Assembly (NCBI GenBank): GCA_947453205.1
Contig: CANGFT010000009.1
Span: 1-64,000 of the forward strand
DNA: 64,000 nt
Origin: Beijerinckiaceae bacterium
GTDB lineage: Bacteria; Pseudomonadota; Alphaproteobacteria; Rhizobiales; Beijerinckiaceae
Direction: 5' to 3'
Part shown: one piece after another, positions 1 to 64,000 of the stretch
Layout of the letters: each line of letters opens with the position of its first letter
Numbering within the stretch: position 1 is the first letter of the stretch
Notes under the pieces: model-generated
What the model was told of the DNA's origin: nothing
Databases searched by the model: none
What the model saw: the letters and a program-made list of their open reading frames with translations, nothing else
Translations under genes and position numbers: made by a program

Positions 1-2
1 AT

Positions 3-125
3 AAAGCTCTGGTGAACAAGGGCAAGCCAAAAATGGTCGCCCTCATCGCCATCGCCCGCCGCCTCATCGTCATGCTCAACGCCATCATGCGAGATAAAAA
101 GCCATGGCAGCTAAAAGAAGCTTGA
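3..125 (+). CDS. IS110-family transposase, C-terminal end (partial)
   Basis: The frame is open from the window edge and ends at TGA 123-125, giving 40 residues that finish NAIMRDKKPWQLKEA. The pattern of a GKPK motif, an Ala/Ile/Arg-rich helix, then LNAIMRD and PW is the typical extreme C-terminus of IS110-type (Transposase_20) transposases, which excise and integrate circular DNA. The rest of the gene lies left of the window, so intactness cannot be judged. A short inverted repeat follows at 141-157 (CTCCCC / GGGGAG), perhaps part of the element's end. The next gene, mutL, converges on it. Confidence 0.7.
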   Translation, partial: KALVNKGKPKMVALIAIARRLIVMLNAIMRDKKPWQLKEA

Positions 126-247
126 CCCGCAAGACAGTCGCTCCCCACAAGGGGGAGGGTTATTGGAGGCGCATGATGGAGCTTAGTTTCGCAAAACGCT
201 GAAAACGCTTCGACCGCCTAATGCCGACCGCCGACCGCCTCCAAAAC

Positions 248-2080
248 CTACTTCCGCCCGAACAACCGCTCCACATCCGACAGTTTCAGCTCCACATAGG
301 TGGGGCGGCCGTGGTTGCATTGGCCGGAGCCGGGGGTGGCCTCCATCTCGCGCAGGAGCGCGTTCATCTCCTCGCCCGTGAGCCTTCGCCCCGCGCGCAC
401 GGAATGGTGGCAGGCCATGGTGGCCAGCACATGATCGAGGCGGCGTTCGAGCGATGTGGCGGCGCCGTTTTCGGCGAGGGTGTCGGCGACGTCGCGCACC
501 AGCCGCGCAATGTCGCCATTCTTCAATAAAGCGGGAACCTCGCTCACGGCGATGGCGCCTGGCCCGAAGCTCTCCACCACGAGCCCCAGATCCGCCAGGG
601 TCTCGCGATGGTCCATGACGCGGTCAACCTCGCTGGAATCAAGATCGACCACGACGGGAATCAGCATCAACTGCCGCGCGACGCCGCTCGCCTCGCGTTC
701 GCGCTTCAGGCGCTCATAAACCAGCCGCTCATGGGCGGCGTGCTGGTCCACAAGCACGACGCCGTCGCGGGTTTGCGCGATGATGTAGGTGTCGTGCAGC
801 TGCGCCCGCGCGGCGCCCAGCGGATTATCGAGCAAGTCCGGCGCTGGTGCGCTTTCGTGGGCGCGGGTGTCGGCGGCGGGCATATGGGTGAAGGCGGCCT
901 GCGCGGCCTCGGCGAGGCCCGGCGGAGCATTGAAAGGCGTCGGCGCCGCAGGCGAATTGCGCCAGTCCCAGTTGGCGGCGGGCGCGGGGCGCATGGCGCC
1001 TGCGCCGAATGAGGGCATGGGCGCGAAATTGCGGCGCGCGAGCGCGTCGATGGTGCGCGAACCGCCCGTCGTCGAGGCCCGGTGCATGGCTTCGGCGAGG
1101 GTCTGTTTCAACGCGCCGATGATGAGCCCGCGCACGAGGCCGGGGTCGCGGAAGCGCACTTCGGCCTTGGCGGGATGGACATTCACATCGACGATGCGCG
1201 GATCACATTCCACAAAGAGCGCCAGCGCCGGATGCCGGTCGGAGGGCAGATAATCCATATAGGCTGCGCGCAGGGCGCCATGCAGCAGCTTGTCGCGCAC
1301 GGGGCGCCCGTTGACATAGAAATACTGCGCCTGCGCATTGGCGCGGTGATAGGTCGGCAGACCCGCAAAGCCCGTCAGCCGCACGCCCTCGCGCTCGGCG
1401 TCGACCGCCAGGGCGTTGTCGCGGAACTCGGCGCCCAGCACCTGCGAAATGCGGGTCAGCAGGCCCTGCGGCCCCTGTGGGCAGGCGGCGTATTCGAGCC
1501 CCGCGAGATTGTCGCCCGATAGCGCGAAACGCACCTGCGGATGGGCCATGGCGAGGCGCTTGATCGTATCGGCGACGGCCTGCGCCTCGGTGCGGTCGGT
1601 CTTGAGGAACTTCAATCGCGCGGGGGTGGCGGCGAAGAGGTCGCGCACCTCGATGCGCGTGCCCGCTGCATGGGCGGCGGGCGCCACGGGCCGCTTGCGG
1701 CCGTCCTCGACCCGGATCATCCAGCCATGGGGCGCATCGGCCATGCGGCTGTGGATCTCCACATGGGCCACGGAGGCGATGGAGGGCAGCGCCTCGCCAC
1801 GAAAGCCGAGGGTTGCGATGTTGGAGAGGTCGCCATCAGGGATTTTCGAGGTGGCGTGGCGCTCGACGGCGAGTTCGAGATCCTGCGCGCTCATGCCCGC
1901 GCCATCGTCCACCACGCGGATCAGCTTGCGCCCGCCCTGCTCCACCACGACCTCGATATGGCGCGCATGGGCGTCGAGGGCGTTCTCGACCAGCTCCTTC
2001 ACGGCGGAGGCGGGGCGCTCCACGACCTCGCCCGCAGCGATGCGGTCGACGAGAATGGGATCAAGACGACGAACGGGCAT
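248..2080 (-). CDS. mutL: DNA mismatch repair protein MutL
   Basis: MutL links MutS mismatch recognition to strand removal. The 610-residue protein has the N-terminal GHKL ATPase motifs: ENALDAHA near residue 32, DDGAGM near 57 and [12 protein letters not shown] near 93. The C-terminal half holds the endonuclease motif [12 protein letters not shown] near 440, which fits DQHA(X)2E(X)4E, and later ACHHSVRAG and QCNHGRP elements of the metal site. It is therefore likely a nicking-type MutL, as expected in bacteria without MutH. The middle third (about 330-420) is a Pro/Ala-rich linker. It is the last gene of a minus-strand block after two M16 peptidases, 44 bases downstream of the nearer one. 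Confidence 0.97.
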
Positions 2081-2124
2081 TCCGAATCCTTTCGGCGGCC
2101 CACACTAGCAGATCAGCGCCCGGG

Positions 2125-3393
2125 CTACATGCCCGTCGGACGGCCCGCAGCGGCGACCAGCAGCTTCTTGCCCGCAAAAAGGCGCTTCGCCACCCGCTTC
2201 GCGTCGTCCAGCGTCACAGCGGCGATATAGCCGTTGCGCTCGTCGAGGAACTCAACCGGATAGCCCTCGACCTGCAGATGCGTCAGGTTGCCAGCGATCT
2301 TGGTGGAGGTGTCGAAACGCAGGGCGTAGGAGCCGATGAGATATTTGCGGGCCTTGTCGAGCTCCTCGGCGGTCGGACCGTCTTCGGCGAGCTTGGCGAT
2401 CTCCTCCTCGATCACCGAGAGCGACTCGGCGGCGCGCTCGTTCTTGGTCGAGGTGCCGCCCGAAAAGAGCGCGGCGTGGTCATAGGTCATGAGCTGGGAA
2501 TGGACGGAATAGGCGAGGCCCCGCTTCTCGCGCACTTCGCGAAAGAGACGGGCCGAAAACACGCCGCCGCCCAGGATGTGGTTGACCACGACGCCCGCCC
2601 AGAAATCAGGATCGTCACGCCGCAGGCCCGGCAGGCCGAAGCGGATCGTGGACTGGGGAACGTCGAGATCGACGACCTTGCATTCACCCATGCCCGCCAT
2701 GACGATATCGGCGATTGGCGCAAGGTCGCCATGGGCTGGCAAGGCGCCGAAGACCTCATCAAGCAGCAAGGCGAGCTTGCCCGCATCGACGGCGCCCACG
2801 ACCGATATTCTGAGATTGTCGCGCGCCATCAGGCGTCGGCGCATGGCCAGGAGATCATCGCGGGTGATGGCGGGAATCGTGTCGAGATCGCCGCGCGCGG
2901 GCATGGCGTAGGGATGGGAGCCAAAGGCCGCCTCGCGCCAGGCCTTTCCCGCGAGCGCGTCAGGATCCTTGGCCTCGCGCTTGAGGCCGGCGACGATCTG
3001 CGAGCGCACACGCTCCACCGCATCGTCATCAAGCCGGGGCTCGCAGACCGCGAGGCGCAAAAGGCCTGCGGCGGCGTCAAGATGGCGCGTCAGGGTCTTC
3101 ATGCGGCCATTGAAGGAGTCGCGGCCTGCGGAGAAGGAGATCTCCACCGCCTTGTCATCCATGGCGCGGTGGAAGGCGTCGGCGTCATAGGGCCCGGCGC
3201 CCTCGTCGAGCAGAGCCGAAAGCATGGAGGCGACGCCCGCCCTCAGCGGCGCGTCCTGCGAACTGCCGCCGAGGAAGGCGAATTCAAAGGCGACCAGCGG
3301 CACGGCGTAGTCCTCGACAAGCCAGGCCTGCAGGCCGCCTGCGGAGGTCACCTTCTGGACGCTGTCCGCGCGGCTCTTTGTCTTGGTGGTCAT
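2125..3393 (-). CDS. M16 (pitrilysin) family protein, probable non-catalytic partner
   Basis: The 422-residue product has the two-lobed M16 fold, with the C-lobe Arg/Tyr region (FREVREKRGLAYSV). It lacks the zinc-binding HxxEH in the N-terminal lobe, where SMLSALLDEG stands instead. In paired bacterial M16 peptidases one subunit carries the zinc site and the other supplies the Arg/Tyr pair, so this is most likely the inactive subunit of a heterodimer with the gene just upstream. ATG 3393 is chosen because the longer reading from 3507 would overlap the upstream gene by about 90 bases and add a low-complexity leader. The gap to the upstream gene is then 25 bases, which fits co-transcription. 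Confidence 0.88.
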   Translation of the reverse strand: MTTKTKSRADSVQKVTSAGGLQAWLVEDYAVPLVAFEFAFLGGSSQDAPLRAGVASMLSALLDEGAGPYDADAFHRAMDDKAVEISFSAGRDSFNGRMKTLTRHLDAAAGLLRLAVCEPRLDDDAVERVRSQIVAGLKREAKDPDALAGKAWREAAFGSHPYAMPARGDLDTIPAITRDDLLAMRRRLMARDNLRISVVGAVDAGKLALLLDEVFGALPAHGDLAPIADIVMAGMGECKVVDLDVPQSTIRFGLPGLRRDDPDFWAGVVVNHILGGGVFSARLFREVREKRGLAYSVHSQLMTYDHAALFSGGTSTKNERAAESLSVIEEEIAKLAEDGPTAEELDKARKYLIGSYALRFDTSTKIAGNLTHLQVEGYPVEFLDERNGYIAAVTLDDAKRVAKRLFAGKKLLVAAAGRPTGM

Positions 3394-3418
3394 CACAGCA
3401 ATCCGATCGCGCAAGAGG

Positions 3419-4735
3419 TCAGGCCGCTTGCGCGGGCGTATGGGGCAGCAGGAAGCCGGTGACGGCGCGGCGGGGCTCAAGCCATTGGCGGCAGGCCTGC
3501 CGGACATCCTCTGCGGTCACGGCGTCGACCCGGGCGGGCCATTGCCTGATGTCCTCAACGCTGCAGCCTGTGGTCAGGGCGGCGCCATACCAGCGCGCCA
3601 GCGACGCCTGGCTGTCCTGCGCATAGACGGCGTCGGCGATGAGCCTTGTCTTGGCGCGGGCGAGGTCTTCCTCGGTCACGCCCTCCTCCGCCACCTTCGC
3701 CACGACCTGCAGCACGGCGGCGTCGAGCGCCTCGAGGCTCACCTCGGGCGCGGGCACCGCATAGACCCAGAAGCGGGTGTCATCGAGGGCCGACCCCATG
3801 TAATAGGCGCCCGCCATGACCGCGACCTTCTGCTCGACCACCAGGCTCGCATAGAGCAGGCTCGTCTGGCCGCCGCCCAGAAGATGGCCCAGAAGCTCCA
3901 GCGCCTCGGCCTCGCCGGGCTTGGCGGTGGCGTAGGAGGGCGTCAGATAGACGCGCTGATGGCTGGGCTGCTCGACCTTCTCATCGGCGAGCTTGACCAG
4001 GCGTTCGGCGCGGGACTCGGGCTCTCTGGGGCGACGGCGCATCGGGCGCTCGCCGCGCGCGGGGATCTTGCCATAGGTCTCCTGCGCCAGCGCGCGGACC
4101 TCTCCCTCGGTGACGTCGCCCGCCACGATCAGAATGGCGTTTTCGGGCGTGTAGAAACGGCCGTAATAGTCCAAAGCGTCCTGACGGCCGAGATCCTCGA
4201 TCTCATGCATCCAGCCGATGATCGGCTTGCCATAGGGATGGTGGGTGAAGAGCGCGGCCTGCACGGCCTCGTTGAGCTGGGAGGAGGGGTCAGAATCCGT
4301 CCGCATCCGGCGCTCTTCCAGCACCACATCACGCTCGGGCGCCACCACTTCGTCGGTCAGGACGAGATTGGTCATACGGTCCGCCTCAAAGTCCATCAAG
4401 ACCGCCAGATGCTCCTTGGCGACGCGCTGGAAATAGGCGGTGTAATCGTTCGAGGTGAAGGCGTTCTCCTGTCCGCCAAGCTCGGCCACGACTTCGGAGA
4501 ATTCGCCCTGGGCGTGGTTCTTCGTGCCCTTGAACATGAGGTGCTCAAGAAAATGAGCGATGCCCGACTTGCCCGGCGGATCGTCAGCCGACCCGTTGCG
4601 ATACCAGACCATATGGGTCACGACGGGGGCGCGGTGGTCGGGGATCACCACCACCTCCATCCCATTGTCGAGGCGGAAATCGCTGATGGCGGGGCCATCG
4701 GCATGATGCTGCACAGAAGATGGAGTCTGGGACAT
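3419..4735 (-). CDS. M16 (pitrilysin) family zinc protease, catalytic subunit
   Basis: This 438-residue peptidase carries the inverted zinc motif HxxEH in AHFLEHLMFKGT near residue 53, and a downstream Glu-rich helix (LEERRMRTD) that can supply the third zinc ligand. It probably degrades peptides, as processing-peptidase-like M16 enzymes do, together with the HxxEH-less protein encoded just downstream. ATG 4735 is preceded by GGGGA at good spacing; an in-frame extension to 4834 has no such site. No clear signal peptide is seen with this start. Paired M16 genes beside lspA/ileS are common in Hyphomicrobiales. Confidence 0.92.
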   Translation of the reverse strand: MSQTPSSVQHHADGPAISDFRLDNGMEVVVIPDHRAPVVTHMVWYRNGSADDPPGKSGIAHFLEHLMFKGTKNHAQGEFSEVVAELGGQENAFTSNDYTAYFQRVAKEHLAVLMDFEADRMTNLVLTDEVVAPERDVVLEERRMRTDSDPSSQLNEAVQAALFTHHPYGKPIIGWMHEIEDLGRQDALDYYGRFYTPENAILIVAGDVTEGEVRALAQETYGKIPARGERPMRRRPREPESRAERLVKLADEKVEQPSHQRVYLTPSYATAKPGEAEALELLGHLLGGGQTSLLYASLVVEQKVAVMAGAYYMGSALDDTRFWVYAVPAPEVSLEALDAAVLQVVAKVAEEGVTEEDLARAKTRLIADAVYAQDSQASLARWYGAALTTGCSVEDIRQWPARVDAVTAEDVRQACRQWLEPRRAVTGFLLPHTPAQAA

Positions 4736-4839
4736 GGTTCCCCGTTCTGGCTGGGCGCTGTCCGCCCTCAGGATGTCAGATGAATATAGGGTGGCGGGAC
4801 GGCTTCTGTCAGCACCCTCGCCATAATCCCCCAAAGCAA

Positions 4840-4866
4840 ACGGCCGATCCCTGCCGGACCGGCCGT
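4840..4866 (-). terminator. Hairpin downstream of the secreted-protein gene
   Basis: ACGGCCG at 4840-4846 pairs with CGGCCGT at 4860-4866, a 7-bp GC-rich stem with a 13-base loop. Read on the minus strand it lies 19 bases after the stop of the 4886-5563 gene and is followed by TTTGCTTT, a poor T-run. It may end transcription between that gene and the M16 pair. Confidence 0.4.
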
Positions 4867-4885
4867 CTCATGGAGTGGTGAAAGC

Positions 4886-5563
4886 CTACTCAGCCTTCTT
4901 TCGGGCCTGATCCCAATAATAGGCGCGCGGATCATCATCCTCCTTCTTGTAGGGCTCGAAGGTCGCCTTCACATTCTGCGTGGCCTTCATGTAGCCCTTG
5001 GGCGGCTGGGTGAGATATTCGCGCTCCGGCTCGACGCCCGCCTGCAAGCCAGGCTCTTCTTTCTTGCCTGCGGTGACGGAGAGTTTGCTCCAGTATTCCT
5101 GCGGCGAGCAACCCCACTTGTCGAAGGGGTCCATGGAGCAGCCGGCGCCCGGCCCGCTCACGGGGCCAGAAGGCTGCTGGGCGGTCCGCCCGGCGCGCAG
5201 CTCCTCCGCGCTGACGATCTCGCCGCCGTTGGTCTCGAAATATTTGCGCCGACCGCTGGTGTCGGCCTTCTTGCGGGCGCGGACCACTTCCTGATCCGTC
5301 GGCCAGGCGGCGGCGCGCTGGGCGGCGGCCTGCTTAGGGGCTGGCAACTCCATCTTGGGCGGGACCACGAGGGGGGAGCGCTCGCGATAGGCGATCGGCG
5401 GCGGATCGGCCTTTTCGCTCATGCCGACCATGTCCATGAGGGATTCGTAGATGCCGCCGCGCCCGTCATCATTGATGGCGAAGGCGGGCGTGACGCTCAG
5501 AAGACCCGCCGCTGCGCAGGCCGCCAGAAGGGTGGATGGGCTTTTGCAGAACATGTTGATCAC
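4886..5563 (-). CDS. Secreted protein of unknown function
   Basis: The 225-residue product begins with a Sec-type signal peptide: a short charged start, the hydrophobic stretch LLAACAAAGLLSV, and a likely cut after TPAFA near residue 29. The mature part is polar and Pro/Lys/Glu-rich, with two Cys close to a WGCSPQEYW segment and a tail rich in YxxE/K. I recognise no catalytic motif. Its place between lspA and the M16 peptidases suggests an envelope protein of the conserved alphaproteobacterial block. No lipobox Cys follows the signal, so it is not an obvious lipoprotein. An alternative ATG lies three codons in. Confidence 0.75.
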   Translation of the reverse strand: MINMFCKSPSTLLAACAAAGLLSVTPAFAINDDGRGGIYESLMDMVGMSEKADPPPIAYRERSPLVVPPKMELPAPKQAAAQRAAAWPTDQEVVRARKKADTSGRRKYFETNGGEIVSAEELRAGRTAQQPSGPVSGPGAGCSMDPFDKWGCSPQEYWSKLSVTAGKKEEPGLQAGVEPEREYLTQPPKGYMKATQNVKATFEPYKKEDDDPRAYYWDQARKKAE

Positions 5564-5641
5564 AGGCTACCCCATTCGTCCGACGCGCTGTCGATGTCCG
5601 CAGCACAGACTGGCGACGCTTCGCGTCAATTTGGTGGCGGC

Positions 5642-6142
5642 TCAACCGCCCTGAGCGCTCTCGTTCTTCTTTCCGGCCATAAAAAAACTTTCATACAGGA
5701 GAAGGCCGACGCCGGCAACGATGGCGACATCGGCGAGGTTAAAGATGTACCAGTGGAAGCCGCCCAGATGGAAATGGAAGAAATCCGCCACCGCCCCATA
5801 GGCGAAGCGGTCATAGGCGTTGCCGAGCGCCCCACCTACAACCAGCCCGAGCCCCACCGTCGTCAGCCTGTCGGGCGCGCGCCATAGCCAGACGCCGAGC
5901 AAGGCGGTGGCCGCAAGGGAAAGGGCGAGCAGGGCGAACCTGCCCTCAGGCGTCTCCGCGCTCAGGAGCGAGTAGGAAATGCCGGGGTTCCAGGCCATCA
6001 CGAGGTCAAGGAACGGCGCGACGGCCACCGGCTGGCGGGCTGCGATGTCGAAGACGTCGAGCATCCAGATCTTATGGCCCTGATCGACCGCCAGGGTGAC
6101 GGCGGCGACCAGAAATCCCAGAGCGCGCGGGCTCAGCGGCAT
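5642..6142 (-). CDS. lspA: Lipoprotein signal peptidase (signal peptidase II)
   Basis: LspA cleaves the signal peptide of diacylglyceryl-modified prolipoproteins in the inner membrane. The 166-residue product has the usual length and four hydrophobic segments. An early DQGHKIW matches the conserved DxxxK start region, and the catalytic aspartates are in GNAYDR and VADFFHFH in the C-terminal half. ATG 6142 lies 10 bases after the ileS stop; the longer reading from 6202 would overlap ileS and add a charged leader, so it was rejected. ileS-lspA pairing is common in bacteria. Confidence 0.96.
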   Translation of the reverse strand: MPLSPRALGFLVAAVTLAVDQGHKIWMLDVFDIAARQPVAVAPFLDLVMAWNPGISYSLLSAETPEGRFALLALSLAATALLGVWLWRAPDRLTTVGLGLVVGGALGNAYDRFAYGAVADFFHFHLGGFHWYIFNLADVAIVAGVGLLLYESFFMAGKKNESAQGG

Positions 6143-6152
6143 GGGCGCGCGC

Positions 6153-9137
6153 TCAGGCCCATCTGCCGGCCGAGCGCAGCTCGCGCAGGGCCTTCGCGTC
6201 ACGAGGCGTCACGTCGGGGAAGGCCGGATCGGCGGTCGCGGGATCGAAATATTTCCAGGACCGGGCGCATTTCACACCCGAGGCGCGCTGCGGAACCACC
6301 GCCACGCCCGGAGCCTCGGCGAGGCGGAAGGCGTCCTGCGGCCCCTCCCCTTCCAGAAGCTCGATCCCCGAGGTGATGCAGACCTCGGCGAAGTCGACGC
6401 CCCGGAGCAGGGCGAGGAGGCTGGCGTCCGCCACATAGACCTGCGGCGCAGCCTCCAGCGACGAGCCGATGCGCTTGGCGGCGCGCTCCAGCTCCAGCGC
6501 CCCCGTGACCACCGAACGCGCCCGGCGGATGGCGCGCCAGGTCTCGGCCAGCGCATCGTCGCGCCAGACGGCGAGGCCTGCGGGGAAGGTGGCCAGATGG
6601 ATGGAGGGCTCGGCGTTCGGGCGCACATCGAGCCAGCCTTCCTCCGTGGTGAAGACGAGAATGGGCGCGAACCACTTCAGGATGGCGTCGCAGATGACGT
6701 CGATGGCGGTCAGCGCGCTCTTGCGGGCGAGGCTCGAGGGCGCGTCGCAATAGAGCGTGTCCTTGCGGATGTCGAAATAGAAGGCCGAGAGGTCGCTCGT
6801 CATGAAATGGCTGAGCAGGGACACGACCTTTTTATAGTCGAAATTGGCGTAGGCCTCGGTGATCGCCGGGTCGAGTTCGGCGAGGCGGTGCAGCATGAGC
6901 CGGTCAAGCTCGGGCATGTCAGCCTTCGCCACGCGGTCGCCTGTCTCAAAATGGGACAGGGCGCCGAGCATCCAGCGGATGGTGTTGCGCAGCTTGCGGT
7001 AGGTCTCGACGAAGGTCTTGAGGATCTCCGGCCCGATGCGCAGATCGTCCGAATAATCGGAGGCGGCCACCCAAAGGCGCAGGATGTCGGCGCCCGAGTC
7101 CTTGATGACGGTCTGCGGCGCGACGACATTGCCCAGCGACTTCGACATCTTCTGGCCCTTCTCGTCGAGAACGAAGCCATGCGTCAGGACGACGTCATAG
7201 GGCGCGCGGCCACGGGTGCCGCAACTCTCCAGCAGCGAGGAATGGAACCAGCCGCGATGCTGATCGGAGCCCTCCAGATACATGACCTCGTCGGGCCCGC
7301 CGTCGCGGATGCGCCTGGTGGCGAGGTCGGGACGCTTCTCCAGCGTGAAGGAATGGGTCGAGCCGGAATCGAACCAGACGTCGAGCACATCGTCGATCTT
7401 CTCGTAGTCCTGCGCGTCATAGGCTTGCCCGAGGAAGCGTTGGGCGGCGCCGGGCGCGAACCAGGCGTCGGCGCCCTCGGCCTCGAAGGCGTCGGCGATG
7501 CGCTTGTTGACCTCCCCATCGCGCAGGATCTCGTGGGTTCCGCGCTTGACGAAGACGCAGATCGGCACGCCCCAGGCGCGCTGGCGCGAAACCACCCAGT
7601 CCGGCCTGTTGGCGATCATGCCGGTGATGCGGTTCTCGCCCGCTGCGGGCACCCAGCGCGTCTCCTGAATGGCCTTGAGGGCGAGATCCCGCAGGCTCGC
7701 ATCGGCGCCCGCGCCCGGCGCCTCGAAAGGCCGGTCCATGGCGATGAACCACTGGGGGGTGTTGCGGAAGATGACCGGCTTCTTGGAGCGCCAGGAATGG
7801 GGATATTGATGCTTCAGCCGTCCGCGCGCCAGAATGTTGCCGCAAGCGGCCAGCGCCTTGATGACGGTGTCGTTGGCATTGCCCTTGGCGCCCTTGTCGT
7901 CGATGACGCGCTTGGCGCCGCCATCTGACGAAGGTCCGAAGCCATAGGCGTCCTTCGTGTAGAAGCCATCGGCGTCCACCGTATAGGGAATGCGCGTGTC
8001 GATGCCGCGCGCGATGAGGTCGCGCTGGCTGAACATCCAGATGTCAAAGTCCTCGCGGCCATGGCCGGGGGCGGTGTGGACGAAGCCCGTGCCGGTGTCG
8101 TCGGTGACATGGTCGCCATCGAGGAGGGGCACATCAAAGCCATAGCCCGCATCGAAGGCCGCGAGCGGATGGGCGCAGGCCGAAATCTCCGCCGGATTGG
8201 CGTCGCTGACGCGCTCGAAAGCCTCGACCTTGGCCGATTTCATGACATCGCCAGCCAGTTTGTCCGCGAGCACATAGAGCCCGCCGGTCCTGGCCCAGTT
8301 GCCTTCGGGCGCGGCGGTGATGCGGTAAAGCCCATAGGCGATCTTATGGGAGAACGAGATGGCGCGGTTGCCCGGCATGGTCCAGGGGGTCGTGGTCCAG
8401 ATGACGACGCTCGCGCCCATGAGCGCTTCACCCCCGCGCATCTTCGTCACGGGAAAGGCCACCCAGACCGTGTCGCTCACATGGTCTTCATATTCGACCT
8501 CGGCTTCGGCCAGCGCCGTCTTCTCCACAACCGACCACATCACGGGCTTGGAGCCGCGATAGAGCAGGCCGTTGTCGGCGAATTTCATGATCTCGCGGGC
8601 GATCTGCGCCTCGGCGTCGAAGCTCATGGTGGCGTAGGGATGGGACCAGTCGCCGGTCACGCCGAGGCGCTTGAACTCCTCGCGCTGGGTGTCGAGCCAG
8701 CGTTCCGCATAGGCGCGGCACTCCCTGCGGAAGGCGATCATGGCGGCGCTGTCGGACAGCTCGGGCTTGGGCTTGCCCTTGGAGCGGTAGTTGTCCTCCT
8801 CGATCTTCCATTCGATGGGCAGGCCGTGGCAATCCCAGCCCGGCACATAATTCGAGTCCTTGCCGAGCATCTGCTGGGACCGACAGACCATGTCCTTGAG
8901 GATCTTGTTCAGGGCGTGGCCGATGTGGATGTTGCCATTGGCATAGGGGGGGCCGTCGTGCAGCACGAATTTCGGCCGACCGCGCCCGGCCTCGCGCATC
9001 AGCCGGTAAAGATCCATCTCCCGCCAGCGCTCCAGAATCTGCGGCTCCTTCTGGGGCAGGCCCGCGCGCATGGGAAACTGGGTCTGCGGCAGGTAGAGCG
9101 ACTGCGAATAGTCAGGGCCTTTGGCGGTGTCGTTCAT
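6153..9137 (-). CDS. ileS: Isoleucine--tRNA ligase
   Basis: This cytosolic class Ia synthetase charges tRNA-Ile with isoleucine and edits misactivated valine. The 994-residue protein has the HIGH signature in [15 protein letters not shown] near residue 70, the editing (CP1) domain with WTTTPWT near 248, and KMSKS in [12 protein letters not shown] near residue 660. A C-terminal anticodon-binding region follows. The tail ends after a KCARSWKYF-like segment, where the Cys-rich zinc knuckle of some bacterial IleRS is not evident. It starts the minus-strand block that continues into lspA, and about 400 bases of AT-richer sequence separate it from the surface island. Confidence 0.98.
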
Positions 9138-9542
9138 CTTTGGACCGGTCAGGAAAGTGGGGCGCGGAAACGCCGCGCAGCGCGTCGGACATAGATGATT
9201 TGGAGACGAAGCGCCAGTTTGGGGGCGAGGGCCGCCGATGAGCGCTGAGCCGCGCCTGAGTGTGACAGGGGGCGATGGTGGCGGCTCACCGCGATAATAG
9301 ACCCGCCACGCGTTATGGTTTACGCGATTTAATCATGATAGAAGACAATAATCATTTTGAGTTTAAACATTACATAACCACACCTGCAGTCCACAACTCA
9401 AGAAAAAACTCCGAAATTCCCGCAAATTAACAGAAATAATACTTTACCGGACAACCCATTCTTAAGCATCGACCCCAATCCAGCTTGCCGCTCCGATCTC
9501 ACTATGGCCTCATGCTTCGCGTAGCGTAGAGGGAAATGCGTC
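9138..9542. other. Intergenic region between ileS and the small gene at 9543
   Basis: About 400 bases without a credible gene. From about 9300 to 9480 it is clearly more AT-rich than its surroundings. It should hold the divergent promoters for ileS and for the 63-residue gene, but I cannot place convincing -35/-10 boxes by eye. Confidence 0.5.
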
Positions 9543-9734
9543 ATGAGCGGCAGGAAAAGCGACGATGGCGGCAAGGCGCAGGCCGACGCCCGCAGGCCAA
9601 AGCCTTTCAGCGACCGCGAGCTCGACTGGTATGGCGAGGCCTATGAGCGCGCCTATGTCGAAAAGCTCAAGATCGACGACGCCCTGGCGGCCCTGGCGGC
9701 CAAGCTGCAGCCGAAAAAGACGATCCTGCATTGA
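9543..9734 (+). CDS. Small hypothetical protein (63 aa)
   Basis: A 63-residue reading frame begins with ATG preceded by GAGGGA at suitable spacing. The product is charged at its start (SGRKSDDGGK) and then predicted helical, with RELDWYGEAYERAYVEKL followed by an Ala/Leu-rich stretch. The codon use looks genuine for this GC-rich genome. I recognise no family and there is no signal peptide or membrane segment, so it is probably cytosolic. It stands alone between ileS and a converging glycosyltransferase gene. Confidence 0.6.
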   Translation: MSGRKSDDGGKAQADARRPKPFSDRELDWYGEAYERAYVEKLKIDDALAALAAKLQPKKTILH

Positions 9735-9974
9735 GCGCTTACGGCGCGGGATCGGCCAGCTCGCCGGGATTCTTCCCAAGTCCAGCGGCATTGAGCCCTC
9801 ACCACGCCTCCAGAGCGGTCGGCGAATGATCGGTCCTAAGCCGCGGGGATGAGGGCTTGGAGAGCAGATCGGGACGCAACCGGAATAAGAAATTCAAGTT
9901 AAAAGCTCCAGCCGAGCCCGGCGCCGCCCGGTTGACGCCTTGCGCCACCAACCCACGGTGAAACGCCGGAAACG

Positions 9975-10769
9975 TCACACGCCATATCTGGCGCATTGCT
10001 GACCAGCCCAGCTTGATGCTGGGGGCCTCTGCGCAATCTTGCCGCGCAGATTGAGCATCCCGCGCCACGCATGAACGACCTGCGTGTCAGGACGCATGAA
10101 CGCCAGGGCTGCGCGATCATCCGCATCGACGAGGGCGGGCGCTTCAACATCAATCAGCGGATAGAACCGGCTTTTCGTCGACACGACCGGCTCAAGATGC
10201 AACTGCCTGACAAAATACGTCAGCGCGCGCGGGCCGATCGACATCTTCTGCAAACGCCCCGGCATATCACGCCCAAACAAAATGCCGATCTCGCGCTTCA
10301 TCCGCACACGAAAGGTCGCCCAGGGCGCACGGACAGGAAGCGAAGTGGCCGCGCTCCAGTAAAGCTCCAGAAGCTCGGAGCCTTGCGGAATGCCTAGAAC
10401 TGCATTGTTGATGCGCTTGCCGTCATCCACCCATCCCATCGTATAGCTGTCAGCGCCATCAGTGAGCTGGTCAAGCACAATGCAATCTGCATCACACCAT
10501 AGCCCCCGCCCGAGCCGCATCAATTGCAGACGCACGATGTCTGAATAGAGTTCGAGCCGGTTTTGTTCGCGATAGGTGGAGATAGGCGGCGCTTCCGCCA
10601 GGATTTCGCGCACATCATAAACATCCACGCCCAGCCCCTGAGCGCGCAACGTCTCCGCTCCGTAGGTGTAGAGCTCCACCGGATGCCCGGCCGCGCGCAT
10701 CGAGGCGAGCGAAAGCCGCTCAAGCCAGGACACTGAGCCTTCCCAATATGTAACGATCGTACGCGGCAT
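9975..10769 (-). CDS. DXD-motif glycosyltransferase, GT32-like
   Basis: The 264-residue protein opens with IVTYWEGSVSWLERLSLAS, then has DIVRLQLMRLGRGLWCDAD. This matches the sugar-binding DXD region of GT32/alpha-1,4-GT-like enzymes: a Tyr/Asp-Ile-Val-Arg helix, then the metal-binding CDAD followed by CIVLD near residue 97. It probably transfers a sugar to a surface glycan in the cytosol. A GGGGGGA stretch lies just upstream of the ATG. It is divergent from the GT2-like gene at 10832 with only 62 bases between, so the promoters are shared or overlap. Confidence 0.8.
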   Translation of the reverse strand: MPRTIVTYWEGSVSWLERLSLASMRAAGHPVELYTYGAETLRAQGLGVDVYDVREILAEAPPISTYREQNRLELYSDIVRLQLMRLGRGLWCDADCIVLDQLTDGADSYTMGWVDDGKRINNAVLGIPQGSELLELYWSAATSLPVRAPWATFRVRMKREIGILFGRDMPGRLQKMSIGPRALTYFVRQLHLEPVVSTKSRFYPLIDVEAPALVDADDRAALAFMRPDTQVVHAWRGMLNLRGKIAQRPPASSWAGQQCARYGV

Positions 10770-10831
10770 GACGGCGGATCCCCCCGGCGCTTATAAGATC
10801 CCCGCAAAGCGCGCGCAACTCATGCTTTACA

Positions 10832-11407
10832 ATGATGACGGAAGCCTTTAGACGCAACTGTGGCGTTTCTGATGGGAAGGCGATGCGGACACCTCCCGAA
10901 ATTTCCGTCGTGATCAACAATTTCAACTACGCTCGGTTCTTGCCTGAAGCGATTGAGAGCGCGTTGAACCAGACCCGCAAGCCTGCGGAAATCATCCTCG
11001 TCGACGATGGCTCCACCGATGGCTCACAAGACTTTGTGAAGTCCGCCTACGACTCGCGCGTCACGCTGCTTGTAAGCGCAAATTTCGGGCAGCTGAACGC
11101 ACTGAAACTCGGAATCGCTGCAGCGAACAGCCCCTTCGTCGCGCTTCTTGATGCTGATGACCGCTGGCGGCCGGATCATCTATCCGCCGTCGCTGAAGTC
11201 TTGCAGACCAATCCCGAAGTGAATTTCGTCATCGCCAATAACACCAAATTCGGCGACGCCGAGGGCATCGGCTATTCGATCACGCAAAACGAAGACTATG
11301 GCTATACAACGCTGGCGGGGTTGACGCGAGAATGGCTCGGCGCCCCGACAAGTTGCCTCGTCATTGCTAAACAGCATTTGCAATTCTTGACCGCCTTCCC
11401 GAGATAA
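10832..11407 (+). CDS. GT2-family glycosyltransferase, truncated at the C-terminus
   Basis: The N-terminal GT-A fold is clear: ISVVINNFNYARFLPEAIES, LVDDGSTDGS with the first Asp motif, and ALLDADDRW with the metal-binding DAD. The product stops after 191 residues at LTAFPR, inside the acceptor-binding half where relatives normally run on for 100 residues or more. None of the three frames after 11407 restores a recognisable continuation; a converging GT25 gene begins within 84 bases. It is therefore probably a truncated, possibly non-functional gene. ATG 10883 (start MRTPPEIS), close behind GGGAAGG, is an alternative start that fits the domain better. Confidence 0.65.
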   Translation: MMTEAFRRNCGVSDGKAMRTPPEISVVINNFNYARFLPEAIESALNQTRKPAEIILVDDGSTDGSQDFVKSAYDSRVTLLVSANFGQLNALKLGIAAANSPFVALLDADDRWRPDHLSAVAEVLQTNPEVNFVIANNTKFGDAEGIGYSITQNEDYGYTTLAGLTREWLGAPTSCLVIAKQHLQFLTAFPR

Positions 11408-11490
11408 TAGACGGCGTCCACACAATCAGGAGCAGTATGCAGCGAAGCGAACGGGGAAGAAGAATGGTTGGAAGAAGCAATGGTTCTCAC

Positions 11491-12267
11491 TTATCGCCAC
11501 TCCAAAATCACAGGCTCCGCACCAATCCCACTCACCTGCGCCTTGATGCGAAACCATTCACGTTTAAGCCGTTTTGAGAGCGACAGCCTTGGAAGCATTG
11601 CTTTCCCACGATCGGAGATCTGCGACGAGAAAACCACGTCTGCTGGCGCAGTTTGTAGAGTATGTGCTTGAATGACTGGCAATGGCAGGAGGACATAAAC
11701 GTTCAGATTTCGATAGGCGCCATGCCAACGAGAGAAGAGATACATGTCAATAGGTATGCTCGGAAGCCGCGTGGCCCGTAAAAGTCTTTGGCAAGCATTA
11801 TTTGAGATCAGATAGCCAGCTGAACCGAGTGCTATCCCGCGTAAAGGGCGAAGTGGGCGTCCAGCCAAGTATGAACGAGTGCCTCCCAATAATACCCTCC
11901 GATCTGCTATAGCCTCAAGCTTAATTAAGTCTATTTCCGCAGGTATCTGAGCGGTCTGTTCGAGGATAGCGCCCAACTCGGTACTGAGACACACGTCATC
12001 CTCAAAAACAGCACCCCAATCTGAACCACTTTCGATAATATTTTGCCATGCCTTTTGGTGGCTTCGGATACAGCCGATCTCAGGGCGTGAAAGCGGGTAA
12101 ATGGCGGCAGGATCTTGCCATTCGGCACATTCCGCAGGCGCCATCAGTCTTCCATCCACCGCTGATAGGCGCTCAAATAATATACCGGCTGCCCGCGCTT
12201 GCGCCTCGAAATGGATGAGGCGCTCCGTTGCTTGATCCAGGTTGATCACAAAAGCAGCCAACGACAT
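11491..12267 (-). CDS. GT25-family (LPS/LOS-type) glycosyltransferase
   Basis: The 258-residue protein starts LAAFVINLDQATERLIHFE, the hallmark start of GT25 enzymes such as lipooligosaccharide galactosyltransferases. It continues with AVDGR and IGCIRSHQKAWQ, then WGAVFEDDVCLS with the acidic EDD motif near residue 88. A C-terminal SRWHGAYRNLNVYV segment completes the family pattern. It probably adds a hexose to lipopolysaccharide or another glycan. AGGAG lies seven bases before the ATG. It converges with the truncated GT2 gene, and no other minus-strand gene is close enough to be its operon partner. Confidence 0.88.
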   Translation of the reverse strand: MSLAAFVINLDQATERLIHFEAQARAAGILFERLSAVDGRLMAPAECAEWQDPAAIYPLSRPEIGCIRSHQKAWQNIIESGSDWGAVFEDDVCLSTELGAILEQTAQIPAEIDLIKLEAIADRRVLLGGTRSYLAGRPLRPLRGIALGSAGYLISNNACQRLLRATRLPSIPIDMYLFSRWHGAYRNLNVYVLLPLPVIQAHTLQTAPADVVFSSQISDRGKAMLPRLSLSKRLKREWFRIKAQVSGIGAEPVILEWR

Positions 12268-13237
12268 CTCGATCTCCTATCGTAGTTAGGTGAAGCTCAA
12301 CCTGTTTAGCAATGCGGCTCCAGCCGACTGAATAAGTCAACTTCGACGCGGAAATGAGTAGGCTGCGATTGCTGGAAAGAAAGCTTTGTAATTCTCAAGC
12401 TACATCAATGTATCGTGAAGATCAAGCTAACTCTACCGCAAGCCATAACTGCTCATCGTTGACGTCACAATGCAGCGTTATATGGTTGCGATGCTTTATT
12501 GAGTAGCAGGTTCCGATAACATAAGTGTCCATATCCGTCGCCGCCAGGTTCCTGCTGAAGGTGCGTCATCCACTGCTTCATCATAGATACGCAGCGACAG
12601 TTGGCGCCGCTTCAATCCTACCGTCGCTGAGGAGCGTCGCAGACGAAAGCTGATTGTAAAGCTAAACGAGCAGCTTTGCTTGGCCGAGGAACAGATGGGT
12701 GCTTCACCGGACAAGCGAATGCGTTGGGCGGATACGGTGGGCAGAGAGAACCGCACTGCGTGCAACGCCCTTTGCGTGCGAAGCAGTCGTGATTTAGGAA
12801 CGCTGCAGGCTCTTTGCTGCTCGCAGTGCGCTACGGCGCCAAGCTTTGCTGGCCACAGCAATTGGAATGACAGCTATTGAGATTGACGTACTTGCTGAAC
12901 CGCTCGATACAATCACTCGTTTGTCCAAGCTGCGGACGCAGGGAGCCTGGACCCGGAGCTGCCTGCAGCGTCAAAATACCGGATGTTTATCCATCTAAGT
13001 CAGACAAAACGCAGTGGGAAAGAAGCAGCTCTCTGTTTCAGTGCATAACGCAGCCGCCAAGCGCCTGTTGTGGGGTGTTTGGCGACTGTTCGCCCAACCC
13101 TCTTGTGTGTAATCAGCCAATCCGAATAAATTATTAAAAACAGTTCTTTATAGACATTTATTTTGGCTCTGGACTATGCAATAAGGGATATGCTAGTGCT
13201 TGAAAAGGGAAAAATGCAACATTAAAAAATAAGTCAA
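12268..13237. other. Long gene-poor stretch in the surface island
   Basis: About 970 bases with no frame I can defend. Reading frames present (for example 12496-12861 minus and 12877-13137 plus) start at GTG/TTG, lack ribosome sites and have arbitrary composition with no motif. The right third, from about 13120, is AT-rich. It may be degraded sequence or long regulatory spacing ahead of the next glycosyltransferase. Confidence 0.5.
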
Positions 13238-13498
13238 ATGGAAAAAATCTTTTCCAGGCGCAATCGCGCGTTCATTCGGTCATCGGCATATGAAAAGCAA
13301 CGGATGAAGCTATTGCGAAGACTTAATGAGCATGCCTTTACTGGCCATGATAATGCGCAGATCAAAGCTCAGGAGCTCGCGCGAAACACCTTGCGCAAAT
13401 ACCGCAATCGTCGAAACATCGAGCGCAGCATCTGGGCGTCGCGCTCAACATTCCCGTCACGGCTAGGGCTGATGACCGCCGTCTATTTCAAAAGCTGA
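13238..13498 (+). CDS. Possible small basic protein (86 aa)
   Basis: An 86-residue frame begins at ATG 13238 and ends 19 bases before the exostosin-like gene. The product is very basic (MEKIFSRRNRAF, LRKYRNRRNIERS) and matches no family I know. There is no clear ribosome site, since the upstream sequence is A-rich. It could be a leader gene in the same transcript or a chance frame. Confidence 0.25.
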   Translation: MEKIFSRRNRAFIRSSAYEKQRMKLLRRLNEHAFTGHDNAQIKAQELARNTLRKYRNRRNIERSIWASRSTFPSRLGLMTAVYFKS

Positions 13499-13517
13499 CT
13501 GAAGAGAGAATGTCATC

Positions 13518-14507
13518 ATGCGCATAATTTGGCAGACGCAGCCCGGACAGCAAACGGAATTCGAGAAGGAGTTTTTGCTTGATGTTGTTTTTGCGAAAAT
13601 GCCTTGCACAGCCATTTTCGACAATGCGAGCTATTGCGCAGATGGCGCCGACGCAACCATCGTCTACTCCACCTTTCGTGAAAAGGCGGCGCCAGAGCTC
13701 TTGGACTATCTCGCCAGGAGCGAAGGCCACAGTCTTGTCCACCTCTCGGAAGAACAACTTCACCACGAAAACTCATATTACAAAAACGCGCGCGTCGTGC
13801 TCCGCTCCTACTATGATCCACGTATCACGGCTGCAAATGTCTTCACTCTACCGCTTGGATTTCAATCTGGATTCCTGAACAAACGCGATGAAATCGACTT
13901 CAGCATGAAAGAGCTGGTCTGGTGCTTTGCCGGCCAGATCAAAAGCAATCGCAAGAAAATGGTGAAGGAGCTCTCCAGGTTCGAACCGCATAAGATCGTG
14001 CTCACATCGCAGTGGGCAGATCCAAACGGGCTTTCAGTGGAACAGATGGCGCAAACTTACAAGCGCTCAATCTTCGCGCCCTGCCCCTTCGGAAATCGCA
14101 ATCCCGACTCGTTCCGCCTCATGGAATCACTTGAGCACGGATGCATTCCTGTCGTTCTTTGTTTTCTGGACCATGATCCCTTCCGTTATGTCATGGGCGA
14201 CCATCCCTTCATCATCGACCGCACATGGGCGCGTGCCGCAAAGCAAATGGAGGCTTTGCTCAACGACCCGGCGCGATTGCGCAAAAAGCAGGATGAGGTC
14301 GCGCGCTGGTATAAAGCTTATAAAGAAAAACTTTCAGCCGACATCGCCAAAATCTTCAGCGGCGCCAAGCATGAAGATCTCAGCTCAGAGCAATTCCAGC
14401 TACAAAAGAACGGCGTATCAGAACGGACACTCTTTCTTTATAATCTTTATTATGGCCGCGGCCTTATCCGACGCGCATTCCGCGCCATGGTGCATGCCTA
14501 CGCCTAA
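13518..14507 (+). CDS. Exostosin-like (GT47-type) glycosyltransferase
   Basis: The 329-residue protein has the exostosin C-lobe pattern: SIFAPCPFGNRNPDSFRLME followed by SLEHGCIPVVL near residues 190-215. There an invariant 'R..E....G.IPV' stretch contacts the nucleotide sugar. Upstream NARVVLRSYYD and FTLPLGFQSGF are also typical. There is no signal peptide, so it probably works in the cytosol on a surface glycan. GAAGAGAG precedes the ATG. It ends with a 4-base overlap with the converging gene at 14504. Confidence 0.78.
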   Translation: MRIIWQTQPGQQTEFEKEFLLDVVFAKMPCTAIFDNASYCADGADATIVYSTFREKAAPELLDYLARSEGHSLVHLSEEQLHHENSYYKNARVVLRSYYDPRITAANVFTLPLGFQSGFLNKRDEIDFSMKELVWCFAGQIKSNRKKMVKELSRFEPHKIVLTSQWADPNGLSVEQMAQTYKRSIFAPCPFGNRNPDSFRLMESLEHGCIPVVLCFLDHDPFRYVMGDHPFIIDRTWARAAKQMEALLNDPARLRKKQDEVARWYKAYKEKLSADIAKIFSGAKHEDLSSEQFQLQKNGVSERTLFLYNLYYGRGLIRRAFRAMVHAYA

Positions 14508-15328
14508 ACACTGAACCCATCGCTCAGGTCGAAAGACCGAGAAGGGATCATTCCTGACGTTGAGAATGAGCCCTCAACAATCTCACCGCAGCGCTTCGCG
14601 AAGAGCTCGATGTTTTCATTGAAGCGGGAATTATAAAGATGATAAAAACCACCATGATAGGTGGTGCCCACGCCAAAGCGTCCATAATTGGCCAGATGCC
14701 AGATGCTCCCGGGCGGATCCTTCTCGTAATGCGAGGGATAGAGCGCGCGATAGGAAACGCCGACCATCTCAGCTTCGAAAGACACATTCTCCGCAACATC
14801 CGCTTTGCGCTTGATGGCCATGAATGTTGGTCTGCGCAGATCGAGCCAGCACTGACGCCAGATGAGAAAGAAAGATGGCGCGGCGAAAATATGGTTGCGA
14901 TGGCCGATATGGTTGGAAACCTGCGCCAAGCCGATGAATGACTTATGTTTGCAGACGTAGTCAATGCATTTTCCGACGATCTCGCCATTCGTCGGCACGC
15001 AGTCGGCGTCAAAAAATCCGACCATATCGCTCTTGGCATGACGCATGATCCCGTCCATCCAAACGCCATGGACGATTTGCTCGCGCGTATATTTCAAGCC
15101 GACGCCAAAATGCCGCATGACGGCGCTCTGGGCCGCGATCATGCGCTCATCCATATTGGGCCATGCCAACGAATGCCACTCGATGCTCGCCAAGCCCACC
15201 CCCTTCAGAAGCCAAGATTCATACAAGTGAGATCCGCCCTCCGCAAGGCCTGTTTCAGGACGAAGTCGGAGCCATAAATGACGCCTGAGGCGACCATTCT
15301 TAAATTGAAGTGAGGCTCCCCGCGTCAC
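14504..15328 (-). CDS. GT-A-like glycosyltransferase of unknown family
   Basis: The 274-residue product contains DMVGFFDADCVPTN near residue 105, a DXD-type metal and nucleotide-sugar site. Helical segments precede it, and an RPTFMAIKRKADVAENVSFE stretch follows. The ends look typical of small bacterial glycan enzymes, but I cannot name the family. The start is uncertain: the frame opens with GTG behind GAGAA, and the first 55 residues show little relation to the fold, so translation may begin later. It converges with the exostosin-like gene (4-base overlap), and about 700 bases without a gene lie upstream. Confidence 0.6.
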   Translation of the reverse strand: MTRGASLQFKNGRLRRHLWLRLRPETGLAEGGSHLYESWLLKGVGLASIEWHSLAWPNMDERMIAAQSAVMRHFGVGLKYTREQIVHGVWMDGIMRHAKSDMVGFFDADCVPTNGEIVGKCIDYVCKHKSFIGLAQVSNHIGHRNHIFAAPSFFLIWRQCWLDLRRPTFMAIKRKADVAENVSFEAEMVGVSYRALYPSHYEKDPPGSIWHLANYGRFGVGTTYHGGFYHLYNSRFNENIELFAKRCGEIVEGSFSTSGMIPSRSFDLSDGFSV

Positions 15329-16031
15329 TTTTTCTCAGCGTTGAATGCAACTGCGTCCTATTTTAAAATTGGAGGCTCGGCAAGGAAGCGGGCGCCTATT
15401 ATGAATTCCCATTACCAGAACCGCGAGATTAGCCACTAGGTGGCGGTTAAGCCTCACCTGTAATTCCAGGCCACGGCATCCCATCGCGTCGCACCGCCTC
15501 GCTCCCCTATCCATCACCGAAGGTAAGCCCACGCTGGCACACGGATCGCCAGATAAGCACACCAACCACGTCGCCTGACCGGCTAGGGACCCCGTAAAAA
15601 ATGCGCTGCGCTAGCCCAAACAGACCCGAGGCACCCCCCGAGCGCCCGACTGCCTCGCCCCCTCAACCGGCAGCGGGGCCTTTCGATGAAAACGGGCCAA
15701 CGCTGGAATGCTTTCGCATGAAACACGATTCCTGAAGCAGGCCTGCATGATCTCATAGCATTCCATTAAGTAATTGATATAATATTCGAAGTAAGAGGCA
15801 TTCAAATATCTGCGCCGCCCCTTCCTCCACGGACGTGACCGCCGCACGCTCGTCCGCCCCAGCACAAGCCCATCGTCCCGGCTTGTGCGATGTGATGAAA
15901 GCACGGCAAGGTCGCCGAACGATCCAAGTATCGGCAAACCGAGCGCTGCCCGGACCGGACTCGCCGAGCCCGCGAGATGGAGATTGGCTGCTCGACTTGA
16001 TTTCCAACGATTTTGTTTCCAATATTCAGAC
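15329..16031. other. Gene-poor stretch upstream of the methyltransferase
   Basis: About 700 bases with no supported gene. The frame 15611-16147 (minus) overlaps the methyltransferase start and reads as low-complexity Arg/Ser/Ala. The last 250 bases contain a short AT-rich patch (15768-15800). I see no repeat pair, tRNA or transposase fragment. Confidence 0.5.
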
Positions 16032-16766
16032 ATGATTGAATCTCCTGAAAAGCGCCGGTACCTCTCCCGCATCCAGAAATGGCGAATCTCTTGGGAGCGG
16101 AAGAGAAATCTCCAACGCTTCGCGCATCTCGCAGACGAGCGTGTCATTGACTGGGGCTGGGACCAGATCCCCTACAATCGCCTCGCGCTTGTCTCAAAGC
16201 TGATTGGCGCAAAGCGTCACCCGTCTTATCTGGAGATCGGCTGCGCGAATGATGTCCTGTTCAACTCCGTGCCAGCCCTGCACAAGGTAGGCGTTGATCC
16301 GCTGTCGGGCGGCACCATCCGTGATACGTCTGACAACTTTTTCGCGACGAATACGCAGACTTTCGACGTCATTTTTGTCGACGGGCTGCATACCTACCAC
16401 CAGGTTCGCAGGGACATCAACAATTCGCTGGCGATTTTGAATGATGGCGGCTGGATCGCCTTCCATGATTCTTTGCCCGCAACATGGCTTGAGCAGCATG
16501 TGCCCAACATGTCGCGCGGCGACTGGACCGGAGACGTTTGGAAGGTCGCGTTCGAGCTCGCGCAGACGCCCGGCATCGAGTTTCGGCTCGCGCGCATCGA
16601 TCATGGCGTAGGCGTTCTGCGCAAGCTGACCTCTGGCCCCATCCGCCTGACAGACTTGCGCAGCGACCTCGACGATCGGCACTTCACTTACTATTTTGAC
16701 AATCTTGCATCGCTTCCCGTCACAAATTTCGAGGATGTGGCGAAGTGGATTGAATCGTCGAATTGA
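16032..16766 (+). CDS. Class I SAM-dependent methyltransferase (surface island)
   Basis: The 244-residue protein has the SAM-binding motif I in YLEIGCANDVLFNSV near residue 70, and an acidic post-motif TFDVIFVDGLHTYHQVRRDI near 113, typical of the Methyltransf_24/cephalosporin-hydroxylase-like group. NDGGWIAFHDSLP follows. Such enzymes in glycan clusters methylate sugars or are tied to surface polymer synthesis; the substrate here is unknown. The start at ATG 16032 (MIESPEKRRYLS) was chosen because the longer in-frame extension is compositionally unlike coding sequence. It precedes the epimerase by 195 bases. Confidence 0.78.
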   Translation: MIESPEKRRYLSRIQKWRISWERKRNLQRFAHLADERVIDWGWDQIPYNRLALVSKLIGAKRHPSYLEIGCANDVLFNSVPALHKVGVDPLSGGTIRDTSDNFFATNTQTFDVIFVDGLHTYHQVRRDINNSLAILNDGGWIAFHDSLPATWLEQHVPNMSRGDWTGDVWKVAFELAQTPGIEFRLARIDHGVGVLRKLTSGPIRLTDLRSDLDDRHFTYYFDNLASLPVTNFEDVAKWIESSN

Positions 16767-16961
16767 CGCAGTATGCGCGGAACTCGTGATTTTGATGAAG
16801 CGCAAGGGGCCAAAGGGGCAGCACGCAAGAAGGCCTCTTTTCCACAAGATAGTTTCTCGGCTTGAGCAAGATTTCAACAAACTGCGCTATAAGAAATGGT
16901 TGAGTTATTGAGCCTTTGACCATAAGCTTGGCATTGAGCAGGGCTCTGTTGTGAGGACCGA

Positions 16962-17909
16962 ATGAGCCGGAAATCTAGACGTATCCTTGTGACCGGCGGC
17001 GCCGGTTTTCTTGGGTCTCACTTGTGTGACCGGCTCATTGCGGCGGGCGACGAGGTGCTCTGCGTAGATAATTTCTTCACGGGCAGCCGTCGCAACATCG
17101 CCCATCTGTTGCAGCATCCACGCTTCGAGTTGCTGCGTCATGACGTGACCTTCCCGCTCTTCGTGGAGGTCGACCAGATCTATAATCTGGCCTGCCCAGC
17201 CTCGCCAGTCTTTTACCAGAGAGATCCTGTTCAGACGACAAAGACGAGCGTCATGGGCACGATCAATATGCTCGGCCTCGCCAAACGTCTGCACATTCCG
17301 ATGCTGCAAGCCTCCACATCGGAGGTCTATGGCGATCCGAACGTGCATCCGCAGACCGAGGAATATTGGGGCAATGTGAACCCTATCGGAATACGCGCGT
17401 GCTATGATGAAGGAAAGCGGTGCGCCGAAACTCTCGTCTTCGATTATGTCCGGCAGAACGGCGTAGCCGGTAAGGTGATCCGGATTTTCAATACCTATGG
17501 TCCGCGAATGCAGCCTGACGATGGTCGCGTTGTGTCCAACTTCATCATGCAGGCGTTGCAGAATAGTCCAATCACGATCTATGGCGAGGGCAATCAGACA
17601 CGTTCCTTTTGTTTTGTCGATGATCTTATCACAGGCATGGTCTGCATGATGGATACGCCAGCAGCGTTCACTGGCCCTATCAATCTGGGCAACCCCAACG
17701 AGTCCACCATCAGGCAGCTTGCCGAGCTCGTCATCGAGATGACCAACTCACGATCAAAGCTTGTCTTCGAGCCTTTGCCCCAGGATGATCCGCAACAACG
17801 TCAGCCGAACATTTCAAAGGCTCGCACCTCCTTGAATTGGGAGCCAAAGATCGAGCTTCAAGAAGGCCTGAAGCAAACCATCTCTTATTTCAAAGAAAAC
17901 TTCTGCTAA
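16962..17909 (+). CDS. NAD-dependent epimerase, UDP-glucuronate decarboxylase type
   Basis: UDP-xylose synthase converts UDP-glucuronate to UDP-xylose for glycan synthesis. The 315-residue extended SDR opens with [18 protein letters not shown], an NAD-binding GxxGxxG. It has [20 protein letters not shown] and [10 protein letters not shown], then the catalytic YDEGK in the YxxxK position near residue 147. These sequences are characteristic of the UXS branch rather than GalE. An alternative within the family would be a dTDP-glucose dehydratase-like enzyme, but the PASP and YDEGKR signatures argue against it. It supplies a donor to the nearby glycosyltransferases. Confidence 0.9.
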
Positions 17910-17910
17910 G

Positions 17911-17937
17911 GCGCCTCGCGCTGACGGCGCATATTTT
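17911..17937 (+). terminator. Hairpin after the epimerase gene
   Basis: GCGCC at 17911-17915 can pair with GGCGC at 17926-17930, followed at once by ATATTTTG. The stem starts one base after the TAA stop of the epimerase. It is short, but the position and T-run fit a factor-independent terminator. Confidence 0.4.
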
Positions 17938-18157
17938 GTGATCGATCCACGGATCATATGTTCGTTTGAGCGGCGAGCATTGAATTTTTTTGAAATGTAA
18001 TTATTCAATGAATAAATTTTACGGCAAAAGAAAATAACATTTTAAACAAAAATTTAAGGCGATCCACTAAGATCGGCATGTGCGGCGCGCTGCTATAGAA
18101 GTCAGCGTCGATTGACACCGCATCCTCGATACGGGCAGATCGCCTGGAGTACGCATC

Positions 18158-20671
18158 ATGGTTGACTATAATTGGGGCGGCATCACCGATGATTTCTCGG
18201 CGGTGACATTGAACAAGCTTCAATTAGAAGGTGCAGGATACTTCACCTTGGGGACTTTCGATCCACTCAGTGGAGATTTAGCAACCTGCTTCACGCGCTC
18301 CGGCCAATTTTCAATCGACGCCAACGGCGGCATCATCTCAGCGGAAGGCTGCTTCCTATTGGGCTTCGGGCCCTATGAAACCTCTTATGACCTTGCCAAC
18401 CTAAGTCCTCTCGCAGTCAAAGCTCAACGCTCTTACGGCGCCATCGTCGTAGACTTGCCGCAGGGGTCTGTAGAGGGATCCGTAGTCTATCTTGAATGGC
18501 CTATCAATGGTTGGGATCCATTGACCCATGTCGTGACGTTTGACGACATAACTAACGGGTCCGTGACCTTTAACGGCTACTCATTTCTTTCTGCAGAGGT
18601 TGCGGCTCTTCTCACGCCTGTCTGCGCCTGGACGCAGGTCAGGGTTGATGTGCCAGGCTCCTACAGAGTCAATCAACTCGTGACGGTCGAGAATGGAACC
18701 GGCCAAACCTGGAGCAAAGCCATTGAGGCGAGTGATCTTGCACGCGGATTTTTGTCAATAGACCTGCCACTTCTAACCCCGGACGAAACAGACCTTTTGA
18801 TTGTCAAAACCACCGCTGGCGCGACATCGACCGTCATTGGAAGCACGCATATTTCATTTGTCGACAAAACCCAATCAACACCGTCTCAATTTGAGGATGT
18901 TCTGGGTGTTGGGATCATCATCAGCCTCGAAGGAAACGTCTGCGAAGTCTTTAGTGACGGAGAACAGGAACAGATCGGGACTGTGGCCCTGTCAAATTTC
19001 GCCAATGCGAATGAATTAAGCGTTGTTGGGGGCGGCGTGCTTGCGGCAACGGTTCAAAGCGGAGAGCCGATCATCGTCAATGTGGGCGATCCCATTGCCC
19101 AGAGCGTGGTCGTCGGGGTGATCGATCCCAACAACATTCAATTCAAATCCGCAGCGACAGCCAGCGTCGTAGAAAACATCACCCCTGCAACGCCTTTTTA
19201 CACGGCGATTGCGACCGACCCCAAGTCCAACGCGTCGTTGACCTATTCCATCTCGGGTGGGACGGACGCCGATCTTTTCAACATCAACGCGATGACAGGC
19301 GCAATCACCTTCAAGGCGCCGCCTAATTTCGAGGCCCCCGCCGATTTTGGCGGCGACAATGTCTATGACATAAGGGTTCACGCAGAAGATGGCGCTCTTG
19401 CTGCGGACAGAGCGCTCGCCATCACCGTGACCAACATCAACGAAGCGCCCATCATCAATTCAGCCGCGACATCGACGACGCCCGAAGGCGTCAACAATGC
19501 TACGGCCGTCTATATCGTCACCGCGACAGACCAGGACACAAACGCCATCCTGACCTATGCGATTCAGGGCGGCGCCGATGCGAATTTATTTAAAATCGAC
19601 GCCTTGACTGGCGCAGTCACTTTCAAGGCCTCACCGGATTTTGAGGCTCCCGCCGATTCCGGAGCGGACAACGTCTACGACATCATTGTTCAGGTTTCAG
19701 ATGGCGCGTTAAGCGCGACCAAGAATGTGGCGGTCACAGTGACCGACGTTTTTGAAGGCGGCTCCACAGTGAGGGACTTCAACGCCGACGGCAGGAGCGA
19801 TGTCCTGCTCCAGAACGTCAACGATGGCGCATGCTACACCTGGGAACTCAATGGAACTTCCCTCCTAACCCACGGCTATGCGGGTTGGGCGCCGGGCGCA
19901 TCCTGGCAGGCGAAAGGGACGGGCGACTTCAATGGCGACGGCAAGAGCGATGTCTTGCTCCAGAACGCCAGCGATGGCTCTTGCTATATCTGGGAACTCA
20001 ATGGAACCTCTCTTGTGGGCAATGGCTATGCGGGTTGGGCGCCAGGCGCATCCTGGCAGGCGAAAGGGACGGGCGACTTCAATGGCGATGGCAAGAGCGA
20101 TGTCTTGCTCCAGAACGCCAACGATGGCTCATGCTATATCTGGGAGCTCAATGGAACCTCTCTTGTGGGCAACGGCTATGCGGGCTGGGCGCCCGGCTCC
20201 GCATGGCAGGCAAAGGGGACCGGCGACTTCAACGGCGATGGCAAGAGCGATGTCTTGCTCCAGAACGCCAACGACGGCTCTTGCTATATCTGGGAGTTGA
20301 ATGGCACGACGCTCGTGGGCAATGGCTATGCGGGCTGGACGCCCGGCTCCGCATGGCAGGCAAAGGGGACCGGCGACTTCAACGGCGATGGCAAGAGCGA
20401 TATCTTGCTCCAGAACGCCAACGACGGCTCATGCTATATTTGGGAGCTCAATGGAACCTCTCTCGTGGGCAACGGCTATGTGGGCTGGGCGCCTGGCTCC
20501 GCATGGCAGGCCAAGGGAACGGGCGACTTCAACGGCGATGGCAAGAGCGATGTCTTGCTCCAGAACGCCAATGACGGCACATGCTATATCTGGGAGCTGA
20601 ACGGAACAACGCTCGTGGGAAATGGCTATGCGGGCTGGACGCCGGGCGCAGATTGGCATGCAGTCGCATGA
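18158..20671 (+). CDS. Surface protein: flagellar-hook-like segments + cadherin-like domains + VCBS repeats
   Basis: The 837-residue protein has four parts. Residues about 18-90 (LEGAGYFTLG, TRSGQFSIDANGGIISAEGC) resemble the beta region of flagellar hook/rod proteins FlgE/FlgF. Residues about 90-240 form an unassigned beta-rich insert. Residues about 245-310 (EDVLGVG, GTVALSNFANANELSVVGGG) resemble the C-terminal hook region. Two cadherin-like domains follow (about 325-430 and 430-535, each ending ITVTNINEAP or VTVTDVFEGG), then six 50-residue repeats with the calcium-binding-like DFNGDGKSD motif of VCBS/FG-GAP proteins. No Sec signal peptide or canonical hook N-terminus is visible, so export is unclear. 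GGAG precedes the ATG. It is probably a secreted, calcium-binding adhesin-like protein. Confidence 0.8.
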   Translation: MVDYNWGGITDDFSAVTLNKLQLEGAGYFTLGTFDPLSGDLATCFTRSGQFSIDANGGIISAEGCFLLGFGPYETSYDLANLSPLAVKAQRSYGAIVVDLPQGSVEGSVVYLEWPINGWDPLTHVVTFDDITNGSVTFNGYSFLSAEVAALLTPVCAWTQVRVDVPGSYRVNQLVTVENGTGQTWSKAIEASDLARGFLSIDLPLLTPDETDLLIVKTTAGATSTVIGSTHISFVDKTQSTPSQFEDVLGVGIIISLEGNVCEVFSDGEQEQIGTVALSNFANANELSVVGGGVLAATVQSGEPIIVNVGDPIAQSVVVGVIDPNNIQFKSAATASVVENITPATPFYTAIATDPKSNASLTYSISGGTDADLFNINAMTGAITFKAPPNFEAPADFGGDNVYDIRVHAEDGALAADRALAITVTNINEAPIINSAATSTTPEGVNNATAVYIVTATDQDTNAILTYAIQGGADANLFKIDALTGAVTFKASPDFEAPADSGADNVYDIIVQVSDGALSATKNVAVTVTDVFEGGSTVRDFNADGRSDVLLQNVNDGACYTWELNGTSLLTHGYAGWAPGASWQAKGTGDFNGDGKSDVLLQNASDGSCYIWELNGTSLVGNGYAGWAPGASWQAKGTGDFNGDGKSDVLLQNANDGSCYIWELNGTSLVGNGYAGWAPGSAWQAKGTGDFNGDGKSDVLLQNANDGSCYIWELNGTTLVGNGYAGWTPGSAWQAKGTGDFNGDGKSDILLQNANDGSCYIWELNGTSLVGNGYVGWAPGSAWQAKGTGDFNGDGKSDVLLQNANDGTCYIWELNGTTLVGNGYAGWTPGADWHAVA
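19771..20668 (+). repeat. Six tandem 150-bp repeats inside the surface-protein gene
   Basis: Units begin at 19771, 19921, 20071, 20221, 20371 and 20521, exactly 150 bases apart, each coding for 50 residues around DFNGDGKSDVLLQN and CYIWELNG. The first unit (DFNADGRSD) is the most diverged. Units 2-6 are nearly identical in DNA, with neighbours differing at only a few positions, which indicates recent duplication or gene conversion. Confidence 0.95.
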
Positions 20672-20980
20672 TTTTTGTCTCGCAACGATCCCCCGAGGCT
20701 TTGGCGAGAAATTGGAGCCCGATCTGGTCAGTGGACGCGAGGCTTTGCGCCCTCTGAATGAAGACATTCCGGGAAGTCGCATTGGTTTTCGCGCCATTCA
20801 ACATGGCTGCTGGCAGCGCCAGTTCAGTCTGGGCCTCGCGCCCGTTTGGGTGGGGTTTTCCTAGCCTACCTCAAGCCCGCCGGAAGGCGAGATAAATCGT
20901 CTCAAACAGGAAAGCAGGGCTTCCCTCGATCGCCCGGATGAATTAATCTGAACAAAAGAACGTATAAGGGGAGGCTGCGC
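20672..20980. other. Intergenic region before the cytochrome cluster
   Basis: About 310 bases without a supported gene. The right end (about 20935-20975) is AT-rich and leads into GGGGAGG before the cytochrome start, so it probably contains the promoter of the 20981-24956 operon. No clear boxes were identified. Confidence 0.4.
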
Positions 20981-21337
20981 ATGATCGCTCGTCTGGTGAT
21001 TTTCACCCTTGCATTTGTCGTGGCCAGCGCCGCTCAATCGCAGCAACCAGCCCCTCCGCAGCTTGACCCCAATCAGACCCAGGGGCGCGCGCTATTCAGT
21101 AAATCCTGCACGATTTGCCATCTCCCCCCACAATTGGGGGCAGGAACCTTTGGGCCTCAATTGAGCCGAGCCACCCTTGATGGGAATGAATCGATCTTAC
21201 GTGACGTGATTTCGAACGGCATGCCGCATATGCCGGGTTTCAAACACATGTATCAGGCCGACCAGATCGATTCCATCGTCGCATACCTGAAGACTGTTCC
21301 TGCCCCGACGCCCATCGCGCCGACCCCTGCCCGCTAG
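20981..21337 (+). CDS. Small periplasmic cytochrome c
   Basis: The 118-residue product has a signal peptide (LVIFTLAFVVASAAQSQ, cut near residue 20) and one haem-c motif, CTICH at residues 43-47. Possible axial Met residues lie in NGMPHMPGF. It ends with a Pro/Thr-rich tail. The class I pattern implies a single-haem electron carrier in the periplasm. GGGGAGG stands at ideal distance from the ATG. It leads the operon with the two propeller-cytochrome fusions (gap 22 bases), so it probably accepts electrons from one of them. Confidence 0.92.
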   Translation: MIARLVIFTLAFVVASAAQSQQPAPPQLDPNQTQGRALFSKSCTICHLPPQLGAGTFGPQLSRATLDGNESILRDVISNGMPHMPGFKHMYQADQIDSIVAYLKTVPAPTPIAPTPAR

Positions 21338-21359
21338 ATTGGACCGATAGGAGATCGCC

Positions 21360-23186
21360 ATGAAAAATATGCATCTGCTTCTGGCCGCAGGACTTCTGAC
21401 GTTGACGCCTGTCCGGTCAGCCAGCGCCGCCGACATTATATTGTCCGGGGCGGTGAAGGCCGCAACGGGCGAAAGGCTTGGCGGGGTCGCCGTAGCCGCA
21501 AAGCGAGACGGATCGACCATCACGACCACGGTCTACACCGACGCTGAGGGCGCCTATTACTTTCCGCCCCTGCCGGACGGAAAATATAAAGTTTGGGCAA
21601 ACGCGCTTGGTTTTGAACATGTGAGGGGCGATGTCGACCTCGCCGCCGTCAAAAAGTTCGACGTCACATTGAAGCCTATCACGGATTATGAAACACGCTG
21701 GCGCCAATTGCCTGGCGATGAAATGCTGGCCGCCCTGCCGGACTCCACGCCCCATGATGCGAATATGAAGGGTGTGCTCCATAATAATTGCACGGGGTGC
21801 CATACGCCCAGCTACATTCTCCAGAACAAGTTCGACGAAGAGGGTTGGTTCAAGATCATTGATCTCATGAAGCGTCTGCCCGGAACCGGCGTATATAGCG
21901 AGAAGAACCCCGTCAACGCCGTCATGGATTTCAATCAGAAGGCCTTGGCCGCCTATCTCGCGAAGGTGCGCGGGCCTGATGCAAAGCCCCTGACGATCCG
22001 TGACCGGGCCCGACCTTCCGGGGAAGCCGCGAGGGTCGTCTGGCGCGAATACGACATGCCCGTCAATCCAGACTCCGGCCTTGGCCTTTGGACGATGACC
22101 GAAGATGGAAGTGACTGGACCAAGGGCACGCCATCCAAGAACGTCATGATGCATGACGCCTGGTTCGACCTCGATGGCCACATGTGGTTCACGAGCAACA
22201 ATCCCAACAAGCATGTCTCCATTGGACGGGTGGACCGCAAAACCGGCGACGTCAAATTTCTCAAACTGATGGCCAAAAACGGCCTTTCCTCCAACTCCCA
22301 CGGCTTGGCGCGGGATGCGAAGGGTTATCTGTGGTTCGACATCAACACGGGGCGCCGCAGCCTCGGGCGGCTTGATCCGAAGACGCAGGAGATCAAGGTT
22401 TTCGTCACGCCTGACAATATGTCGCCTTTGGGCGGGGCGGTGACCATTGACGTCGACGGCAAGCAAAAGATCTGGGCCTCCGCTCCAGACGGGGCCCTGC
22501 GCTTTGATCCGGACACCGAGAAGTTCACAGAATTCAAATCCCCGACCTTCAAGACCGCCAATGGTCTGGCCACCACTTACGGCGTCGCCGCCGACAGATA
22601 TGGCAATGGCTGGTGGGCTCAGATGCCGATCGACGTCATAGGGAAGGCGAATTTCGAAACCGGCAAGGTGGAGGCGATCGCCTTGCCCGAGGTGACGGGC
22701 GTCAGGCAACGCCAGTCGCCGGAGGCCTTGAAAGCTTATGAACATAATGAACTAGGCTTCAACTATCCCTACCCCTGGCAACAGGGGCCGCGCCGCATGG
22801 GTGTCGACAAGAATGGCGATACGCTCTGGATCGGCAATTCCTGGGGCGGATCTTTGACAAAGATCGACGTCAAAACCGGCGAAATGTCTATGATCCCCAT
22901 GGCTGACCCGAAGAACGATCAGCCCTACCACATACATGTCGACAGCAAGCACAACGCCTGGGGCAACCTATGGGGTTCGGATCACCTCTTCCGCTATGAT
23001 CCGGCACAGGGACGCTATACACATTTTGAAATTCCAAGGCGTGGAACAGAAGTCCGTTTCATCTCTCTGGATGAAACCCGCGGTGAGCTGGAAGTTCTGA
23101 TTCCCATCTATCGAACCGGTCAATTGGGGGTCATGACCCTGCGCAGCGAAGCTGATCTGGCTGCGGCGAAGCGGGCGGTTCAGTGA
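21360..23186 (+). CDS. Periplasmic fusion: carboxypeptidase-regulatory-like domain, haem-c motif, Vgb-like propeller
   Basis: The 608-residue secreted protein starts with a signal peptide (LLLAAGLLTLTPVRSASA). A CarboxypepD-regulatory-like beta-sandwich follows (about 25-105: LGGVAVAAKRDGSTITTT, YYFPPLPDGKYKV). The haem-c motif CTGCH is at residues 144-148. From about 230 to the end it has repeated WFDLDGHMWFTS, YLWFD and LWIGNSWGG-type blades, the pattern of virginiamycin B lyase-like propellers. Family members outside Vgb itself have mostly unknown functions. The mixture of a redox cofactor with a propeller suggests an oxidoreductase or a redox-sensing binder. It follows the small cytochrome c by 22 bases. 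Confidence 0.85.
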   Translation: MKNMHLLLAAGLLTLTPVRSASAADIILSGAVKAATGERLGGVAVAAKRDGSTITTTVYTDAEGAYYFPPLPDGKYKVWANALGFEHVRGDVDLAAVKKFDVTLKPITDYETRWRQLPGDEMLAALPDSTPHDANMKGVLHNNCTGCHTPSYILQNKFDEEGWFKIIDLMKRLPGTGVYSEKNPVNAVMDFNQKALAAYLAKVRGPDAKPLTIRDRARPSGEAARVVWREYDMPVNPDSGLGLWTMTEDGSDWTKGTPSKNVMMHDAWFDLDGHMWFTSNNPNKHVSIGRVDRKTGDVKFLKLMAKNGLSSNSHGLARDAKGYLWFDINTGRRSLGRLDPKTQEIKVFVTPDNMSPLGGAVTIDVDGKQKIWASAPDGALRFDPDTEKFTEFKSPTFKTANGLATTYGVAADRYGNGWWAQMPIDVIGKANFETGKVEAIALPEVTGVRQRQSPEALKAYEHNELGFNYPYPWQQGPRRMGVDKNGDTLWIGNSWGGSLTKIDVKTGEMSMIPMADPKNDQPYHIHVDSKHNAWGNLWGSDHLFRYDPAQGRYTHFEIPRRGTEVRFISLDETRGELEVLIPIYRTGQLGVMTLRSEADLAAAKRAVQ

Positions 23187-23360
23187 TCTACGGCAAGGCG
23201 CGGAACAGCAAACCATAAGGCATGCTGTCCCAAGCCATTGCGGTGACGGTCACCGCTTGGGGCGAGGTTGTCAGCGCAATAGAAGGCGTCCGCGCGCCAG
23301 CGTGAATCGTGCATGGGCTTTTATGGCGCCAATTTTTCTAGAGATCGGTCAGGGGGAACT

Positions 23361-24956
23361 ATGCGAATGAGATCAAAACTCCTGGCCGCCATGGCCTTTG
23401 GCTCCTCCCTCGCAAGCCCCGCTTGCGCCGCCACCATAACCGGGACGGTGACCGGCCCTGATGGAAAGCCCCAAATGGGCGTCTTTGTCGTCGCCGAGGA
23501 TGTGAAGACAAAGCGGACCGTCAGTGTGCTCTCGAATGAGCGCGGACGCTATCATATCGGCGCTTTGCCTGCGGCGAGTTACAATATCAAGGTCAAAGCG
23601 ATTGGGTTGAAAGCCGACGTCCAGCGGGATGTGGCGATAGCCCTCGATCAGAAAATGTCCTTCGATTTCGCCGTGCAGCGGCGTCCCGTCGAATGGAGCG
23701 AGCTCTCCACCTATCAAGGCCGGAAACTCCTGCCGAAAACCGCCGAGCATGATCTCAGCCACAAGGATACGTTCTTCTCCACCTGTTTCCAATCCTGTCA
23801 TTCCTTCCAGAATCGCATGGCGGTCGGCGTGCGTGACTACGATGGATGGTTCGACCGGGTGAAATACATGAGCGATACGGTGATGGCGGGCGAGGGACGT
23901 CGCATCACACCCAAGGAGATGGAGGATTTCGCCAGATATCTCACGGTCATTTTCGGACCGGACTCACCCAAGCCTGAGTCTCCCGAGACGATGCCAGAAT
24001 ATAAGCCTCTCGTGCGCAGCTTCAGCCCCAAGGCGATGAACATCGCTTATGTGGAATATGACATGCCCGCGCCTCTGGGCATGGGCCCGTGGAGCGGCGT
24101 GGAAGACCGCGACGCCAAGATCTGGATCCCCTATTACGGTCGGGGCAATGAAGTCATCCGGCTCGATCCCGATACTGCTGAAATGACGCATTTCAAACTG
24201 CCCTTCGCCCGGACAGCCGGCATTCACTCAGTGATCCCTTCAGCGGATGGAACCGTCTGGTTCGTGGAGACGGCGCTCGGCCGGATCGCGCAGTTGGACC
24301 CGGCCACAAAGGAGATCAAGGAATTCCAGGCGCCGACTCTGCCCGATGGCAAGAAGGCTGGCGCTCATACGATCCGCGTTGACGAACGGGGTCTGGTGTG
24401 GACCAGCGGCGGGCCCGTGATCTCCATGTATGATCCCAAGACGCAGGCCTTCAGACATTACGATGTGCCGGCGACCTACGCCAATACGGTCGGGCGGAAT
24501 GGCGATCAATGGTTCACCTCTTTCCGGGCTGATGGCGTGATCGCGCGAATCTCAAGAGACGGCGTGCTGTCGAAGTTCCAGCCCCCGACGGCTGGCAAGC
24601 CACAGCGCCTCGAGCTTGATCCGGACGGCAATGTCTGGTTCAGCGAGCGGCAAGGCAACAAGATCGGAAAGTTCGATCCGAAGACCGAGACCTTCAGGGA
24701 ATATCCACTCCCAGGACCGGAAGCGAGCCCCTATGCAGTGGGCATCGATAGAGATCGCATGGTCTGGTACTCCTCACACGAACAAGACACGATGAACCGA
24801 CTGAACCCTGAAACGGGCGAAGTGACCGAATATCCCTACCCGCATCCGGAAATCTCCATGCGCGAATTCTTCCTCGATAAGAAAGGGCGCATGTGGTACG
24901 CAAGCTCCGCAAATAACAAGGTTGGCTACTTCTATTACAATGATGAAGCCAAATAG
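23361..24956 (+). CDS. Paralogous periplasmic fusion with an unusual CxxxCH motif
   Basis: The 531-residue protein repeats the architecture of its upstream neighbour: signal peptide (LLAAMAFGSSLASPACA), CarboxypepD-regulatory-like domain (about 23-105, GKPQMGVFVVAED), then a long Vgb-like propeller with repeated KIWIPYYG, TVWFVET, NVWFSER and MVWYSSH blades. At the place where the other two have CxxCH it reads CFQSCH (residues 142-147), with three residues between the cysteines. ATG 23361 follows AGGGGGA; the longer reading from 23313 lacks such support. The spacing to the previous gene is 174 bases, so it may have its own promoter or be read through. Confidence 0.85.
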   Translation: MRMRSKLLAAMAFGSSLASPACAATITGTVTGPDGKPQMGVFVVAEDVKTKRTVSVLSNERGRYHIGALPAASYNIKVKAIGLKADVQRDVAIALDQKMSFDFAVQRRPVEWSELSTYQGRKLLPKTAEHDLSHKDTFFSTCFQSCHSFQNRMAVGVRDYDGWFDRVKYMSDTVMAGEGRRITPKEMEDFARYLTVIFGPDSPKPESPETMPEYKPLVRSFSPKAMNIAYVEYDMPAPLGMGPWSGVEDRDAKIWIPYYGRGNEVIRLDPDTAEMTHFKLPFARTAGIHSVIPSADGTVWFVETALGRIAQLDPATKEIKEFQAPTLPDGKKAGAHTIRVDERGLVWTSGGPVISMYDPKTQAFRHYDVPATYANTVGRNGDQWFTSFRADGVIARISRDGVLSKFQPPTAGKPQRLELDPDGNVWFSERQGNKIGKFDPKTETFREYPLPGPEASPYAVGIDRDRMVWYSSHEQDTMNRLNPETGEVTEYPYPHPEISMREFFLDKKGRMWYASSANNKVGYFYYNDEAK

Positions 24957-24977
24957 GGGCTGAGCCGTCTGGCTTGC

Positions 24978-25010
24978 GGCGCCCTGCGCTCAACCGAACA
25001 GCGAGGCGCC
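24978..25010. terminator. Hairpin between converging genes
   Basis: GGCGCC at 24978-24983 and 25005-25010 can pair, extended with a bulge by GCGCT and AGCG inside the arms; TTT follows on the plus strand. It lies between the stops of the propeller fusion (plus) and the NMT1-type binding protein (minus), where a bidirectional terminator is expected. Confidence 0.4.
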
Positions 25011-25025
25011 TTTGGAGTTAAGCCA

Positions 25026-26036
25026 TCACCGCCCCGTGGGCGCGAGACCCGCCTTTAGATATTGAAGGTCCACAAAGGTCTCCGCCGGCGGGACCGGTTG
25101 CGTGACGACGCCTCCATCCTGCAAAAAACGAATGACCTGCTCCATGCCCCTGAGATTGATCTCCCCTTCGAAAGGAAGAACATTTTTCTCCGGGTTGAAA
25201 AAGAGGTCGAGCGTGGAAAGCGCCGTATCTTCCGATGAGCCCCACCATTCCTTCATCAGGATGGCGATTCGGCCGCGATTTTGGGGATTGCGGATGAACT
25301 GGAAAGAATCACGCATGGCCCGGACATAGCGGGTCAGCGCCTCCTTATGGTTGACAGCCCAGGATCTGCGTGCGGCTGTGACCGTGTAGACAAAATCCGG
25401 CACCGCTTCATTGGTGGCTCCCAGCAGACGAAACCCCTGCCGCAGCGCATGGAAATCTTGTGGTTGCCCCAGTGGAACCGCATCACAATCGCCTCGCATC
25501 AAGCATTGAAAACGCCCCGGCGTCCCCTCGATGACGTTGATGTCAATGTCGCTTTGCGTGACGCCATGTTTCTCAAACAGGGCCATGGTCGCCAGAGACA
25601 CCGATCCGCTCATGTCCGCCATGCCGATGCGACGCCCTTTTAATTCCGCAATGGATTTATACCAGGGCTTGGCGATGAGGCTGTAAATGGGGTTGTTGAA
25701 CTCCGCGATGATGGCGACCGTGTCTGATCCACGCAGGGCGGCCGTGATGAGAAAGGATGTCGCGACATGCGCCACATCAGCTTTGTCTTCCTCGAGCGCG
25801 ATGAGGCTGGATTCCGCGCCTCCCTCAATTTGCACCATTGAAAATTTCAGCCCGTTCGCCGTGTAGAAACCTTCTTTGTCCGCAATGCGCATCGGCAGTG
25901 AAAAGACGCTGCGCCAGGTTGAGGCAGTCTGCGCGTAACGCAGCTCCAGAACCTCTTGCGCCTCGCAAGCGGATGATGAAAAAACGGATAAGATGAAAAA
26001 AAGAGCCGTCGCGCTCCGTCTTGCTGCACGAACCAT
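25026..26036 (-). CDS. NMT1/SsuA-type periplasmic substrate-binding protein
   Basis: The 336-residue protein has a signal peptide (ALFFILSVFSSSACEA) and the fold pattern of ABC binding proteins of the SsuA/TauA/NMT1 group: an early LRYAQTASTWRSVFSLPMRI and DKEGFYTANGLKF, then ELKGRRIGMADMSG. They bind small organic molecules such as sulfonates, nitrate-like ions or pyrimidine precursors; the ligand here cannot be read from sequence. A Cys lies at the signal end (SSSACEA), so it could instead be a lipoprotein. No permease or ATPase is next to it; it ends the minus-strand operon that contains the third propeller fusion. Confidence 0.85.
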   Translation of the reverse strand: MVRAARRSATALFFILSVFSSSACEAQEVLELRYAQTASTWRSVFSLPMRIADKEGFYTANGLKFSMVQIEGGAESSLIALEEDKADVAHVATSFLITAALRGSDTVAIIAEFNNPIYSLIAKPWYKSIAELKGRRIGMADMSGSVSLATMALFEKHGVTQSDIDINVIEGTPGRFQCLMRGDCDAVPLGQPQDFHALRQGFRLLGATNEAVPDFVYTVTAARRSWAVNHKEALTRYVRAMRDSFQFIRNPQNRGRIAILMKEWWGSSEDTALSTLDLFFNPEKNVLPFEGEINLRGMEQVIRFLQDGGVVTQPVPPAETFVDLQYLKAGLAPTGR

Positions 26037-26043
26037 GGCTTAG

Positions 26044-26454
26044 CTATCGCGCTTTTTCAAGGAGACAGATGACTTCAATGGGGGAGCGAGGATCTGGTCC
26101 TGTAGGTTGGCGACTTATGGCGTAGGCCTTGTATCCATCCATGCTGCAGGTGATTTCGATGTCATCCGGGTTGATGTCCTTATCAAAGCCCTTGATGGTG
26201 AAATGCCCTTGGTCATCAGCCCGGATGAAGACGGTCGAGTTATAGGCGGTGACAGAAATGGAGACTTTCGCATCTGCGATGGGCTGCCCATTCCTGTCTT
26301 TGACATCGCCGATGAACGGGGGGCCGGATTCGTCGTCATGATCGTCAGCATCATCGAAAGAACCGCCGCCAGCGTGTGCGACCGAATAGTGGAGCGCATT
26401 GAGCCCAGGCGCCAGAATGGACAGCAGGGCGATCCGAATAAACAAGCCACGCAT
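26044..26454 (-). CDS. Small secreted protein with a carboxypeptidase-regulatory-like domain
   Basis: The 136-residue product has a signal-like hydrophobic start (IRIALLSILAPGLNA) and then an acidic linker (DDADDHDDESG). A single CarboxypepD-regulatory-like domain follows (FIGDVKDRNGQPIADAKVSI with a GHFTIKGFDKD hairpin). It resembles the N-terminal domains of the propeller fusions nearby but has no haem motif or propeller. It may bind to the same target or partner. The gene sits 32 bases after the membrane protein gene and 7 bases before the NMT1-type gene in one transcript. Starts at 26466 or 26454 are both possible; GGA precedes the latter. Confidence 0.65.
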   Translation of the reverse strand: MRGLFIRIALLSILAPGLNALHYSVAHAGGGSFDDADDHDDESGPPFIGDVKDRNGQPIADAKVSISVTAYNSTVFIRADDQGHFTIKGFDKDINPDDIEITCSMDGYKAYAISRQPTGPDPRSPIEVICLLEKAR

Positions 26455-26486
26455 GTCAGGTTCCATTCATTGGCGTTGACGACCTT

Positions 26487-26825
26487 TTATTTTATTCCGA
26501 ACCAGGTGCGTTCAATATACAAAAGAAAGGCGGTGAGGAGGACTGGCACAACCCAAACCCACCCTGTCCAGACCTTTTTGCCGACGTCCTGGGGAACGAA
26601 GAGGGCGACGAGTCCGCCGCCAAGACCGGCCAGGAACGCCGTCGTCAGCCAACTGAACCAAAACATCCCGGGGCCACCCCGCCCCAGATCCGGCACTCCC
26701 ATATGCCAATCGCCTGATCTCGGCGCAAAGGTGAATATGGTGAGGTTTGGGTGCAGGAACATCGAGGCCAGATAGACGATCATGAAGATGACCGAAAAGG
26801 CCGGGCAGGCGCGGGACAAGTTCAT
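26487..26825 (-). CDS. Small membrane protein of unknown function
   Basis: The 112-residue protein has about three hydrophobic helices: FSVIFMIVYLASMFL, FWFSWLTTAFLAGLGGG and VWVVPVLLTAFLLYI. A Gly/Pro-rich loop (GVPDLGRGGPGM) joins the first two. The start MNLSRACPAF is preceded by GGGGAG, and the start codon lies just downstream of the previous gene's stop at 26827. I recognise no family. It and the larger membrane protein upstream form a pair inside the propeller-cytochrome operon, so both may be part of a membrane redox module. Confidence 0.6.
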   Translation of the reverse strand: MNLSRACPAFSVIFMIVYLASMFLHPNLTIFTFAPRSGDWHMGVPDLGRGGPGMFWFSWLTTAFLAGLGGGLVALFVPQDVGKKVWTGWVWVVPVLLTAFLLYIERTWFGIK

Positions 26826-26826
26826 C

Positions 26827-27285
26827 TCACACTCCCCTGATGTTATTGAGGACATGTCCGACCATGAAGCCTGCCCAGATGAAAAGAGTCATTAAAAGAA
26901 CAATGATTTTCCGGGTCCACTGATGGTCGGGATCAAGCGGTTGGCGCCAGAAATACCAATAGGCCGGCAGAAGGCCGAGCGCGAAACTGACAAGATGCTC
27001 CTTCACCTCAAATGAGCCGACTGCCGCGCTCATCCGCAGGTTTTCCATGAAAACCCGTGCGCCGATGCGGTAGGAGGGGTAAACGACTGCGCCCAAGGCG
27101 AAGGTCAACAGAAACAGGATGATGATCGCATTGGTGTAGCTGGCCGCCTTCACAGCTCGGAAACGACCAAGGAAATTCGGCTCTGACGCCTTGTAAGGCC
27201 ACCAGACCGCCACCGCCTGATGGGTGACCGCGCCCAATAGCGCGATGGCGAAGAGGCCGTGCATGACAAAGAGGAACGTCATCAT
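26827..27285 (-). CDS. Membrane protein with paired His, possible haem-b carrier
   Basis: The 152-residue product has four hydrophobic helices. Helix 1 carries His9 and His22, 13 residues apart; further His lie at 97 (VKEHLVSF), 121 and 144 (FMVGHVLNN). Two His spaced about 13 on one helix, matched by His on others, is the geometry of di-haem b proteins, but I cannot assign it to a known cytochrome b family. It ends one base before the next membrane protein's start. A role in passing electrons between the quinone pool and the periplasmic cytochromes is an inference from position. Confidence 0.6.
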   Translation of the reverse strand: MMTFLFVMHGLFAIALLGAVTHQAVAVWWPYKASEPNFLGRFRAVKAASYTNAIIILFLLTFALGAVVYPSYRIGARVFMENLRMSAAVGSFEVKEHLVSFALGLLPAYWYFWRQPLDPDHQWTRKIIVLLMTLFIWAGFMVGHVLNNIRGV

Positions 27286-27375
27286 AGGCTTGGATTCCGA
27301 CTTGAAGTCTTCTGCTCAAGGATGCTGCGCATGCGTTCGATGCCGCGCTTCGGGTCGTCGCCAGCGCAAGGATGG

Positions 27376-29037
27376 TCAATCAAGAGGTTCAAGTTTCACG
27401 ATGGAGGCGCCGTGGTTGGACCCAACCCATAGCGCCTGCTTTTCCCCGGCCTCCTGCACGAAGACGCGCCGGATGTTGGTGTTGCGTGGCAACAGATAAT
27501 CCACGACCTCACCTGACTTTGTGTCGAGGCGGCTCACATGATCTGTGAGCATGGAACCAGTCCAGGCCTCGGCGCCTCCCTTGCTGGCGACGACATCATA
27601 GGGTTGGCTCCAGGGGATCGGCAGTTGCCACTCCTTGATCGATTTGGACTTTGGATCGAACATGCCGATGCCATTGCCGCCATATTCGGCGAACCATAGA
27701 CGACCCTCGGCATCCACCCGTCCGCGGCGCGGCCGTGAGCCGACGAAGGGCGTGGTGAAGACATCCGCCACTTTCTTCTCGGGGTCGAACCAACCAATTC
27801 GCGTCCCTGAAAACTCAAGCAGGAATGGTCGATTCTTCAGATCAGTCGGCATGCCATAACCGGGGATCGGCTTGCCTGATGCGTCCTTGGTCTCACCCAT
27901 TTGTTCATAGACGCCGGTCCTCGGATCAAGGCGCAGCAGGGAATGATCTTGCTGGTCATTCGTCCAGACGTAACCATCGACATCTGAATGTTGTGGCGAA
28001 ACCATGGATTCCTGGGTGCTGGGCGTTTGCCATTGATCGGGGATCTTATAGGCGTGCACCTTGTTCGATGCGCGCTCCCACCGATAGACTCCCCCCTGAT
28101 ACATCCCGGACACCCAGATGTCGCCATTTGGCGCCTCACCAATTTCAAGGCCTCCCTTGGGCGAACCATCTGTCTTCATCATCGGGAGCGCGATGGAGGC
28201 GACCTTCCCTGTGACTGGATCCATTCGGCCCATGAATTGATCGCCGAAATCGGAGAACCAGACCTCTCCCTGCTTGTCGACGATGACGTCATGGGGCTGC
28301 CAATCCTTGCGGGGCAGATCATATTCGGTGATGACGACCTTGGTGGCGCGGCCCTTCGGTCGGGGCAATGTCTTCAATTCAAAGCTGCGGGTCGGGGACT
28401 GGCTAAGATTGGCGTTTGCAAGGACCTCGGCGGCTCTCGGGGCTGTCGCCGCGTTCACGCGCGGACGCTCTCCCCTTGGCCCAGGCAGGAGGGGTTGCGG
28501 CTTGGTGGGCATCGAACCAGGCGAGTAGAGGCCCATCCTTTTAAAAATATCCAGAAATTCGGAGGCCTCATAGGTTGTGTTCAAGACTTTCGAAATCGTA
28601 TGGCAGCCCGAACAATCGTCCATGAAACGCTTGTCGCGATCAGGCGCGGGGATCGACATGATCCACTCCGCATTGGACAACTGAGACGCCAGGTTCCGTG
28701 TTTTTGAAAGCTTCAGATCCGCCTTGCCCTCGGAGCCAGGTTCGATTGTGATTTCCTTCGGTCCGTCCAGCACATAACCGATCGCACGGATGCTCAAGGC
28801 GTATTTTCCTGCGTCAAGCCGGTCGGGCGGAAAAGAAAAACGCCCCTGTGCATCGGTGACGACTGTGACGGAGATCGTTGATCCCGCCTTCTTCGCGGTG
28901 ACGAGAACACCCTCCATCGTCGGCTCCGCCGTTGAGGTGACAATCCCCGAAAGGCCATTCGCCAACGCCCCGGTGCTGACCAGAACGACCGCAGACATAC
29001 CCGCAGCAATCTTCAACCATGATTTTCCAGTTGGCAT
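27376..29037 (-). CDS. Third propeller-cytochrome fusion
   Basis: The 553-residue secreted protein has the architecture of the two plus-strand fusions: signal peptide (AAGMSAVVLVSTGALA), CarboxypepD-regulatory-like domain (about 28-110, MEGVLVTAKKAGSTISVT), a haem-c motif CSGCH at residues 142-146, and a Vgb-like propeller (EVWFSDFGDQ, DIWVSGMYQGG, RLWFAEYGGNG). Between haem and propeller lies a Pro-rich linker (about 170-215). It heads a minus-strand operon that continues with two membrane proteins, the small regulatory-like protein and the NMT1-type binding protein. The gap of 90 bases to the next gene allows a second start. Confidence 0.85.
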   Translation of the reverse strand: MPTGKSWLKIAAGMSAVVLVSTGALANGLSGIVTSTAEPTMEGVLVTAKKAGSTISVTVVTDAQGRFSFPPDRLDAGKYALSIRAIGYVLDGPKEITIEPGSEGKADLKLSKTRNLASQLSNAEWIMSIPAPDRDKRFMDDCSGCHTISKVLNTTYEASEFLDIFKRMGLYSPGSMPTKPQPLLPGPRGERPRVNAATAPRAAEVLANANLSQSPTRSFELKTLPRPKGRATKVVITEYDLPRKDWQPHDVIVDKQGEVWFSDFGDQFMGRMDPVTGKVASIALPMMKTDGSPKGGLEIGEAPNGDIWVSGMYQGGVYRWERASNKVHAYKIPDQWQTPSTQESMVSPQHSDVDGYVWTNDQQDHSLLRLDPRTGVYEQMGETKDASGKPIPGYGMPTDLKNRPFLLEFSGTRIGWFDPEKKVADVFTTPFVGSRPRRGRVDAEGRLWFAEYGGNGIGMFDPKSKSIKEWQLPIPWSQPYDVVASKGGAEAWTGSMLTDHVSRLDTKSGEVVDYLLPRNTNIRRVFVQEAGEKQALWVGSNHGASIVKLEPLD

Positions 29038-29442
29038 TGCTTCCTCCCAGATTCGGAGCGGAGCCCCTTTGCGCGCAAGCGCCTATTTTTTTAAAGTCTA
29101 ATTCCAAGGATCGACACATTCAATAGAACATATGACTCATCGACTTTTGCTGCGATGCAACAATTCGGGCTGTATGAAGGGCGATAAGGTTGCCCGCGGT
29201 TCCTGAAGCAGGCCTCGTTTTGGGGGAGCGCCTGGCCCATCATCCCGGAAATCCGGAAAATTCGGGAATCTGCCTCAGGCCCGCCCCAACGGACCCATGA
29301 TCGCAAGTGACCAACTATCGCCATGCAGGATCGGCGGCAGTCTGAAGCCTGAATAGGCTCAAAAGATCTGAGCTTTCAGGCATAGCTCAAAATTCACGTG
29401 CGGTTTTCCGCTGCTGCCCAGAGCCATCCCATAGCCATGGCG
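29038..29442. other. Intergenic region between two minus-strand units
   Basis: About 405 bases with no supported gene. The part next to 29037 (29080-29180) is AT-richer and probably carries the promoter of the third propeller fusion. GGAGG lies at 29041-29047 on the minus strand, seven bases before its ATG. Confidence 0.45.
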
Positions 29443-30318
29443 TCAGCGGGGCGGCCGAACGCCCCAGATGACCGTGCCATTGTCCTTCCGGTCCCAGGTC
29501 TTCGGCCGCTGGGGAAAGTCCCTGTGCCAGGGCTTGGGATCAAAATAGCCAAGCTCTTCATTGGACATCCGATCCATCTCAACAAAGAATTCCATGGTGA
29601 GGCCATCGGGCGTCAGATGGTAGACAGCGATGTTGTGGCCCGGACCATGCCGCAGAGGACCGCGCGCAATCGTGATGCGATGGCGGCCAAGCGTGTCGCA
29701 GGCCGCCTGCAGATGGGCGAAATCCTTTAACTCGAAAGCGAAATGCGCAAGCTCCTCCCGCTCGCCCTTCACGAAGTTCAGGGTGTGATGATCGGGATTG
29801 CAGCGTTGAAAGACAAATATGTCCTGTATCCAGTCGGAAACGCGGAACCCGAGCGACCGTGTGAAGAAATCGGCGGTCTTTTGCGGACTGGTGACGCAGA
29901 AGGCGACATGGCCGAGCTTTATTGGCGCCGCCCCGATGGCGTCCTGGTTGGATGAAACAAAGCGGCCGCCCATGAACAGATCGATTTCAGCGCCCTTGTC
30001 ATCCCGGAAGGTGATGACATCGGTCACACCGGGAAAAGGCTCACGAGATCGATGTGGCGCAAGGCCCAGACGTTCGAGATCCCTCATGATGTCCAATGGA
30101 TCGAGATGCGGCGCGACCTCCAGCGCAATGCGGCTGCAGGCAGCTCTGTCACTCACCCGCAACTCGACCGCAAGCTGGCCAAGTGGTGTGGCGAAAAAAG
30201 CCTGCTTTGGCGTCCGCTCGACCAATATCAGCCCAACGACATTCCTGTAATAATCAAGCTGCCGCTCGATGTCTGGCGTCTCAAGCGTGAGATGTCCGAT
30301 GCGGATCGCTTGAACCAT
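29443..30318 (-). CDS. Extradiol ring-cleavage dioxygenase-like (VOC) protein
   Basis: The 291-residue protein consists of two vicinal-oxygen-chelate domains, as in type I extradiol dioxygenases that open catechol rings. The second domain keeps the probable Fe ligands: His in KLGHVAFCVT near residue 136, His in ELAHFAFEL near 192 and Glu in TMEFFVEMD near 245. HTLNF and DGLTMEF fit the catechol 2,3-dioxygenase signature. It probably acts in the cytosol on a ring-hydroxylated aromatic. The gene lies 29 bases downstream of a TctC-type binding protein, so both are likely read together. Confidence 0.8.
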   Translation of the reverse strand: MVQAIRIGHLTLETPDIERQLDYYRNVVGLILVERTPKQAFFATPLGQLAVELRVSDRAACSRIALEVAPHLDPLDIMRDLERLGLAPHRSREPFPGVTDVITFRDDKGAEIDLFMGGRFVSSNQDAIGAAPIKLGHVAFCVTSPQKTADFFTRSLGFRVSDWIQDIFVFQRCNPDHHTLNFVKGEREELAHFAFELKDFAHLQAACDTLGRHRITIARGPLRHGPGHNIAVYHLTPDGLTMEFFVEMDRMSNEELGYFDPKPWHRDFPQRPKTWDRKDNGTVIWGVRPPR

Positions 30319-30347
30319 TGATCTTCTTCTCCCCTATGCGCTGTGGG

Positions 30348-31385
30348 TCAGTTAAGAACTTTCTTGAGGCGCTCGATGACCAACGCCGGGGTCTGATAAA
30401 TTTCTTCCATCACTCTTTGCGCTTCTTCGCCACCGGTGGGGCTAGGCTCTTCGCCGCTGGATTTAATGACCTCATCACGGAAAGCGCCATCGGCTGTCAT
30501 GCGCGCAAAGGCGGCCCTCAACTCGTCAACCCTCGCCGATGGCGTTTTGGGCGGCGCAAAGACCGGTTTGTTCAGCATCAAAGGCGCGAAGAGAAGACGC
30601 AGCATCTGTTTCGCCTCTGTGGTTTCAGCAAGATCGATGGCGAGGGGAATGTCGGGGAGTTCAGGGTTCTTCGACAAGCCAAACTGCATGAGGATGGTGA
30701 GCTTCTTTTCCTTGATCCAGGTGGCGCTTGTGCTCTTGAGGCTCGTCCATCCCCAGCCGCAGCGGCCGTCGACTTCCCCGCGCTCGATCGCCAAAGACGA
30801 TTCCTGACTGCCCTGAAATCCCGTTATCACGCGAAACCGGGTGCCCAGAAGGTCGTTCATCACGACGGGATAAAGGTCCGTCGAGGAGCCCGCCCCGGTG
30901 CCAGCGACAATCATCTCCGCTCGACGCACATCTTCAAGGGACTTGAACCTCGTAGCGTGCCATGCGGCGCAGATGGAGGACTCGCGCGATATCGCGCCAA
31001 GCACCGGAAAGTCCACCATTCGATAGCTCGTCTTGCGGGCGCCGATCAAGGGCTCAAGAATAGGCCCTGGCGGCAGAATGATGAGGCTCGTGCCATCTTG
31101 CGGCGCTGTGGACGACATGAACTCGACAGCGCGGATTCCGCCTGCTCCCGGCATCAGTTGACCGATCATGGCGGGCTGACCAGGAATGAACCGTGCCAGG
31201 TGTCTCGCAACGATGCGCGCGGAAAGATCGAGGCCCCCGCCAGCGGTCCCTGCAATGATCAGGCTAATCGTCTTGCCCTGATAAAAAGGCCGCTCTTGCA
31301 GCGCCCCTTGCGCCGCCGCTTGTGCGGGCGACGCCAACACGACGAGGATCGAAAAGAGCCATCGCAGGCGCATTTTCTGTGGCAT
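30348..31385 (-). CDS. TctC/Bug-type substrate-binding protein
   Basis: The 345-residue protein has a signal peptide (WLFSILVVLASPAQAAAQG) and the Bug-family pattern FYQGKTISLIIAGTAGGGLD, ARHLARFIPGQP, MPGAGGIRA and a C-terminal region of the TctC fold. Such proteins bind carboxylated ligands for tripartite tricarboxylate transporters. No membrane components adjoin; the nearest tctAB set lies at 32.7 kb, read the other way. GGAG lies nine bases before ATG 31385, which is preferred over the longer N-terminal reading from 31481. Confidence 0.9.
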   Translation of the reverse strand: MPQKMRLRWLFSILVVLASPAQAAAQGALQERPFYQGKTISLIIAGTAGGGLDLSARIVARHLARFIPGQPAMIGQLMPGAGGIRAVEFMSSTAPQDGTSLIILPPGPILEPLIGARKTSYRMVDFPVLGAISRESSICAAWHATRFKSLEDVRRAEMIVAGTGAGSSTDLYPVVMNDLLGTRFRVITGFQGSQESSLAIERGEVDGRCGWGWTSLKSTSATWIKEKKLTILMQFGLSKNPELPDIPLAIDLAETTEAKQMLRLLFAPLMLNKPVFAPPKTPSARVDELRAAFARMTADGAFRDEVIKSSGEEPSPTGGEEAQRVMEEIYQTPALVIERLKKVLN

Positions 31386-31740
31386 GGCGGCGGCTCCACT
31401 GCGGGCGGGCGAAAGCGTCATGCGATGCGTTCCTCCGCTTGCTCCCGCACCCCTGCTTTTGGGTTTGGAGGCGAATCGCACTGGACTCTTTGATTCTGTG
31501 CGGAATCCGCTGTGAGTTCAATGCGGCGCCTCCGCCTGTGCGCGGGATGGCGACGCGATCAGTCTTGCATGGTCCCGGCCGAGCCACAACGCAGCGACGG
31601 GTCAAGCCTCGCGGCCGAGATGTAGACCATTTCCTACGGGTGACCTTCCCGCCCGTGATCGAAGTTGAAGCAGAGGGTCGGTTCGGCTAAGAGCTTCCTC
31701 GTCCCCGCCGGTCATGCGACGGGGCTGGGAGAAGACCGCG
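31386..31740. other. Divergent intergenic region
   Basis: About 355 bases between two TctC-type genes read away from each other. It should hold both promoters. I see no obvious operator palindrome and no gene. Confidence 0.45.
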
Positions 31741-32706
31741 ATGCGTTTGCAAACTTTCTTTCGCCCTGTTCTGGGAGCCCTCGCCTGTCTGACCCTGGCG
31801 CAATCCGCCCATGGGCAGACGGCGCCGAAATATCCGAAAGAGACCGTCATCCTCGCCACCCATTCGAGCCCGGGCGGCGGCAGCGATGTCTTCCTGCGGG
31901 AAATGGCGCCCCATCTCACGCGCGCCATGGGCGTCAATTTCGCCGTCGAGAACATCTCCGGCGGTTCGGGCGCCAAAGCCATGGCGGTGCTGGCCAAGGC
32001 CAAGCCGGATGGCGGCATGTTCTACGCGACGACGCCCACGTTCATCTACACTTCTTTGATGAGCAAGGTGGAGACAAGCTATCGCGACCTCGAACCTCTG
32101 GTGAACGTCTTCTATGATCCGGAAGTCGTCTACACGGCGGCCGAAAGCAAATTCCAGTCCTTGAAAGACGTGATCGACAACGCCCGCGCCAATCGCGGCA
32201 AGTGGGGCGCCGCCAATCCCGCTTCGCTGGAGCGTCAGGTGCTGGAACGGATGAAGACCGTGACAGGCGTGCGCGCCGCCGTCGTCACCTTTGAAGGCGG
32301 CGGCGACATGCAGATCAATGTGCTCAACCGCACGCTTGACATCGGCATTGGGGAGCTTGGGGAGATCAAGCCGCAACTGGAGGCGGGCAAACTGCGTGTT
32401 CTCGCGATCATGGGGGACGCCCGCATCGAGCAGATGCCGGATGTTCCGACCGCGCGGGAACAGGGCGTCGATGTGTCCGTGCGCAAGTTCCGTGGCCTTG
32501 CCGCACCCAAAGGCACGCCGCCTGAGATTGTGGCGGCTTGGGAAGCGGGGATCCAGAGAGTGCTTGCTGATCCCGCCTACAAAAAAGTCTATGTCGAAAA
32601 CGGCCTGCAGCCGGCTTTCATCCCCCATAAGGACTACGGCCCCTTCATTGCGGAGTTCGCGCGTGACACGGAGGCTTTCCTGAAGGCTGCGAGCGTCATC
32701 AAGTGA
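31741..32706 (+). CDS. tctC: TctC-type tricarboxylate-binding protein
   Basis: The 321-residue periplasmic protein has a signal peptide (VLGALACLTLAQSAHG) and the TctC/Bug fold: ETVILATHSSPGGGSDVFL, NFAVENISGGSGAKAMA, then GDARIEQMPDVPTAREQG. It delivers a di- or tricarboxylate-like ligand to TctAB. GGGAGAAG precedes ATG 31741. It is the first gene of a five-gene operon: its stop overlaps the GTG start of tctB by four bases. The downstream MmgE/PrpD-like gene suggests the imported compound is a methylcitrate- or aconitate-like acid, but the ligand is not certain. Confidence 0.92.
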   Translation: MRLQTFFRPVLGALACLTLAQSAHGQTAPKYPKETVILATHSSPGGGSDVFLREMAPHLTRAMGVNFAVENISGGSGAKAMAVLAKAKPDGGMFYATTPTFIYTSLMSKVETSYRDLEPLVNVFYDPEVVYTAAESKFQSLKDVIDNARANRGKWGAANPASLERQVLERMKTVTGVRAAVVTFEGGGDMQINVLNRTLDIGIGELGEIKPQLEAGKLRVLAIMGDARIEQMPDVPTAREQGVDVSVRKFRGLAAPKGTPPEIVAAWEAGIQRVLADPAYKKVYVENGLQPAFIPHKDYGPFIAEFARDTEAFLKAASVIK

Positions 32707-33182
32707 ACCGCGATCTTGTGACGGCGTTGATCGGCATCACGCTCGCCGTCGGCTATCATATCGTCGCATCGAACATCGCTTCCGGACTTTTGGCTGACGA
32801 GGTCGGGCCAGACGGATTGCCACGCATTTATGCGTGGATGCTGGGTGGTCTTTCGACGCTCCTTGGGGTGCGGGCGCTGCTTCAGCAAAGGACGCAGCCC
32901 ACAGGCGACGAGGGCGAAGAGGGTCGTGCCGCATGGCGCGCTCTTGGTCTGCTGCTGATCGCTTGCGCCTATGTGGCCGCCGTTCCCGTCCTTGGCTACA
33001 CGCTGACCATCGCCGTCATCATCGCGGTGGCCGCCCTTTATCAGGGAGGCCGCCTCTCATGGTCTCTGGCGCTGACATCGGTGCTTGGCGCAGCCGCGCT
33101 CTGGTATGTATTCGTCTATCTTCTTCACATAGCGCAGCCAGAGGGCATGTTGCCTGATCTGATCGAGAGGTTGCGCGCATGA
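32703..33182 (+). CDS. tctB: TctB-type small transporter subunit
   Basis: The 159-residue membrane protein has four hydrophobic helices and a central acidic loop (GDEGEEG), the pattern of TctB, the small membrane subunit of tripartite tricarboxylate transporters. It begins at GTG within the tctC stop (GTGA) and ends within the tctA start (ATGA). Such 4-base overlaps imply translational coupling. Sequence conservation in TctB is low, so the assignment rests mainly on topology and position. Confidence 0.88.
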   Translation: MNRDLVTALIGITLAVGYHIVASNIASGLLADEVGPDGLPRIYAWMLGGLSTLLGVRALLQQRTQPTGDEGEEGRAAWRALGLLLIACAYVAAVPVLGYTLTIAVIIAVAALYQGGRLSWSLALTSVLGAAALWYVFVYLLHIAQPEGMLPDLIERLRA

Positions 33183-34681
33183 ACGAGATCATGGACATGT
33201 TTCAGGCGGTCGTCAGAACGCCGATGATCATCGTGGCCGCTTTCGTCGGCACCGCCTGGGGCATTGTGGGCGGTGCGATGCCTGGCATTTCACCATCCAT
33301 CGCGATGGCGCTGCTGCTGCCGTTCACCTATGGCGCGGATCCTGCCGCGGCTGTTGTTTTGCTGGCCAGCACCTATCTTGGCGCCGAATATGGCGGCTCC
33401 ATCCCGGCCATCCTCATTCGAACGCCAGGCACCAATTCAGCCGCAGCGACCGTGCTTGATGGCTATGCGATGAAAGAGCAGGGCAAGGCGGGCGACGCCT
33501 TGGGCATCTCGCTTTACTCCACGCTGGTCGGCGCCGTCTTCGGCGTCCTGATGCTTTTGACGCTGACGCAACCGCTCGCGCAGGTGGCCCTAGCATTTCA
33601 GCCGCAATCCTATGTGGGTCTTGGCGTGCTTGGGCTCAGCGTCATCGCATCCTGTTCGGAAGGTTCGCTGGTCAAAGGCCTCATGGCGGGCGTCATCGGT
33701 TTGATGATCGCCACCGTCGGCACCGATCCTGTGACCGGGGTCAACCGTTTCACGTTCGACCACCCGGACCTTCTCTCAGGCATTCCTCCCATCCTCGTGA
33801 TGGTCGGCGTCTACGCCATCACCAATCTCCTGGAACAGGCGAGCACGCCTGCATGGGTCCAGACCAATAGCAATGAGGCCCGCCTCAAGATGCCAGGACC
33901 GCTGATGCGGGCGCGGCTGCGGCTGTCGCAGGTCATCGGCTGCATCATAGGCTTCATCGAAGGGCTGACCCCGGGCGGCGGGGGCGCCATATCGGCCTTC
34001 ATTTCCTATAACGAAGCGCGTCGCTGGTCGAAGAACCCCGAGGAGTTCGGCAAGGGGTCGCCAGAAGGCGTCGCCGCGCCCGAAGCCTCCAATGGCGCGG
34101 TCTCCGCGACGTCGCTCATCCCCATGCTGGGGCTCGGCATCCCCGGCTCGAATTCAGCGGCGGTTCTTCTTGGCGGATTCCTCATTCACGGCATGACGCC
34201 AGGACCGCTCCTGTTCACCAAACATGCTGACATCATGTCGGGGTTTTATGCAGGCAAGGTGATCTCCCTGGTCGCCTTGCTGGTGCTTGGCTATCTTATC
34301 CTGCGGCCTTGCATCTGGCTCGTGAACAGGCCCAAGCATTACCTCATGTCCTTCATCCTCGCTCTGGTCCTGTCAGGCGTTTACGCGATTCAGGGCAGCC
34401 TGTTTCACGTCGGCATAGCCATAGGCTTCGGGGTGCTTGGTTACGCCTTCAAGATCCTCGCCATGCCCGTGCTGCCCATGATCCTCGGGGTGGTTCTTGG
34501 CTTCATGGTGGAGTCGAACTATCGCCGCGCCCTGGTCCTGTCCGACGGCGACCATATGACCTTCGTCGAGGAGCCGATTTGCGCAGCTCTTCTTCTGCTC
34601 GCGGCGGTCTTCCTCATTTATTCCATCGTCCGCCACTATCGCGACGTCGCGAAGGCGAAGCAGATCGGGTTAGCCGCATGA
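33179..34681 (+). CDS. tctA: TctA-type large transporter subunit
   Basis: The 500-residue membrane protein has about 11-12 helices and TctA-family motifs: GAMPGISPSIAMALLLPFTY near residue 33, YGGSIPAILIRTPGTNSAAA near 70, GLTPGGGGAISAFISY near 265 and LGLGIPGSNSAAVLLG near 320. It transports the ligand passed on by TctC, driven by an ion gradient. It begins in the tctB stop and overlaps the next gene's ATG by four bases. Confidence 0.95.
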   Translation: MNEIMDMFQAVVRTPMIIVAAFVGTAWGIVGGAMPGISPSIAMALLLPFTYGADPAAAVVLLASTYLGAEYGGSIPAILIRTPGTNSAAATVLDGYAMKEQGKAGDALGISLYSTLVGAVFGVLMLLTLTQPLAQVALAFQPQSYVGLGVLGLSVIASCSEGSLVKGLMAGVIGLMIATVGTDPVTGVNRFTFDHPDLLSGIPPILVMVGVYAITNLLEQASTPAWVQTNSNEARLKMPGPLMRARLRLSQVIGCIIGFIEGLTPGGGGAISAFISYNEARRWSKNPEEFGKGSPEGVAAPEASNGAVSATSLIPMLGLGIPGSNSAAVLLGGFLIHGMTPGPLLFTKHADIMSGFYAGKVISLVALLVLGYLILRPCIWLVNRPKHYLMSFILALVLSGVYAIQGSLFHVGIAIGFGVLGYAFKILAMPVLPMILGVVLGFMVESNYRRALVLSDGDHMTFVEEPICAALLLLAAVFLIYSIVRHYRDVAKAKQIGLAA

Positions 34682-36051
34682 CCGAGTCCCCTTCCATTCC
34701 CATCGCCGAAACGCTCGCCGACTGGCTTGTCGGCGCAGACGTCAGCAAGCTTCAGCCGCAGACCATCGACATGTGCCGACGCATCGCGCTCGACGTCACC
34801 GGCCTTTGCATAGCCGCGCGCCGGGAAGATTACGTCCTCGCCACCCTTGGCGCCGGCGGACCGGGCGACGCCACGGCCATCGGCCACGCGCGTGGCTTTG
34901 ATCCTTTCAGCGCGGCCCTGATTAATGGAACCGCTGCCCATGGCGAGGACTATGACGACACATTCGAGGGCGGCCCGGTCCATTCCGGCGCGGTCATCAT
35001 TCCCGCCGTCATGGCCATCGGTGAAATGGAGCAGCTTTCAGGTCAGCGTCTGCTGCTGGCCACAGCCTATGGGTCAGAGCTTCTCTGCCGCCTGAGCCTG
35101 GTTACGCCAAAGGCCATTCACAAGGCGGGCTTCCACCCCACGGCCGTCATCGGCGCCATGGCCGCCGCCGCGGCGGTCTCGGTCGCGCTGAACCTCAACA
35201 AGCAGCAGACGGTCTCCGCGCTGGGCATCGCTGGCAGCATGGCGTCGGGCATCATCGAATATCTCGCGGAGGGCACCTGGACCAAACGCATGCATGCGGG
35301 TTGGGCTGCGCAGTCGGGCATCCGCGCCGCGCTCATGGCGCGCGGGGGATTCCTCGGACCGCGCACTGTTTTCGAAGGCTCTCATGGTTTCTTCCACGCC
35401 TTCGCGCCCTCACGCAAACCAGCCTATCATTTTCTTCTCGACGAACTCGGGCAGCGCTGGGTCATCGACGACATCATCTTCAAGCCCTACGCCTGCGGAA
35501 CCATGACGCAGCCTTTCATCGACTGCGCCATCGCACTCGCGCGGCAGGGCGTGAATGCGCAGGACATCGTCTCCATCAGTTGCGCTGTGGGCGAAGGCAC
35601 CGTGCATCGTCTTTGGGAGCCTTTGGCGGTGAAGCACCGGCCCCAGACGCCCTATGCCGCCAAGTTCTCGACCCCCTTCTGCATGGCCATCGCGTTCCTT
35701 GAAGGCAAGGCGGGCCTCAGCCAGTTCGATGAAGCCCATATCGCTGATCCAGCGGCTCGCGCGCTTGCAGCGAAGATCAGCTATGTGATCGATCCCAACG
35801 ATCCCTATCCCGACCAGTTCATCGGCGCCCTAAGGGCGACGCTCAGCAATGGGGAGGTTCGTGAAATCAAGCAGGGATATATGCGCGGCGGCTCACAGGC
35901 CCCCATGTCCTTGCAGGAGCTTGAGACGAAGTTCGTCGACAATGCGGTCTATGGCGGCTGGTCGAGCGGTCAGGCCGAAGATGCGCGCCAACTTATCTCG
36001 CAACTGTTCGACGCGAAGACGCTCGGCGCCCTGCGCCAACTGCGGAATTGA
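34678..36051 (+). CDS. MmgE/PrpD-family protein
   Basis: The 457-residue product belongs to the family of 2-methylcitrate dehydratase and cis-aconitate decarboxylase. It has DVTGLCIAARREDYVLA, NGTAAHGEDYDDTFEGGPVH near residue 82 and IIFKPYACGTMTQPFIDCAI near 268, all regions that line the active site of this cofactor-free fold. The exact reaction is not predictable; it likely dehydrates or decarboxylates the acid imported by the tctCBA products. ATG 34678 overlaps the tctA stop (ATGA), which decides the start over a long upstream reading in the same frame. Confidence 0.9.
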   Translation: MTESPSIPIAETLADWLVGADVSKLQPQTIDMCRRIALDVTGLCIAARREDYVLATLGAGGPGDATAIGHARGFDPFSAALINGTAAHGEDYDDTFEGGPVHSGAVIIPAVMAIGEMEQLSGQRLLLATAYGSELLCRLSLVTPKAIHKAGFHPTAVIGAMAAAAAVSVALNLNKQQTVSALGIAGSMASGIIEYLAEGTWTKRMHAGWAAQSGIRAALMARGGFLGPRTVFEGSHGFFHAFAPSRKPAYHFLLDELGQRWVIDDIIFKPYACGTMTQPFIDCAIALARQGVNAQDIVSISCAVGEGTVHRLWEPLAVKHRPQTPYAAKFSTPFCMAIAFLEGKAGLSQFDEAHIADPAARALAAKISYVIDPNDPYPDQFIGALRATLSNGEVREIKQGYMRGGSQAPMSLQELETKFVDNAVYGGWSSGQAEDARQLISQLFDAKTLGALRQLRN

Positions 36052-36065
36052 AAGAGATGCAGCCC

Positions 36066-36815
36066 ATGACAGAACTCGCCAGCCGCGTTGCCGTCGTCAC
36101 AGGCGCGGCCCGCAATATCGGACGCGCCATCGCTTGCGATCTCGCCGCAGGAGGCGCCAGCGTGGCGCTCGTCGCCCGCGCGGACAGAGCCGGGCTTGAG
36201 GAGACTGCAGCCATTATCCGCGCAACCGGGGCGCGGGCCGAAGTGGTTCTCGCCGACATCACGGATCAAGCCTCTGTCCGGGCTCTGGCGGCTTCGGTTG
36301 AGGCGCTCTTTGGCCGCATCGACATTCTCGTGAACAACGCCGCCCTTCGCGCCGAACATCATTTCGAGGAGATCACGCTCGATCAGTGGCGCGAGGTCAT
36401 GGCCGTCAACCTTGATGGCGCCTTCTTGACCACGCAGGCGCTTATGCCCCTCCTGCGCAAGAGCGATTCAGCCGCCATCATCAATATGGGCGGCCTCACC
36501 GCCTATACAGGCGCCGCCAAACGCGCCCATGTGGTCGCCGCCAAGGCAGGGCTTGATGGCTTCACCAAGGCTTTGGCCCACGAATTCGCGCCGCAGGGGA
36601 TTACGGTCAATCTGATATCGCCCGGCCTTATCGACACGCAGCGGCAGGGGCGCTCGGCTGACCGGCCGGACCATCATAAGCACCATGCGACGCTGCTTGG
36701 ACGGCGCGGCCTGCCTGAAGAGGTCGCTGCGATGGTTCGGCACCTTGCGGGACCAAGGGGGCGCTATATCACTGGCCAGACAATCCATGTGAACGGCGGG
36801 GTCTACCTTCCGTGA
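36066..36815 (+). CDS. Short-chain dehydrogenase-like protein lacking the catalytic Ser and Tyr
   Basis: The 249-residue protein has the NAD(P) site VVTGAARNIGRA near residue 11, ILVNNAALRA and VNLDGAF. At the active site it reads INMGGLTAYTG and RAHVVAAKAGL: aligned with FabG, the catalytic Ser is Gly and the Tyr of YxxxK is Val, while the Lys stays. The end HVNGGVYLP is normal. So it is either inactive, uses another residue (the neighbouring His is a candidate), or has a non-oxidoreductase role. ATG 36066 follows AAAGAGA; earlier starts exist at 36048 and 36057. It closes the tctCBA-prpD operon. Confidence 0.85.
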   Translation: MTELASRVAVVTGAARNIGRAIACDLAAGGASVALVARADRAGLEETAAIIRATGARAEVVLADITDQASVRALAASVEALFGRIDILVNNAALRAEHHFEEITLDQWREVMAVNLDGAFLTTQALMPLLRKSDSAAIINMGGLTAYTGAAKRAHVVAAKAGLDGFTKALAHEFAPQGITVNLISPGLIDTQRQGRSADRPDHHKHHATLLGRRGLPEEVAAMVRHLAGPRGRYITGQTIHVNGGVYLP

Positions 36816-36828
36816 TCCGCATCCGGTT

Positions 36829-36843
36829 GGGCGCCGAGCGCCC
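36829..36843 (+). terminator. Hairpin after the tct operon
   Basis: GGGCGC (36829-36834) pairs with GCGCCC (36838-36843) around a three-base loop, 13 bases after the SDR stop. No T-run follows, so it may be a Rho-assisted or weak terminator, or just a hairpin between converging units. Confidence 0.3.
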
Positions 36844-36946
36844 CGTCACGCCCGTGTCCCGTTTCTGAAGGCGAAGGGGGGTCCGGGCTCAGTCCCCGAT
36901 GAGCGGCGTGTCGGCGAGAAAATTCTCCGCGCCCGCCCTGCCGACC

Positions 36947-37834
36947 TCACCTCATGTCAGTGACGGGAATGACGTCCACGCTCACCGACAGCTTCTGACG
37001 TCCCGAGGCGAAAATGATTCCGTCGAGCGGCGAGACGTCAGCATAATCGCGGCCTATGGCGACGACGATATGGTCGTCGCCAACCATGATCGCGTTGGTT
37101 GGGTCCAGGTCGCGCCAGCCGAATTCAGGCCCGCACCAAATCGTCACCCAGGCATGAGACGCATCCGCGCCCTCGAGGCGCGGCTTGCCGGGTGGCGGAA
37201 TCGTGCGGATATAGCCGCTGACATAGAGCGCCGGCAGGCCCAGGCCCCGCAGGGCGGCGATCATGATATGCGCGAAATCCTGGCACACGCCGCCGCGCTT
37301 CTCGAAGGCATCCGCAAGCGGCGTGGAGACCCCGGTGGCCGAAGGATCGTATTTGAAATCCGCCTTGATGCGCGTCATCAATTCGACGGCGCCTTCGAGA
37401 ACAGGGCGGCCAGGCGTGAAGATTTTTTCCGCGTAGCGGGTCGCAGGCGCGTACAGGGGCGTCAGACGGCTGGGATAGAGGCCATTCACAGGCGACATGC
37501 CTTCCAGACTGGGGAAGGACAGCGCGTCGCGGCGGACCTGTTCCCATGCAGGCGTCAGGACTGGCGCGGGCGGCTCCCTGCGCGTGACCTCCACACGCGC
37601 CATCGCGGCGACCCGCAACTCACGATGCGCGGCGGCGATGCGCAGCACAGCGATGCGATTGTTGAAATAATCGAGGCTCTCCAGCTTCTCGGCCGGCTGG
37701 GGCGAAACCTCCAGTCCGCTGTCGATGACGCGCTGCCCATCCTGCGCGCGCGGCAGCAGCCGCACGGTGCAGCGGGCGGAAGCCACATGGGAATCGTAGC
37801 GGTAGGTGGTGACGTGACGAATGTCGTAGATCAC
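36947..37834 (-). CDS. Transglutaminase-like protein
   Basis: The 295-residue protein has an N-terminal beta-rich domain beginning YDIRHVTTYRYDSHVASAR, then a transglutaminase core with the catalytic triad: Cys in RGGVCQDFAHIMIAAL near residue 185, His in DASHAWVTIW near 226 and Asp in DLDPTNAI near 242. Family members are probably peptidases or peptide-bond formers; the substrate is unknown. It overlaps the ATP-grasp/alpha-E gene upstream by four bases and is the last gene of a three-gene operon. Confidence 0.92.
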   Translation of the reverse strand: MIYDIRHVTTYRYDSHVASARCTVRLLPRAQDGQRVIDSGLEVSPQPAEKLESLDYFNNRIAVLRIAAAHRELRVAAMARVEVTRREPPAPVLTPAWEQVRRDALSFPSLEGMSPVNGLYPSRLTPLYAPATRYAEKIFTPGRPVLEGAVELMTRIKADFKYDPSATGVSTPLADAFEKRGGVCQDFAHIMIAALRGLGLPALYVSGYIRTIPPPGKPRLEGADASHAWVTIWCGPEFGWRDLDPTNAIMVGDDHIVVAIGRDYADVSPLDGIIFASGRQKLSVSVDVIPVTDMR

Positions 37835-40350
37835 GCGAGCCCCTCTGGCCTGCTGGCCTGCGCCGCCTGACCCCCATCAAGAAAATAACGGGCGGCGATG
37901 GCTTCAGCGAGCCCCATGAGGCGCTGCTCGAAGCCGAGGATTTTTTGTGTGTCGAGTTGATCCGCATCCTCGATGGCAAGGTCGGCGCGCAATTTCGTGG
38001 CGATGCGGCGCGGCGTCTCAAGCATCCCGTCTTCGCGCAGCACCGGCAATGCCCCGAGATGTTCGTCCAGCCGCGCGACTTGAAAGCCGACGGAGCGCGG
38101 ATTGTAGGGATCGAGCAACGCCATGTCGCGCACCGGCGCGGGAGCCACCCCGACGATGTAGCGTGCGCGGTAAGTGATCTGCGAGTCGATGAGGTCAAGC
38201 AGGACATCAAGCTGTTCAGCGTGGGCGTCCCGATCAGCGAACTGGCGTGCGAAACGACAGGTGTTGATGCCGCGTTCGATGCGCCGTCCCATGTCGAGAA
38301 AATTCCACCCCGCGACGCGGTTCATGTTCTCGTTCACAAGACCGGAAAGCGCAGCGATCGTGTGCAGCGCCGCCTCGGCCCTTTCGATGATCTCAGGTTC
38401 GGAGGCGCCGCCGAACTCCTCTGCGGTGAGACGCGTCTCCAGCCTGCCGACGAGTTGCCAGGCGTCCTGTGAAAGGCGTTCGCGAATGACCGAAGCTGCG
38501 CGCCGCGCTGCGCGGGCGATGGAGAGCGCGGATCCATAGGCCTCTTCGCTGCGCAGGGCGGCGGCGATGCTGAAGCCCCTCAGTTCGTCGGCGCCTGGAG
38601 GCGCGGCGCCCCAGGCGGCGAGGATGCGTTGCAGTCTCTCGATGCTTTGACGCCCACCGTGAGCGGGCATGTCAGCATCCATGATGCGGCCGCAGAGCGT
38701 GCGGACAAGCCGCAGGGTGGCCTCCGCGCGCTCGAGGTAACGGCCGAACCAGAAGAGGTTGTCCGCCGCGCGGCTCGGCAGGTTGCCCAGAAGACGCACG
38801 ATCTTCACATTGTCAGCGGTCGGCAGCAGCGTCGATATTTCGACCGGCTTCTCGCCGATGACCCAGGCGTCGGCCGATTGCGCGCCCTCGCCCATATTGA
38901 CTGCGCGCACATCGCTGCGGCCGGAGACGCGGCAGAACCCGCCCGGCATGACGCGCCAGCCATCCGGCGTCGCGGCCGCATAGACGCGCAAGGAGAACGG
39001 GCGCGGCGCGAGCGCGCCGCCGCTCCATACTGGCGTCGTGGACAGACGCACCACCTCTTGACCCGCGAAGTCCATGCCCCGCTCGTGAATGGCGCTGATC
39101 AGCGCCTTGCGCTCAGCAGCGCCAAGGTCGCTTCCCAGAACGTCGCGTGCGCCGCCCAACCCCGGCACGGTCTCTGAAAAGGCGCCGCTGATGGTCATCT
39201 CGTCGAATTGATCGAGAACGAGTTTCCGCTCCTGCTCCTGCCCGCACCACCATGTTGCGATATTGGGCAGACGCAAGTCTTCGCCCAGCACCCGACGCGC
39301 CAGCGCAGGAAGAAACGCGAGCAAGGCGCGGGACTCGATGAGGCCTGCCCCTGGCATATTGGCCACCACCACTTCGCCTCGGCGGATCGCCTCCAGCATG
39401 CCGGGGACGCCAAGTTGAGAGGCGGCGTTCAATTCCAGAGGATCGCACCAGTCGGCGTCGATTCTGCGCCATATGACATCAGCGCGCTTGAGGCCTGCGA
39501 TCGTGCGCACATGCAGGCGCCCCTCGCTCATCACGAGGTCTTCGCCCTCAACCAGCAACATGCCAAGATAGCGTGCGAGATAGGCCTGCTCGAAATAGGT
39601 CTCGCTCCAGGCGCCGGGCGTCAGCAGGCAGATTCGCGGCTCGCTGCGCAGCGCCGCTTGTGCGAGGCCGGTGCGGAAATCCCGGAAGAAAGGCGCAAGA
39701 CGCTCCACGTTCATGTCGCGGTAAAGACCGGCGAACGCGCGCGACAGGACGAGCCGGTTCTCCAAAGCATAGCCTGCGCCCGAGGGGGCCTGCGCACGGT
39801 CGCCGAGCACCCACCAGCGCCCGTCCGGCCCGCGGCCGATGTCAGCGGCGTAAAGGCGGATCCAGCGGCCGCCCGGCGGCTTCACGCCGCGCATGGCCCG
39901 CACGAAATCTGGGGAGCCCGCGATCGCGGCCGCAGGCAAGGCGCCTTCGGCGATGAGTTTTGCGGGCCCGTAGACGTCGGAAAGGATGCGCTCCAGCAGG
40001 TCGACACGCTGCTCGATGCCTGCGCGAATCTCGTTCCAATCCGTTTCCGACACCAGAAGGGGCATGTGGCTCAGGGGCCAGCTGCGCTCGCGGGCCTCCC
40101 CATGCACCCGATAGGATATGCCCATCTCGCGAATGCGGCGGTCGGCGGCGGCGAAACGTTGTTCGATCTCGCTGGGCTCAAGGCGCGCCAGCGCGCTAAG
40201 CAGCTTCATCCAGTGCGGACGCGGCGCCCCGGCCGGGTCCAGGAACTCGTCCAGAACGCCCGGCAGCGGCGCATAGTCGCCGGTCCATGCCTCGATGCGG
40301 CGCTGCGCTCCAGCGTCGTTGCGGCGGAGACTTGCGCGCTCACCAGCCAA
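37831..40350 (-). CDS. Circularly permuted ATP-grasp protein fused to an alpha-E domain
   Basis: Residues about 60-480 form a circularly permuted ATP-grasp module ([48 protein letters not shown]), which joins acids to amines using ATP. Residues about 520-839 are the helical alpha-E domain ([20 protein letters not shown]). These are often separate genes, here fused in 839 residues. The start is TTG 40350, supported by AGGAGG five bases upstream and an 11-base overlap with the preceding gene; no in-frame ATG comes before residue 48. With the two transglutaminases it forms a predicted peptide-ligation/processing system. Confidence 0.9.
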
Positions 40351-43300
40351 GGGGCCTCCTGAGATCTAGGGTCAACGGAAACTCGCTTGTCGACTCCTCG
40401 CGCGGGGCCGACACGACGCCCGGAGTATGACCGTGATCCTGAAAACGCGCCAGTCGGCGGGCTTCAGCCTCATAGGAATTGACTGGAAATGAGTCGTAGT
40501 TGCGCCCGCCGGGATGGGCGACATGATAGACGCATCCCCCCAAAGACTGGGAGGTCCAGGCGTCAATGATGTCGAAGGTGAGCGGAGCGTGGATCGGAAT
40601 TGTGGGATGCATGCCCGAGGCTGGCTGCCAGGCCTTGAAGCGCACGCCGGCGACCGCTTCACCGTTGACGCCTGTGCTTGTCATGGGAAGGCGCCGACCA
40701 TTGCAGGAGATCACATGGCGTCCCGGCGTGAAGCCGTTCACCTTGATCTGGAGCCGCTCGACCGAGGAATCGACATAGCGCACGGTGCCGCCCACGGCGC
40801 CTTCCTCGCCCAGAACATGCCATGGCTCGAGCGCCTGGCGCACCTCAAGCTTCACGCCGCCATGTTCGACGAAGCCATAGGCGGGGAAACGGAACTCAAG
40901 CTGGGCGCGGAACCACTCGGGGTCAAAATCATAGCCTGCGCGCCGCAGATCATCGAGCACATCGGTGAAATCCGCCCACACGAAATGGGGCAGCATGAAC
41001 TTGTCGTGCAGCGCCGTGCCCCAGCGCACCAGGCCGCCGTTCTGCGGCGCCCGCCAGAACCAGGCGATGAGCGCGCGCAGAAGAAGTTGCTGCGCGAGGC
41101 TCATGCGCGCATCCGGCGGCATTTCAAAGGAGCGGAACTCAATCAGCCCGAGCCGTCCCGTAGGCCCATCGGGCGAGTAAAGCTTGTCAATGCAGATCTC
41201 GGCGCGGTGCGTGTTGCCGCTGACGTCCACCAGAAGGTTGCGGAACAGGCGGTCGACAAGCCAGGGCGGCGTCCAGCCAGCCTGATCTGGGTCGGGCACA
41301 TTTGCGAGCGCGATCTCCAGTTCATAAAGCGCATCATGCCGGGCCTCGTCGATGCGGGGCGACTGGCTCGTCGGCCCGATGAAAAGGCCTGAAAAGAGAT
41401 AGGACAGGGATGGATGGCGCTGCCAGTAGAGCACAAGGCTCTTGAGCAGGTCTGGCCGGCGCAGAAACGGCGACTGCGATGGGTCCGCGCCGCCAAGCAC
41501 CACATGGTTGCCGCCCCCCGTGCCGGTGTGACGGCCATCGACCATGAATTTGTCGGCGCCAAGCCGGGTGAAGCGCGCCAGCTCGTAGAGTTTCGTGGTC
41601 GTCTCAACGGCCTCACGCCATGAGGCGGCGGGATGCACATTGACCTCGATCACGCCGGGATCTGGGGTGACTTTGATGACCCCAAGCCGCGGATCCCAAG
41701 GCGGCGGATAGCCCTCGATCTGCAAGGGCAGTCCCGTGTCCCGCGCTGTCTGCTCGATGGCGGCGACAAGCTCAAGATAATCGTCGAGCGTCGAGACCGG
41801 CGGCATGAAAACACATAGAACGCCATCGCGCGGCTCTATCGTGATCGCTGTGCGGACGGATCCGGCCATCGCCGTCTGCCCGAAAACCGTCTGCTTATGA
41901 CCGGGCTCCAGCGCGTAGAGCATCTGCATCTTCTGCGGGTCAGGCAGCGGTCCGCGTTCTTCCAGCGGATCTTGCGGATGGATGTAGGGATAAGCCGATG
42001 GCGGGATCCATGGCAGCGAGTTCATCGGCAGGCGAAAGCCCACAGGCGAATCGCCGGGCACGAGAAACAACCGTCCGCGCCGAAGCGCCCACTTCTCGCT
42101 GATCCAGCGCGGGGCGGCGAGCGCGTTCCATCGCTGCACTGGCAGCACGAAGCCGCAGGGTTCGGCGAGCCCCCGCTCGAAGGTGCGGACGATCCGCGCG
42201 CGCTCCTCGCGATCTTCAAGTTTCGGATCGGTCACATCGACATTGTCGGGCAACTGGCCTTCCCTGACGAGCCAGTGCGCCACGTCCTCATAGGCTGGAA
42301 TGACATGCTCCGCGCCGACGCCAAGCCTGTCGGCGATGTCGCAGGCGAGGCGTTCGGCGGCCTCGCGCGTCGCGCCGACCGCGCCATGAGGGCGGGCGAT
42401 CAGATCCGGATTGGTCCAGATCGGCTGGCCGTCCTTGCGCCAATAGAGAGCGAAAGCCCATCGCGGCAAGCTTTCCCCCGGATACCATTTGCCTTGCCCA
42501 TAGTGCAGGAAACCACCGGGCCCGAAGGTGTCGCGCAAACGACGGATCAATTCATCGGCATGGCCGCGCTTGGTCGGACCCACGGCCTCGGTGTTCCATT
42601 CCGGCGACTGGAAATCATCGACCGACACGAAGGTGGGCTCGCCGCCCATCGTCAGGCGGACGTCTTGAGCGATCAGGTCGCGGTCGACCATTTCACCGAG
42701 CGCATCAAGATTCGCCCATGACTCATCTGAGAAAGGCGCAGTGATGCGCGGCGCCTCGCGTATGCGCGTCACCTGCATCTCGAAAGCGAATTCGACCTCC
42801 GCCTTGTCCACCGCGCCTGAAATCGGCGCCGCCGAACGATAATGCGGCGTCGCGCAAAGCGGGATATGCCCCTCGCCGCAAAAGAGGCCCGACGTCGCGT
42901 CGAGGCCGACCCAGCCCGCTCCGGGCAGATAGACCTCAGCCCAGGCATGCAGATCCGTGAAGTCCTGATCCGTGCCCTTTGGGCCATCGATCGGATCGAG
43001 ATCCGCCTTGAGCTGGATGAGATAGCCCGACACGAACCGCGCGGCGAGGCCCAGATTGCGCAAGACCTGCACGAGCAACCAGGCGGAGTCTCTGCAGGAG
43101 CCCGACGAACGCGAGAGCGTCTCCTCCGGATCCATGACGCCTGGCTCCATGCGGATCACATAGCCGATCTCGCGTTGAAGCCGCGCATTCAGATCAACCA
43201 GAAAATCAACGGTGCGAAGCGAGGAGCTTGGAAGAGAACCGATGAAGGCTTGCTGGAGAGGCCCCGGCTTCTCCACAGCGCGATAGGCGGCCAGCTCGAC

Positions 43301-43633
43301 GGCCAGATCCGCTGAATATTCGAAGGGAAAGCGCTCCGCATAGGGCTCGATGAAAAAGTCGAACGGATTGACCACGGCCATCTCGGCCTTCAGGTCGATC
43401 TCTACGCGGAACTCCTTCGTCTCCTCCGGGAAGACGTAACGCGCCAACCAGTTTCCGTGGGGATCCTGCTGCCAGTTGACGAAATGGGTGGAGGGAATGA
43501 CCTTCAGCGAATAGCTGGTGACCTGGGTGCGGCTGTGGGGCGCAGGGCGCAACCGGATGACCTGAGGCCCCAGAGTCACCAGACGATCGTATTTATAATG
43601 CGTGACATGGTGGAGGGCGACAGCGATCGACAT
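40340..43633 (-). CDS. Large transglutaminase + DUF2126 protein
   Basis: The 1097-residue protein begins with a transglutaminase domain (about 1-300): start [17 protein letters not shown], Cys in [13 protein letters not shown] near residue 185, His in [11 protein letters not shown] and Asp in VGLDATSGL. The remaining 750 residues are the DUF2126 region ([43 protein letters not shown]), which resembles glutamine-synthetase/carboxylate-amine ligase folds. ATG 43633 follows AGAGAGA. It is the first gene of the operon with the ATP-grasp/alpha-E fusion and the small transglutaminase. Confidence 0.9.
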
Positions 43634-43952
43634 ACCGGCATTCTCTCTGACGCGGCGACGCTTCGTGGGATCACGGCTCCGCAAGGTTCATGTCGAGGCA
43701 ATCACGAATGATGCCAACCCCGATGTCGGCCTGAGGAGAGCGGCGCCCCCTGAGAAAACAGGCGTCTTTGATGGAATCGACGGGTCAGGCGCAGGCAAGC
43801 GAAGCACCGGACCAGGATGGCCTCTTCATGAAATCACGATTCTGCGCAGATCGGAGGCGCCCTGACAATAGGCAGGCGCCCGCAAAGTAAGCAACCATTC
43901 CCGGAAGATGAGACTCTTTCAAACATCTGATCCGATCAAGACTACGCCAGCA
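43634..43952. other. Intergenic region
   Basis: About 320 bases between the transglutaminase operon start and the end of the iron-type permease gene. It should hold the promoter of the former. No gene or clear hairpin was found. Confidence 0.4.
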
Positions 43953-45704
43953 TCAACCGATGGGCGTCTGCGTTCTGCGGGCGACCAGATAGAACGATAC
44001 GCTGAAAACCGTCATGATCGCGGTCCAGATGCAGCCGAGCGCCGCAACCTCGCCGATCGCTCCATTCTGCCAGAGTTCAAAGAGGGAGACGGCGACGACA
44101 TGGCTGTCCGGGCCGACGAGCAGCAGGATCAGCGCCATGGCCCGCACCGCCAGCAAGAAGACGAAAAGCCAGCATGACACAAGCGCAGGCGCGATCAGCG
44201 GAACGATGACCCGCAGGAAGATCACCCAGCCGCGCGCCCCCGAGAGCGCCGCCGCCTCCTCTAGCTCCGGATGGATCTGCATGACGCCGATCTGCCCGTA
44301 GCGGAGGCCATAGGGAAGGAAGGCGACGGAAGATACGATGGCCAGCGATGTCAGGCTGCCATAAAGAGCCCCCGAATGCACGAAGATCTCGAGGAAGGCG
44401 AGGCTCAGCACGATTGCGGGAAAAACAAGCGGCATGGCGGCGAGCGTATCGATCAGCCAGCTTCCAGGGCGCCGCCGTGCAAGGCACCAGCCCGCCACAC
44501 CCGAAAGCACGCTGACCACCGTCGCAGTCACGACGCCGAGCAGCAGCGTGTTGAAGATTGTCTCGCGGAACGAGGGGGAGTTGATGACCTTGACGAAATT
44601 TACAGAGGTGACCTTGCCCAGCGCCGCCAGATTGAACGGCTCGTAATAGGGCAGAAGCGCGGCCCAGATGATGTTTGACAGCGGGATCGCGATGACCACT
44701 GCCGGAATGATCACGATCAACAGTCCGGCGACCGGGCGCAAGGGACCAAGCGCGATGACCCGCGGCCGAAAGCCCTTGCCCGTGACGGTGCGAAAACGAT
44801 GGGCGTTGCGGACCATCCTGTCATAAAGCCGCAGCAGCACCGTCATGATGACAAGCAGGATCACGCCGAAGGCGGCGGCCTCACCGATATTGGGGGGCAT
44901 ATCAAGATGCAGGCTCTGGAAGATGGTGCTTGTAAGGACCCGCGCCGAGCCTGGTATGCCCACAAGGGCGGGCACTTCGAAACTCTCGGAGGCCCTTATG
45001 AAGACGATCATCGCAAAAGCCAGCAGCGCCGGCCCCGCCATGCCCAGAGTGACGCGCCGCAGGGTCGTGAGCGTGCTGGCGCCGCTCATGATGGAGGCTT
45101 CCTCGAAGGAGGCGTCAGAATTGCGGAACACAGAGGTCAGCATGAGGAAGGCCAGGGGCGACCAGATCATGCCCTCGACAAAGATCATGCCGGGAATGGA
45201 ATAGATGTTGACCGGCGCCACAGCCGCATCCAGCAGCGGCTTCAGCAGGGCGTTGACGGGGCCGCTCTTGCCGAGAAAGAGCAGCCAGCCGCCAATATAG
45301 AGCACATAGGGCACACCGAGCGAAATCATGGACGCGAACCAAAGCCAGTTGCGCCAGGGCGCATCCGTTCTTTCTGCGAGCCAAGCCTGCGTCGCGCCGA
45401 CGACAAGGGCGAACAGGGCCGAACCCCCGGAATAAATGGCGCTGTTCAGGACGAGCGTAGACAGCTTGCCGCTCGCCATGATCGCTTGGAAATGGTCGAG
45501 GGTGAGCGCGCCATAGCTCCCGTCGAGTTCAAACTCGTGAACGCTCGCCAGAATCAGAAACAAAAAAGGAGGCAGAACCGCGAGGGCGAGGAGCCCGACG
45601 AGGGCAATCACCAGCCACGGCAGCTCGGCTGTGTCGAACCGCTTGACACGGTCCAGCCTGTCCGGCTGCGCCACCACTTTTGCGTCTGATCCCGCGATCT
45701 GCAT
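43953..45704 (-). CDS. Iron(III)-type ABC transporter permease (two-domain)
   Basis: The 583-residue protein has about 12 hydrophobic helices in two halves. Each has a coupling motif for the ATPase: EEASIMSGASTLTTLRRVTL near residue 215 and LEEAAALSGARGWVIFLRVI near 495. This double layout matches FbpB/SfuB permeases for ferric or similar ligands. The binding-protein gene is five bases upstream, but no ATPase gene is near, so an ATPase elsewhere is presumably shared. The binding protein could also serve a phosphonate- or thiamine-like ligand, since the families overlap. Confidence 0.9.
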   Translation of the reverse strand: MQIAGSDAKVVAQPDRLDRVKRFDTAELPWLVIALVGLLALAVLPPFLFLILASVHEFELDGSYGALTLDHFQAIMASGKLSTLVLNSAIYSGGSALFALVVGATQAWLAERTDAPWRNWLWFASMISLGVPYVLYIGGWLLFLGKSGPVNALLKPLLDAAVAPVNIYSIPGMIFVEGMIWSPLAFLMLTSVFRNSDASFEEASIMSGASTLTTLRRVTLGMAGPALLAFAMIVFIRASESFEVPALVGIPGSARVLTSTIFQSLHLDMPPNIGEAAAFGVILLVIMTVLLRLYDRMVRNAHRFRTVTGKGFRPRVIALGPLRPVAGLLIVIIPAVVIAIPLSNIIWAALLPYYEPFNLAALGKVTSVNFVKVINSPSFRETIFNTLLLGVVTATVVSVLSGVAGWCLARRRPGSWLIDTLAAMPLVFPAIVLSLAFLEIFVHSGALYGSLTSLAIVSSVAFLPYGLRYGQIGVMQIHPELEEAAALSGARGWVIFLRVIVPLIAPALVSCWLFVFLLAVRAMALILLLVGPDSHVVAVSLFELWQNGAIGEVAALGCIWTAIMTVFSVSFYLVARRTQTPIG

Positions 45705-45709
45705 CGGCT

Positions 45710-46801
45710 CTACTTCACGAAGAGCCGTTCATAGATCTCGCGGGACTTCTTCACGTCGGCTGCAAAACGCGCGGGCGTTATGAAATTCTCTTTCATACCG
45801 AGTTTGCGCGGAACCACGGCGTCGAGATCCGGGTTGGCGGGAACATCCGGGCGGGCCGGGAAATAGTCTGCGCCCTGCAGCTTCGATTGGCCTTCCTTCG
45901 ACAGCAGAAAATCAATGAAGAGCATTGCGCCATGGGGGTGCGGGGCGCTGCGCGGAAGCATCACGGAGCTCGCCATGGTGATGATGGGATCCCAGGGGAT
46001 CGAGGCGACCGGCGCCCCCTTGCGTGCGCTGATGATGGGATGATGGAGGAAGGCGTCGAGGCAGATAGCGTATTCACCAGCCATCACCTGATCGACCACG
46101 GTGCGGTTGGCAGAGGGAACATTGACGATATTTTGTTGGGAAAGCTTCTCCAGATAGGCCTCAGCCTTCGCCTCGCCCATGAAGTTGCGCACGCCGATGA
46201 CAAAAAGCACGCCGCCGAAGATGTTGCCGGACCAGACGAGCTTGTTCTTCCATTTTGGGTCCAGCACATCTTCAAAGCTGCGCGGGGCTTCGGCTGGCTT
46301 GACCAGATTGGTGTTGTGGCAGGCGCCGATATAGCTCATGCGCGTGGGAGCCCAGTAGTTTTCGGAATCGCGGCGCTCCGGCGCATAGGCTTCGAGTTCG
46401 GGCGACCAGAACTGCTGGTTGAGATTGGCGGCTCGAACAGAGGTTTCGATGCCCGTGCTCTCCACCACATCTCCCACCCGGCGGTTGGCGCGCGCCTCCG
46501 CAGATATTTTCTGAAGCTGCTGGGGAGGATCTTCACGAACATATTGGGGCTTCATGAAGGGATATCTGGCCTGAAACCCATCGAGCAGGGGGCGCAGGGC
46601 CTGATCCACGATCATGGAGGAATAGACCGTGAGTTGGCCGCCTTCCTTTTGCGCGCCGTCCACCAGACGTTGCTGTCTGTCCGGGCCCTTATACATGGCG
46701 ATCTCATCAACGCCTTGCGCGCTTGCGGCAGATGCATGCGCGAGCATGGCGATCGCCACCAGGCGACATGTCCTTTGCAGAACCCGGTTCATGACACTCA
46801 T
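45710..46801 (-). CDS. Iron(III)-type ABC substrate-binding protein
   Basis: The 363-residue protein has a signal peptide (CRLVAIAMLAHASAASAQG), then YKGPDRQQRLVDGAQKEGGQ and LTVYSSM, typical of FbpA/SfuA-like (extracellular solute-binding family) proteins. GACHNTNLVK, PRSFEDVLDPKWKNKLVW and a C-terminal domain of the same type follow. The ligand may be ferric iron or an organic anion; the iron-binding Tyr pair is not evident to me. ATG 46801 is preceded by GGGAGGG. It is transcribed with the permease. Confidence 0.88.
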   Translation of the reverse strand: MSVMNRVLQRTCRLVAIAMLAHASAASAQGVDEIAMYKGPDRQQRLVDGAQKEGGQLTVYSSMIVDQALRPLLDGFQARYPFMKPQYVREDPPQQLQKISAEARANRRVGDVVESTGIETSVRAANLNQQFWSPELEAYAPERRDSENYWAPTRMSYIGACHNTNLVKPAEAPRSFEDVLDPKWKNKLVWSGNIFGGVLFVIGVRNFMGEAKAEAYLEKLSQQNIVNVPSANRTVVDQVMAGEYAICLDAFLHHPIISARKGAPVASIPWDPIITMASSVMLPRSAPHPHGAMLFIDFLLSKEGQSKLQGADYFPARPDVPANPDLDAVVPRKLGMKENFITPARFAADVKKSREIYERLFVK

Positions 46802-46882
46802 CGGCGCCCTCCCTTGCGGCATCTTCGGCCGCTGTATTTTATCAATCATAGCGCATCCAGCGACGCGCGAAAAGATTCGCGG

Positions 46883-48046
46883 TCACACGACGCGCGCGGC
46901 GTTGAGGACCGAATCGTTATCGGCGCCCAGATCCGGAGCGCTGGTCACATGACGTGCAGGCGTGTCGCTGAAGCGCACGGGATTGGCGACCACGCTCACC
47001 GAGCCGCGTCGGGGATGGGGAAGCGAGACCTTGAGGCCGAGAGCCTCGACCTGGGGGTCAGCAAAGACTTCTTCCAGCGAATTGATCGGCGCGCTCGGCA
47101 CGTCCTTCGCGCCCAGAAGCGCAAGCCATTCGCCGCGCGGGCGCGTGGCGAAACGCTCCTGCAGGGCCGCCGAAAGCGCATCATAGTTGTCGACACGCGC
47201 CGGGCGGGTGGCGAAGCGCGGGTCTTGCCCGAGAGCCTCCAGTCCGCTGGCTGAGAGCAGGCCCGTCCAGAATTTCGGAGGTGACGAAAGGTGGACGACG
47301 AACGGCAGGCCGTCCGAGCCTGTGAAGGCGAAGACCTGGGCGCGCTGGCAGCGCGAGGCGCGGCTCGGCAAGCGCTGATCCTCGAAATAGGTCGCCGAAT
47401 TTTCTCCCATGAAGGCGAGCGTCGCCTGCAGCAGGGATGTCTCGACCCTCTGGCCGCGTCCCGTGCGCTGACGCGCTTGCAGCGCCGCGAGCACCCCATA
47501 GGCGGCGAAAGTCCCGGCAAGATGGTCTGACAAAGAGACGCCCATGGGTTGAGGGGCCTTGCGGTCCGTCAGCACGCCAAGGAGGCCTGACATGGCCTGC
47601 CCCACCGTGTCATAGCCAGGCCTGTCCTTATAAGGCCCCTCGCCGCCAAAGCCCGTGATCGAGCAATAGATGAGGCCGGGGTTTTCAGCTGCGAGCGTTT
47701 CGTAGCCAAGTCCAAGCGCATCCATCACGCCTGAGCGGAAGTTCTCGATGATGACATCCGCGCTGCGTGCGAGGCGCCGCGCCGCCTCAAGATCGTCAGG
47801 CGCCTTCAGGTTCAGGGTGACGCTCCGCTTGTTGCGGTTCATCGCCCCGAAGGTTCCATTGTAGTCGCGCCGACCCCAATCCCGAAAGGGATCGCCTCCG
47901 TCGGGATTTTCGATCTTGATCACATCCGCGCCGAGGTCAGCAAGCAGCATTCCCGCAAAAGGACCGCTCACATAACTCGCAAATTCCAGCACCTGCACGC
48001 CCTCAAGCGCGCCGACTGGAGCCCCCTCGCCTTTTGCGTCCGTCAT
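46883..48046 (-). CDS. CaiB/BaiF-type class III CoA-transferase
   Basis: The 387-residue protein opens LEGVQVLEFASYVSGPFAGM, then LLADLGADVIKIENPDGGD, the N-terminal signature of class III CoA-transferases. The catalytic Asp is most likely in GVSLSDHLAG near residue 172. Such enzymes move CoA between carboxylic acids, for example from succinyl-CoA to an aromatic acid. Its gene begins one base after the DUF35 gene ends, so it is co-transcribed with the thiolase-like pair. The substrate is unknown. Confidence 0.93.
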   Translation of the reverse strand: MTDAKGEGAPVGALEGVQVLEFASYVSGPFAGMLLADLGADVIKIENPDGGDPFRDWGRRDYNGTFGAMNRNKRSVTLNLKAPDDLEAARRLARSADVIIENFRSGVMDALGLGYETLAAENPGLIYCSITGFGGEGPYKDRPGYDTVGQAMSGLLGVLTDRKAPQPMGVSLSDHLAGTFAAYGVLAALQARQRTGRGQRVETSLLQATLAFMGENSATYFEDQRLPSRASRCQRAQVFAFTGSDGLPFVVHLSSPPKFWTGLLSASGLEALGQDPRFATRPARVDNYDALSAALQERFATRPRGEWLALLGAKDVPSAPINSLEEVFADPQVEALGLKVSLPHPRRGSVSVVANPVRFSDTPARHVTSAPDLGADNDSVLNAARVV

Positions 48047-48047
48047 G

Positions 48048-48461
48048 TCAGAGCGCCGTGGGTTTGAACTTTGGCACCGTCACGCCCTCCACGACATCAT
48101 CGAAGACGATCTCCACGGGCATGTCGCAGACGAGTTGTTCGGCCGGGACGCCAACGACATTGCTGAGCATGCGCGGCCCCTCCTCAAGTTCTATGACGGC
48201 GACTGCATAGGGCACTTCGTCGACGAAACCCGGATGATAGACCCGGTGGTAGACGACAAAGCTGAAGACCTTGCCTTTGCCGCTGACCTGCGACCAGGCC
48301 CAGTCTTTGGAGCGGCAATGGGTGCAGTATTGGGTCGGCGGGAACCAGTGGCCCCCGCAAGCCGAACATTTCGGCATGAGCAGCTTGTGCTCATGCAGAC
48401 CGTCCCAATAGGGCTTCGATTCATCGGAAGGGACCGGAATGGGTTTCTTGTATTCAAGCAT
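48048..48461 (-). CDS. DUF35/ChsH2-type OB-fold zinc-ribbon protein
   Basis: The 137-residue protein has a Zn ribbon with CSACG and CTHC (CxxC pairs near residues 31-49), followed by an OB-fold (GKVFSFVVYHRVYHPGF, VAVIELEEGPRMLSN). In steroid degradation ChsH2 and related proteins pair with a thiolase-like Ltp2 to form aldolases or similar acyl-CoA enzymes. ATG 48461 overlaps the thiolase stop (TGATG) and follows GGGAGGG, so translation is coupled to the next entry's gene. This supports a two-subunit complex. Confidence 0.9.
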   Translation of the reverse strand: MLEYKKPIPVPSDESKPYWDGLHEHKLLMPKCSACGGHWFPPTQYCTHCRSKDWAWSQVSGKGKVFSFVVYHRVYHPGFVDEVPYAVAVIELEEGPRMLSNVVGVPAEQLVCDMPVEIVFDDVVEGVTVPKFKPTAL

Positions 48462-49627
48462 CACGCCCTCCCTAGGATCAGGCTGGAATGGCAGACCTGG
48501 TTGCCGCCGTGGCCGCTGACGAGGGCGATTTCGGCGTCCTTCACCTGGCGGTCCGGCCCGTAGATTCCCTGCAACTGTCGCGCGCCCTCGACGATCTGCA
48601 GCATGCCCTCCACATGCGCCTCGGAGAGTTGCCCTCCGGAGGTGTTGGTCGGCAAGGCGCCGTCCAGCCGCAGGGCGCCGGAGCGGACAAAGGCGCCGCC
48701 CTCACCCTTCTTGCAGAAGCCATAATCTTCGAGCTGCGCCATGACCATATAGGTGAAGCAGTCGTAGATCTGCGCGGTGTCGACGTCCTGTGGCCCAAGC
48801 CCCGCCATCGCATAGGCGCGCTCGCCTGCTTTGCGGGCGCCGGTCACCAGCATATGGTCGTCGGCGATGAAGCCGCGCGTATTGTTATGGGTGGCGAACC
48901 CCTTGATGAGCACCGGCCGGCGCCTGAGGTCGCGCGCCCGTTCAAGCGAGGTGACGACCACCGCGCCAGCCCCGTCGCTGTTGAGGCTGCAATCATAGAG
49001 GCCGAAGGGCGCGACGATCATCCGCGCGGAGAGGTACTCATCGATCGTCAGCGGCTTCTTCATTTGAGCTTCGGGATTGCGCAGCGCATGTTCCCGGAAG
49101 GCGACCGAGATATGAGCGAAGTCCTCGCGCGTCGTGCCGAACTCGAACATATGGCGCGTCGCGCCGAAAGCATGGTGCGACACAGCGCCAAAGTGGCCAA
49201 ACTCCGGACCATGCTCGCGCGGCCTTTGGGAATCGGGAACGAGATTGCCGCCCATTCGCGCGCGCTCGTTGCGGTGGGTCCGCGTCCAGCTGTCCCGGCC
49301 ATAGCCGCAAACGACGGTCGTCGCCATTCCCGCATCAATCGCCATGACCGCGAGAATGATGGCCATGATCTGGCTTGCGCCCCCGTTATCGAGCGAAGTG
49401 GAGAAATTGACGTCGATGCCGAGCCGTTCGGCCATGACCTGATGATGGGCGTATATGTCGTCAGCGCCGCGGACCACGAGGCCATCGACATCCTTCACGG
49501 TCAGGCCAGCTTCATCAAGCGCGTTTTGGATCGCGATTTCGAGCAGGGCCATAGAATTCAACCCGACCTGACCGAGCGGGCTCTTACCCGTCCCGGCGAT
49601 CGCATATTTGTCGCGTAATGGATGCAT
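48461..49627 (-). CDS. Thiolase-like protein without the catalytic Cys (Ltp2-like)
   Basis: The 388-residue thiolase-fold protein opens RDKYAIAGTGKSPLGQVGLN. At the site of the nucleophilic Cys it reads SLDNGGASQIMAI, so it has no thiolase Cys. Later it has DTAQIYDCFTYMVMAQLEDY and HGGNQVCHSS. Cys-less thiolase-like proteins next to DUF35 act, in characterised cases such as Ltp2-ChsH2, as retro-aldolases that cut a side-chain beta-hydroxyacyl-CoA; Tyr residues in the YDCFTY region are the probable catalysts. GGAGGAG precedes ATG 49627. It lies 10 bases after a flavin monooxygenase gene. Confidence 0.88.
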   Translation of the reverse strand: MHPLRDKYAIAGTGKSPLGQVGLNSMALLEIAIQNALDEAGLTVKDVDGLVVRGADDIYAHHQVMAERLGIDVNFSTSLDNGGASQIMAIILAVMAIDAGMATTVVCGYGRDSWTRTHRNERARMGGNLVPDSQRPREHGPEFGHFGAVSHHAFGATRHMFEFGTTREDFAHISVAFREHALRNPEAQMKKPLTIDEYLSARMIVAPFGLYDCSLNSDGAGAVVVTSLERARDLRRRPVLIKGFATHNNTRGFIADDHMLVTGARKAGERAYAMAGLGPQDVDTAQIYDCFTYMVMAQLEDYGFCKKGEGGAFVRSGALRLDGALPTNTSGGQLSEAHVEGMLQIVEGARQLQGIYGPDRQVKDAEIALVSGHGGNQVCHSSLILGRA

Positions 49628-49637
49628 CCGCTCCTCC

Positions 49638-50741
49638 TCAGCCGTTCTTCTGTCGCAGTTGCAGACGCTCAAGGCGAGGCAGCACCTCGTCTCTCAGGAT
49701 CGGCATCTCCTGCACGTAATTCACCAACATCAGCGCCATGCCCGAAAGGCCGGCGTTGGACAGGCGCAGGAAGGTCTCGGCGACCTCATCATAGCTTCCG
49801 ATGACCGGAAAAGTTGCGCCGCCGCTGATCACGCGCTCCATCGCCTTGCGCAACAGGCCCGGCGGCATTGACTGCGACCCGCCCCGCTCGCGCTTTTCGA
49901 CGACATTGCGCGCCGCCTCCCAATCCCCCATCTCGTGAACGAGATAGTGATAGTAGTCCTGCGTCTCCTTGGCGGTGCGTCGGCATAGCAGATGTCCGCT
50001 GGCGTAGAGGCCTATGCGCTCCGCCCCCGCTATTGCGCGGATGGCGGCGATGTCCGCGGTGAGGTTTTTCTCCTCGCCAATCACCATGAAGAGGCAGTCC
50101 ACATTATTCACCGCGAAACGCCGTCCCGCTGGCGACGATCCCGCGCTCATGAGCATGGGGCGCGAGCCGCCCCAGGGTTTCGGCTTGCCGCTCACGCCCT
50201 TGAGCTTGAAATATGTCCCGTCAAAGTCGAAGGGCTCCTCCTCGGACCAGACGCGCTTCAAAATCTCGGTCCATTCCGCTGAAACCGCGTAGCGTTCATC
50301 GTGCTCGCGCAGGGTTGCGCCGAACATGCCGAACTCCTCGATGTTCCAGCCCGATACAATGTTGAGCCCGAAGCGGCCCCGCCCGACATGATCGGCGGTC
50401 ACCATGCTCTTGGCCGCGAAGATCGGGTTCACCAGCGGGACATGAACCGTCGAGAAGGCGGTGATGTCGTTGGTCGAGGCGAGGATGGCGGAGGCCCATG
50501 AAAGGGTCTCGAAGGCCGTGCCCTGACGATCGGTCTTGCCGCCATAGCCTTGCCAGCGCGCGATCGGCAGAACGAATTCCAGCCCCGCCTCATCGGCCAT
50601 TCGGGCGGCGGCGAGGTTCTCCTCCCAGCCAGCGAGCCAACGCTCGGGAGCAAGCGTTGCGAAATTCGTCGAGCAGTTCATGCCGAACAGGCCAAGCTTG
50701 AACCTGTTGGCGTTGGTCATGCGGTTTTCGCGCTGGTTCAT
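49638..50741 (-). CDS. RutA/SsuD-like flavin-dependent monooxygenase (LLM family), copy 1
   Basis: The 367-residue luciferase-like protein shows EFVLPIARWQGYGGKTDRQG and GRGRFGLNIVSGWNIEEFGM, a pattern close to RutA-type pyrimidine oxygenases and SsuD-type monooxygenases. Such enzymes use reduced FMN and oxygen on amides, sulfonates or esters. The substrate is unknown, and no flavin reductase gene is in the window. GAGGGA stands before ATG 50741. It is a clear paralog of the next gene upstream, whose stop lies 10 bases before it. Confidence 0.9.
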   Translation of the reverse strand: MNQRENRMTNANRFKLGLFGMNCSTNFATLAPERWLAGWEENLAAARMADEAGLEFVLPIARWQGYGGKTDRQGTAFETLSWASAILASTNDITAFSTVHVPLVNPIFAAKSMVTADHVGRGRFGLNIVSGWNIEEFGMFGATLREHDERYAVSAEWTEILKRVWSEEEPFDFDGTYFKLKGVSGKPKPWGGSRPMLMSAGSSPAGRRFAVNNVDCLFMVIGEEKNLTADIAAIRAIAGAERIGLYASGHLLCRRTAKETQDYYHYLVHEMGDWEAARNVVEKRERGGSQSMPPGLLRKAMERVISGGATFPVIGSYDEVAETFLRLSNAGLSGMALMLVNYVQEMPILRDEVLPRLERLQLRQKNG

Positions 50742-50751
50742 TGAGTTTCCC

Positions 50752-51840
50752 TCACGCCGCTGCAGGCCGGCGCAGCTTCAGCCGCTCAAGCCGGGGCAGG
50801 ACTTCGTCGCGGATGACTGGCATTTCGCGCACATAGTTGACGGAAGCCAAAGCCATGCCGTCCAGCCCGGCCTCGGAAAGGCGCAGGATTTGAGCCGCGA
50901 CCTCGTCGTAGCTGCCGATGACCGGATAGGTTCCGCCGCCGCTGATGAAGCGCTCCTTGAGTTCTTGCAGGCGCGCATGGGGCAGCGAGCGCGTGTCTCC
51001 GGCCATGCGCTTGGCGATGGCCGCCTCGGCGGCCTCCCAGTCGCCTTTCTCATGAACGAGATAATTATAGTAATCTTTCGTTTCCTTCGGCGTCGCCCGG
51101 CACAAGATATGGCCGCTTGCGAAAATGCCGACGCGGCGTCCCGCTGCGGCGGAACGAATGGATGTGATTTCGTCCTTGAGCTTGCGGTCATCGTCGATCA
51201 CCATGAAGAGGCAGTCCGCATTGGCGAGGGCGAAGGACCGGCCTGCGGCTGATGATCCCGCGCTCATGATCAGCGGCGTTTCACCATTCAGGGGCAGCGG
51301 CTTGCTGCTGACATTGGCGACGTCGAAGTGGCGCCCCTTGAAGTCGAAGGTCTCCCCTGCCCAGATGCGGCGCACGATCTCAAGCCATTCGGTGGTGTAG
51401 GCGTAGCGCTCGTCGTGTTCGAGCAACTTGGCGCCGAACATGCCGAATTCATCAAGGTTCCAACCCGAGACGACATTGAGGCCGTAGCGCCCGCCCCCCA
51501 CATGGTGGGCGGTGACCGAGGCTTTGGCGGCGAAGACCGGATTGACGAGGGGAACATGGACTGTCGCAAAAACGTCGATGGCCCCGGTGGAGGCCAGCAT
51601 CGCCGACGCCCAGGAAAGCGTCTCATAGGTCGCGCCCTGCCGATCCGTCTGGCCGCCATACCCCTTCCAGCGTGCGATCGGCAGCAGAAACTCCAGCCCC
51701 GCCTCATCTGCAAGGCGAGCCGCCGCGACGTTATGCTGCCAGTCGGCTGTCCATTTCTCGGGAGCGGTCGTCGCCACCGAGGTCGAACAATTCATGCCGA
51801 ACAAGCCGAGTTTGAACTGGTTGTCGTTGCGCAGGCGCAT
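50752..51840 (-). CDS. RutA/SsuD-like flavin-dependent monooxygenase (LLM family), copy 2
   Basis: The 362-residue product aligns along its whole length with the copy downstream: FKLGLFGMNCSTSVATTAPE, EFLLPIARWKGYGGQTDRQG and GGGRYGLNVVSGWNLDEFGM. Both keep the short ETKDYYNYLVHEKGDWEAA segment. The two probably arose by tandem duplication and then diverged, perhaps acting on successive intermediates or as a heterodimer. It lies 104 bases after a TctC-type gene, so a separate promoter is possible. Confidence 0.9.
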   Translation of the reverse strand: MRLRNDNQFKLGLFGMNCSTSVATTAPEKWTADWQHNVAAARLADEAGLEFLLPIARWKGYGGQTDRQGATYETLSWASAMLASTGAIDVFATVHVPLVNPVFAAKASVTAHHVGGGRYGLNVVSGWNLDEFGMFGAKLLEHDERYAYTTEWLEIVRRIWAGETFDFKGRHFDVANVSSKPLPLNGETPLIMSAGSSAAGRSFALANADCLFMVIDDDRKLKDEITSIRSAAAGRRVGIFASGHILCRATPKETKDYYNYLVHEKGDWEAAEAAIAKRMAGDTRSLPHARLQELKERFISGGGTYPVIGSYDEVAAQILRLSEAGLDGMALASVNYVREMPVIRDEVLPRLERLKLRRPAAA

Positions 51841-51944
51841 GCCGCGCGTCCTCCCCTGTGCCGACTTTCAGCGGCTTTTTGAGCATACTGTAGGGCTTCG
51901 CTGACGATTTCAAGGGGGCGGATGAGCCCCTTTTTGCGAAAGGC

Positions 51945-52973
51945 CTATTTCAGGACGTTTTGCGCGCGCGCGATAAGTTCGGCTGGCGCCCCATAGACTT
52001 TTTCCAGCACCCGCGAGATTTCAGCGCCTTCGACTGGCTGAATCTCAAGCGACTGCTTTTGAGCCTCCGCCAATAGCTGGCTGTCTTTCATAGCCATGTT
52101 GAAGGCCGTTCGCAGTGTCTCCAGCCTTTCCGGAGGAATGCCAGGGGGCGCCACCAGAGGTCGCCCCATGAGTTGGGGCGTCAGCACAAGTTCGAGCAAC
52201 TGACGATCAGTTTCCCGCGCCGCCAGATCAAACGCCAGCGGCGCGTCAGGGAAGGCTGGATCCTTGCGGAAGCCCATCTGCAGCAAAACATTCGCCTGCC
52301 TGGCGTCTACCCATGGCTGGATGCGCGCGCGAAACGCCGCCGACGAGCCCCCCGACAGATGGCCATCCACATCCCCGGTCTCGATGGCCTGCAGCGCCTC
52401 CACCGAACCGGGATACCCCTCAATGATCTTGAACCGCCACCCGAACACATCGCTCAACACGCGCGGGAACACCGATGGCGCCGTGCCTGCGCCAGTCGAG
52501 CTCACGGGCAGCTCTCTGGTCTTCAGATCACCGAGGGCGCCAACGCCTGAGCGCCCATGAACAACGAAAAGCCCGGTCTCCTGCTGTGGGCTGCCGATCC
52601 ACCCAAATCGCCGCGCATCGAAACGCGGCCCCGAGTTGTTTGGCTCAAGCAATGGCAGAAGCGGCAACTCCCGGGTGATCATGCCGATCACAGCGCCGTC
52701 CTTGCTGGCCAGATTATAAAGATGGTTGGCGGCCCGCACACCGCCTGCCCCCGGCATGTTCTGGACAACGAAGTTCGGATTGCCCGGAATGAAGCGACCC
52801 ATATGCCGCGCCAGCAGCCGGGCGTAGGAATCATAGCCGCCGCCCGCCGACACCGAGACGACGAGCTCGATGGTCTTGCCAGCATAAAAATCGCCGCTCT
52901 GGGCGAAAGCGCAAGCGGATGTGGCGAGGAACGCCAAACAAGCCGCAAGGCGATGAATGGATCGTTTATTCAT
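51945..52973 (-). CDS. TctC/Bug-type substrate-binding protein
   Basis: The 342-residue periplasmic protein has a signal peptide (LAACLAFLATSACAFAQS) and the Bug signature FYAGKTIELVVSVSAGGGYD, RHMGRFIPGNPNFVVQNMPG, ending LEKVYGAPAELIARAQNVLK. It resembles the TctC-type proteins at 30.3 and 54.2 kb more than that of the tctCBA operon: all three share the GGG(Y/L)D-type and (F/L)(I/L)PG region. No tctAB lies near. It is the first gene of the minus-strand catabolic unit and is divergent from the cupin operon. Confidence 0.92.
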   Translation of the reverse strand: MNKRSIHRLAACLAFLATSACAFAQSGDFYAGKTIELVVSVSAGGGYDSYARLLARHMGRFIPGNPNFVVQNMPGAGGVRAANHLYNLASKDGAVIGMITRELPLLPLLEPNNSGPRFDARRFGWIGSPQQETGLFVVHGRSGVGALGDLKTRELPVSSTGAGTAPSVFPRVLSDVFGWRFKIIEGYPGSVEALQAIETGDVDGHLSGGSSAAFRARIQPWVDARQANVLLQMGFRKDPAFPDAPLAFDLAARETDRQLLELVLTPQLMGRPLVAPPGIPPERLETLRTAFNMAMKDSQLLAEAQKQSLEIQPVEGAEISRVLEKVYGAPAELIARAQNVLK

Positions 52974-53177
52974 CCTGTCCCTCCCACAATCATCCGTCGC
53001 CAGACCTTTTGCGATCTTTTACGCGTCCCGGCTATCTTTGGTGGAATTAAAGCGGCTTTCCGCCGCCGCCGCAAGCCAAGCTTGGTTCTTGCCGTTCATC
53101 AGGTCTTCGCGCCATTGCGCGAGATATGGGCGAATGGTATGGATTACATAATCAAAGATGATCCATCAGGGGGGAAT

Positions 53178-53684
53178 ATGACGAAAGCCGATTCAGGCTC
53201 AGAAAATCCGCGAAACCTCTGGGACGAAATCATCGCTTTGCGGGATGATCAACGCGAGGATCGCAAGGGTGCGATCCAGATCGTCAAGAGAGCCAGCCTG
53301 CCGCCCGAGAAAAACGACCTTGGTCTGATGCGGTGGTACATGCACCCTTCATTACCCAAGCTCGCCCTGTCGACATTGCTTTTCTATGAGCTGGAGATTC
53401 CGCCCGGCAGCCGCTCTGGACGACTGAAGTTTCAGGGAGGGCAAGTCCTCTTCGTCGTGGAGGGCAAGGGATATACCGTCATCGATGGTGTGAAACATCA
53501 TTGGGAGGCGGGAGATGTGCTCAACCTGCCGCTGAGGCGTCATGGGATCATCATCCAGCATTTCAACGCTGATGGTGAAAACCGCGCTCGGCTCGTCGCA
53601 ACCGAACCCAACTTGCTCAATTGCACGACCGTGGATCGCGGCAGCGGCTTTGAACTTCTCGAAAAAGCGCCAGACGACAATTAA
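53178..53684 (+). CDS. Cupin-domain protein, copy 1
   Basis: The 168-residue product has a helical start (NLWDEIIALRDDQREDRKG) and a cupin barrel: FQGGQVLFVVEGKGYTVIDG, HHWEAGDVLNLP and RRHGIIIQHFN. In the first motif the usual His pair is replaced (RLKFQGG), whereas the second motif has His residues. So it may bind metal weakly or act as a binding protein. ATG 53178 follows GGGGGG; an ATG 39 bases upstream in the same frame is possible. It is co-directional with its neighbour, 11 bases away. Confidence 0.8.
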   Translation: MTKADSGSENPRNLWDEIIALRDDQREDRKGAIQIVKRASLPPEKNDLGLMRWYMHPSLPKLALSTLLFYELEIPPGSRSGRLKFQGGQVLFVVEGKGYTVIDGVKHHWEAGDVLNLPLRRHGIIIQHFNADGENRARLVATEPNLLNCTTVDRGSGFELLEKAPDDN

Positions 53685-53695
53685 AGGACGCAGAC

Positions 53696-54208
53696 ATGGC
53701 CGAACAGGAAAGGACCCGTACGCGCGAGCGCGGAACGATGGAGACGTCCGGATACGAGATGTTCTTGCGCGCCCGCAAGGAATTCGACGAACGACAGCAG
53801 ACTGGACAGATCGTCATCAAGCCGTCTGACCGCGAATACCAGATCACCCGACAGGGGCGGATGTTTTATTACCTGAATGGTATGGTCTTCAAGGACACGC
53901 CGCTTCAGGAATGGCGTGTGTTCACGCAGGACATCAAGACCCACTCGGGGAAGCACCGCCATCAGGGCGGCTTCGTGATCTATGTGATCGAAGGTACAGG
54001 CTATTCTGTCGTCGATGGCGAGCGCATCGACTGGGAGGCCGGAGATCTCTTCCTCCTGCCGATCAAGCCAAATGGCATCGAACATCAGCATTACAACCTC
54101 GATCCGACCAAGGGCTGCCGCTGGATCGCCTTTTGTTACATGCCTGTGTTCGACCATCTGGCGTCCGAATTCACGCAGATGGAATTGTCGCCACTGTTGA
54201 AAGACTGA
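53696..54208 (+). CDS. Cupin-domain protein, copy 2
   Basis: The 170-residue protein has the full cupin metal motif in SGKHRHQGGFVIYVIEGTGY near residue 83 and WEAGDLFLLPIKPNGIEHQH near 115, with His of both motifs kept. It could be a dioxygenase, isomerase or decarboxylase acting on a small acid. The C-terminal half, ending LSPLLKD, is helical. AAAGGA lies before the ATG. The next gene, a TctC-type binding protein, begins 14 bases after it, so the cupins probably act on the imported ligand. Confidence 0.85.
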   Translation: MAEQERTRTRERGTMETSGYEMFLRARKEFDERQQTGQIVIKPSDREYQITRQGRMFYYLNGMVFKDTPLQEWRVFTQDIKTHSGKHRHQGGFVIYVIEGTGYSVVDGERIDWEAGDLFLLPIKPNGIEHQHYNLDPTKGCRWIAFCYMPVFDHLASEFTQMELSPLLKD

Positions 54209-54222
54209 ATCGGGAGCGCAAG

Positions 54223-55254
54223 ATGGGCGGTGCGATGATGTTTCGCGGTGTTCTCGCAATTGCGGCGGTGGCCGCCGCCCCGCTTGCCGCGCAAGCAGCC
54301 GACCAGTTCTTCAAGGGCAGGACGATCAACATCGTCGTGCCTGCAGATCCCGGCGGGAGCTATGACCTTTACGCGCGCCTTGTGGCGACGCATATGGTGA
54401 AGCTCCTCCCGGGCGCTCCCACTGGAATCGTTCAAAACATGCCGGGAGCGGGCGGACTGCGCGCCATCAACCATCTTTATTCTTTGGCGCCCAAAGACGG
54501 CACCGTGCTGCAGATTCCGGTGCAGGACATAGCCCTCAGCGAGGCCCTTGGGCGCGACGGGGTGGATTTCAAGGTCGCGAATTTGACCTGGATCGGAAGA
54601 ATCGCGCCGAGCGTGGATCTGCAGATCACCTGGGGCGATAAAAAAATCCGCAGCATCGACGAAGTGAAGAAACGCGAAATCACGATCGCTGCGACCGGAC
54701 CGAATTCCCCGACCTCGCTCAATCCCATGGTGCTGAACGCCGTAATCGGCACGAAGTTCAAGCTGATCTCCGGCTATAAAAGCAATGCTGAAATGTCCGC
54801 CGCCATGGAACGTGGCGAGACCGACGGGGCCTTCGCAACATGGTCGACGATGAAGACCGCTTTCCCCGGTTGGATCCGCGAGCGCAAGATTGACTATCTC
54901 GTCGTCTATACCGCAGAGCGAATTCCTGAACTCGCGGATGTGCCGGCCGTCACCGAATTGGCTGACGGCAAGATCGAGAAGCAAATTCTCGCACTGCTCG
55001 CCAGCACGGGCACGCTTGGCCGCTCACTGGTGACCGCTCCTGGCGTTGATCCGGCGCGCGTCGCTGAATTGCGCGGCGCCTTTGACGCGATGGTGGTCGA
55101 CGCAGCTTTCCTGGCGGACGTGAAACGTCTCAATATCGAGTTTGGTCCGCTCAGCGGCGCTGATACGCAAAAAGCGATCAGCGGGATGTTTGATGTCGAG
55201 CCCGGCGTGATCGCCCGCACACGCGAGATCGTTCAGACCGTTATCAAACGCTGA
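54223..55254 (+). CDS. TctC/Bug-type substrate-binding protein
   Basis: The 343-residue protein has a signal peptide (VLAIAAVAAAPLAAQAAD) followed by FFKGRTINIVVPADPGGSYD, then HMVKLLPGAPTGIVQNMPG with the Bug-family loop. It ends GVIARTREIVQTVIKR. The architecture matches the binding protein at 51.9 kb. ATG 54223 follows GGGAG; a longer reading of the same frame overlaps the cupin gene and was rejected. It is the third gene of the cupin operon and converges with the hydrolase gene nine bases away. Confidence 0.9.
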   Translation: MGGAMMFRGVLAIAAVAAAPLAAQAADQFFKGRTINIVVPADPGGSYDLYARLVATHMVKLLPGAPTGIVQNMPGAGGLRAINHLYSLAPKDGTVLQIPVQDIALSEALGRDGVDFKVANLTWIGRIAPSVDLQITWGDKKIRSIDEVKKREITIAATGPNSPTSLNPMVLNAVIGTKFKLISGYKSNAEMSAAMERGETDGAFATWSTMKTAFPGWIRERKIDYLVVYTAERIPELADVPAVTELADGKIEKQILALLASTGTLGRSLVTAPGVDPARVAELRGAFDAMVVDAAFLADVKRLNIEFGPLSGADTQKAISGMFDVEPGVIARTREIVQTVIKR

Positions 55255-55263
55255 CCGGCGGCC

Positions 55264-56058
55264 TCAAAGCCAGGTTTGCAGAAAGCGCAGGAGCGTCGGG
55301 GCGAAGCGGCCGGAGAAACTGTGCGTCTCGTCGATCGGATCTGACAGCCAGTAATGGCCTGCGTCCGGGAGAACAAGAGAACGTGCGAAAAATCCGGCTT
55401 GCTCGAGAGCCCGCATGAATGTCTGGGACTGCGAGGGTTCGACGACATCGTCCTGAAGCCCCCATGTCAGGAGAAACTTCACGCGACGGTTCGCTGAAAT
55501 GGCGTGACTGAGCGGAGAAGCTTCGAAATAGAGACGGCGATCGTCCATGGGCGGGACGCCAAGGTAGGTCTCCACGAGATTGTTGCGCGGCCGCATTCTT
55601 ATTTCATGCTCCCATTGCGCGAGCATGTCATAGACGCCATAGCCGCAGACGACGAGCTTGACCGCCGCCGCGTCCTTCCCCGTCAATCCGGCCAGCGCGG
55701 CGATTTGCGCCCCCGCAGAGACGCCGAAAAGGCCGATCCGCTTGGGGTCGATACCCCTGCTTTCCGCATTCTGCCGAAGAAAGGCTATGGCGTCGCGCAG
55801 ATCCTCCAGCGCTTCGGGAAAGGCCTTGCCGCCCGCCGCAAGCCTGTATTTGACGGCGGCGAGGCCTATGCCGCGATGCGCGAGATATTGCCCCCAACCC
55901 GCGCCGGAGGCTTTGTCTCCAGCCTGCCAGCCCCCGCCATGGACGAAGATGACAAGCGGAAAAGCCTGGCCTCCATCTGGCGCATAGAGGTCGAGCGTGA
56001 GGCTCGTTTCGCCGCGCTGCGCATAGGTGATGTCTCTGGTGATCTTCACGCCGGTCAT
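55264..56058 (-). CDS. Alpha/beta hydrolase (carboxylesterase-like)
   Basis: The 264-residue protein has the oxyanion motif VIFVHGGGWQAGD near residue 36 and the nucleophile elbow LFGVSAGAQ near 110. The acidic residue is in LQDDVVEP and the His in LPDAGHYWLS, a full Ser-Asp-His triad as in kynurenine formamidase- and BD-FAE-type esterases. It hydrolyses an ester, amide or similar bond, probably in the cytosol. It is the last gene of the unit that begins with the CoA ligase; the preceding stop is 13 bases away. Confidence 0.9.
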   Translation of the reverse strand: MTGVKITRDITYAQRGETSLTLDLYAPDGGQAFPLVIFVHGGGWQAGDKASGAGWGQYLAHRGIGLAAVKYRLAAGGKAFPEALEDLRDAIAFLRQNAESRGIDPKRIGLFGVSAGAQIAALAGLTGKDAAAVKLVVCGYGVYDMLAQWEHEIRMRPRNNLVETYLGVPPMDDRRLYFEASPLSHAISANRRVKFLLTWGLQDDVVEPSQSQTFMRALEQAGFFARSLVLPDAGHYWLSDPIDETHSFSGRFAPTLLRFLQTWL

Positions 56059-56071
56059 GTCGAGGCCCCGA

Positions 56072-56839
56072 TCAGCGTCTTAACACGCCGCTTGTGTCGA
56101 TCTCGCGAATGATCTGCAACTGCTCGGCGGTGGGTGGGGCCGTTGTCGGCACATCGCCGGTGATTGCGAGTTCGAAACCCGTTTTCGCCTGAACATCCGC
56201 GACCGTGACGCCCGGATGAACCGACCTCAAGCGCATGCGCCGGTCCGGCGTTTCGAAATCCATCACGCCCATGGGGCTGATGACCCATGTCGGGCCCTGC
56301 GCCCATGCGCAGCGGTGTTGCGCCAACTCCTCCGGCCCGCTGTGGCCGCGTCCGCTGATGAAGTCGACCTTCTCGACGAACAGTCGGGGATCATGATGCT
56401 GGACGTAGATGAAGACCTTGCGGACGGAGGCCGTGAAGGCGAGGCCAACCGTACCCGGTCCCCGCATCTTCGGTTTGGCGTAATCGCCAATCGCCGCCAT
56501 ATTCATGTTTCCATAGCGGTCGATCTGGACGCCGCCCAGAAAGAGGGTTGTGAAACGGCCCGTGAATTCGAAGTCGATGATGTCCTGAAGCGGCGTGCGA
56601 TATTCGGCGCCAGCGAGGTTGCGGAAATCGGCCGCCATTTCGACAAGCGATTCAGCCTTCGAATTCAAAGCGCCGCTGCCGCCATAGAGAAACCAGAGAT
56701 TCGGCGCATGCGTGCGCTGCGCGAGGCGCAAGGCGCAGACCGGAATGTGCGATGCTGTTCCCACGGCGGCGAAATCATCGTCGCTGAGTTCCCGGGCGAT
56801 GGCCGCAGCCATCAGTTCAGAGTTCGTATAGTCGCCCAT
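56072..56839 (-). CDS. Class I CoA-transferase-like enzyme, beta subunit
   Basis: The 255-residue protein resembles beta subunits of the glutaconate/3-oxoadipate CoA-transferase and IpdB group: ELMAAAIARELSDDDFAAVG, ALRLAQRTHAPNLWFLYGGS, then VQIDRYGNMNMAAIGDY. Some members are ring-opening hydrolases rather than transferases, so the reaction is uncertain. ATG 56839 follows GGGAG at good spacing; an earlier ATG lies six bases upstream. The alpha-subunit gene precedes it with a 17-base gap. Confidence 0.88.
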   Translation of the reverse strand: MGDYTNSELMAAAIARELSDDDFAAVGTASHIPVCALRLAQRTHAPNLWFLYGGSGALNSKAESLVEMAADFRNLAGAEYRTPLQDIIDFEFTGRFTTLFLGGVQIDRYGNMNMAAIGDYAKPKMRGPGTVGLAFTASVRKVFIYVQHHDPRLFVEKVDFISGRGHSGPEELAQHRCAWAQGPTWVISPMGVMDFETPDRRMRLRSVHPGVTVADVQAKTGFELAITGDVPTTAPPTAEQLQIIREIDTSGVLRR

Positions 56840-56856
56840 GATCATCTCCCGGAATC

Positions 56857-57750
56857 TCAGCGCGCCATGCGCAGGCGTGACAGGTGCTCGTCATCCAGAG
56901 CGGCGATCATCGCCGTGTCATCCGCATGGGGCCGCACGAAGCGGTCAAGATAAGACGACGTCTCGTTCTTCTTCGCCATTTCATTATATTCAAGCAGATG
57001 CGGACGGTCGTAGTCGTAAACGCCAGGGCAAGCCCCAGGCCACGCGCCCATCGGGGCATGGACCACCGCCTCCACCAGCACGCCGGGAATGGTGGTCCGG
57101 GTCGGATCGGCGCAGAATTCGGCGTTGTCGACGATCTCCTCCGCGCTCAGGATCACACGCTTTGAGGCCTTGGTTATGATGTCCTCCATATGCCGTCCGC
57201 CCAGGCTCAGCCCATTGCCATAGATGTCGGCCTTGGCGACATGCACGAAGCAGACGTCAGGCTGCAAGGGCGGAACAGCGACGACGGTCTTGCCGGTGAA
57301 GGGATCGACGATGCTCTTATAGACCTGCGGACTGACTTTCGGCAGGTCAGTGAGAAGATGGATGGGCGGGAACACAACAAAGGGCAACCCGCTCGCCGCA
57401 GCCCGCAATCCATGGAAGATCGTGGGCTCGTCGACATCCACCACCTCGATCTTGCCAGCCTCCGCCGCACGGCGGAAATTGGGGGCGAGGCCGAGGAACT
57501 CAAGCCCGATATAAGATACATGGATTTTCCGCACCGCGTCGGCCGCGATCAACATATCAACCCAAAGACCCGTCGCCGGTGTCGGGATGATCTCCAGATC
57601 TTTTGCGCCTTTGCGTATCAACTGGCGAACCAGCGCCATGGGCGTATTGCTGAGATGCACGCCTCCGGCCAGAATCTTGGCTCCATCGGGAATATCCGCG
57701 ACCGCCTCGGCCAGGGACTTTATCTTGCTTTTGCGCAGGCTCATCAGCAT
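56857..57750 (-). CDS. Class I CoA-transferase-like enzyme, alpha subunit
   Basis: The 297-residue protein resembles alpha subunits of glutaconate CoA-transferase and IpdA-type hydrolases: DGAKILAGGVHLSNTPMALV near residue 23, ADIYGNGLSLGGRHM and AEEIVDNAEF, ending in a short C-terminal helix. Together with the adjacent beta subunit it should form an alpha2beta2 complex acting on an acyl-CoA. GGAG lies four bases before ATG 57750. Confidence 0.88.
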   Translation of the reverse strand: MLMSLRKSKIKSLAEAVADIPDGAKILAGGVHLSNTPMALVRQLIRKGAKDLEIIPTPATGLWVDMLIAADAVRKIHVSYIGLEFLGLAPNFRRAAEAGKIEVVDVDEPTIFHGLRAAASGLPFVVFPPIHLLTDLPKVSPQVYKSIVDPFTGKTVVAVPPLQPDVCFVHVAKADIYGNGLSLGGRHMEDIITKASKRVILSAEEIVDNAEFCADPTRTTIPGVLVEAVVHAPMGAWPGACPGVYDYDRPHLLEYNEMAKKNETSSYLDRFVRPHADDTAMIAALDDEHLSRLRMAR

Positions 57751-57768
57751 TGGCTCCTGGCCCCTGTC

Positions 57769-58788
57769 TCAGGGGATTTCGATTGCGAAGCGCCGGTCGA
57801 GGATCTTGTCCATCGAAAGCGTCGTAGAAATCTGTCCGCTCGCCCTGAGGAACGCCTGCTGGCGCATCAGATCCGACACGGAGACGGCGAGTTGGGGATC
57901 AAAAACATAGGGCGCTGTTTTGGCGATGAGCGAAGCCGGCAATTCCGTATGCTTGGCCCAGATCCGCACATTGTCAGCGGACATGATCTTTGCGGGCGCA
58001 TCAAGATCGGCCGCTGCGCGCCTGAGCGCGCGCATCACCTTCTTGCCGTTCTCCTCGCCAGCGCCCTCGAGGAGCGAGGGGCCGAACATCAGCACGGTCG
58101 CGAGCGCTGCAGGCAGCGGATTGGGATCAAGCACGGCGCCTATGCCCTGTTCGCGCACGGCTGTCGCGAGTGGTTCGGGCATGACCGCGGCGTCCACAGC
58201 GCCATTGGCGAGCGCGGCGCTCATGCTGGGAAAAGGCAGGGTGACGACATCGAAATCCGAGACCTGCATCCCCGCCCGCTGGGACGCGCCCCCGACCAGA
58301 TATTCAATGACGCCGCCACGGGTGTTGAAGGCGACCTTGCGCCCCTTCAGGTCCGCCAGCGTCTTGACGGCGCCCGAGTCAGCCAGCGGCTTGCGCACGA
58401 TGATCGGCGCTGGAGCTAGGGTCGCGCGGTCCGCTGGATAATAGGACGTGGCGGCGACCACGCGGACATTGATGTTTCGCTCGCCTGCGTTGATCAGGGG
58501 GGCGCCGATGTTTCCGAAAGCCAGATCGAGACGTCCCAGTCCCAGAAATGCGATGACATCGGAGGCGCTCTGAACCGCATCAAGCTCGATGTTCAACCCC
58601 TCCTCCTCGAAATATTTCTTTTCCATCGCGAGAAAGAGCGGGCTGAAGCTCAGCGACTTCAAATAGGCCGCGCGCAGGGTCACGGGGGCCTTGCCTTGCG
58701 CGCAGGCGAGTTGCGGCGTGAAGAGGAATGTCGTCAGCAATGCGGCGATCACGCCGCGCCGTCCAACGAATGCGCGGAATGGTTTCAT
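57769..58788 (-). CDS. NMT1/SsuA-type periplasmic substrate-binding protein
   Basis: The 339-residue protein has a signal peptide (VIAALLTTFLFTPQLACAQG) and the pattern of SsuA/NMT1-like binding proteins: LAMEKKYFEEEGLNIEL, ADLKGRKVAFNTRGG and the C-terminal lobe DAAVMPEPLATAVREQG. The ligand is unknown but presumably a precursor of the CoA esters made by the neighbours. Its ATG overlaps the CoA-ligase stop (ATGA), so it is translated with it. No permease or ATPase gene adjoins. Confidence 0.9.
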   Translation of the reverse strand: MKPFRAFVGRRGVIAALLTTFLFTPQLACAQGKAPVTLRAAYLKSLSFSPLFLAMEKKYFEEEGLNIELDAVQSASDVIAFLGLGRLDLAFGNIGAPLINAGERNINVRVVAATSYYPADRATLAPAPIIVRKPLADSGAVKTLADLKGRKVAFNTRGGVIEYLVGGASQRAGMQVSDFDVVTLPFPSMSAALANGAVDAAVMPEPLATAVREQGIGAVLDPNPLPAALATVLMFGPSLLEGAGEENGKKVMRALRRAAADLDAPAKIMSADNVRIWAKHTELPASLIAKTAPYVFDPQLAVSVSDLMRQQAFLRASGQISTTLSMDKILDRRFAIEIP

Positions 58789-60359
58789 GACGCGGTTTCC
58801 TTCCCCATGTCCACGACCAGATCTTTCAATTCGCGCTTCAGCACTTTCCCCATGCTGTTTTTTGGCAGCTCATCGAAAAAGACGATTTGCTTTGGCGTTT
58901 TGTAATTGGCGAGCTGGTCGCGACAATGCGCCTCGATGTCGTCGGATTCAATCATGGCCCCGGGCTTGCGAACCACGCAGGCGATCACAATCTCGCCCCA
59001 GCGCTTGTCTGGCGCCCCTACGACTGCGACATCAGCAACGCCATCAAGGTTGAGGATGATGCTCTCGACCTCCATGGCGGAAATGTTCATGCCGCCGCTG
59101 CGGATGACGTCCTTCAGCCGGTCCGAGATGAAGACATATCCGTCCTGATCGATCCATGCTCCGTCGCCTGTGTGGAACCAGCCCTCGCGGATGGATTTTG
59201 CGATTTCGCCAGGCCGGTTCCAGTAGTCGGTTATCATCCCTTCCGTGCGCACCACGAGTTCGCCCACCTCGCCCTGGGCGACGGTCACGCCGAATTCATT
59301 GAAGACACGTACATCAGCCTGCAGAGCCTCGCGTCCGCAGGAACCAAGCCTTCTTATGCGCGCCTCCAGCGCCTCACCTTCGCAGCCGTCAAGCCGGTGA
59401 TCTTCCGGCATCAGATAGGTTGAAAAGCCGCCTGCCTCCAGATGCCCGTAGACGCCAAAGAAATCGCATCGGAAGCGCTCAAGGGTGCGTCGCAATAAAG
59501 GCAGTGGAAAGACGGCGCCGCCATAGCCCACCATGCGCAGGCTTCCAAGATTCGCACCAGCCATTTCCGGCGCGTCGAGAAACCGCGCAAAGAGGGTCGG
59601 AACGGGAATCATGAAGGTGGTGATCTGTTCGGCCTCGATCATTTTAATGGCGGCGGAGGCGTCAAAGCGCGGCAGCAGATACATGGCGGCGCCGACGAGC
59701 GAATAGCTCATCAACATCGACGAGCCGACGCCAAGCGATAATGGTGAAAGCAGCATCGCGCGATCACGATGGGTGTGCTGGACATGAGCGATGAAGTTCA
59801 TGGACCGGCGCAGCCAGTCACGGTGCGTGCTGGGGCAACCCTTTGGCAGGCCGGTCGTGCCGCTTGTGAAGCGGATCGCAAAGAGTTCGTCGTCAGCCAC
59901 GATCTCCGGCGGCTCTTCTGAAGACCCGGAGTTTGCGACCTCTTCGAAGAGGCGGAAACCTTCAGAGGCTCCCATCGAGATTTTATGGACGATCGATTCG
60001 ACGCCCTGAATTGTTTGGCCGAAGGCGCCGCAATAGGCGTCTTCAATCAGGATTGCACGCGCGCCGACATCTGACAGCATGAAGCCGACTTCGCGATCGA
60101 CAAGGCCGGTATGGATGGGAACGATGATGAGGCCGAGCTTGGCGGCGGCGAAATAGGCCTCGACCACCTCAAGCCTTGGCGTGGACAGGATCGCCAGACG
60201 ATCCCCCTTTTGCAGCCCAAGCGCCGTCAACCCACCTGCCAGACGGTTCACGCGATCATTGAATTGGCGCCAAGTGATGCGCAAGTCGCCAGCTACGAAC
60301 GCAATTGAGTCCGGCCGCCGATAGGCGTTCCGACGCGGCAAATCGCCGATGACCGTCAT
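58785..60359 (-). CDS. AMP-dependent acyl-CoA synthetase/ligase
   Basis: The 524-residue enzyme activates a carboxylic acid through an acyl-adenylate to its CoA ester. It has the P-loop RFTSGTTGLPKGC near residue 170, a GVYGHLEAGG segment in the place of the usual YGxTE, WFHTGDGAWIDQDGYVFISD near 400, and the catalytic Lys in KNSMGKVLKRELK near the end. The adenylation type suggests an aromatic, alicyclic or branched acid. ATG 60359 follows GGAGAGGAGG; a longer reading from 60527 is rejected. It starts the five-gene minus-strand unit. Confidence 0.92.
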   Translation of the reverse strand: MTVIGDLPRRNAYRRPDSIAFVAGDLRITWRQFNDRVNRLAGGLTALGLQKGDRLAILSTPRLEVVEAYFAAAKLGLIIVPIHTGLVDREVGFMLSDVGARAILIEDAYCGAFGQTIQGVESIVHKISMGASEGFRLFEEVANSGSSEEPPEIVADDELFAIRFTSGTTGLPKGCPSTHRDWLRRSMNFIAHVQHTHRDRAMLLSPLSLGVGSSMLMSYSLVGAAMYLLPRFDASAAIKMIEAEQITTFMIPVPTLFARFLDAPEMAGANLGSLRMVGYGGAVFPLPLLRRTLERFRCDFFGVYGHLEAGGFSTYLMPEDHRLDGCEGEALEARIRRLGSCGREALQADVRVFNEFGVTVAQGEVGELVVRTEGMITDYWNRPGEIAKSIREGWFHTGDGAWIDQDGYVFISDRLKDVIRSGGMNISAMEVESIILNLDGVADVAVVGAPDKRWGEIVIACVVRKPGAMIESDDIEAHCRDQLANYKTPKQIVFFDELPKNSMGKVLKRELKDLVVDMGKETAS

Positions 60360-60911
60360 TTGGGCCGCCTCCTCTCCATCGCATGCTCTTTTTTTTAAAC
60401 TATCATGGCCCAGCCGCGATTTGAAAGATGTTTGTTCGCCGCGCAAAAACGCAAGAAGGCGGCCCCTCATCCAGAAGGTTGCACAGGGAACAGGCGTCTC
60501 GCTCCGGTTGAGCCGCTGCTGGCGCATCCATCCGTTGTGCGACTTGCCGGTTCAAGACGAGACTGCTCAAGCATGGATCAATCAAGGGGGAGACTGCGCA
60601 AAATCGCCGCCGGGCCGCCGTCGGCTCTGGCGATCCATCCACCCGCTCAAGATCGGCTCAGCGCGTTTTTCGAGGGTATGCGGGGCAAACCGCAGGTCGT
60701 TAGCCTGGTCATGAGCGCCCAGTCGATGTTCACGCGGTTGTTTATCAACTGGCCAGCGCGGCGAAGGATGTCTTGCAATGCCGTTGATTTCCCGAGGGCA
60801 CATTGCCCAGTTCGGTCAATTTGCGTTTCGCATAGCAAGGACAGCCTTCTCTTGCGACCCGGCTTTGAGAGGGCGCTGGCTGCGCATCAATGGATCGCCA
60901 ACTCAAAAATC
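60360..60911. other. Intergenic region upstream of the CoA-ligase unit
   Basis: About 550 bases with no defensible gene. Overlapping frames on both strands are Arg/Ser/Pro-rich shadows without ribosome sites or motifs. The part next to 60359 contains the ligase ribosome site and probably its promoter. Confidence 0.45.
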
Positions 60912-61715
60912 TCAGATCGGATCGAGAATGGCCCAACGCATCAAGCGGCCGCGACCTTCAGAGCAAATCAGCCAACGGTCGGTGTCGCACAGATTGCGTA
61001 ACTCGGGGAAACGGGACGGGTCACGCGCCGACGTGCTCACTTCTGACCAACGATGGGTCAGCTTGCTTTCATTTTTAAGCTTCTCAACGCGGTTCGCCGC
61101 ATCGGGGAAAAACCAGTCATGCAACTCGATGTAGATGCGCGAACGCCTGAAGTCCTCGAAGACCCGAGGCGAGAAAAGATCAAATTCTGCGCCTTCGATA
61201 TCGACGAACAAGACTGCGTCAGCCAGATCCTCCGGCGCTATCAGGGAGGCGAAATCCGGCTTTGCTTCGCCGAAAACACGCACGCGATTCGAAACCTGAT
61301 TGAGGGCCGCCGTCTCCTGGATGATCCTCTGCCCCGCTTCTGCTATTTCGAAACAATAGCTGCGCTCGAAGAGACCGCCCACAAGAACGCCAACGCCATA
61401 GAACCCGTCAGCAGCTCCAAGATCAATGAATGTCTTGTAGCGTCCTTTTTGCCTCGCCAGATCAGAGAGGACTTCCTCTTCATAGATTCCAAGGATCATT
61501 GCGGCTTTGTCAGCCCGCCCCCAATGGGCGGATTGATGCAGGCGCATGCCCTTCAAGGGGCCATGGGCCACAGCGTTATTGTGTGTTTTGCAGATCAGAT
61601 CCGCCAGAAGTTGACGACGATTTTCGACGAAGTAGGCCACCACCTCTGGATGATTGTCTGCGATGAACCGCGCAATGTCCAAGACGGTCTTTTGATGAAG
61701 GACTGGCTGGTTCAT
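60912..61715 (-). CDS. FkbM-like SAM methyltransferase
   Basis: The 267-residue product has a helical N-terminus, the SAM motif FIDLGAADGFYGVG near residue 97 and VLFVDIEGAEFDLF near 170. The tail is SRIYIELHDWF. This matches FkbM-type O-methyltransferases, which often modify sugars of surface glycans. ATG 61715 is used; TTG 61727 extends it by four residues. It stands alone with intergenic stretches on each side. Confidence 0.75.
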   Translation of the reverse strand: MNQPVLHQKTVLDIARFIADNHPEVVAYFVENRRQLLADLICKTHNNAVAHGPLKGMRLHQSAHWGRADKAAMILGIYEEEVLSDLARQKGRYKTFIDLGAADGFYGVGVLVGGLFERSYCFEIAEAGQRIIQETAALNQVSNRVRVFGEAKPDFASLIAPEDLADAVLFVDIEGAEFDLFSPRVFEDFRRSRIYIELHDWFFPDAANRVEKLKNESKLTHRWSEVSTSARDPSRFPELRNLCDTDRWLICSEGRGRLMRWAILDPI

Positions 61716-62154
61716 GGATATGCCCAAATAAGCCGAAGTCGAGCGATGCGACCTTTACGGTAAGTGAATAAGCTGAGAAAATTAATATTTAAATAATCAT
61801 GTTACCAGGCGTAAGGCGTGGTCGAAGGCATCAAGTCACGCAAATGAAGGTGGTCATCATCGCCCCGGACGCAAGCTCTGGCCCGCATATCAATAGAATG
61901 AAACCTCCCGAATATCGCGGCGCAGCGTCAGGCCTGCCGCCAGAGGCGATCCAGCATCGGTCCAGCGCGTCACGCTTTCACTTTCGTAACATTCCGTTCA
62001 ACAAATGCGACCCAGCGCCGTGACGATTGTCCGCGCATAGAGCGGTTGTAGATGGGAGCGCCCTGGTGGCCGCCTCATCGCTCTCGTCCTGCGCGATGAA
62101 TGCAAAACCTGCTTCGCCGCTGCGGGCTGCATTCCAATTTGATGGGGCGCCGCT
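61716..62154. other. Intergenic region between methyltransferase and acyltransferase
   Basis: About 440 bases with no supported gene. The left 100 bases (61750-61800) are AT-rich and probably hold the promoter of the methyltransferase gene. I see no repeat or RNA. Confidence 0.4.
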
Positions 62155-64000
62155 CTAGCGCAAGGCCTGCCGCAGCAAGGGCGCCAGCGCCAGGGCGCCC
62201 GCCTCGCTGAGGTGGTTGTTATCCGTATAGAGCAGGCGTCCATTCGCATAGTAAGCGCAGCGCCAATCCTCGCAGAGAGCATCACGCGGGCGGATGCGAA
62301 GAAATGTGCGGGTCTTCTGCAGGTCTGTCAGCACATCTTCGGTCAGGGTGAAGCGCTCGCGATAGGGCCTCGCATCCCATGTCATCGCGCCCGCCTGCGG
62401 CTCGCGCAGCAGGCGCTTGAAGGTCTGATGCGACGCGTTGATGGGAAGATCGACGATGGCGTCGACCAGCACCACCTCCTTGCCCGCCGCCTGCAGGGCG
62501 TCAATCGTGCGGCCCAGCGCCTCCTTGAAAAGCGCGACGCCCTCGGCTTCCGGCAGGCTCACGCCTGGCGCCCGCGCGATGGTTCCGGGCATGGCGCCGC
62601 GCCCCTGCGCCCGCACATCGCCAAAGAGCGAGATGGGCCAGCGCGAGAGAAGGATCACCTTCTTTTCGGGTCCGCCCCTGAGATAGGCCAGCACTGCATC
62701 ATTATGGACTTTGCAATCGGGCCTTGGGTCATCGGCGAGGAACACACCCACAATGGGCCGACAGCCGCCGAGCGCAAAGACGCTGAAGCGCGGCGCCGCC
62801 TGCGGTTTCGCTGCTTCGGTGAGGCCGCTCAAAATCGCCCCCACATGGGAATCGCCCCAGATGGCGATTTGCGGCGGCAGGGCTGGATCTGCGGTGACGA
62901 AGCCGCCGGGCGGCAGGCCTTCGACCCTGTGTCCGCCTGCGCCCTCCATCAATCCGCGAAAACCCCTGGTCTGCGCCTCATGCTCCACCAGCAGCTTTTG
63001 CAGGGGCTGCGGATAGCGGTTGAGGAAGCCGTCGCGCCAGAACAGGCCGCCGATGGCGAAGAGCAGCAGCGCCGCCAATGTGGCGCTCGCGAAAACCGCT
63101 GGTTGAGACACTCTTGCGCCCAGCTTGCGCGTGGGATCCTCGATCCACCGAAAGGAGGCGAAGGCGAAGGCGAGCGAGACAAGCACGAGAGCGATCTTGT
63201 CGCCGGGCCCATGCGCCTCAAGCGCCCAATGATGGCTGAAGACGATCACCGGCCAGTGCCAGAGGTAAAGCGAATAGGACATCAGCCCGATCAGCACGAA
63301 GCCCCGCATCATCAAGAGCCGCGCCACCCGCGTCGGACTTTCGCGGTCGCCGGTCCAGATGATCAGCGCCGAACCAAGGCACGGCGGCATGGCCGCGAGG
63401 CCGGGAAAAGGCGTCCGGCTGTCATAGGCGAAGACGGGGATGAGGATCAGCGCAAGCCCCAGCGCTGCGAGGCCTTCGCGCAGAGTTGCGCCTCTCAACA
63501 CCGGCGCCGCCCGCAGCGCAAGCACGGAGCCGATCAGCAGCTCCCATGCGCGCGTGGGGATGAGATAGAAGGCCGCGTCGCGCCAATGGCTCACCCCATA
63601 AAGGCTGAGGGCGAAGGAGCAGATCAGCAGAGCCCAGACCAGCGCGCGCTGGCTGTTCGTCCAGCGATGGAAGGCGAGCAGCAGCAGGGGAAAGAAGAGA
63701 TAGAACTGCTCCTCCACAGCCAGCGACCAGGTGTGCAAGAGGGGCTTGAGGTCCGACTGCGTGTCGAAATAGCCGCTTTGGCGCCAGAAGCTGATGTTGG
63801 CGAAAAAGCCGGTGGAGGCGACGACGCTCTCCCCATAGGCCTGCAAGTCCAGCGGAAAGAGCAGGACCCATGCCGCGCAGGAGCTGACCAGCAGCATGGC
63901 GAAGAGGGCCGGGAAGATGCGCCTGATCCGCCGCTCATAAAAGCGCCAGAGGCTGAAGCGCCCCTCATCCATCTCGCCCGCGATGATCGAGGTGATGAGA
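62155..64000 (-). CDS. Acyltransferase-3 (OafA-type) with SGNH domain, 5' end missing
   Basis: The protein is cut by the right edge; at least 614 residues are present, and the frame stays open to base 64000 with LITSIIAGE before MDEGRFSLW. The first part is a multi-helix acyltransferase-3 membrane domain (FYERRIRRIFPALFAMLL, then HTWSLAVEEQFYLFFPLLL). The C-terminal part is an SGNH hydrolase-like domain with IAIWGDSHVGA near 370 and NNHLSEAGAL near the end. Such enzymes add acetyl or other acyl groups to surface polysaccharides such as O-antigen. It may act together with the surface island. Confidence 0.93.
   Translation of the reverse strand, partial: LITSIIAGEMDEGRFSLWRFYERRIRRIFPALFAMLLVSSCAAWVLLFPLDLQAYGESVVASTGFFANISFWRQSGYFDTQSDLKPLLHTWSLAVEEQFYLFFPLLLLAFHRWTNSQRALVWALLICSFALSLYGVSHWRDAAFYLIPTRAWELLIGSVLALRAAPVLRGATLREGLAALGLALILIPVFAYDSRTPFPGLAAMPPCLGSALIIWTGDRESPTRVARLLMMRGFVLIGLMSYSLYLWHWPVIVFSHHWALEAHGPGDKIALVLVSLAFAFASFRWIEDPTRKLGARVSQPAVFASATLAALLLFAIGGLFWRDGFLNRYPQPLQKLLVEHEAQTRGFRGLMEGAGGHRVEGLPPGGFVTADPALPPQIAIWGDSHVGAILSGLTEAAKPQAAPRFSVFALGGCRPIVGVFLADDPRPDCKVHNDAVLAYLRGGPEKKVILLSRWPISLFGDVRAQGRGAMPGTIARAPGVSLPEAEGVALFKEALGRTIDALQAAGKEVVLVDAIVDLPINASHQTFKRLLREPQAGAMTWDARPYRERFTLTEDVLTDLQKTRTFLRIRPRDALCEDWRCAYYANGRLLYTDNNHLSEAGALALAPLLRQALR

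Follow-up and report, generated by a model that had tools for sequence, protein, structure and literature searches.

Haem-motif propeller proteins as candidate periplasmic oxidoreductases, and an associated membrane-protein triad, in a Hyphomicrobiales bacterium

Sequence and genomic context analyses of a 64,000-nucleotide stretch of DNA (contig CANGFT010000009.1; hereafter the window) revealed three secreted-looking proteins in which a carboxypeptidase-regulatory-like domain, a haem c motif and a propeller of the virginiamycin B lyase (Vgb) type are fused. They belong to a large and apparently undescribed family found in this Hyphomicrobiales bacterium and its close relatives, and they may act as modular periplasmic haem-propeller oxidoreductases, a reading to which we assign a probability of about 45%. 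Both CarboxypepD_reg and Vgb_lyase scored above the Pfam cut-off in all three fusions, and together with motif reading this confirmed the shared architecture proposed in an earlier note on this DNA; the haem motif proposed there is regular in the type A and type C proteins of the window but irregular (CX3CH) in its type B protein.

An open-reading-frame check found all nine genes open at their coordinates (Table 1). Two gene runs converge, one on the + strand (20981-24956) and one on the - strand (29037-25026); the gaps between genes are short, and one pair overlaps. This confirmed the layout noted earlier, in which a cytochrome c and two membrane proteins accompany the fusions, along with the small regulatory-like and NMT1-type proteins. 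The window contains separable modules, namely the cytochrome c with the type A fusion, the type B fusion, the membrane triad and the type C fusion.

Table 1. Coordinates and assignments of the genes at the fusion locus.
Feature	Position	Strand	Assignment
Small secreted cytochrome c, CTICH, 118 aa	20981..21337	+	Pfam Cytochrome_CBB3, 44.4 bits
Type A fusion, CarboxypepD_reg - haem c (CTGCH) - Vgb-type propeller, 608 aa	21360..23186	+	Pfam
Type B fusion, 547 aa, irregular haem motif CFQSCH	23313..24956	+	Pfam
NMT1-type periplasmic binding protein	25026..26036	-	Pfam NMT1
Small secreted CarboxypepD_reg-like protein, triad gene 3	26044..26466	-	Pfam, 33.2 bits vs cut-off 32.3
Small membrane protein, 122 aa, triad gene 2	26487..26855	-	No Pfam family
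Four-helix membrane protein, 152 aa, triad gene 1	26827..27285	-	No Pfam family
Type C fusion, 553 aa, CSGCH, adjoins triad	27376..29037	-	Pfam
Extradiol-like neighbour protein	29443-30318		Pfam Glyoxalase/dioxygenase domain

Fusion matches in the genus of the window numbered 165, some of them partial, and 98 of these, from 85 of 88 loci, were read; residue numbers are those of the 553-aa type C protein. A haem motif ending in CH was present in all 98 (93 CXXCH and 5 CX3CH), which supports the pairing of propeller and haem motif put forward earlier. Both cysteines, the histidine and the downstream Met168 were invariant in these sequences, which indicates that the motif is kept beyond chance and, from the alignment, makes Met168 a candidate sixth ligand. 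The CXXCH motif and the conserved downstream Met are shared with the small class I c-type cytochromes (PF13442, PF00034), of which the 118-aa window protein is a clear member, whereas the haem region of the three window fusions matched no Pfam or NCBIfam cytochrome model up to E 0.1 and five of the six type B fusions use CX3CH. The model of the type C protein contains a beta-sandwich at about residues 29-112, helices at about 122-211 around the haem motif and propeller strands at 234-551, with modest confidence over the haem region (blocks of 62-75 for residues 121-170, and below 50 in the loop 170-194); the pocket and haem geometry described here is accordingly that suggested by the alignment. 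The missing cytochrome match and the modest model confidence weigh against an oxidoreductase.

The best match to the propeller in both structure and sequence was Vgb (PDB 2z2n, 2z2p and 2qc5; Pfam PF24684), to which the fusions add the regulatory-like and haem domains. Tyr394 and Arg438 were invariant in the 98 fusions, Tyr480 and Arg523 were each found in 97 and His249 in 92, with Trp at position 249 in type B fusions; in the alignment, the invariant residues map onto catalytic pocket positions of Vgb, away from the variable outer face. At His228 and Glu268, which we take to be functional positions of streptogramin B lyase, the fusions have, respectively, Tyr (97 of 98) and Asn (64) or Glu (26). 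The position of the catalytic His270 is occupied by Arg in 97 fusions and is a gap in the other, while an alternative alignment, shifted by one blade, placed a Tyr there. Because this histidine is replaced, a streptogramin (antibiotic) lyase identity was rejected, as the earlier note had anticipated. It is hardly credible that the proteins are lyases or lactonases of the streptogramin-lyase type carrying a decorative haem motif: Vgb is indeed the closest fold and the best Pfam family, but both histidine positions are altered, H270A Vgb is inactive according to the PDB title of 2z2p, and no fusion read lacks the haem motif. The annotation 'virginiamycin B lyase' would mislead here, since a fold best known for its part in antibiotic resistance occurs in proteins that carry a haem motif, strictly conserve a different pocket and are heavily duplicated.

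In an oxidoreductase of this kind, the N-terminal domain would be a spacer or docking domain, a haem c attached at the motif (ligands His146 and probably Met168) would take or give single electrons, and the central pocket of His249, Tyr394, Arg438, Tyr480 and Arg523 would most likely serve a common anionic ligand or a common reaction. The small cytochrome c upstream of type A may carry electrons onward, and at some loci the three-gene triad could be the membrane partner of the fusion. We consider unlikely the more specific proposal that these periplasmic haem enzymes are a class of their own, with up to 17 paralogues per genome, in which the Vgb-fold pocket (His/Tyr/Arg/Tyr/Arg) and the fused haem c form one active site without an organic cofactor, and that some of them work with a novel membrane module of three genes through which electrons pass to or from the quinone pool. 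Should the fusions prove to carry out redox chemistry, the family could represent an unrecognised route of organic-acid oxidation in Hyphomicrobiales known mainly from metagenomes.

No metal or organic redox cofactor was identified for the propeller. Quinohaemoprotein dehydrogenases and cytochrome cd1 resemble the fusions in having haem c beside a beta-propeller. A PQQ cofactor was judged unlikely because pqqC had no match in any of the 26 fusion-bearing genomes, drafts that vary in completeness; two below-cut-off matches both came from fusion-free genomes. Hydrazine synthase shows the same juxtaposition of haem c and propeller, but its alpha subunit has a six-bladed propeller and haem sites unlike those of the fusions (PMC12758564).

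According to the gene calls, 20 of the 26 type A fusions have a small CXXCH protein encoded by the next gene upstream on the same strand, and the number rises to 25 when any upstream CXXCH frame is accepted. A relative of the 608-aa protein at C7 (51% identical) likewise has a cytochrome c upstream. When 474 fusion-neighbour genes were compared with 228 control genes from 16 stretches, 4 of the 20 sought being nonexistent, the small cytochrome cluster contributed 21 and 0 genes, respectively (p=2.3e-4). These neighbour counts are lower bounds, because small genes escaped the simple caller, among them five cytochrome-like frames upstream of fusions. The same pairing was seen in 4 of 66 type C fusions and in none of the six type B fusions, which form one clade (CFQSCH in five, CMACH in one), and the earlier claim that the small cytochrome c belongs with the fusions was supported for type A but not for types B and C.

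The fusions might instead be acceptor or docking subunits only. The propeller would then have no reaction of its own but would bind another periplasmic enzyme, a dehydrogenase or oxygenase from a nearby gene, whose electrons the haem passes on. Redox-enzyme neighbours at some loci agree with this, namely an FMN dehydrogenase with a Tat-like start directly upstream of the fusion (L011, L159 and L160), a molybdenum hydroxylase (L012) and a Rieske oxygenase (L150). However, such partners vary and are missing from the gene run of many fusions, and the invariant residues occupy the pocket positions rather than the variable outer face, so that we regard this explanation as rather doubtful. The neighbouring dehydrogenases differ between loci and none was individually significant against the control, an observation that also tells against an oxidoreductase.

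The fusions may act on an aromatic substrate, as the earlier note hinted. Among the neighbours of aromatic type in the same comparison, Rieske (6 vs 0), extradiol-like (7 vs 0) and Amidohydro_2-type genes (10 vs 0) exceeded the control, but this enrichment is only nominal, having been picked post hoc and left uncorrected. The protein at 29443-30318, described earlier as extradiol dioxygenase-like, matched the Pfam Glyoxalase/dioxygenase superfamily but fell far below the cut-offs of four NCBIfam dioxygenase models (best HpaD, 101.5 bits vs 321.4). NMT1-type neighbours were not enriched (7 vs 3, p 0.58).

A role as ligand or redox sensors or receptors appears distinctly improbable; here a small molecule would bind in the pocket, the redox state would be read out by the haem, and the triad or nearby signalling proteins would relay the signal. 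The number of paralogues per genome would suit it, as would a GGDEF-EAL protein that follows one type A fusion (L152) and whose cluster comprises three neighbour genes in all; signalling neighbours are nevertheless few, Pfam found no output domain in the three window fusions, and pairing with a small cytochrome c is more in keeping with electron transfer.

Triad analysis bore out the view that the membrane pair and the small domain form a unit: a relative of the 122-aa protein adjoins the 152-aa relative at 41 of 42 triad loci, and a relative of the small secreted domain lies within 6 kb at 35. The 152-aa protein is a predicted four-helix bundle (pLDDT 83), in whose family H9, H22, R73, R77, E81, K95 and E96 are found in 42 of 42 members and H144 in 39, and the small secreted protein has invariant C107 and C134 (15 aligned sequences). 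The membrane proteins may carry electrons. Neither window protein of the pair matched Pfam up to E 0.1, and the 17 and 12 family members scanned gave only scattered weak matches at E up to 10, so a Pfam home was rejected for both. The 152-aa profile matched no solved structure by sequence up to E 1 and Foldseek returned nothing at or below 0.001 for the model; the VIA rows were generic four-helix bundles, including STEAP and designed dihaem bundles, and were not trusted as a fold assignment. The triad adds two membrane-protein families without a Pfam match, which occur more than once beside haem-propeller proteins.

A fusion lies within 6 kb at 6 of the 42 triad loci, compared with 0.6 expected, an amidohydrolase adjoins the triad at 24 and an NMT1-type protein is within 6 kb at 5. 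The whole set is intact at one further locus, L059, where the individual genes are 69-91% identical to their counterparts. Both the above-chance adjacency and L059 would fit one obligate complex or pathway of three fusions, cytochrome and triad, yet the whole set is present at only 2 of 42 triad loci (some others being cut by contig ends) and four of the six type B fusions lie away from loci holding it, and such a complex is very unlikely. The interpretation proposed earlier was thus only partly supported: under the refuting condition given in the earlier note, the one-system reading was not supported, because most fusions lack the membrane genes (6 triad loci against 165 fusion matches) and the triad is commoner beside the amidohydrolase. 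That most fusions have no triad nearby, and that the amidohydrolase is not obviously redox, also count against an oxidoreductase.

The fusion search covered the phylum of the window (genus, family and phylum samples) and a plasmid collection. In the genus, matches were distributed over 26 of 51 genomes, with as many as 17 in one genome. Among the sampled genomes, full-length fusions were confined to this genus, an absence elsewhere that is not firm because few candidates were scored per genome (up to 9 in the family and 4 in the phylum sample) under a strict cut-off (E 1e-40 or better); matches in other genera span the propeller alone or the haem region and propeller. The plasmid collection gave two partial matches for the type A fusion and none for the type C fusion or the 152-aa protein. 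A scan of genome contigs found 7 loci, all in MAGs titled as Hyphomicrobiales-type organisms. Literature searches yielded no description of such a gene set, in agreement with the earlier statement that no described pathway is known to contain it. Six proteins had no PADLOC match, and a role in anti-phage defence was rejected.

Two further proteins resemble the fusions in part. C12, from the same genome, has the haem motif and Vgb propeller, but no N-terminal CarboxypepD_reg was found in it. Type D, a 700-aa 'carboxypeptidase-like regulatory domain-containing protein' (Microvirga ossetica WP_099514940.1), has the regulatory-like start followed by the haem motif CVGCH, whereas its C-terminal part has no Pfam match (4 members scanned). 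It occurs in 46 of 51 genus genomes with 1-5 matches each, is 65% identical in Microvirga and, at 9 of the 42 triad loci, is found no more than 6 kb from the triad.

Re-reading of the genes together with Pfam searches bore out the gene set that the earlier note had described in the window, which belongs to a draft genome of 4.2 Mb. The genes on the reverse strand converge with those on the forward strand, and all three secreted-looking fusions scored above the Pfam cut-offs for CarboxypepD_reg and Vgb_lyase and carry a haem motif each, which confirmed their common three-domain architecture. Directly upstream of the cluster lies an 837-aa protein with near-identical C-terminal repeats (GDFNGDGKSDVLLQN...).

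Genes of the window's cluster and further features in the window or at loci of related genomes (L numbers)
Feature	Location	Strand	Remarks
Cytochrome c, 118 aa	window	+	
Type A fusion, 608 aa	window	+	haem motif CTGCH
Type B fusion, 547 aa	window	+	haem motif CFQSCH (CX3CH)
Type C fusion, 553 aa	window	-	haem motif CSGCH
Membrane proteins, 152 aa and 122 aa	window	-	genes overlap
CarboxypepD_reg-like protein, 140 aa	window	-	secreted-looking
NMT1-type protein	window	-	
837-aa protein	window 18158-20671		
Tripartite-tricarboxylate-type binding proteins	window 30348-33182		label by eye
78-82-aa protein	L136 8020-8268; L138 5901-6137		upstream of type C fusions
106-aa protein	L012 8792-9112		immediately after type C fusion
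Type D proteins	L065 4937-7060; L075 12021-14162; L079 11949-14090; L082 4691-6916		
Gene set beside a triad-fusion locus	L063 7773-11125		

A profile built from 14 fusions gave 165 matches, a few of them partial, across 26 of the 51 genomes of the genus, with a maximum of 17 per genome. The window's genome holds other fusions on four further contigs (C7, C1, C34 and C76) and, on C12, a protein that combines cytochrome and propeller but lacks the regulatory domain. Among 149 family and 299 phylum genomes sampled (E 1e-40 or better; at most nine and four candidates scored per genome, respectively), matches spanning all three domains were confined to this genus, and those outside it span the propeller alone or the haem region and propeller. 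A single haem motif was present in all 98 fusions that were read, drawn from 85 of 88 loci (CXXCH in 93, CX3CH in five). Signal-like starts, found in 76 of the 98 by a crude rule, indicate that the fusions are probably exported. No pqqC match occurred among the 26 fusion-bearing genomes. No paper treating such fusions was found by title or start of abstract, in a coverage that mostly excludes subscription journals, which hints weakly that the fusions may be undescribed so far; hydrazine synthase is treated in PMC12758564.

Typing by best match assigned 26 fusions to type A, six to type B and 66 to type C, and types A and B each formed a clade with support of 1.0 in the fusion tree. The pairing of a small cytochrome c with the fusions held for type A but not for the other two types. 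By gene calls, a small CXXCH protein is the next upstream same-strand gene of 20 of the 26 type A fusions, a count that is low because the simple gene caller overlooked small genes. Five of the remaining six had a same-strand CXXCH frame of at least 70 aa within 900 bases upstream, and under this frame rule the counts were 25/26 for type A, 0/6 for type B and 4/66 for type C. The small cytochrome cluster contributed 21 of 474 genes lying within three genes of a fusion versus none of 228 control genes (p = 2.3e-4).

The neighbours of type C fusions were mixed across loci, and comprised an FMN-dependent dehydrogenase with a Tat-like start (L011, L159, L160), a molybdenum hydroxylase pair (L012), a VanA-type Rieske oxygenase (L150), TPP enzymes and extradiol-like proteins, none of these classes being individually significant after correction. 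The 78-82-aa protein, with one hydrophobic stretch and no Pfam match, accounted for five of the 474 neighbour genes and none of the 228 controls. The 106-aa protein of L012 has a Tat-like start, no Pfam match and, by eye, the cysteine spacing of a high-potential iron-sulphur protein. Tripartite-tricarboxylate-type binding proteins lie near fusions at many loci (37/474 versus 9/228, p = 0.03, uncorrected).

The membrane pair, for which no Pfam family was found, and the small secreted CarboxypepD_reg-like protein proved to be a recurring set (the triad). At 42 triad loci, 41 of them within the genus and one from another genus, a relative of the 122-aa protein adjoins the 152-aa protein in 41, the remaining locus being cut by the contig end, and the secreted domain lies within 6 kb in 35, with three of the other seven lying at contig ends. 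The 152-aa protein was found in 37 of the 51 genus genomes, in 6/149 family-sample genomes (from 2/43 genera), in 0/24 genomes from other families of the order and in 1/299 phylum-sample genomes, namely the window's own; seven named contigs with a relative of it all carry titles of MAGs from Rhizobiales-type organisms. It is predicted to form a four-helix bundle (pLDDT 83), and His9, His22, Tyr69, Arg73, Arg77, Glu81, Lys95 and Glu96 are kept in all 42 relatives. Mean charges of +3.1 in loop 1, +1.7 in loop 3, +0.9 in loop 2, and 0 and +1.0 at the ends suggest a periplasmic position for both ends and for most of the conserved polar residues. Haem b may be held between His9 and His144, but the latter, kept in 39 of 42 relatives, is Tyr in the other three.

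Whether all these genes form one redox system, as first proposed, was judged from their co-occurrence. A fusion lies within 6 kb of a triad at six loci, where 0.62 would be predicted for the 27 triad loci of fusion-bearing genomes, given the number of fusions and the size of each genome (p = 4.5e-5), and the 152-aa protein is present in 24/26 fusion-bearing genomes versus 13/25 without a fusion (p = 0.0016, kinship ignored). The triad-adjacent type C fusions occupy two separate places in the tree, one a clade of five (support 1.0) with four triad-linked members and the other a two-member clade made up of the fusions of the window and L059, which indicates that the adjacency arose or was retained twice. 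Most fusions, however, have no triad nearby. The triad's commoner partner within 6 kb is an Amidohydro_3-type protein (24 of 42 loci), compared with six loci for a type C fusion, nine for type D, a 700-aa regulatory-haem protein, and five for an NMT1 protein, these counts being descriptive since the profiles were partly built from some of the same loci. The co-occurrence search tied the cytochrome to type A and recovered the whole window set at L059 only. For these reasons, we regard the window as assembled from modules rather than as one pathway.

Architecture, conservation and gene pairing are established by these results. For the fusions themselves, we infer that haem would be attached in the periplasm after export, that the propeller pocket would bind an anionic compound and that electrons would move to or from the haem, with the neighbouring cytochrome c as a putative relay in type A and the triad, where present, as a candidate membrane partner.

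Type D proteins, about 700 aa long, have a regulatory-like start followed by CVGCH and a C-terminal part without Pfam match in four members; they occur in 46 of the 51 genus genomes, and a 65% identical protein is present in Microvirga ossetica. The set at L063 comprises two glutathione transferase-like proteins, a dienelactone hydrolase and an arylmalonate decarboxylase-like protein, and a similar set, by eye, recurs at L021.
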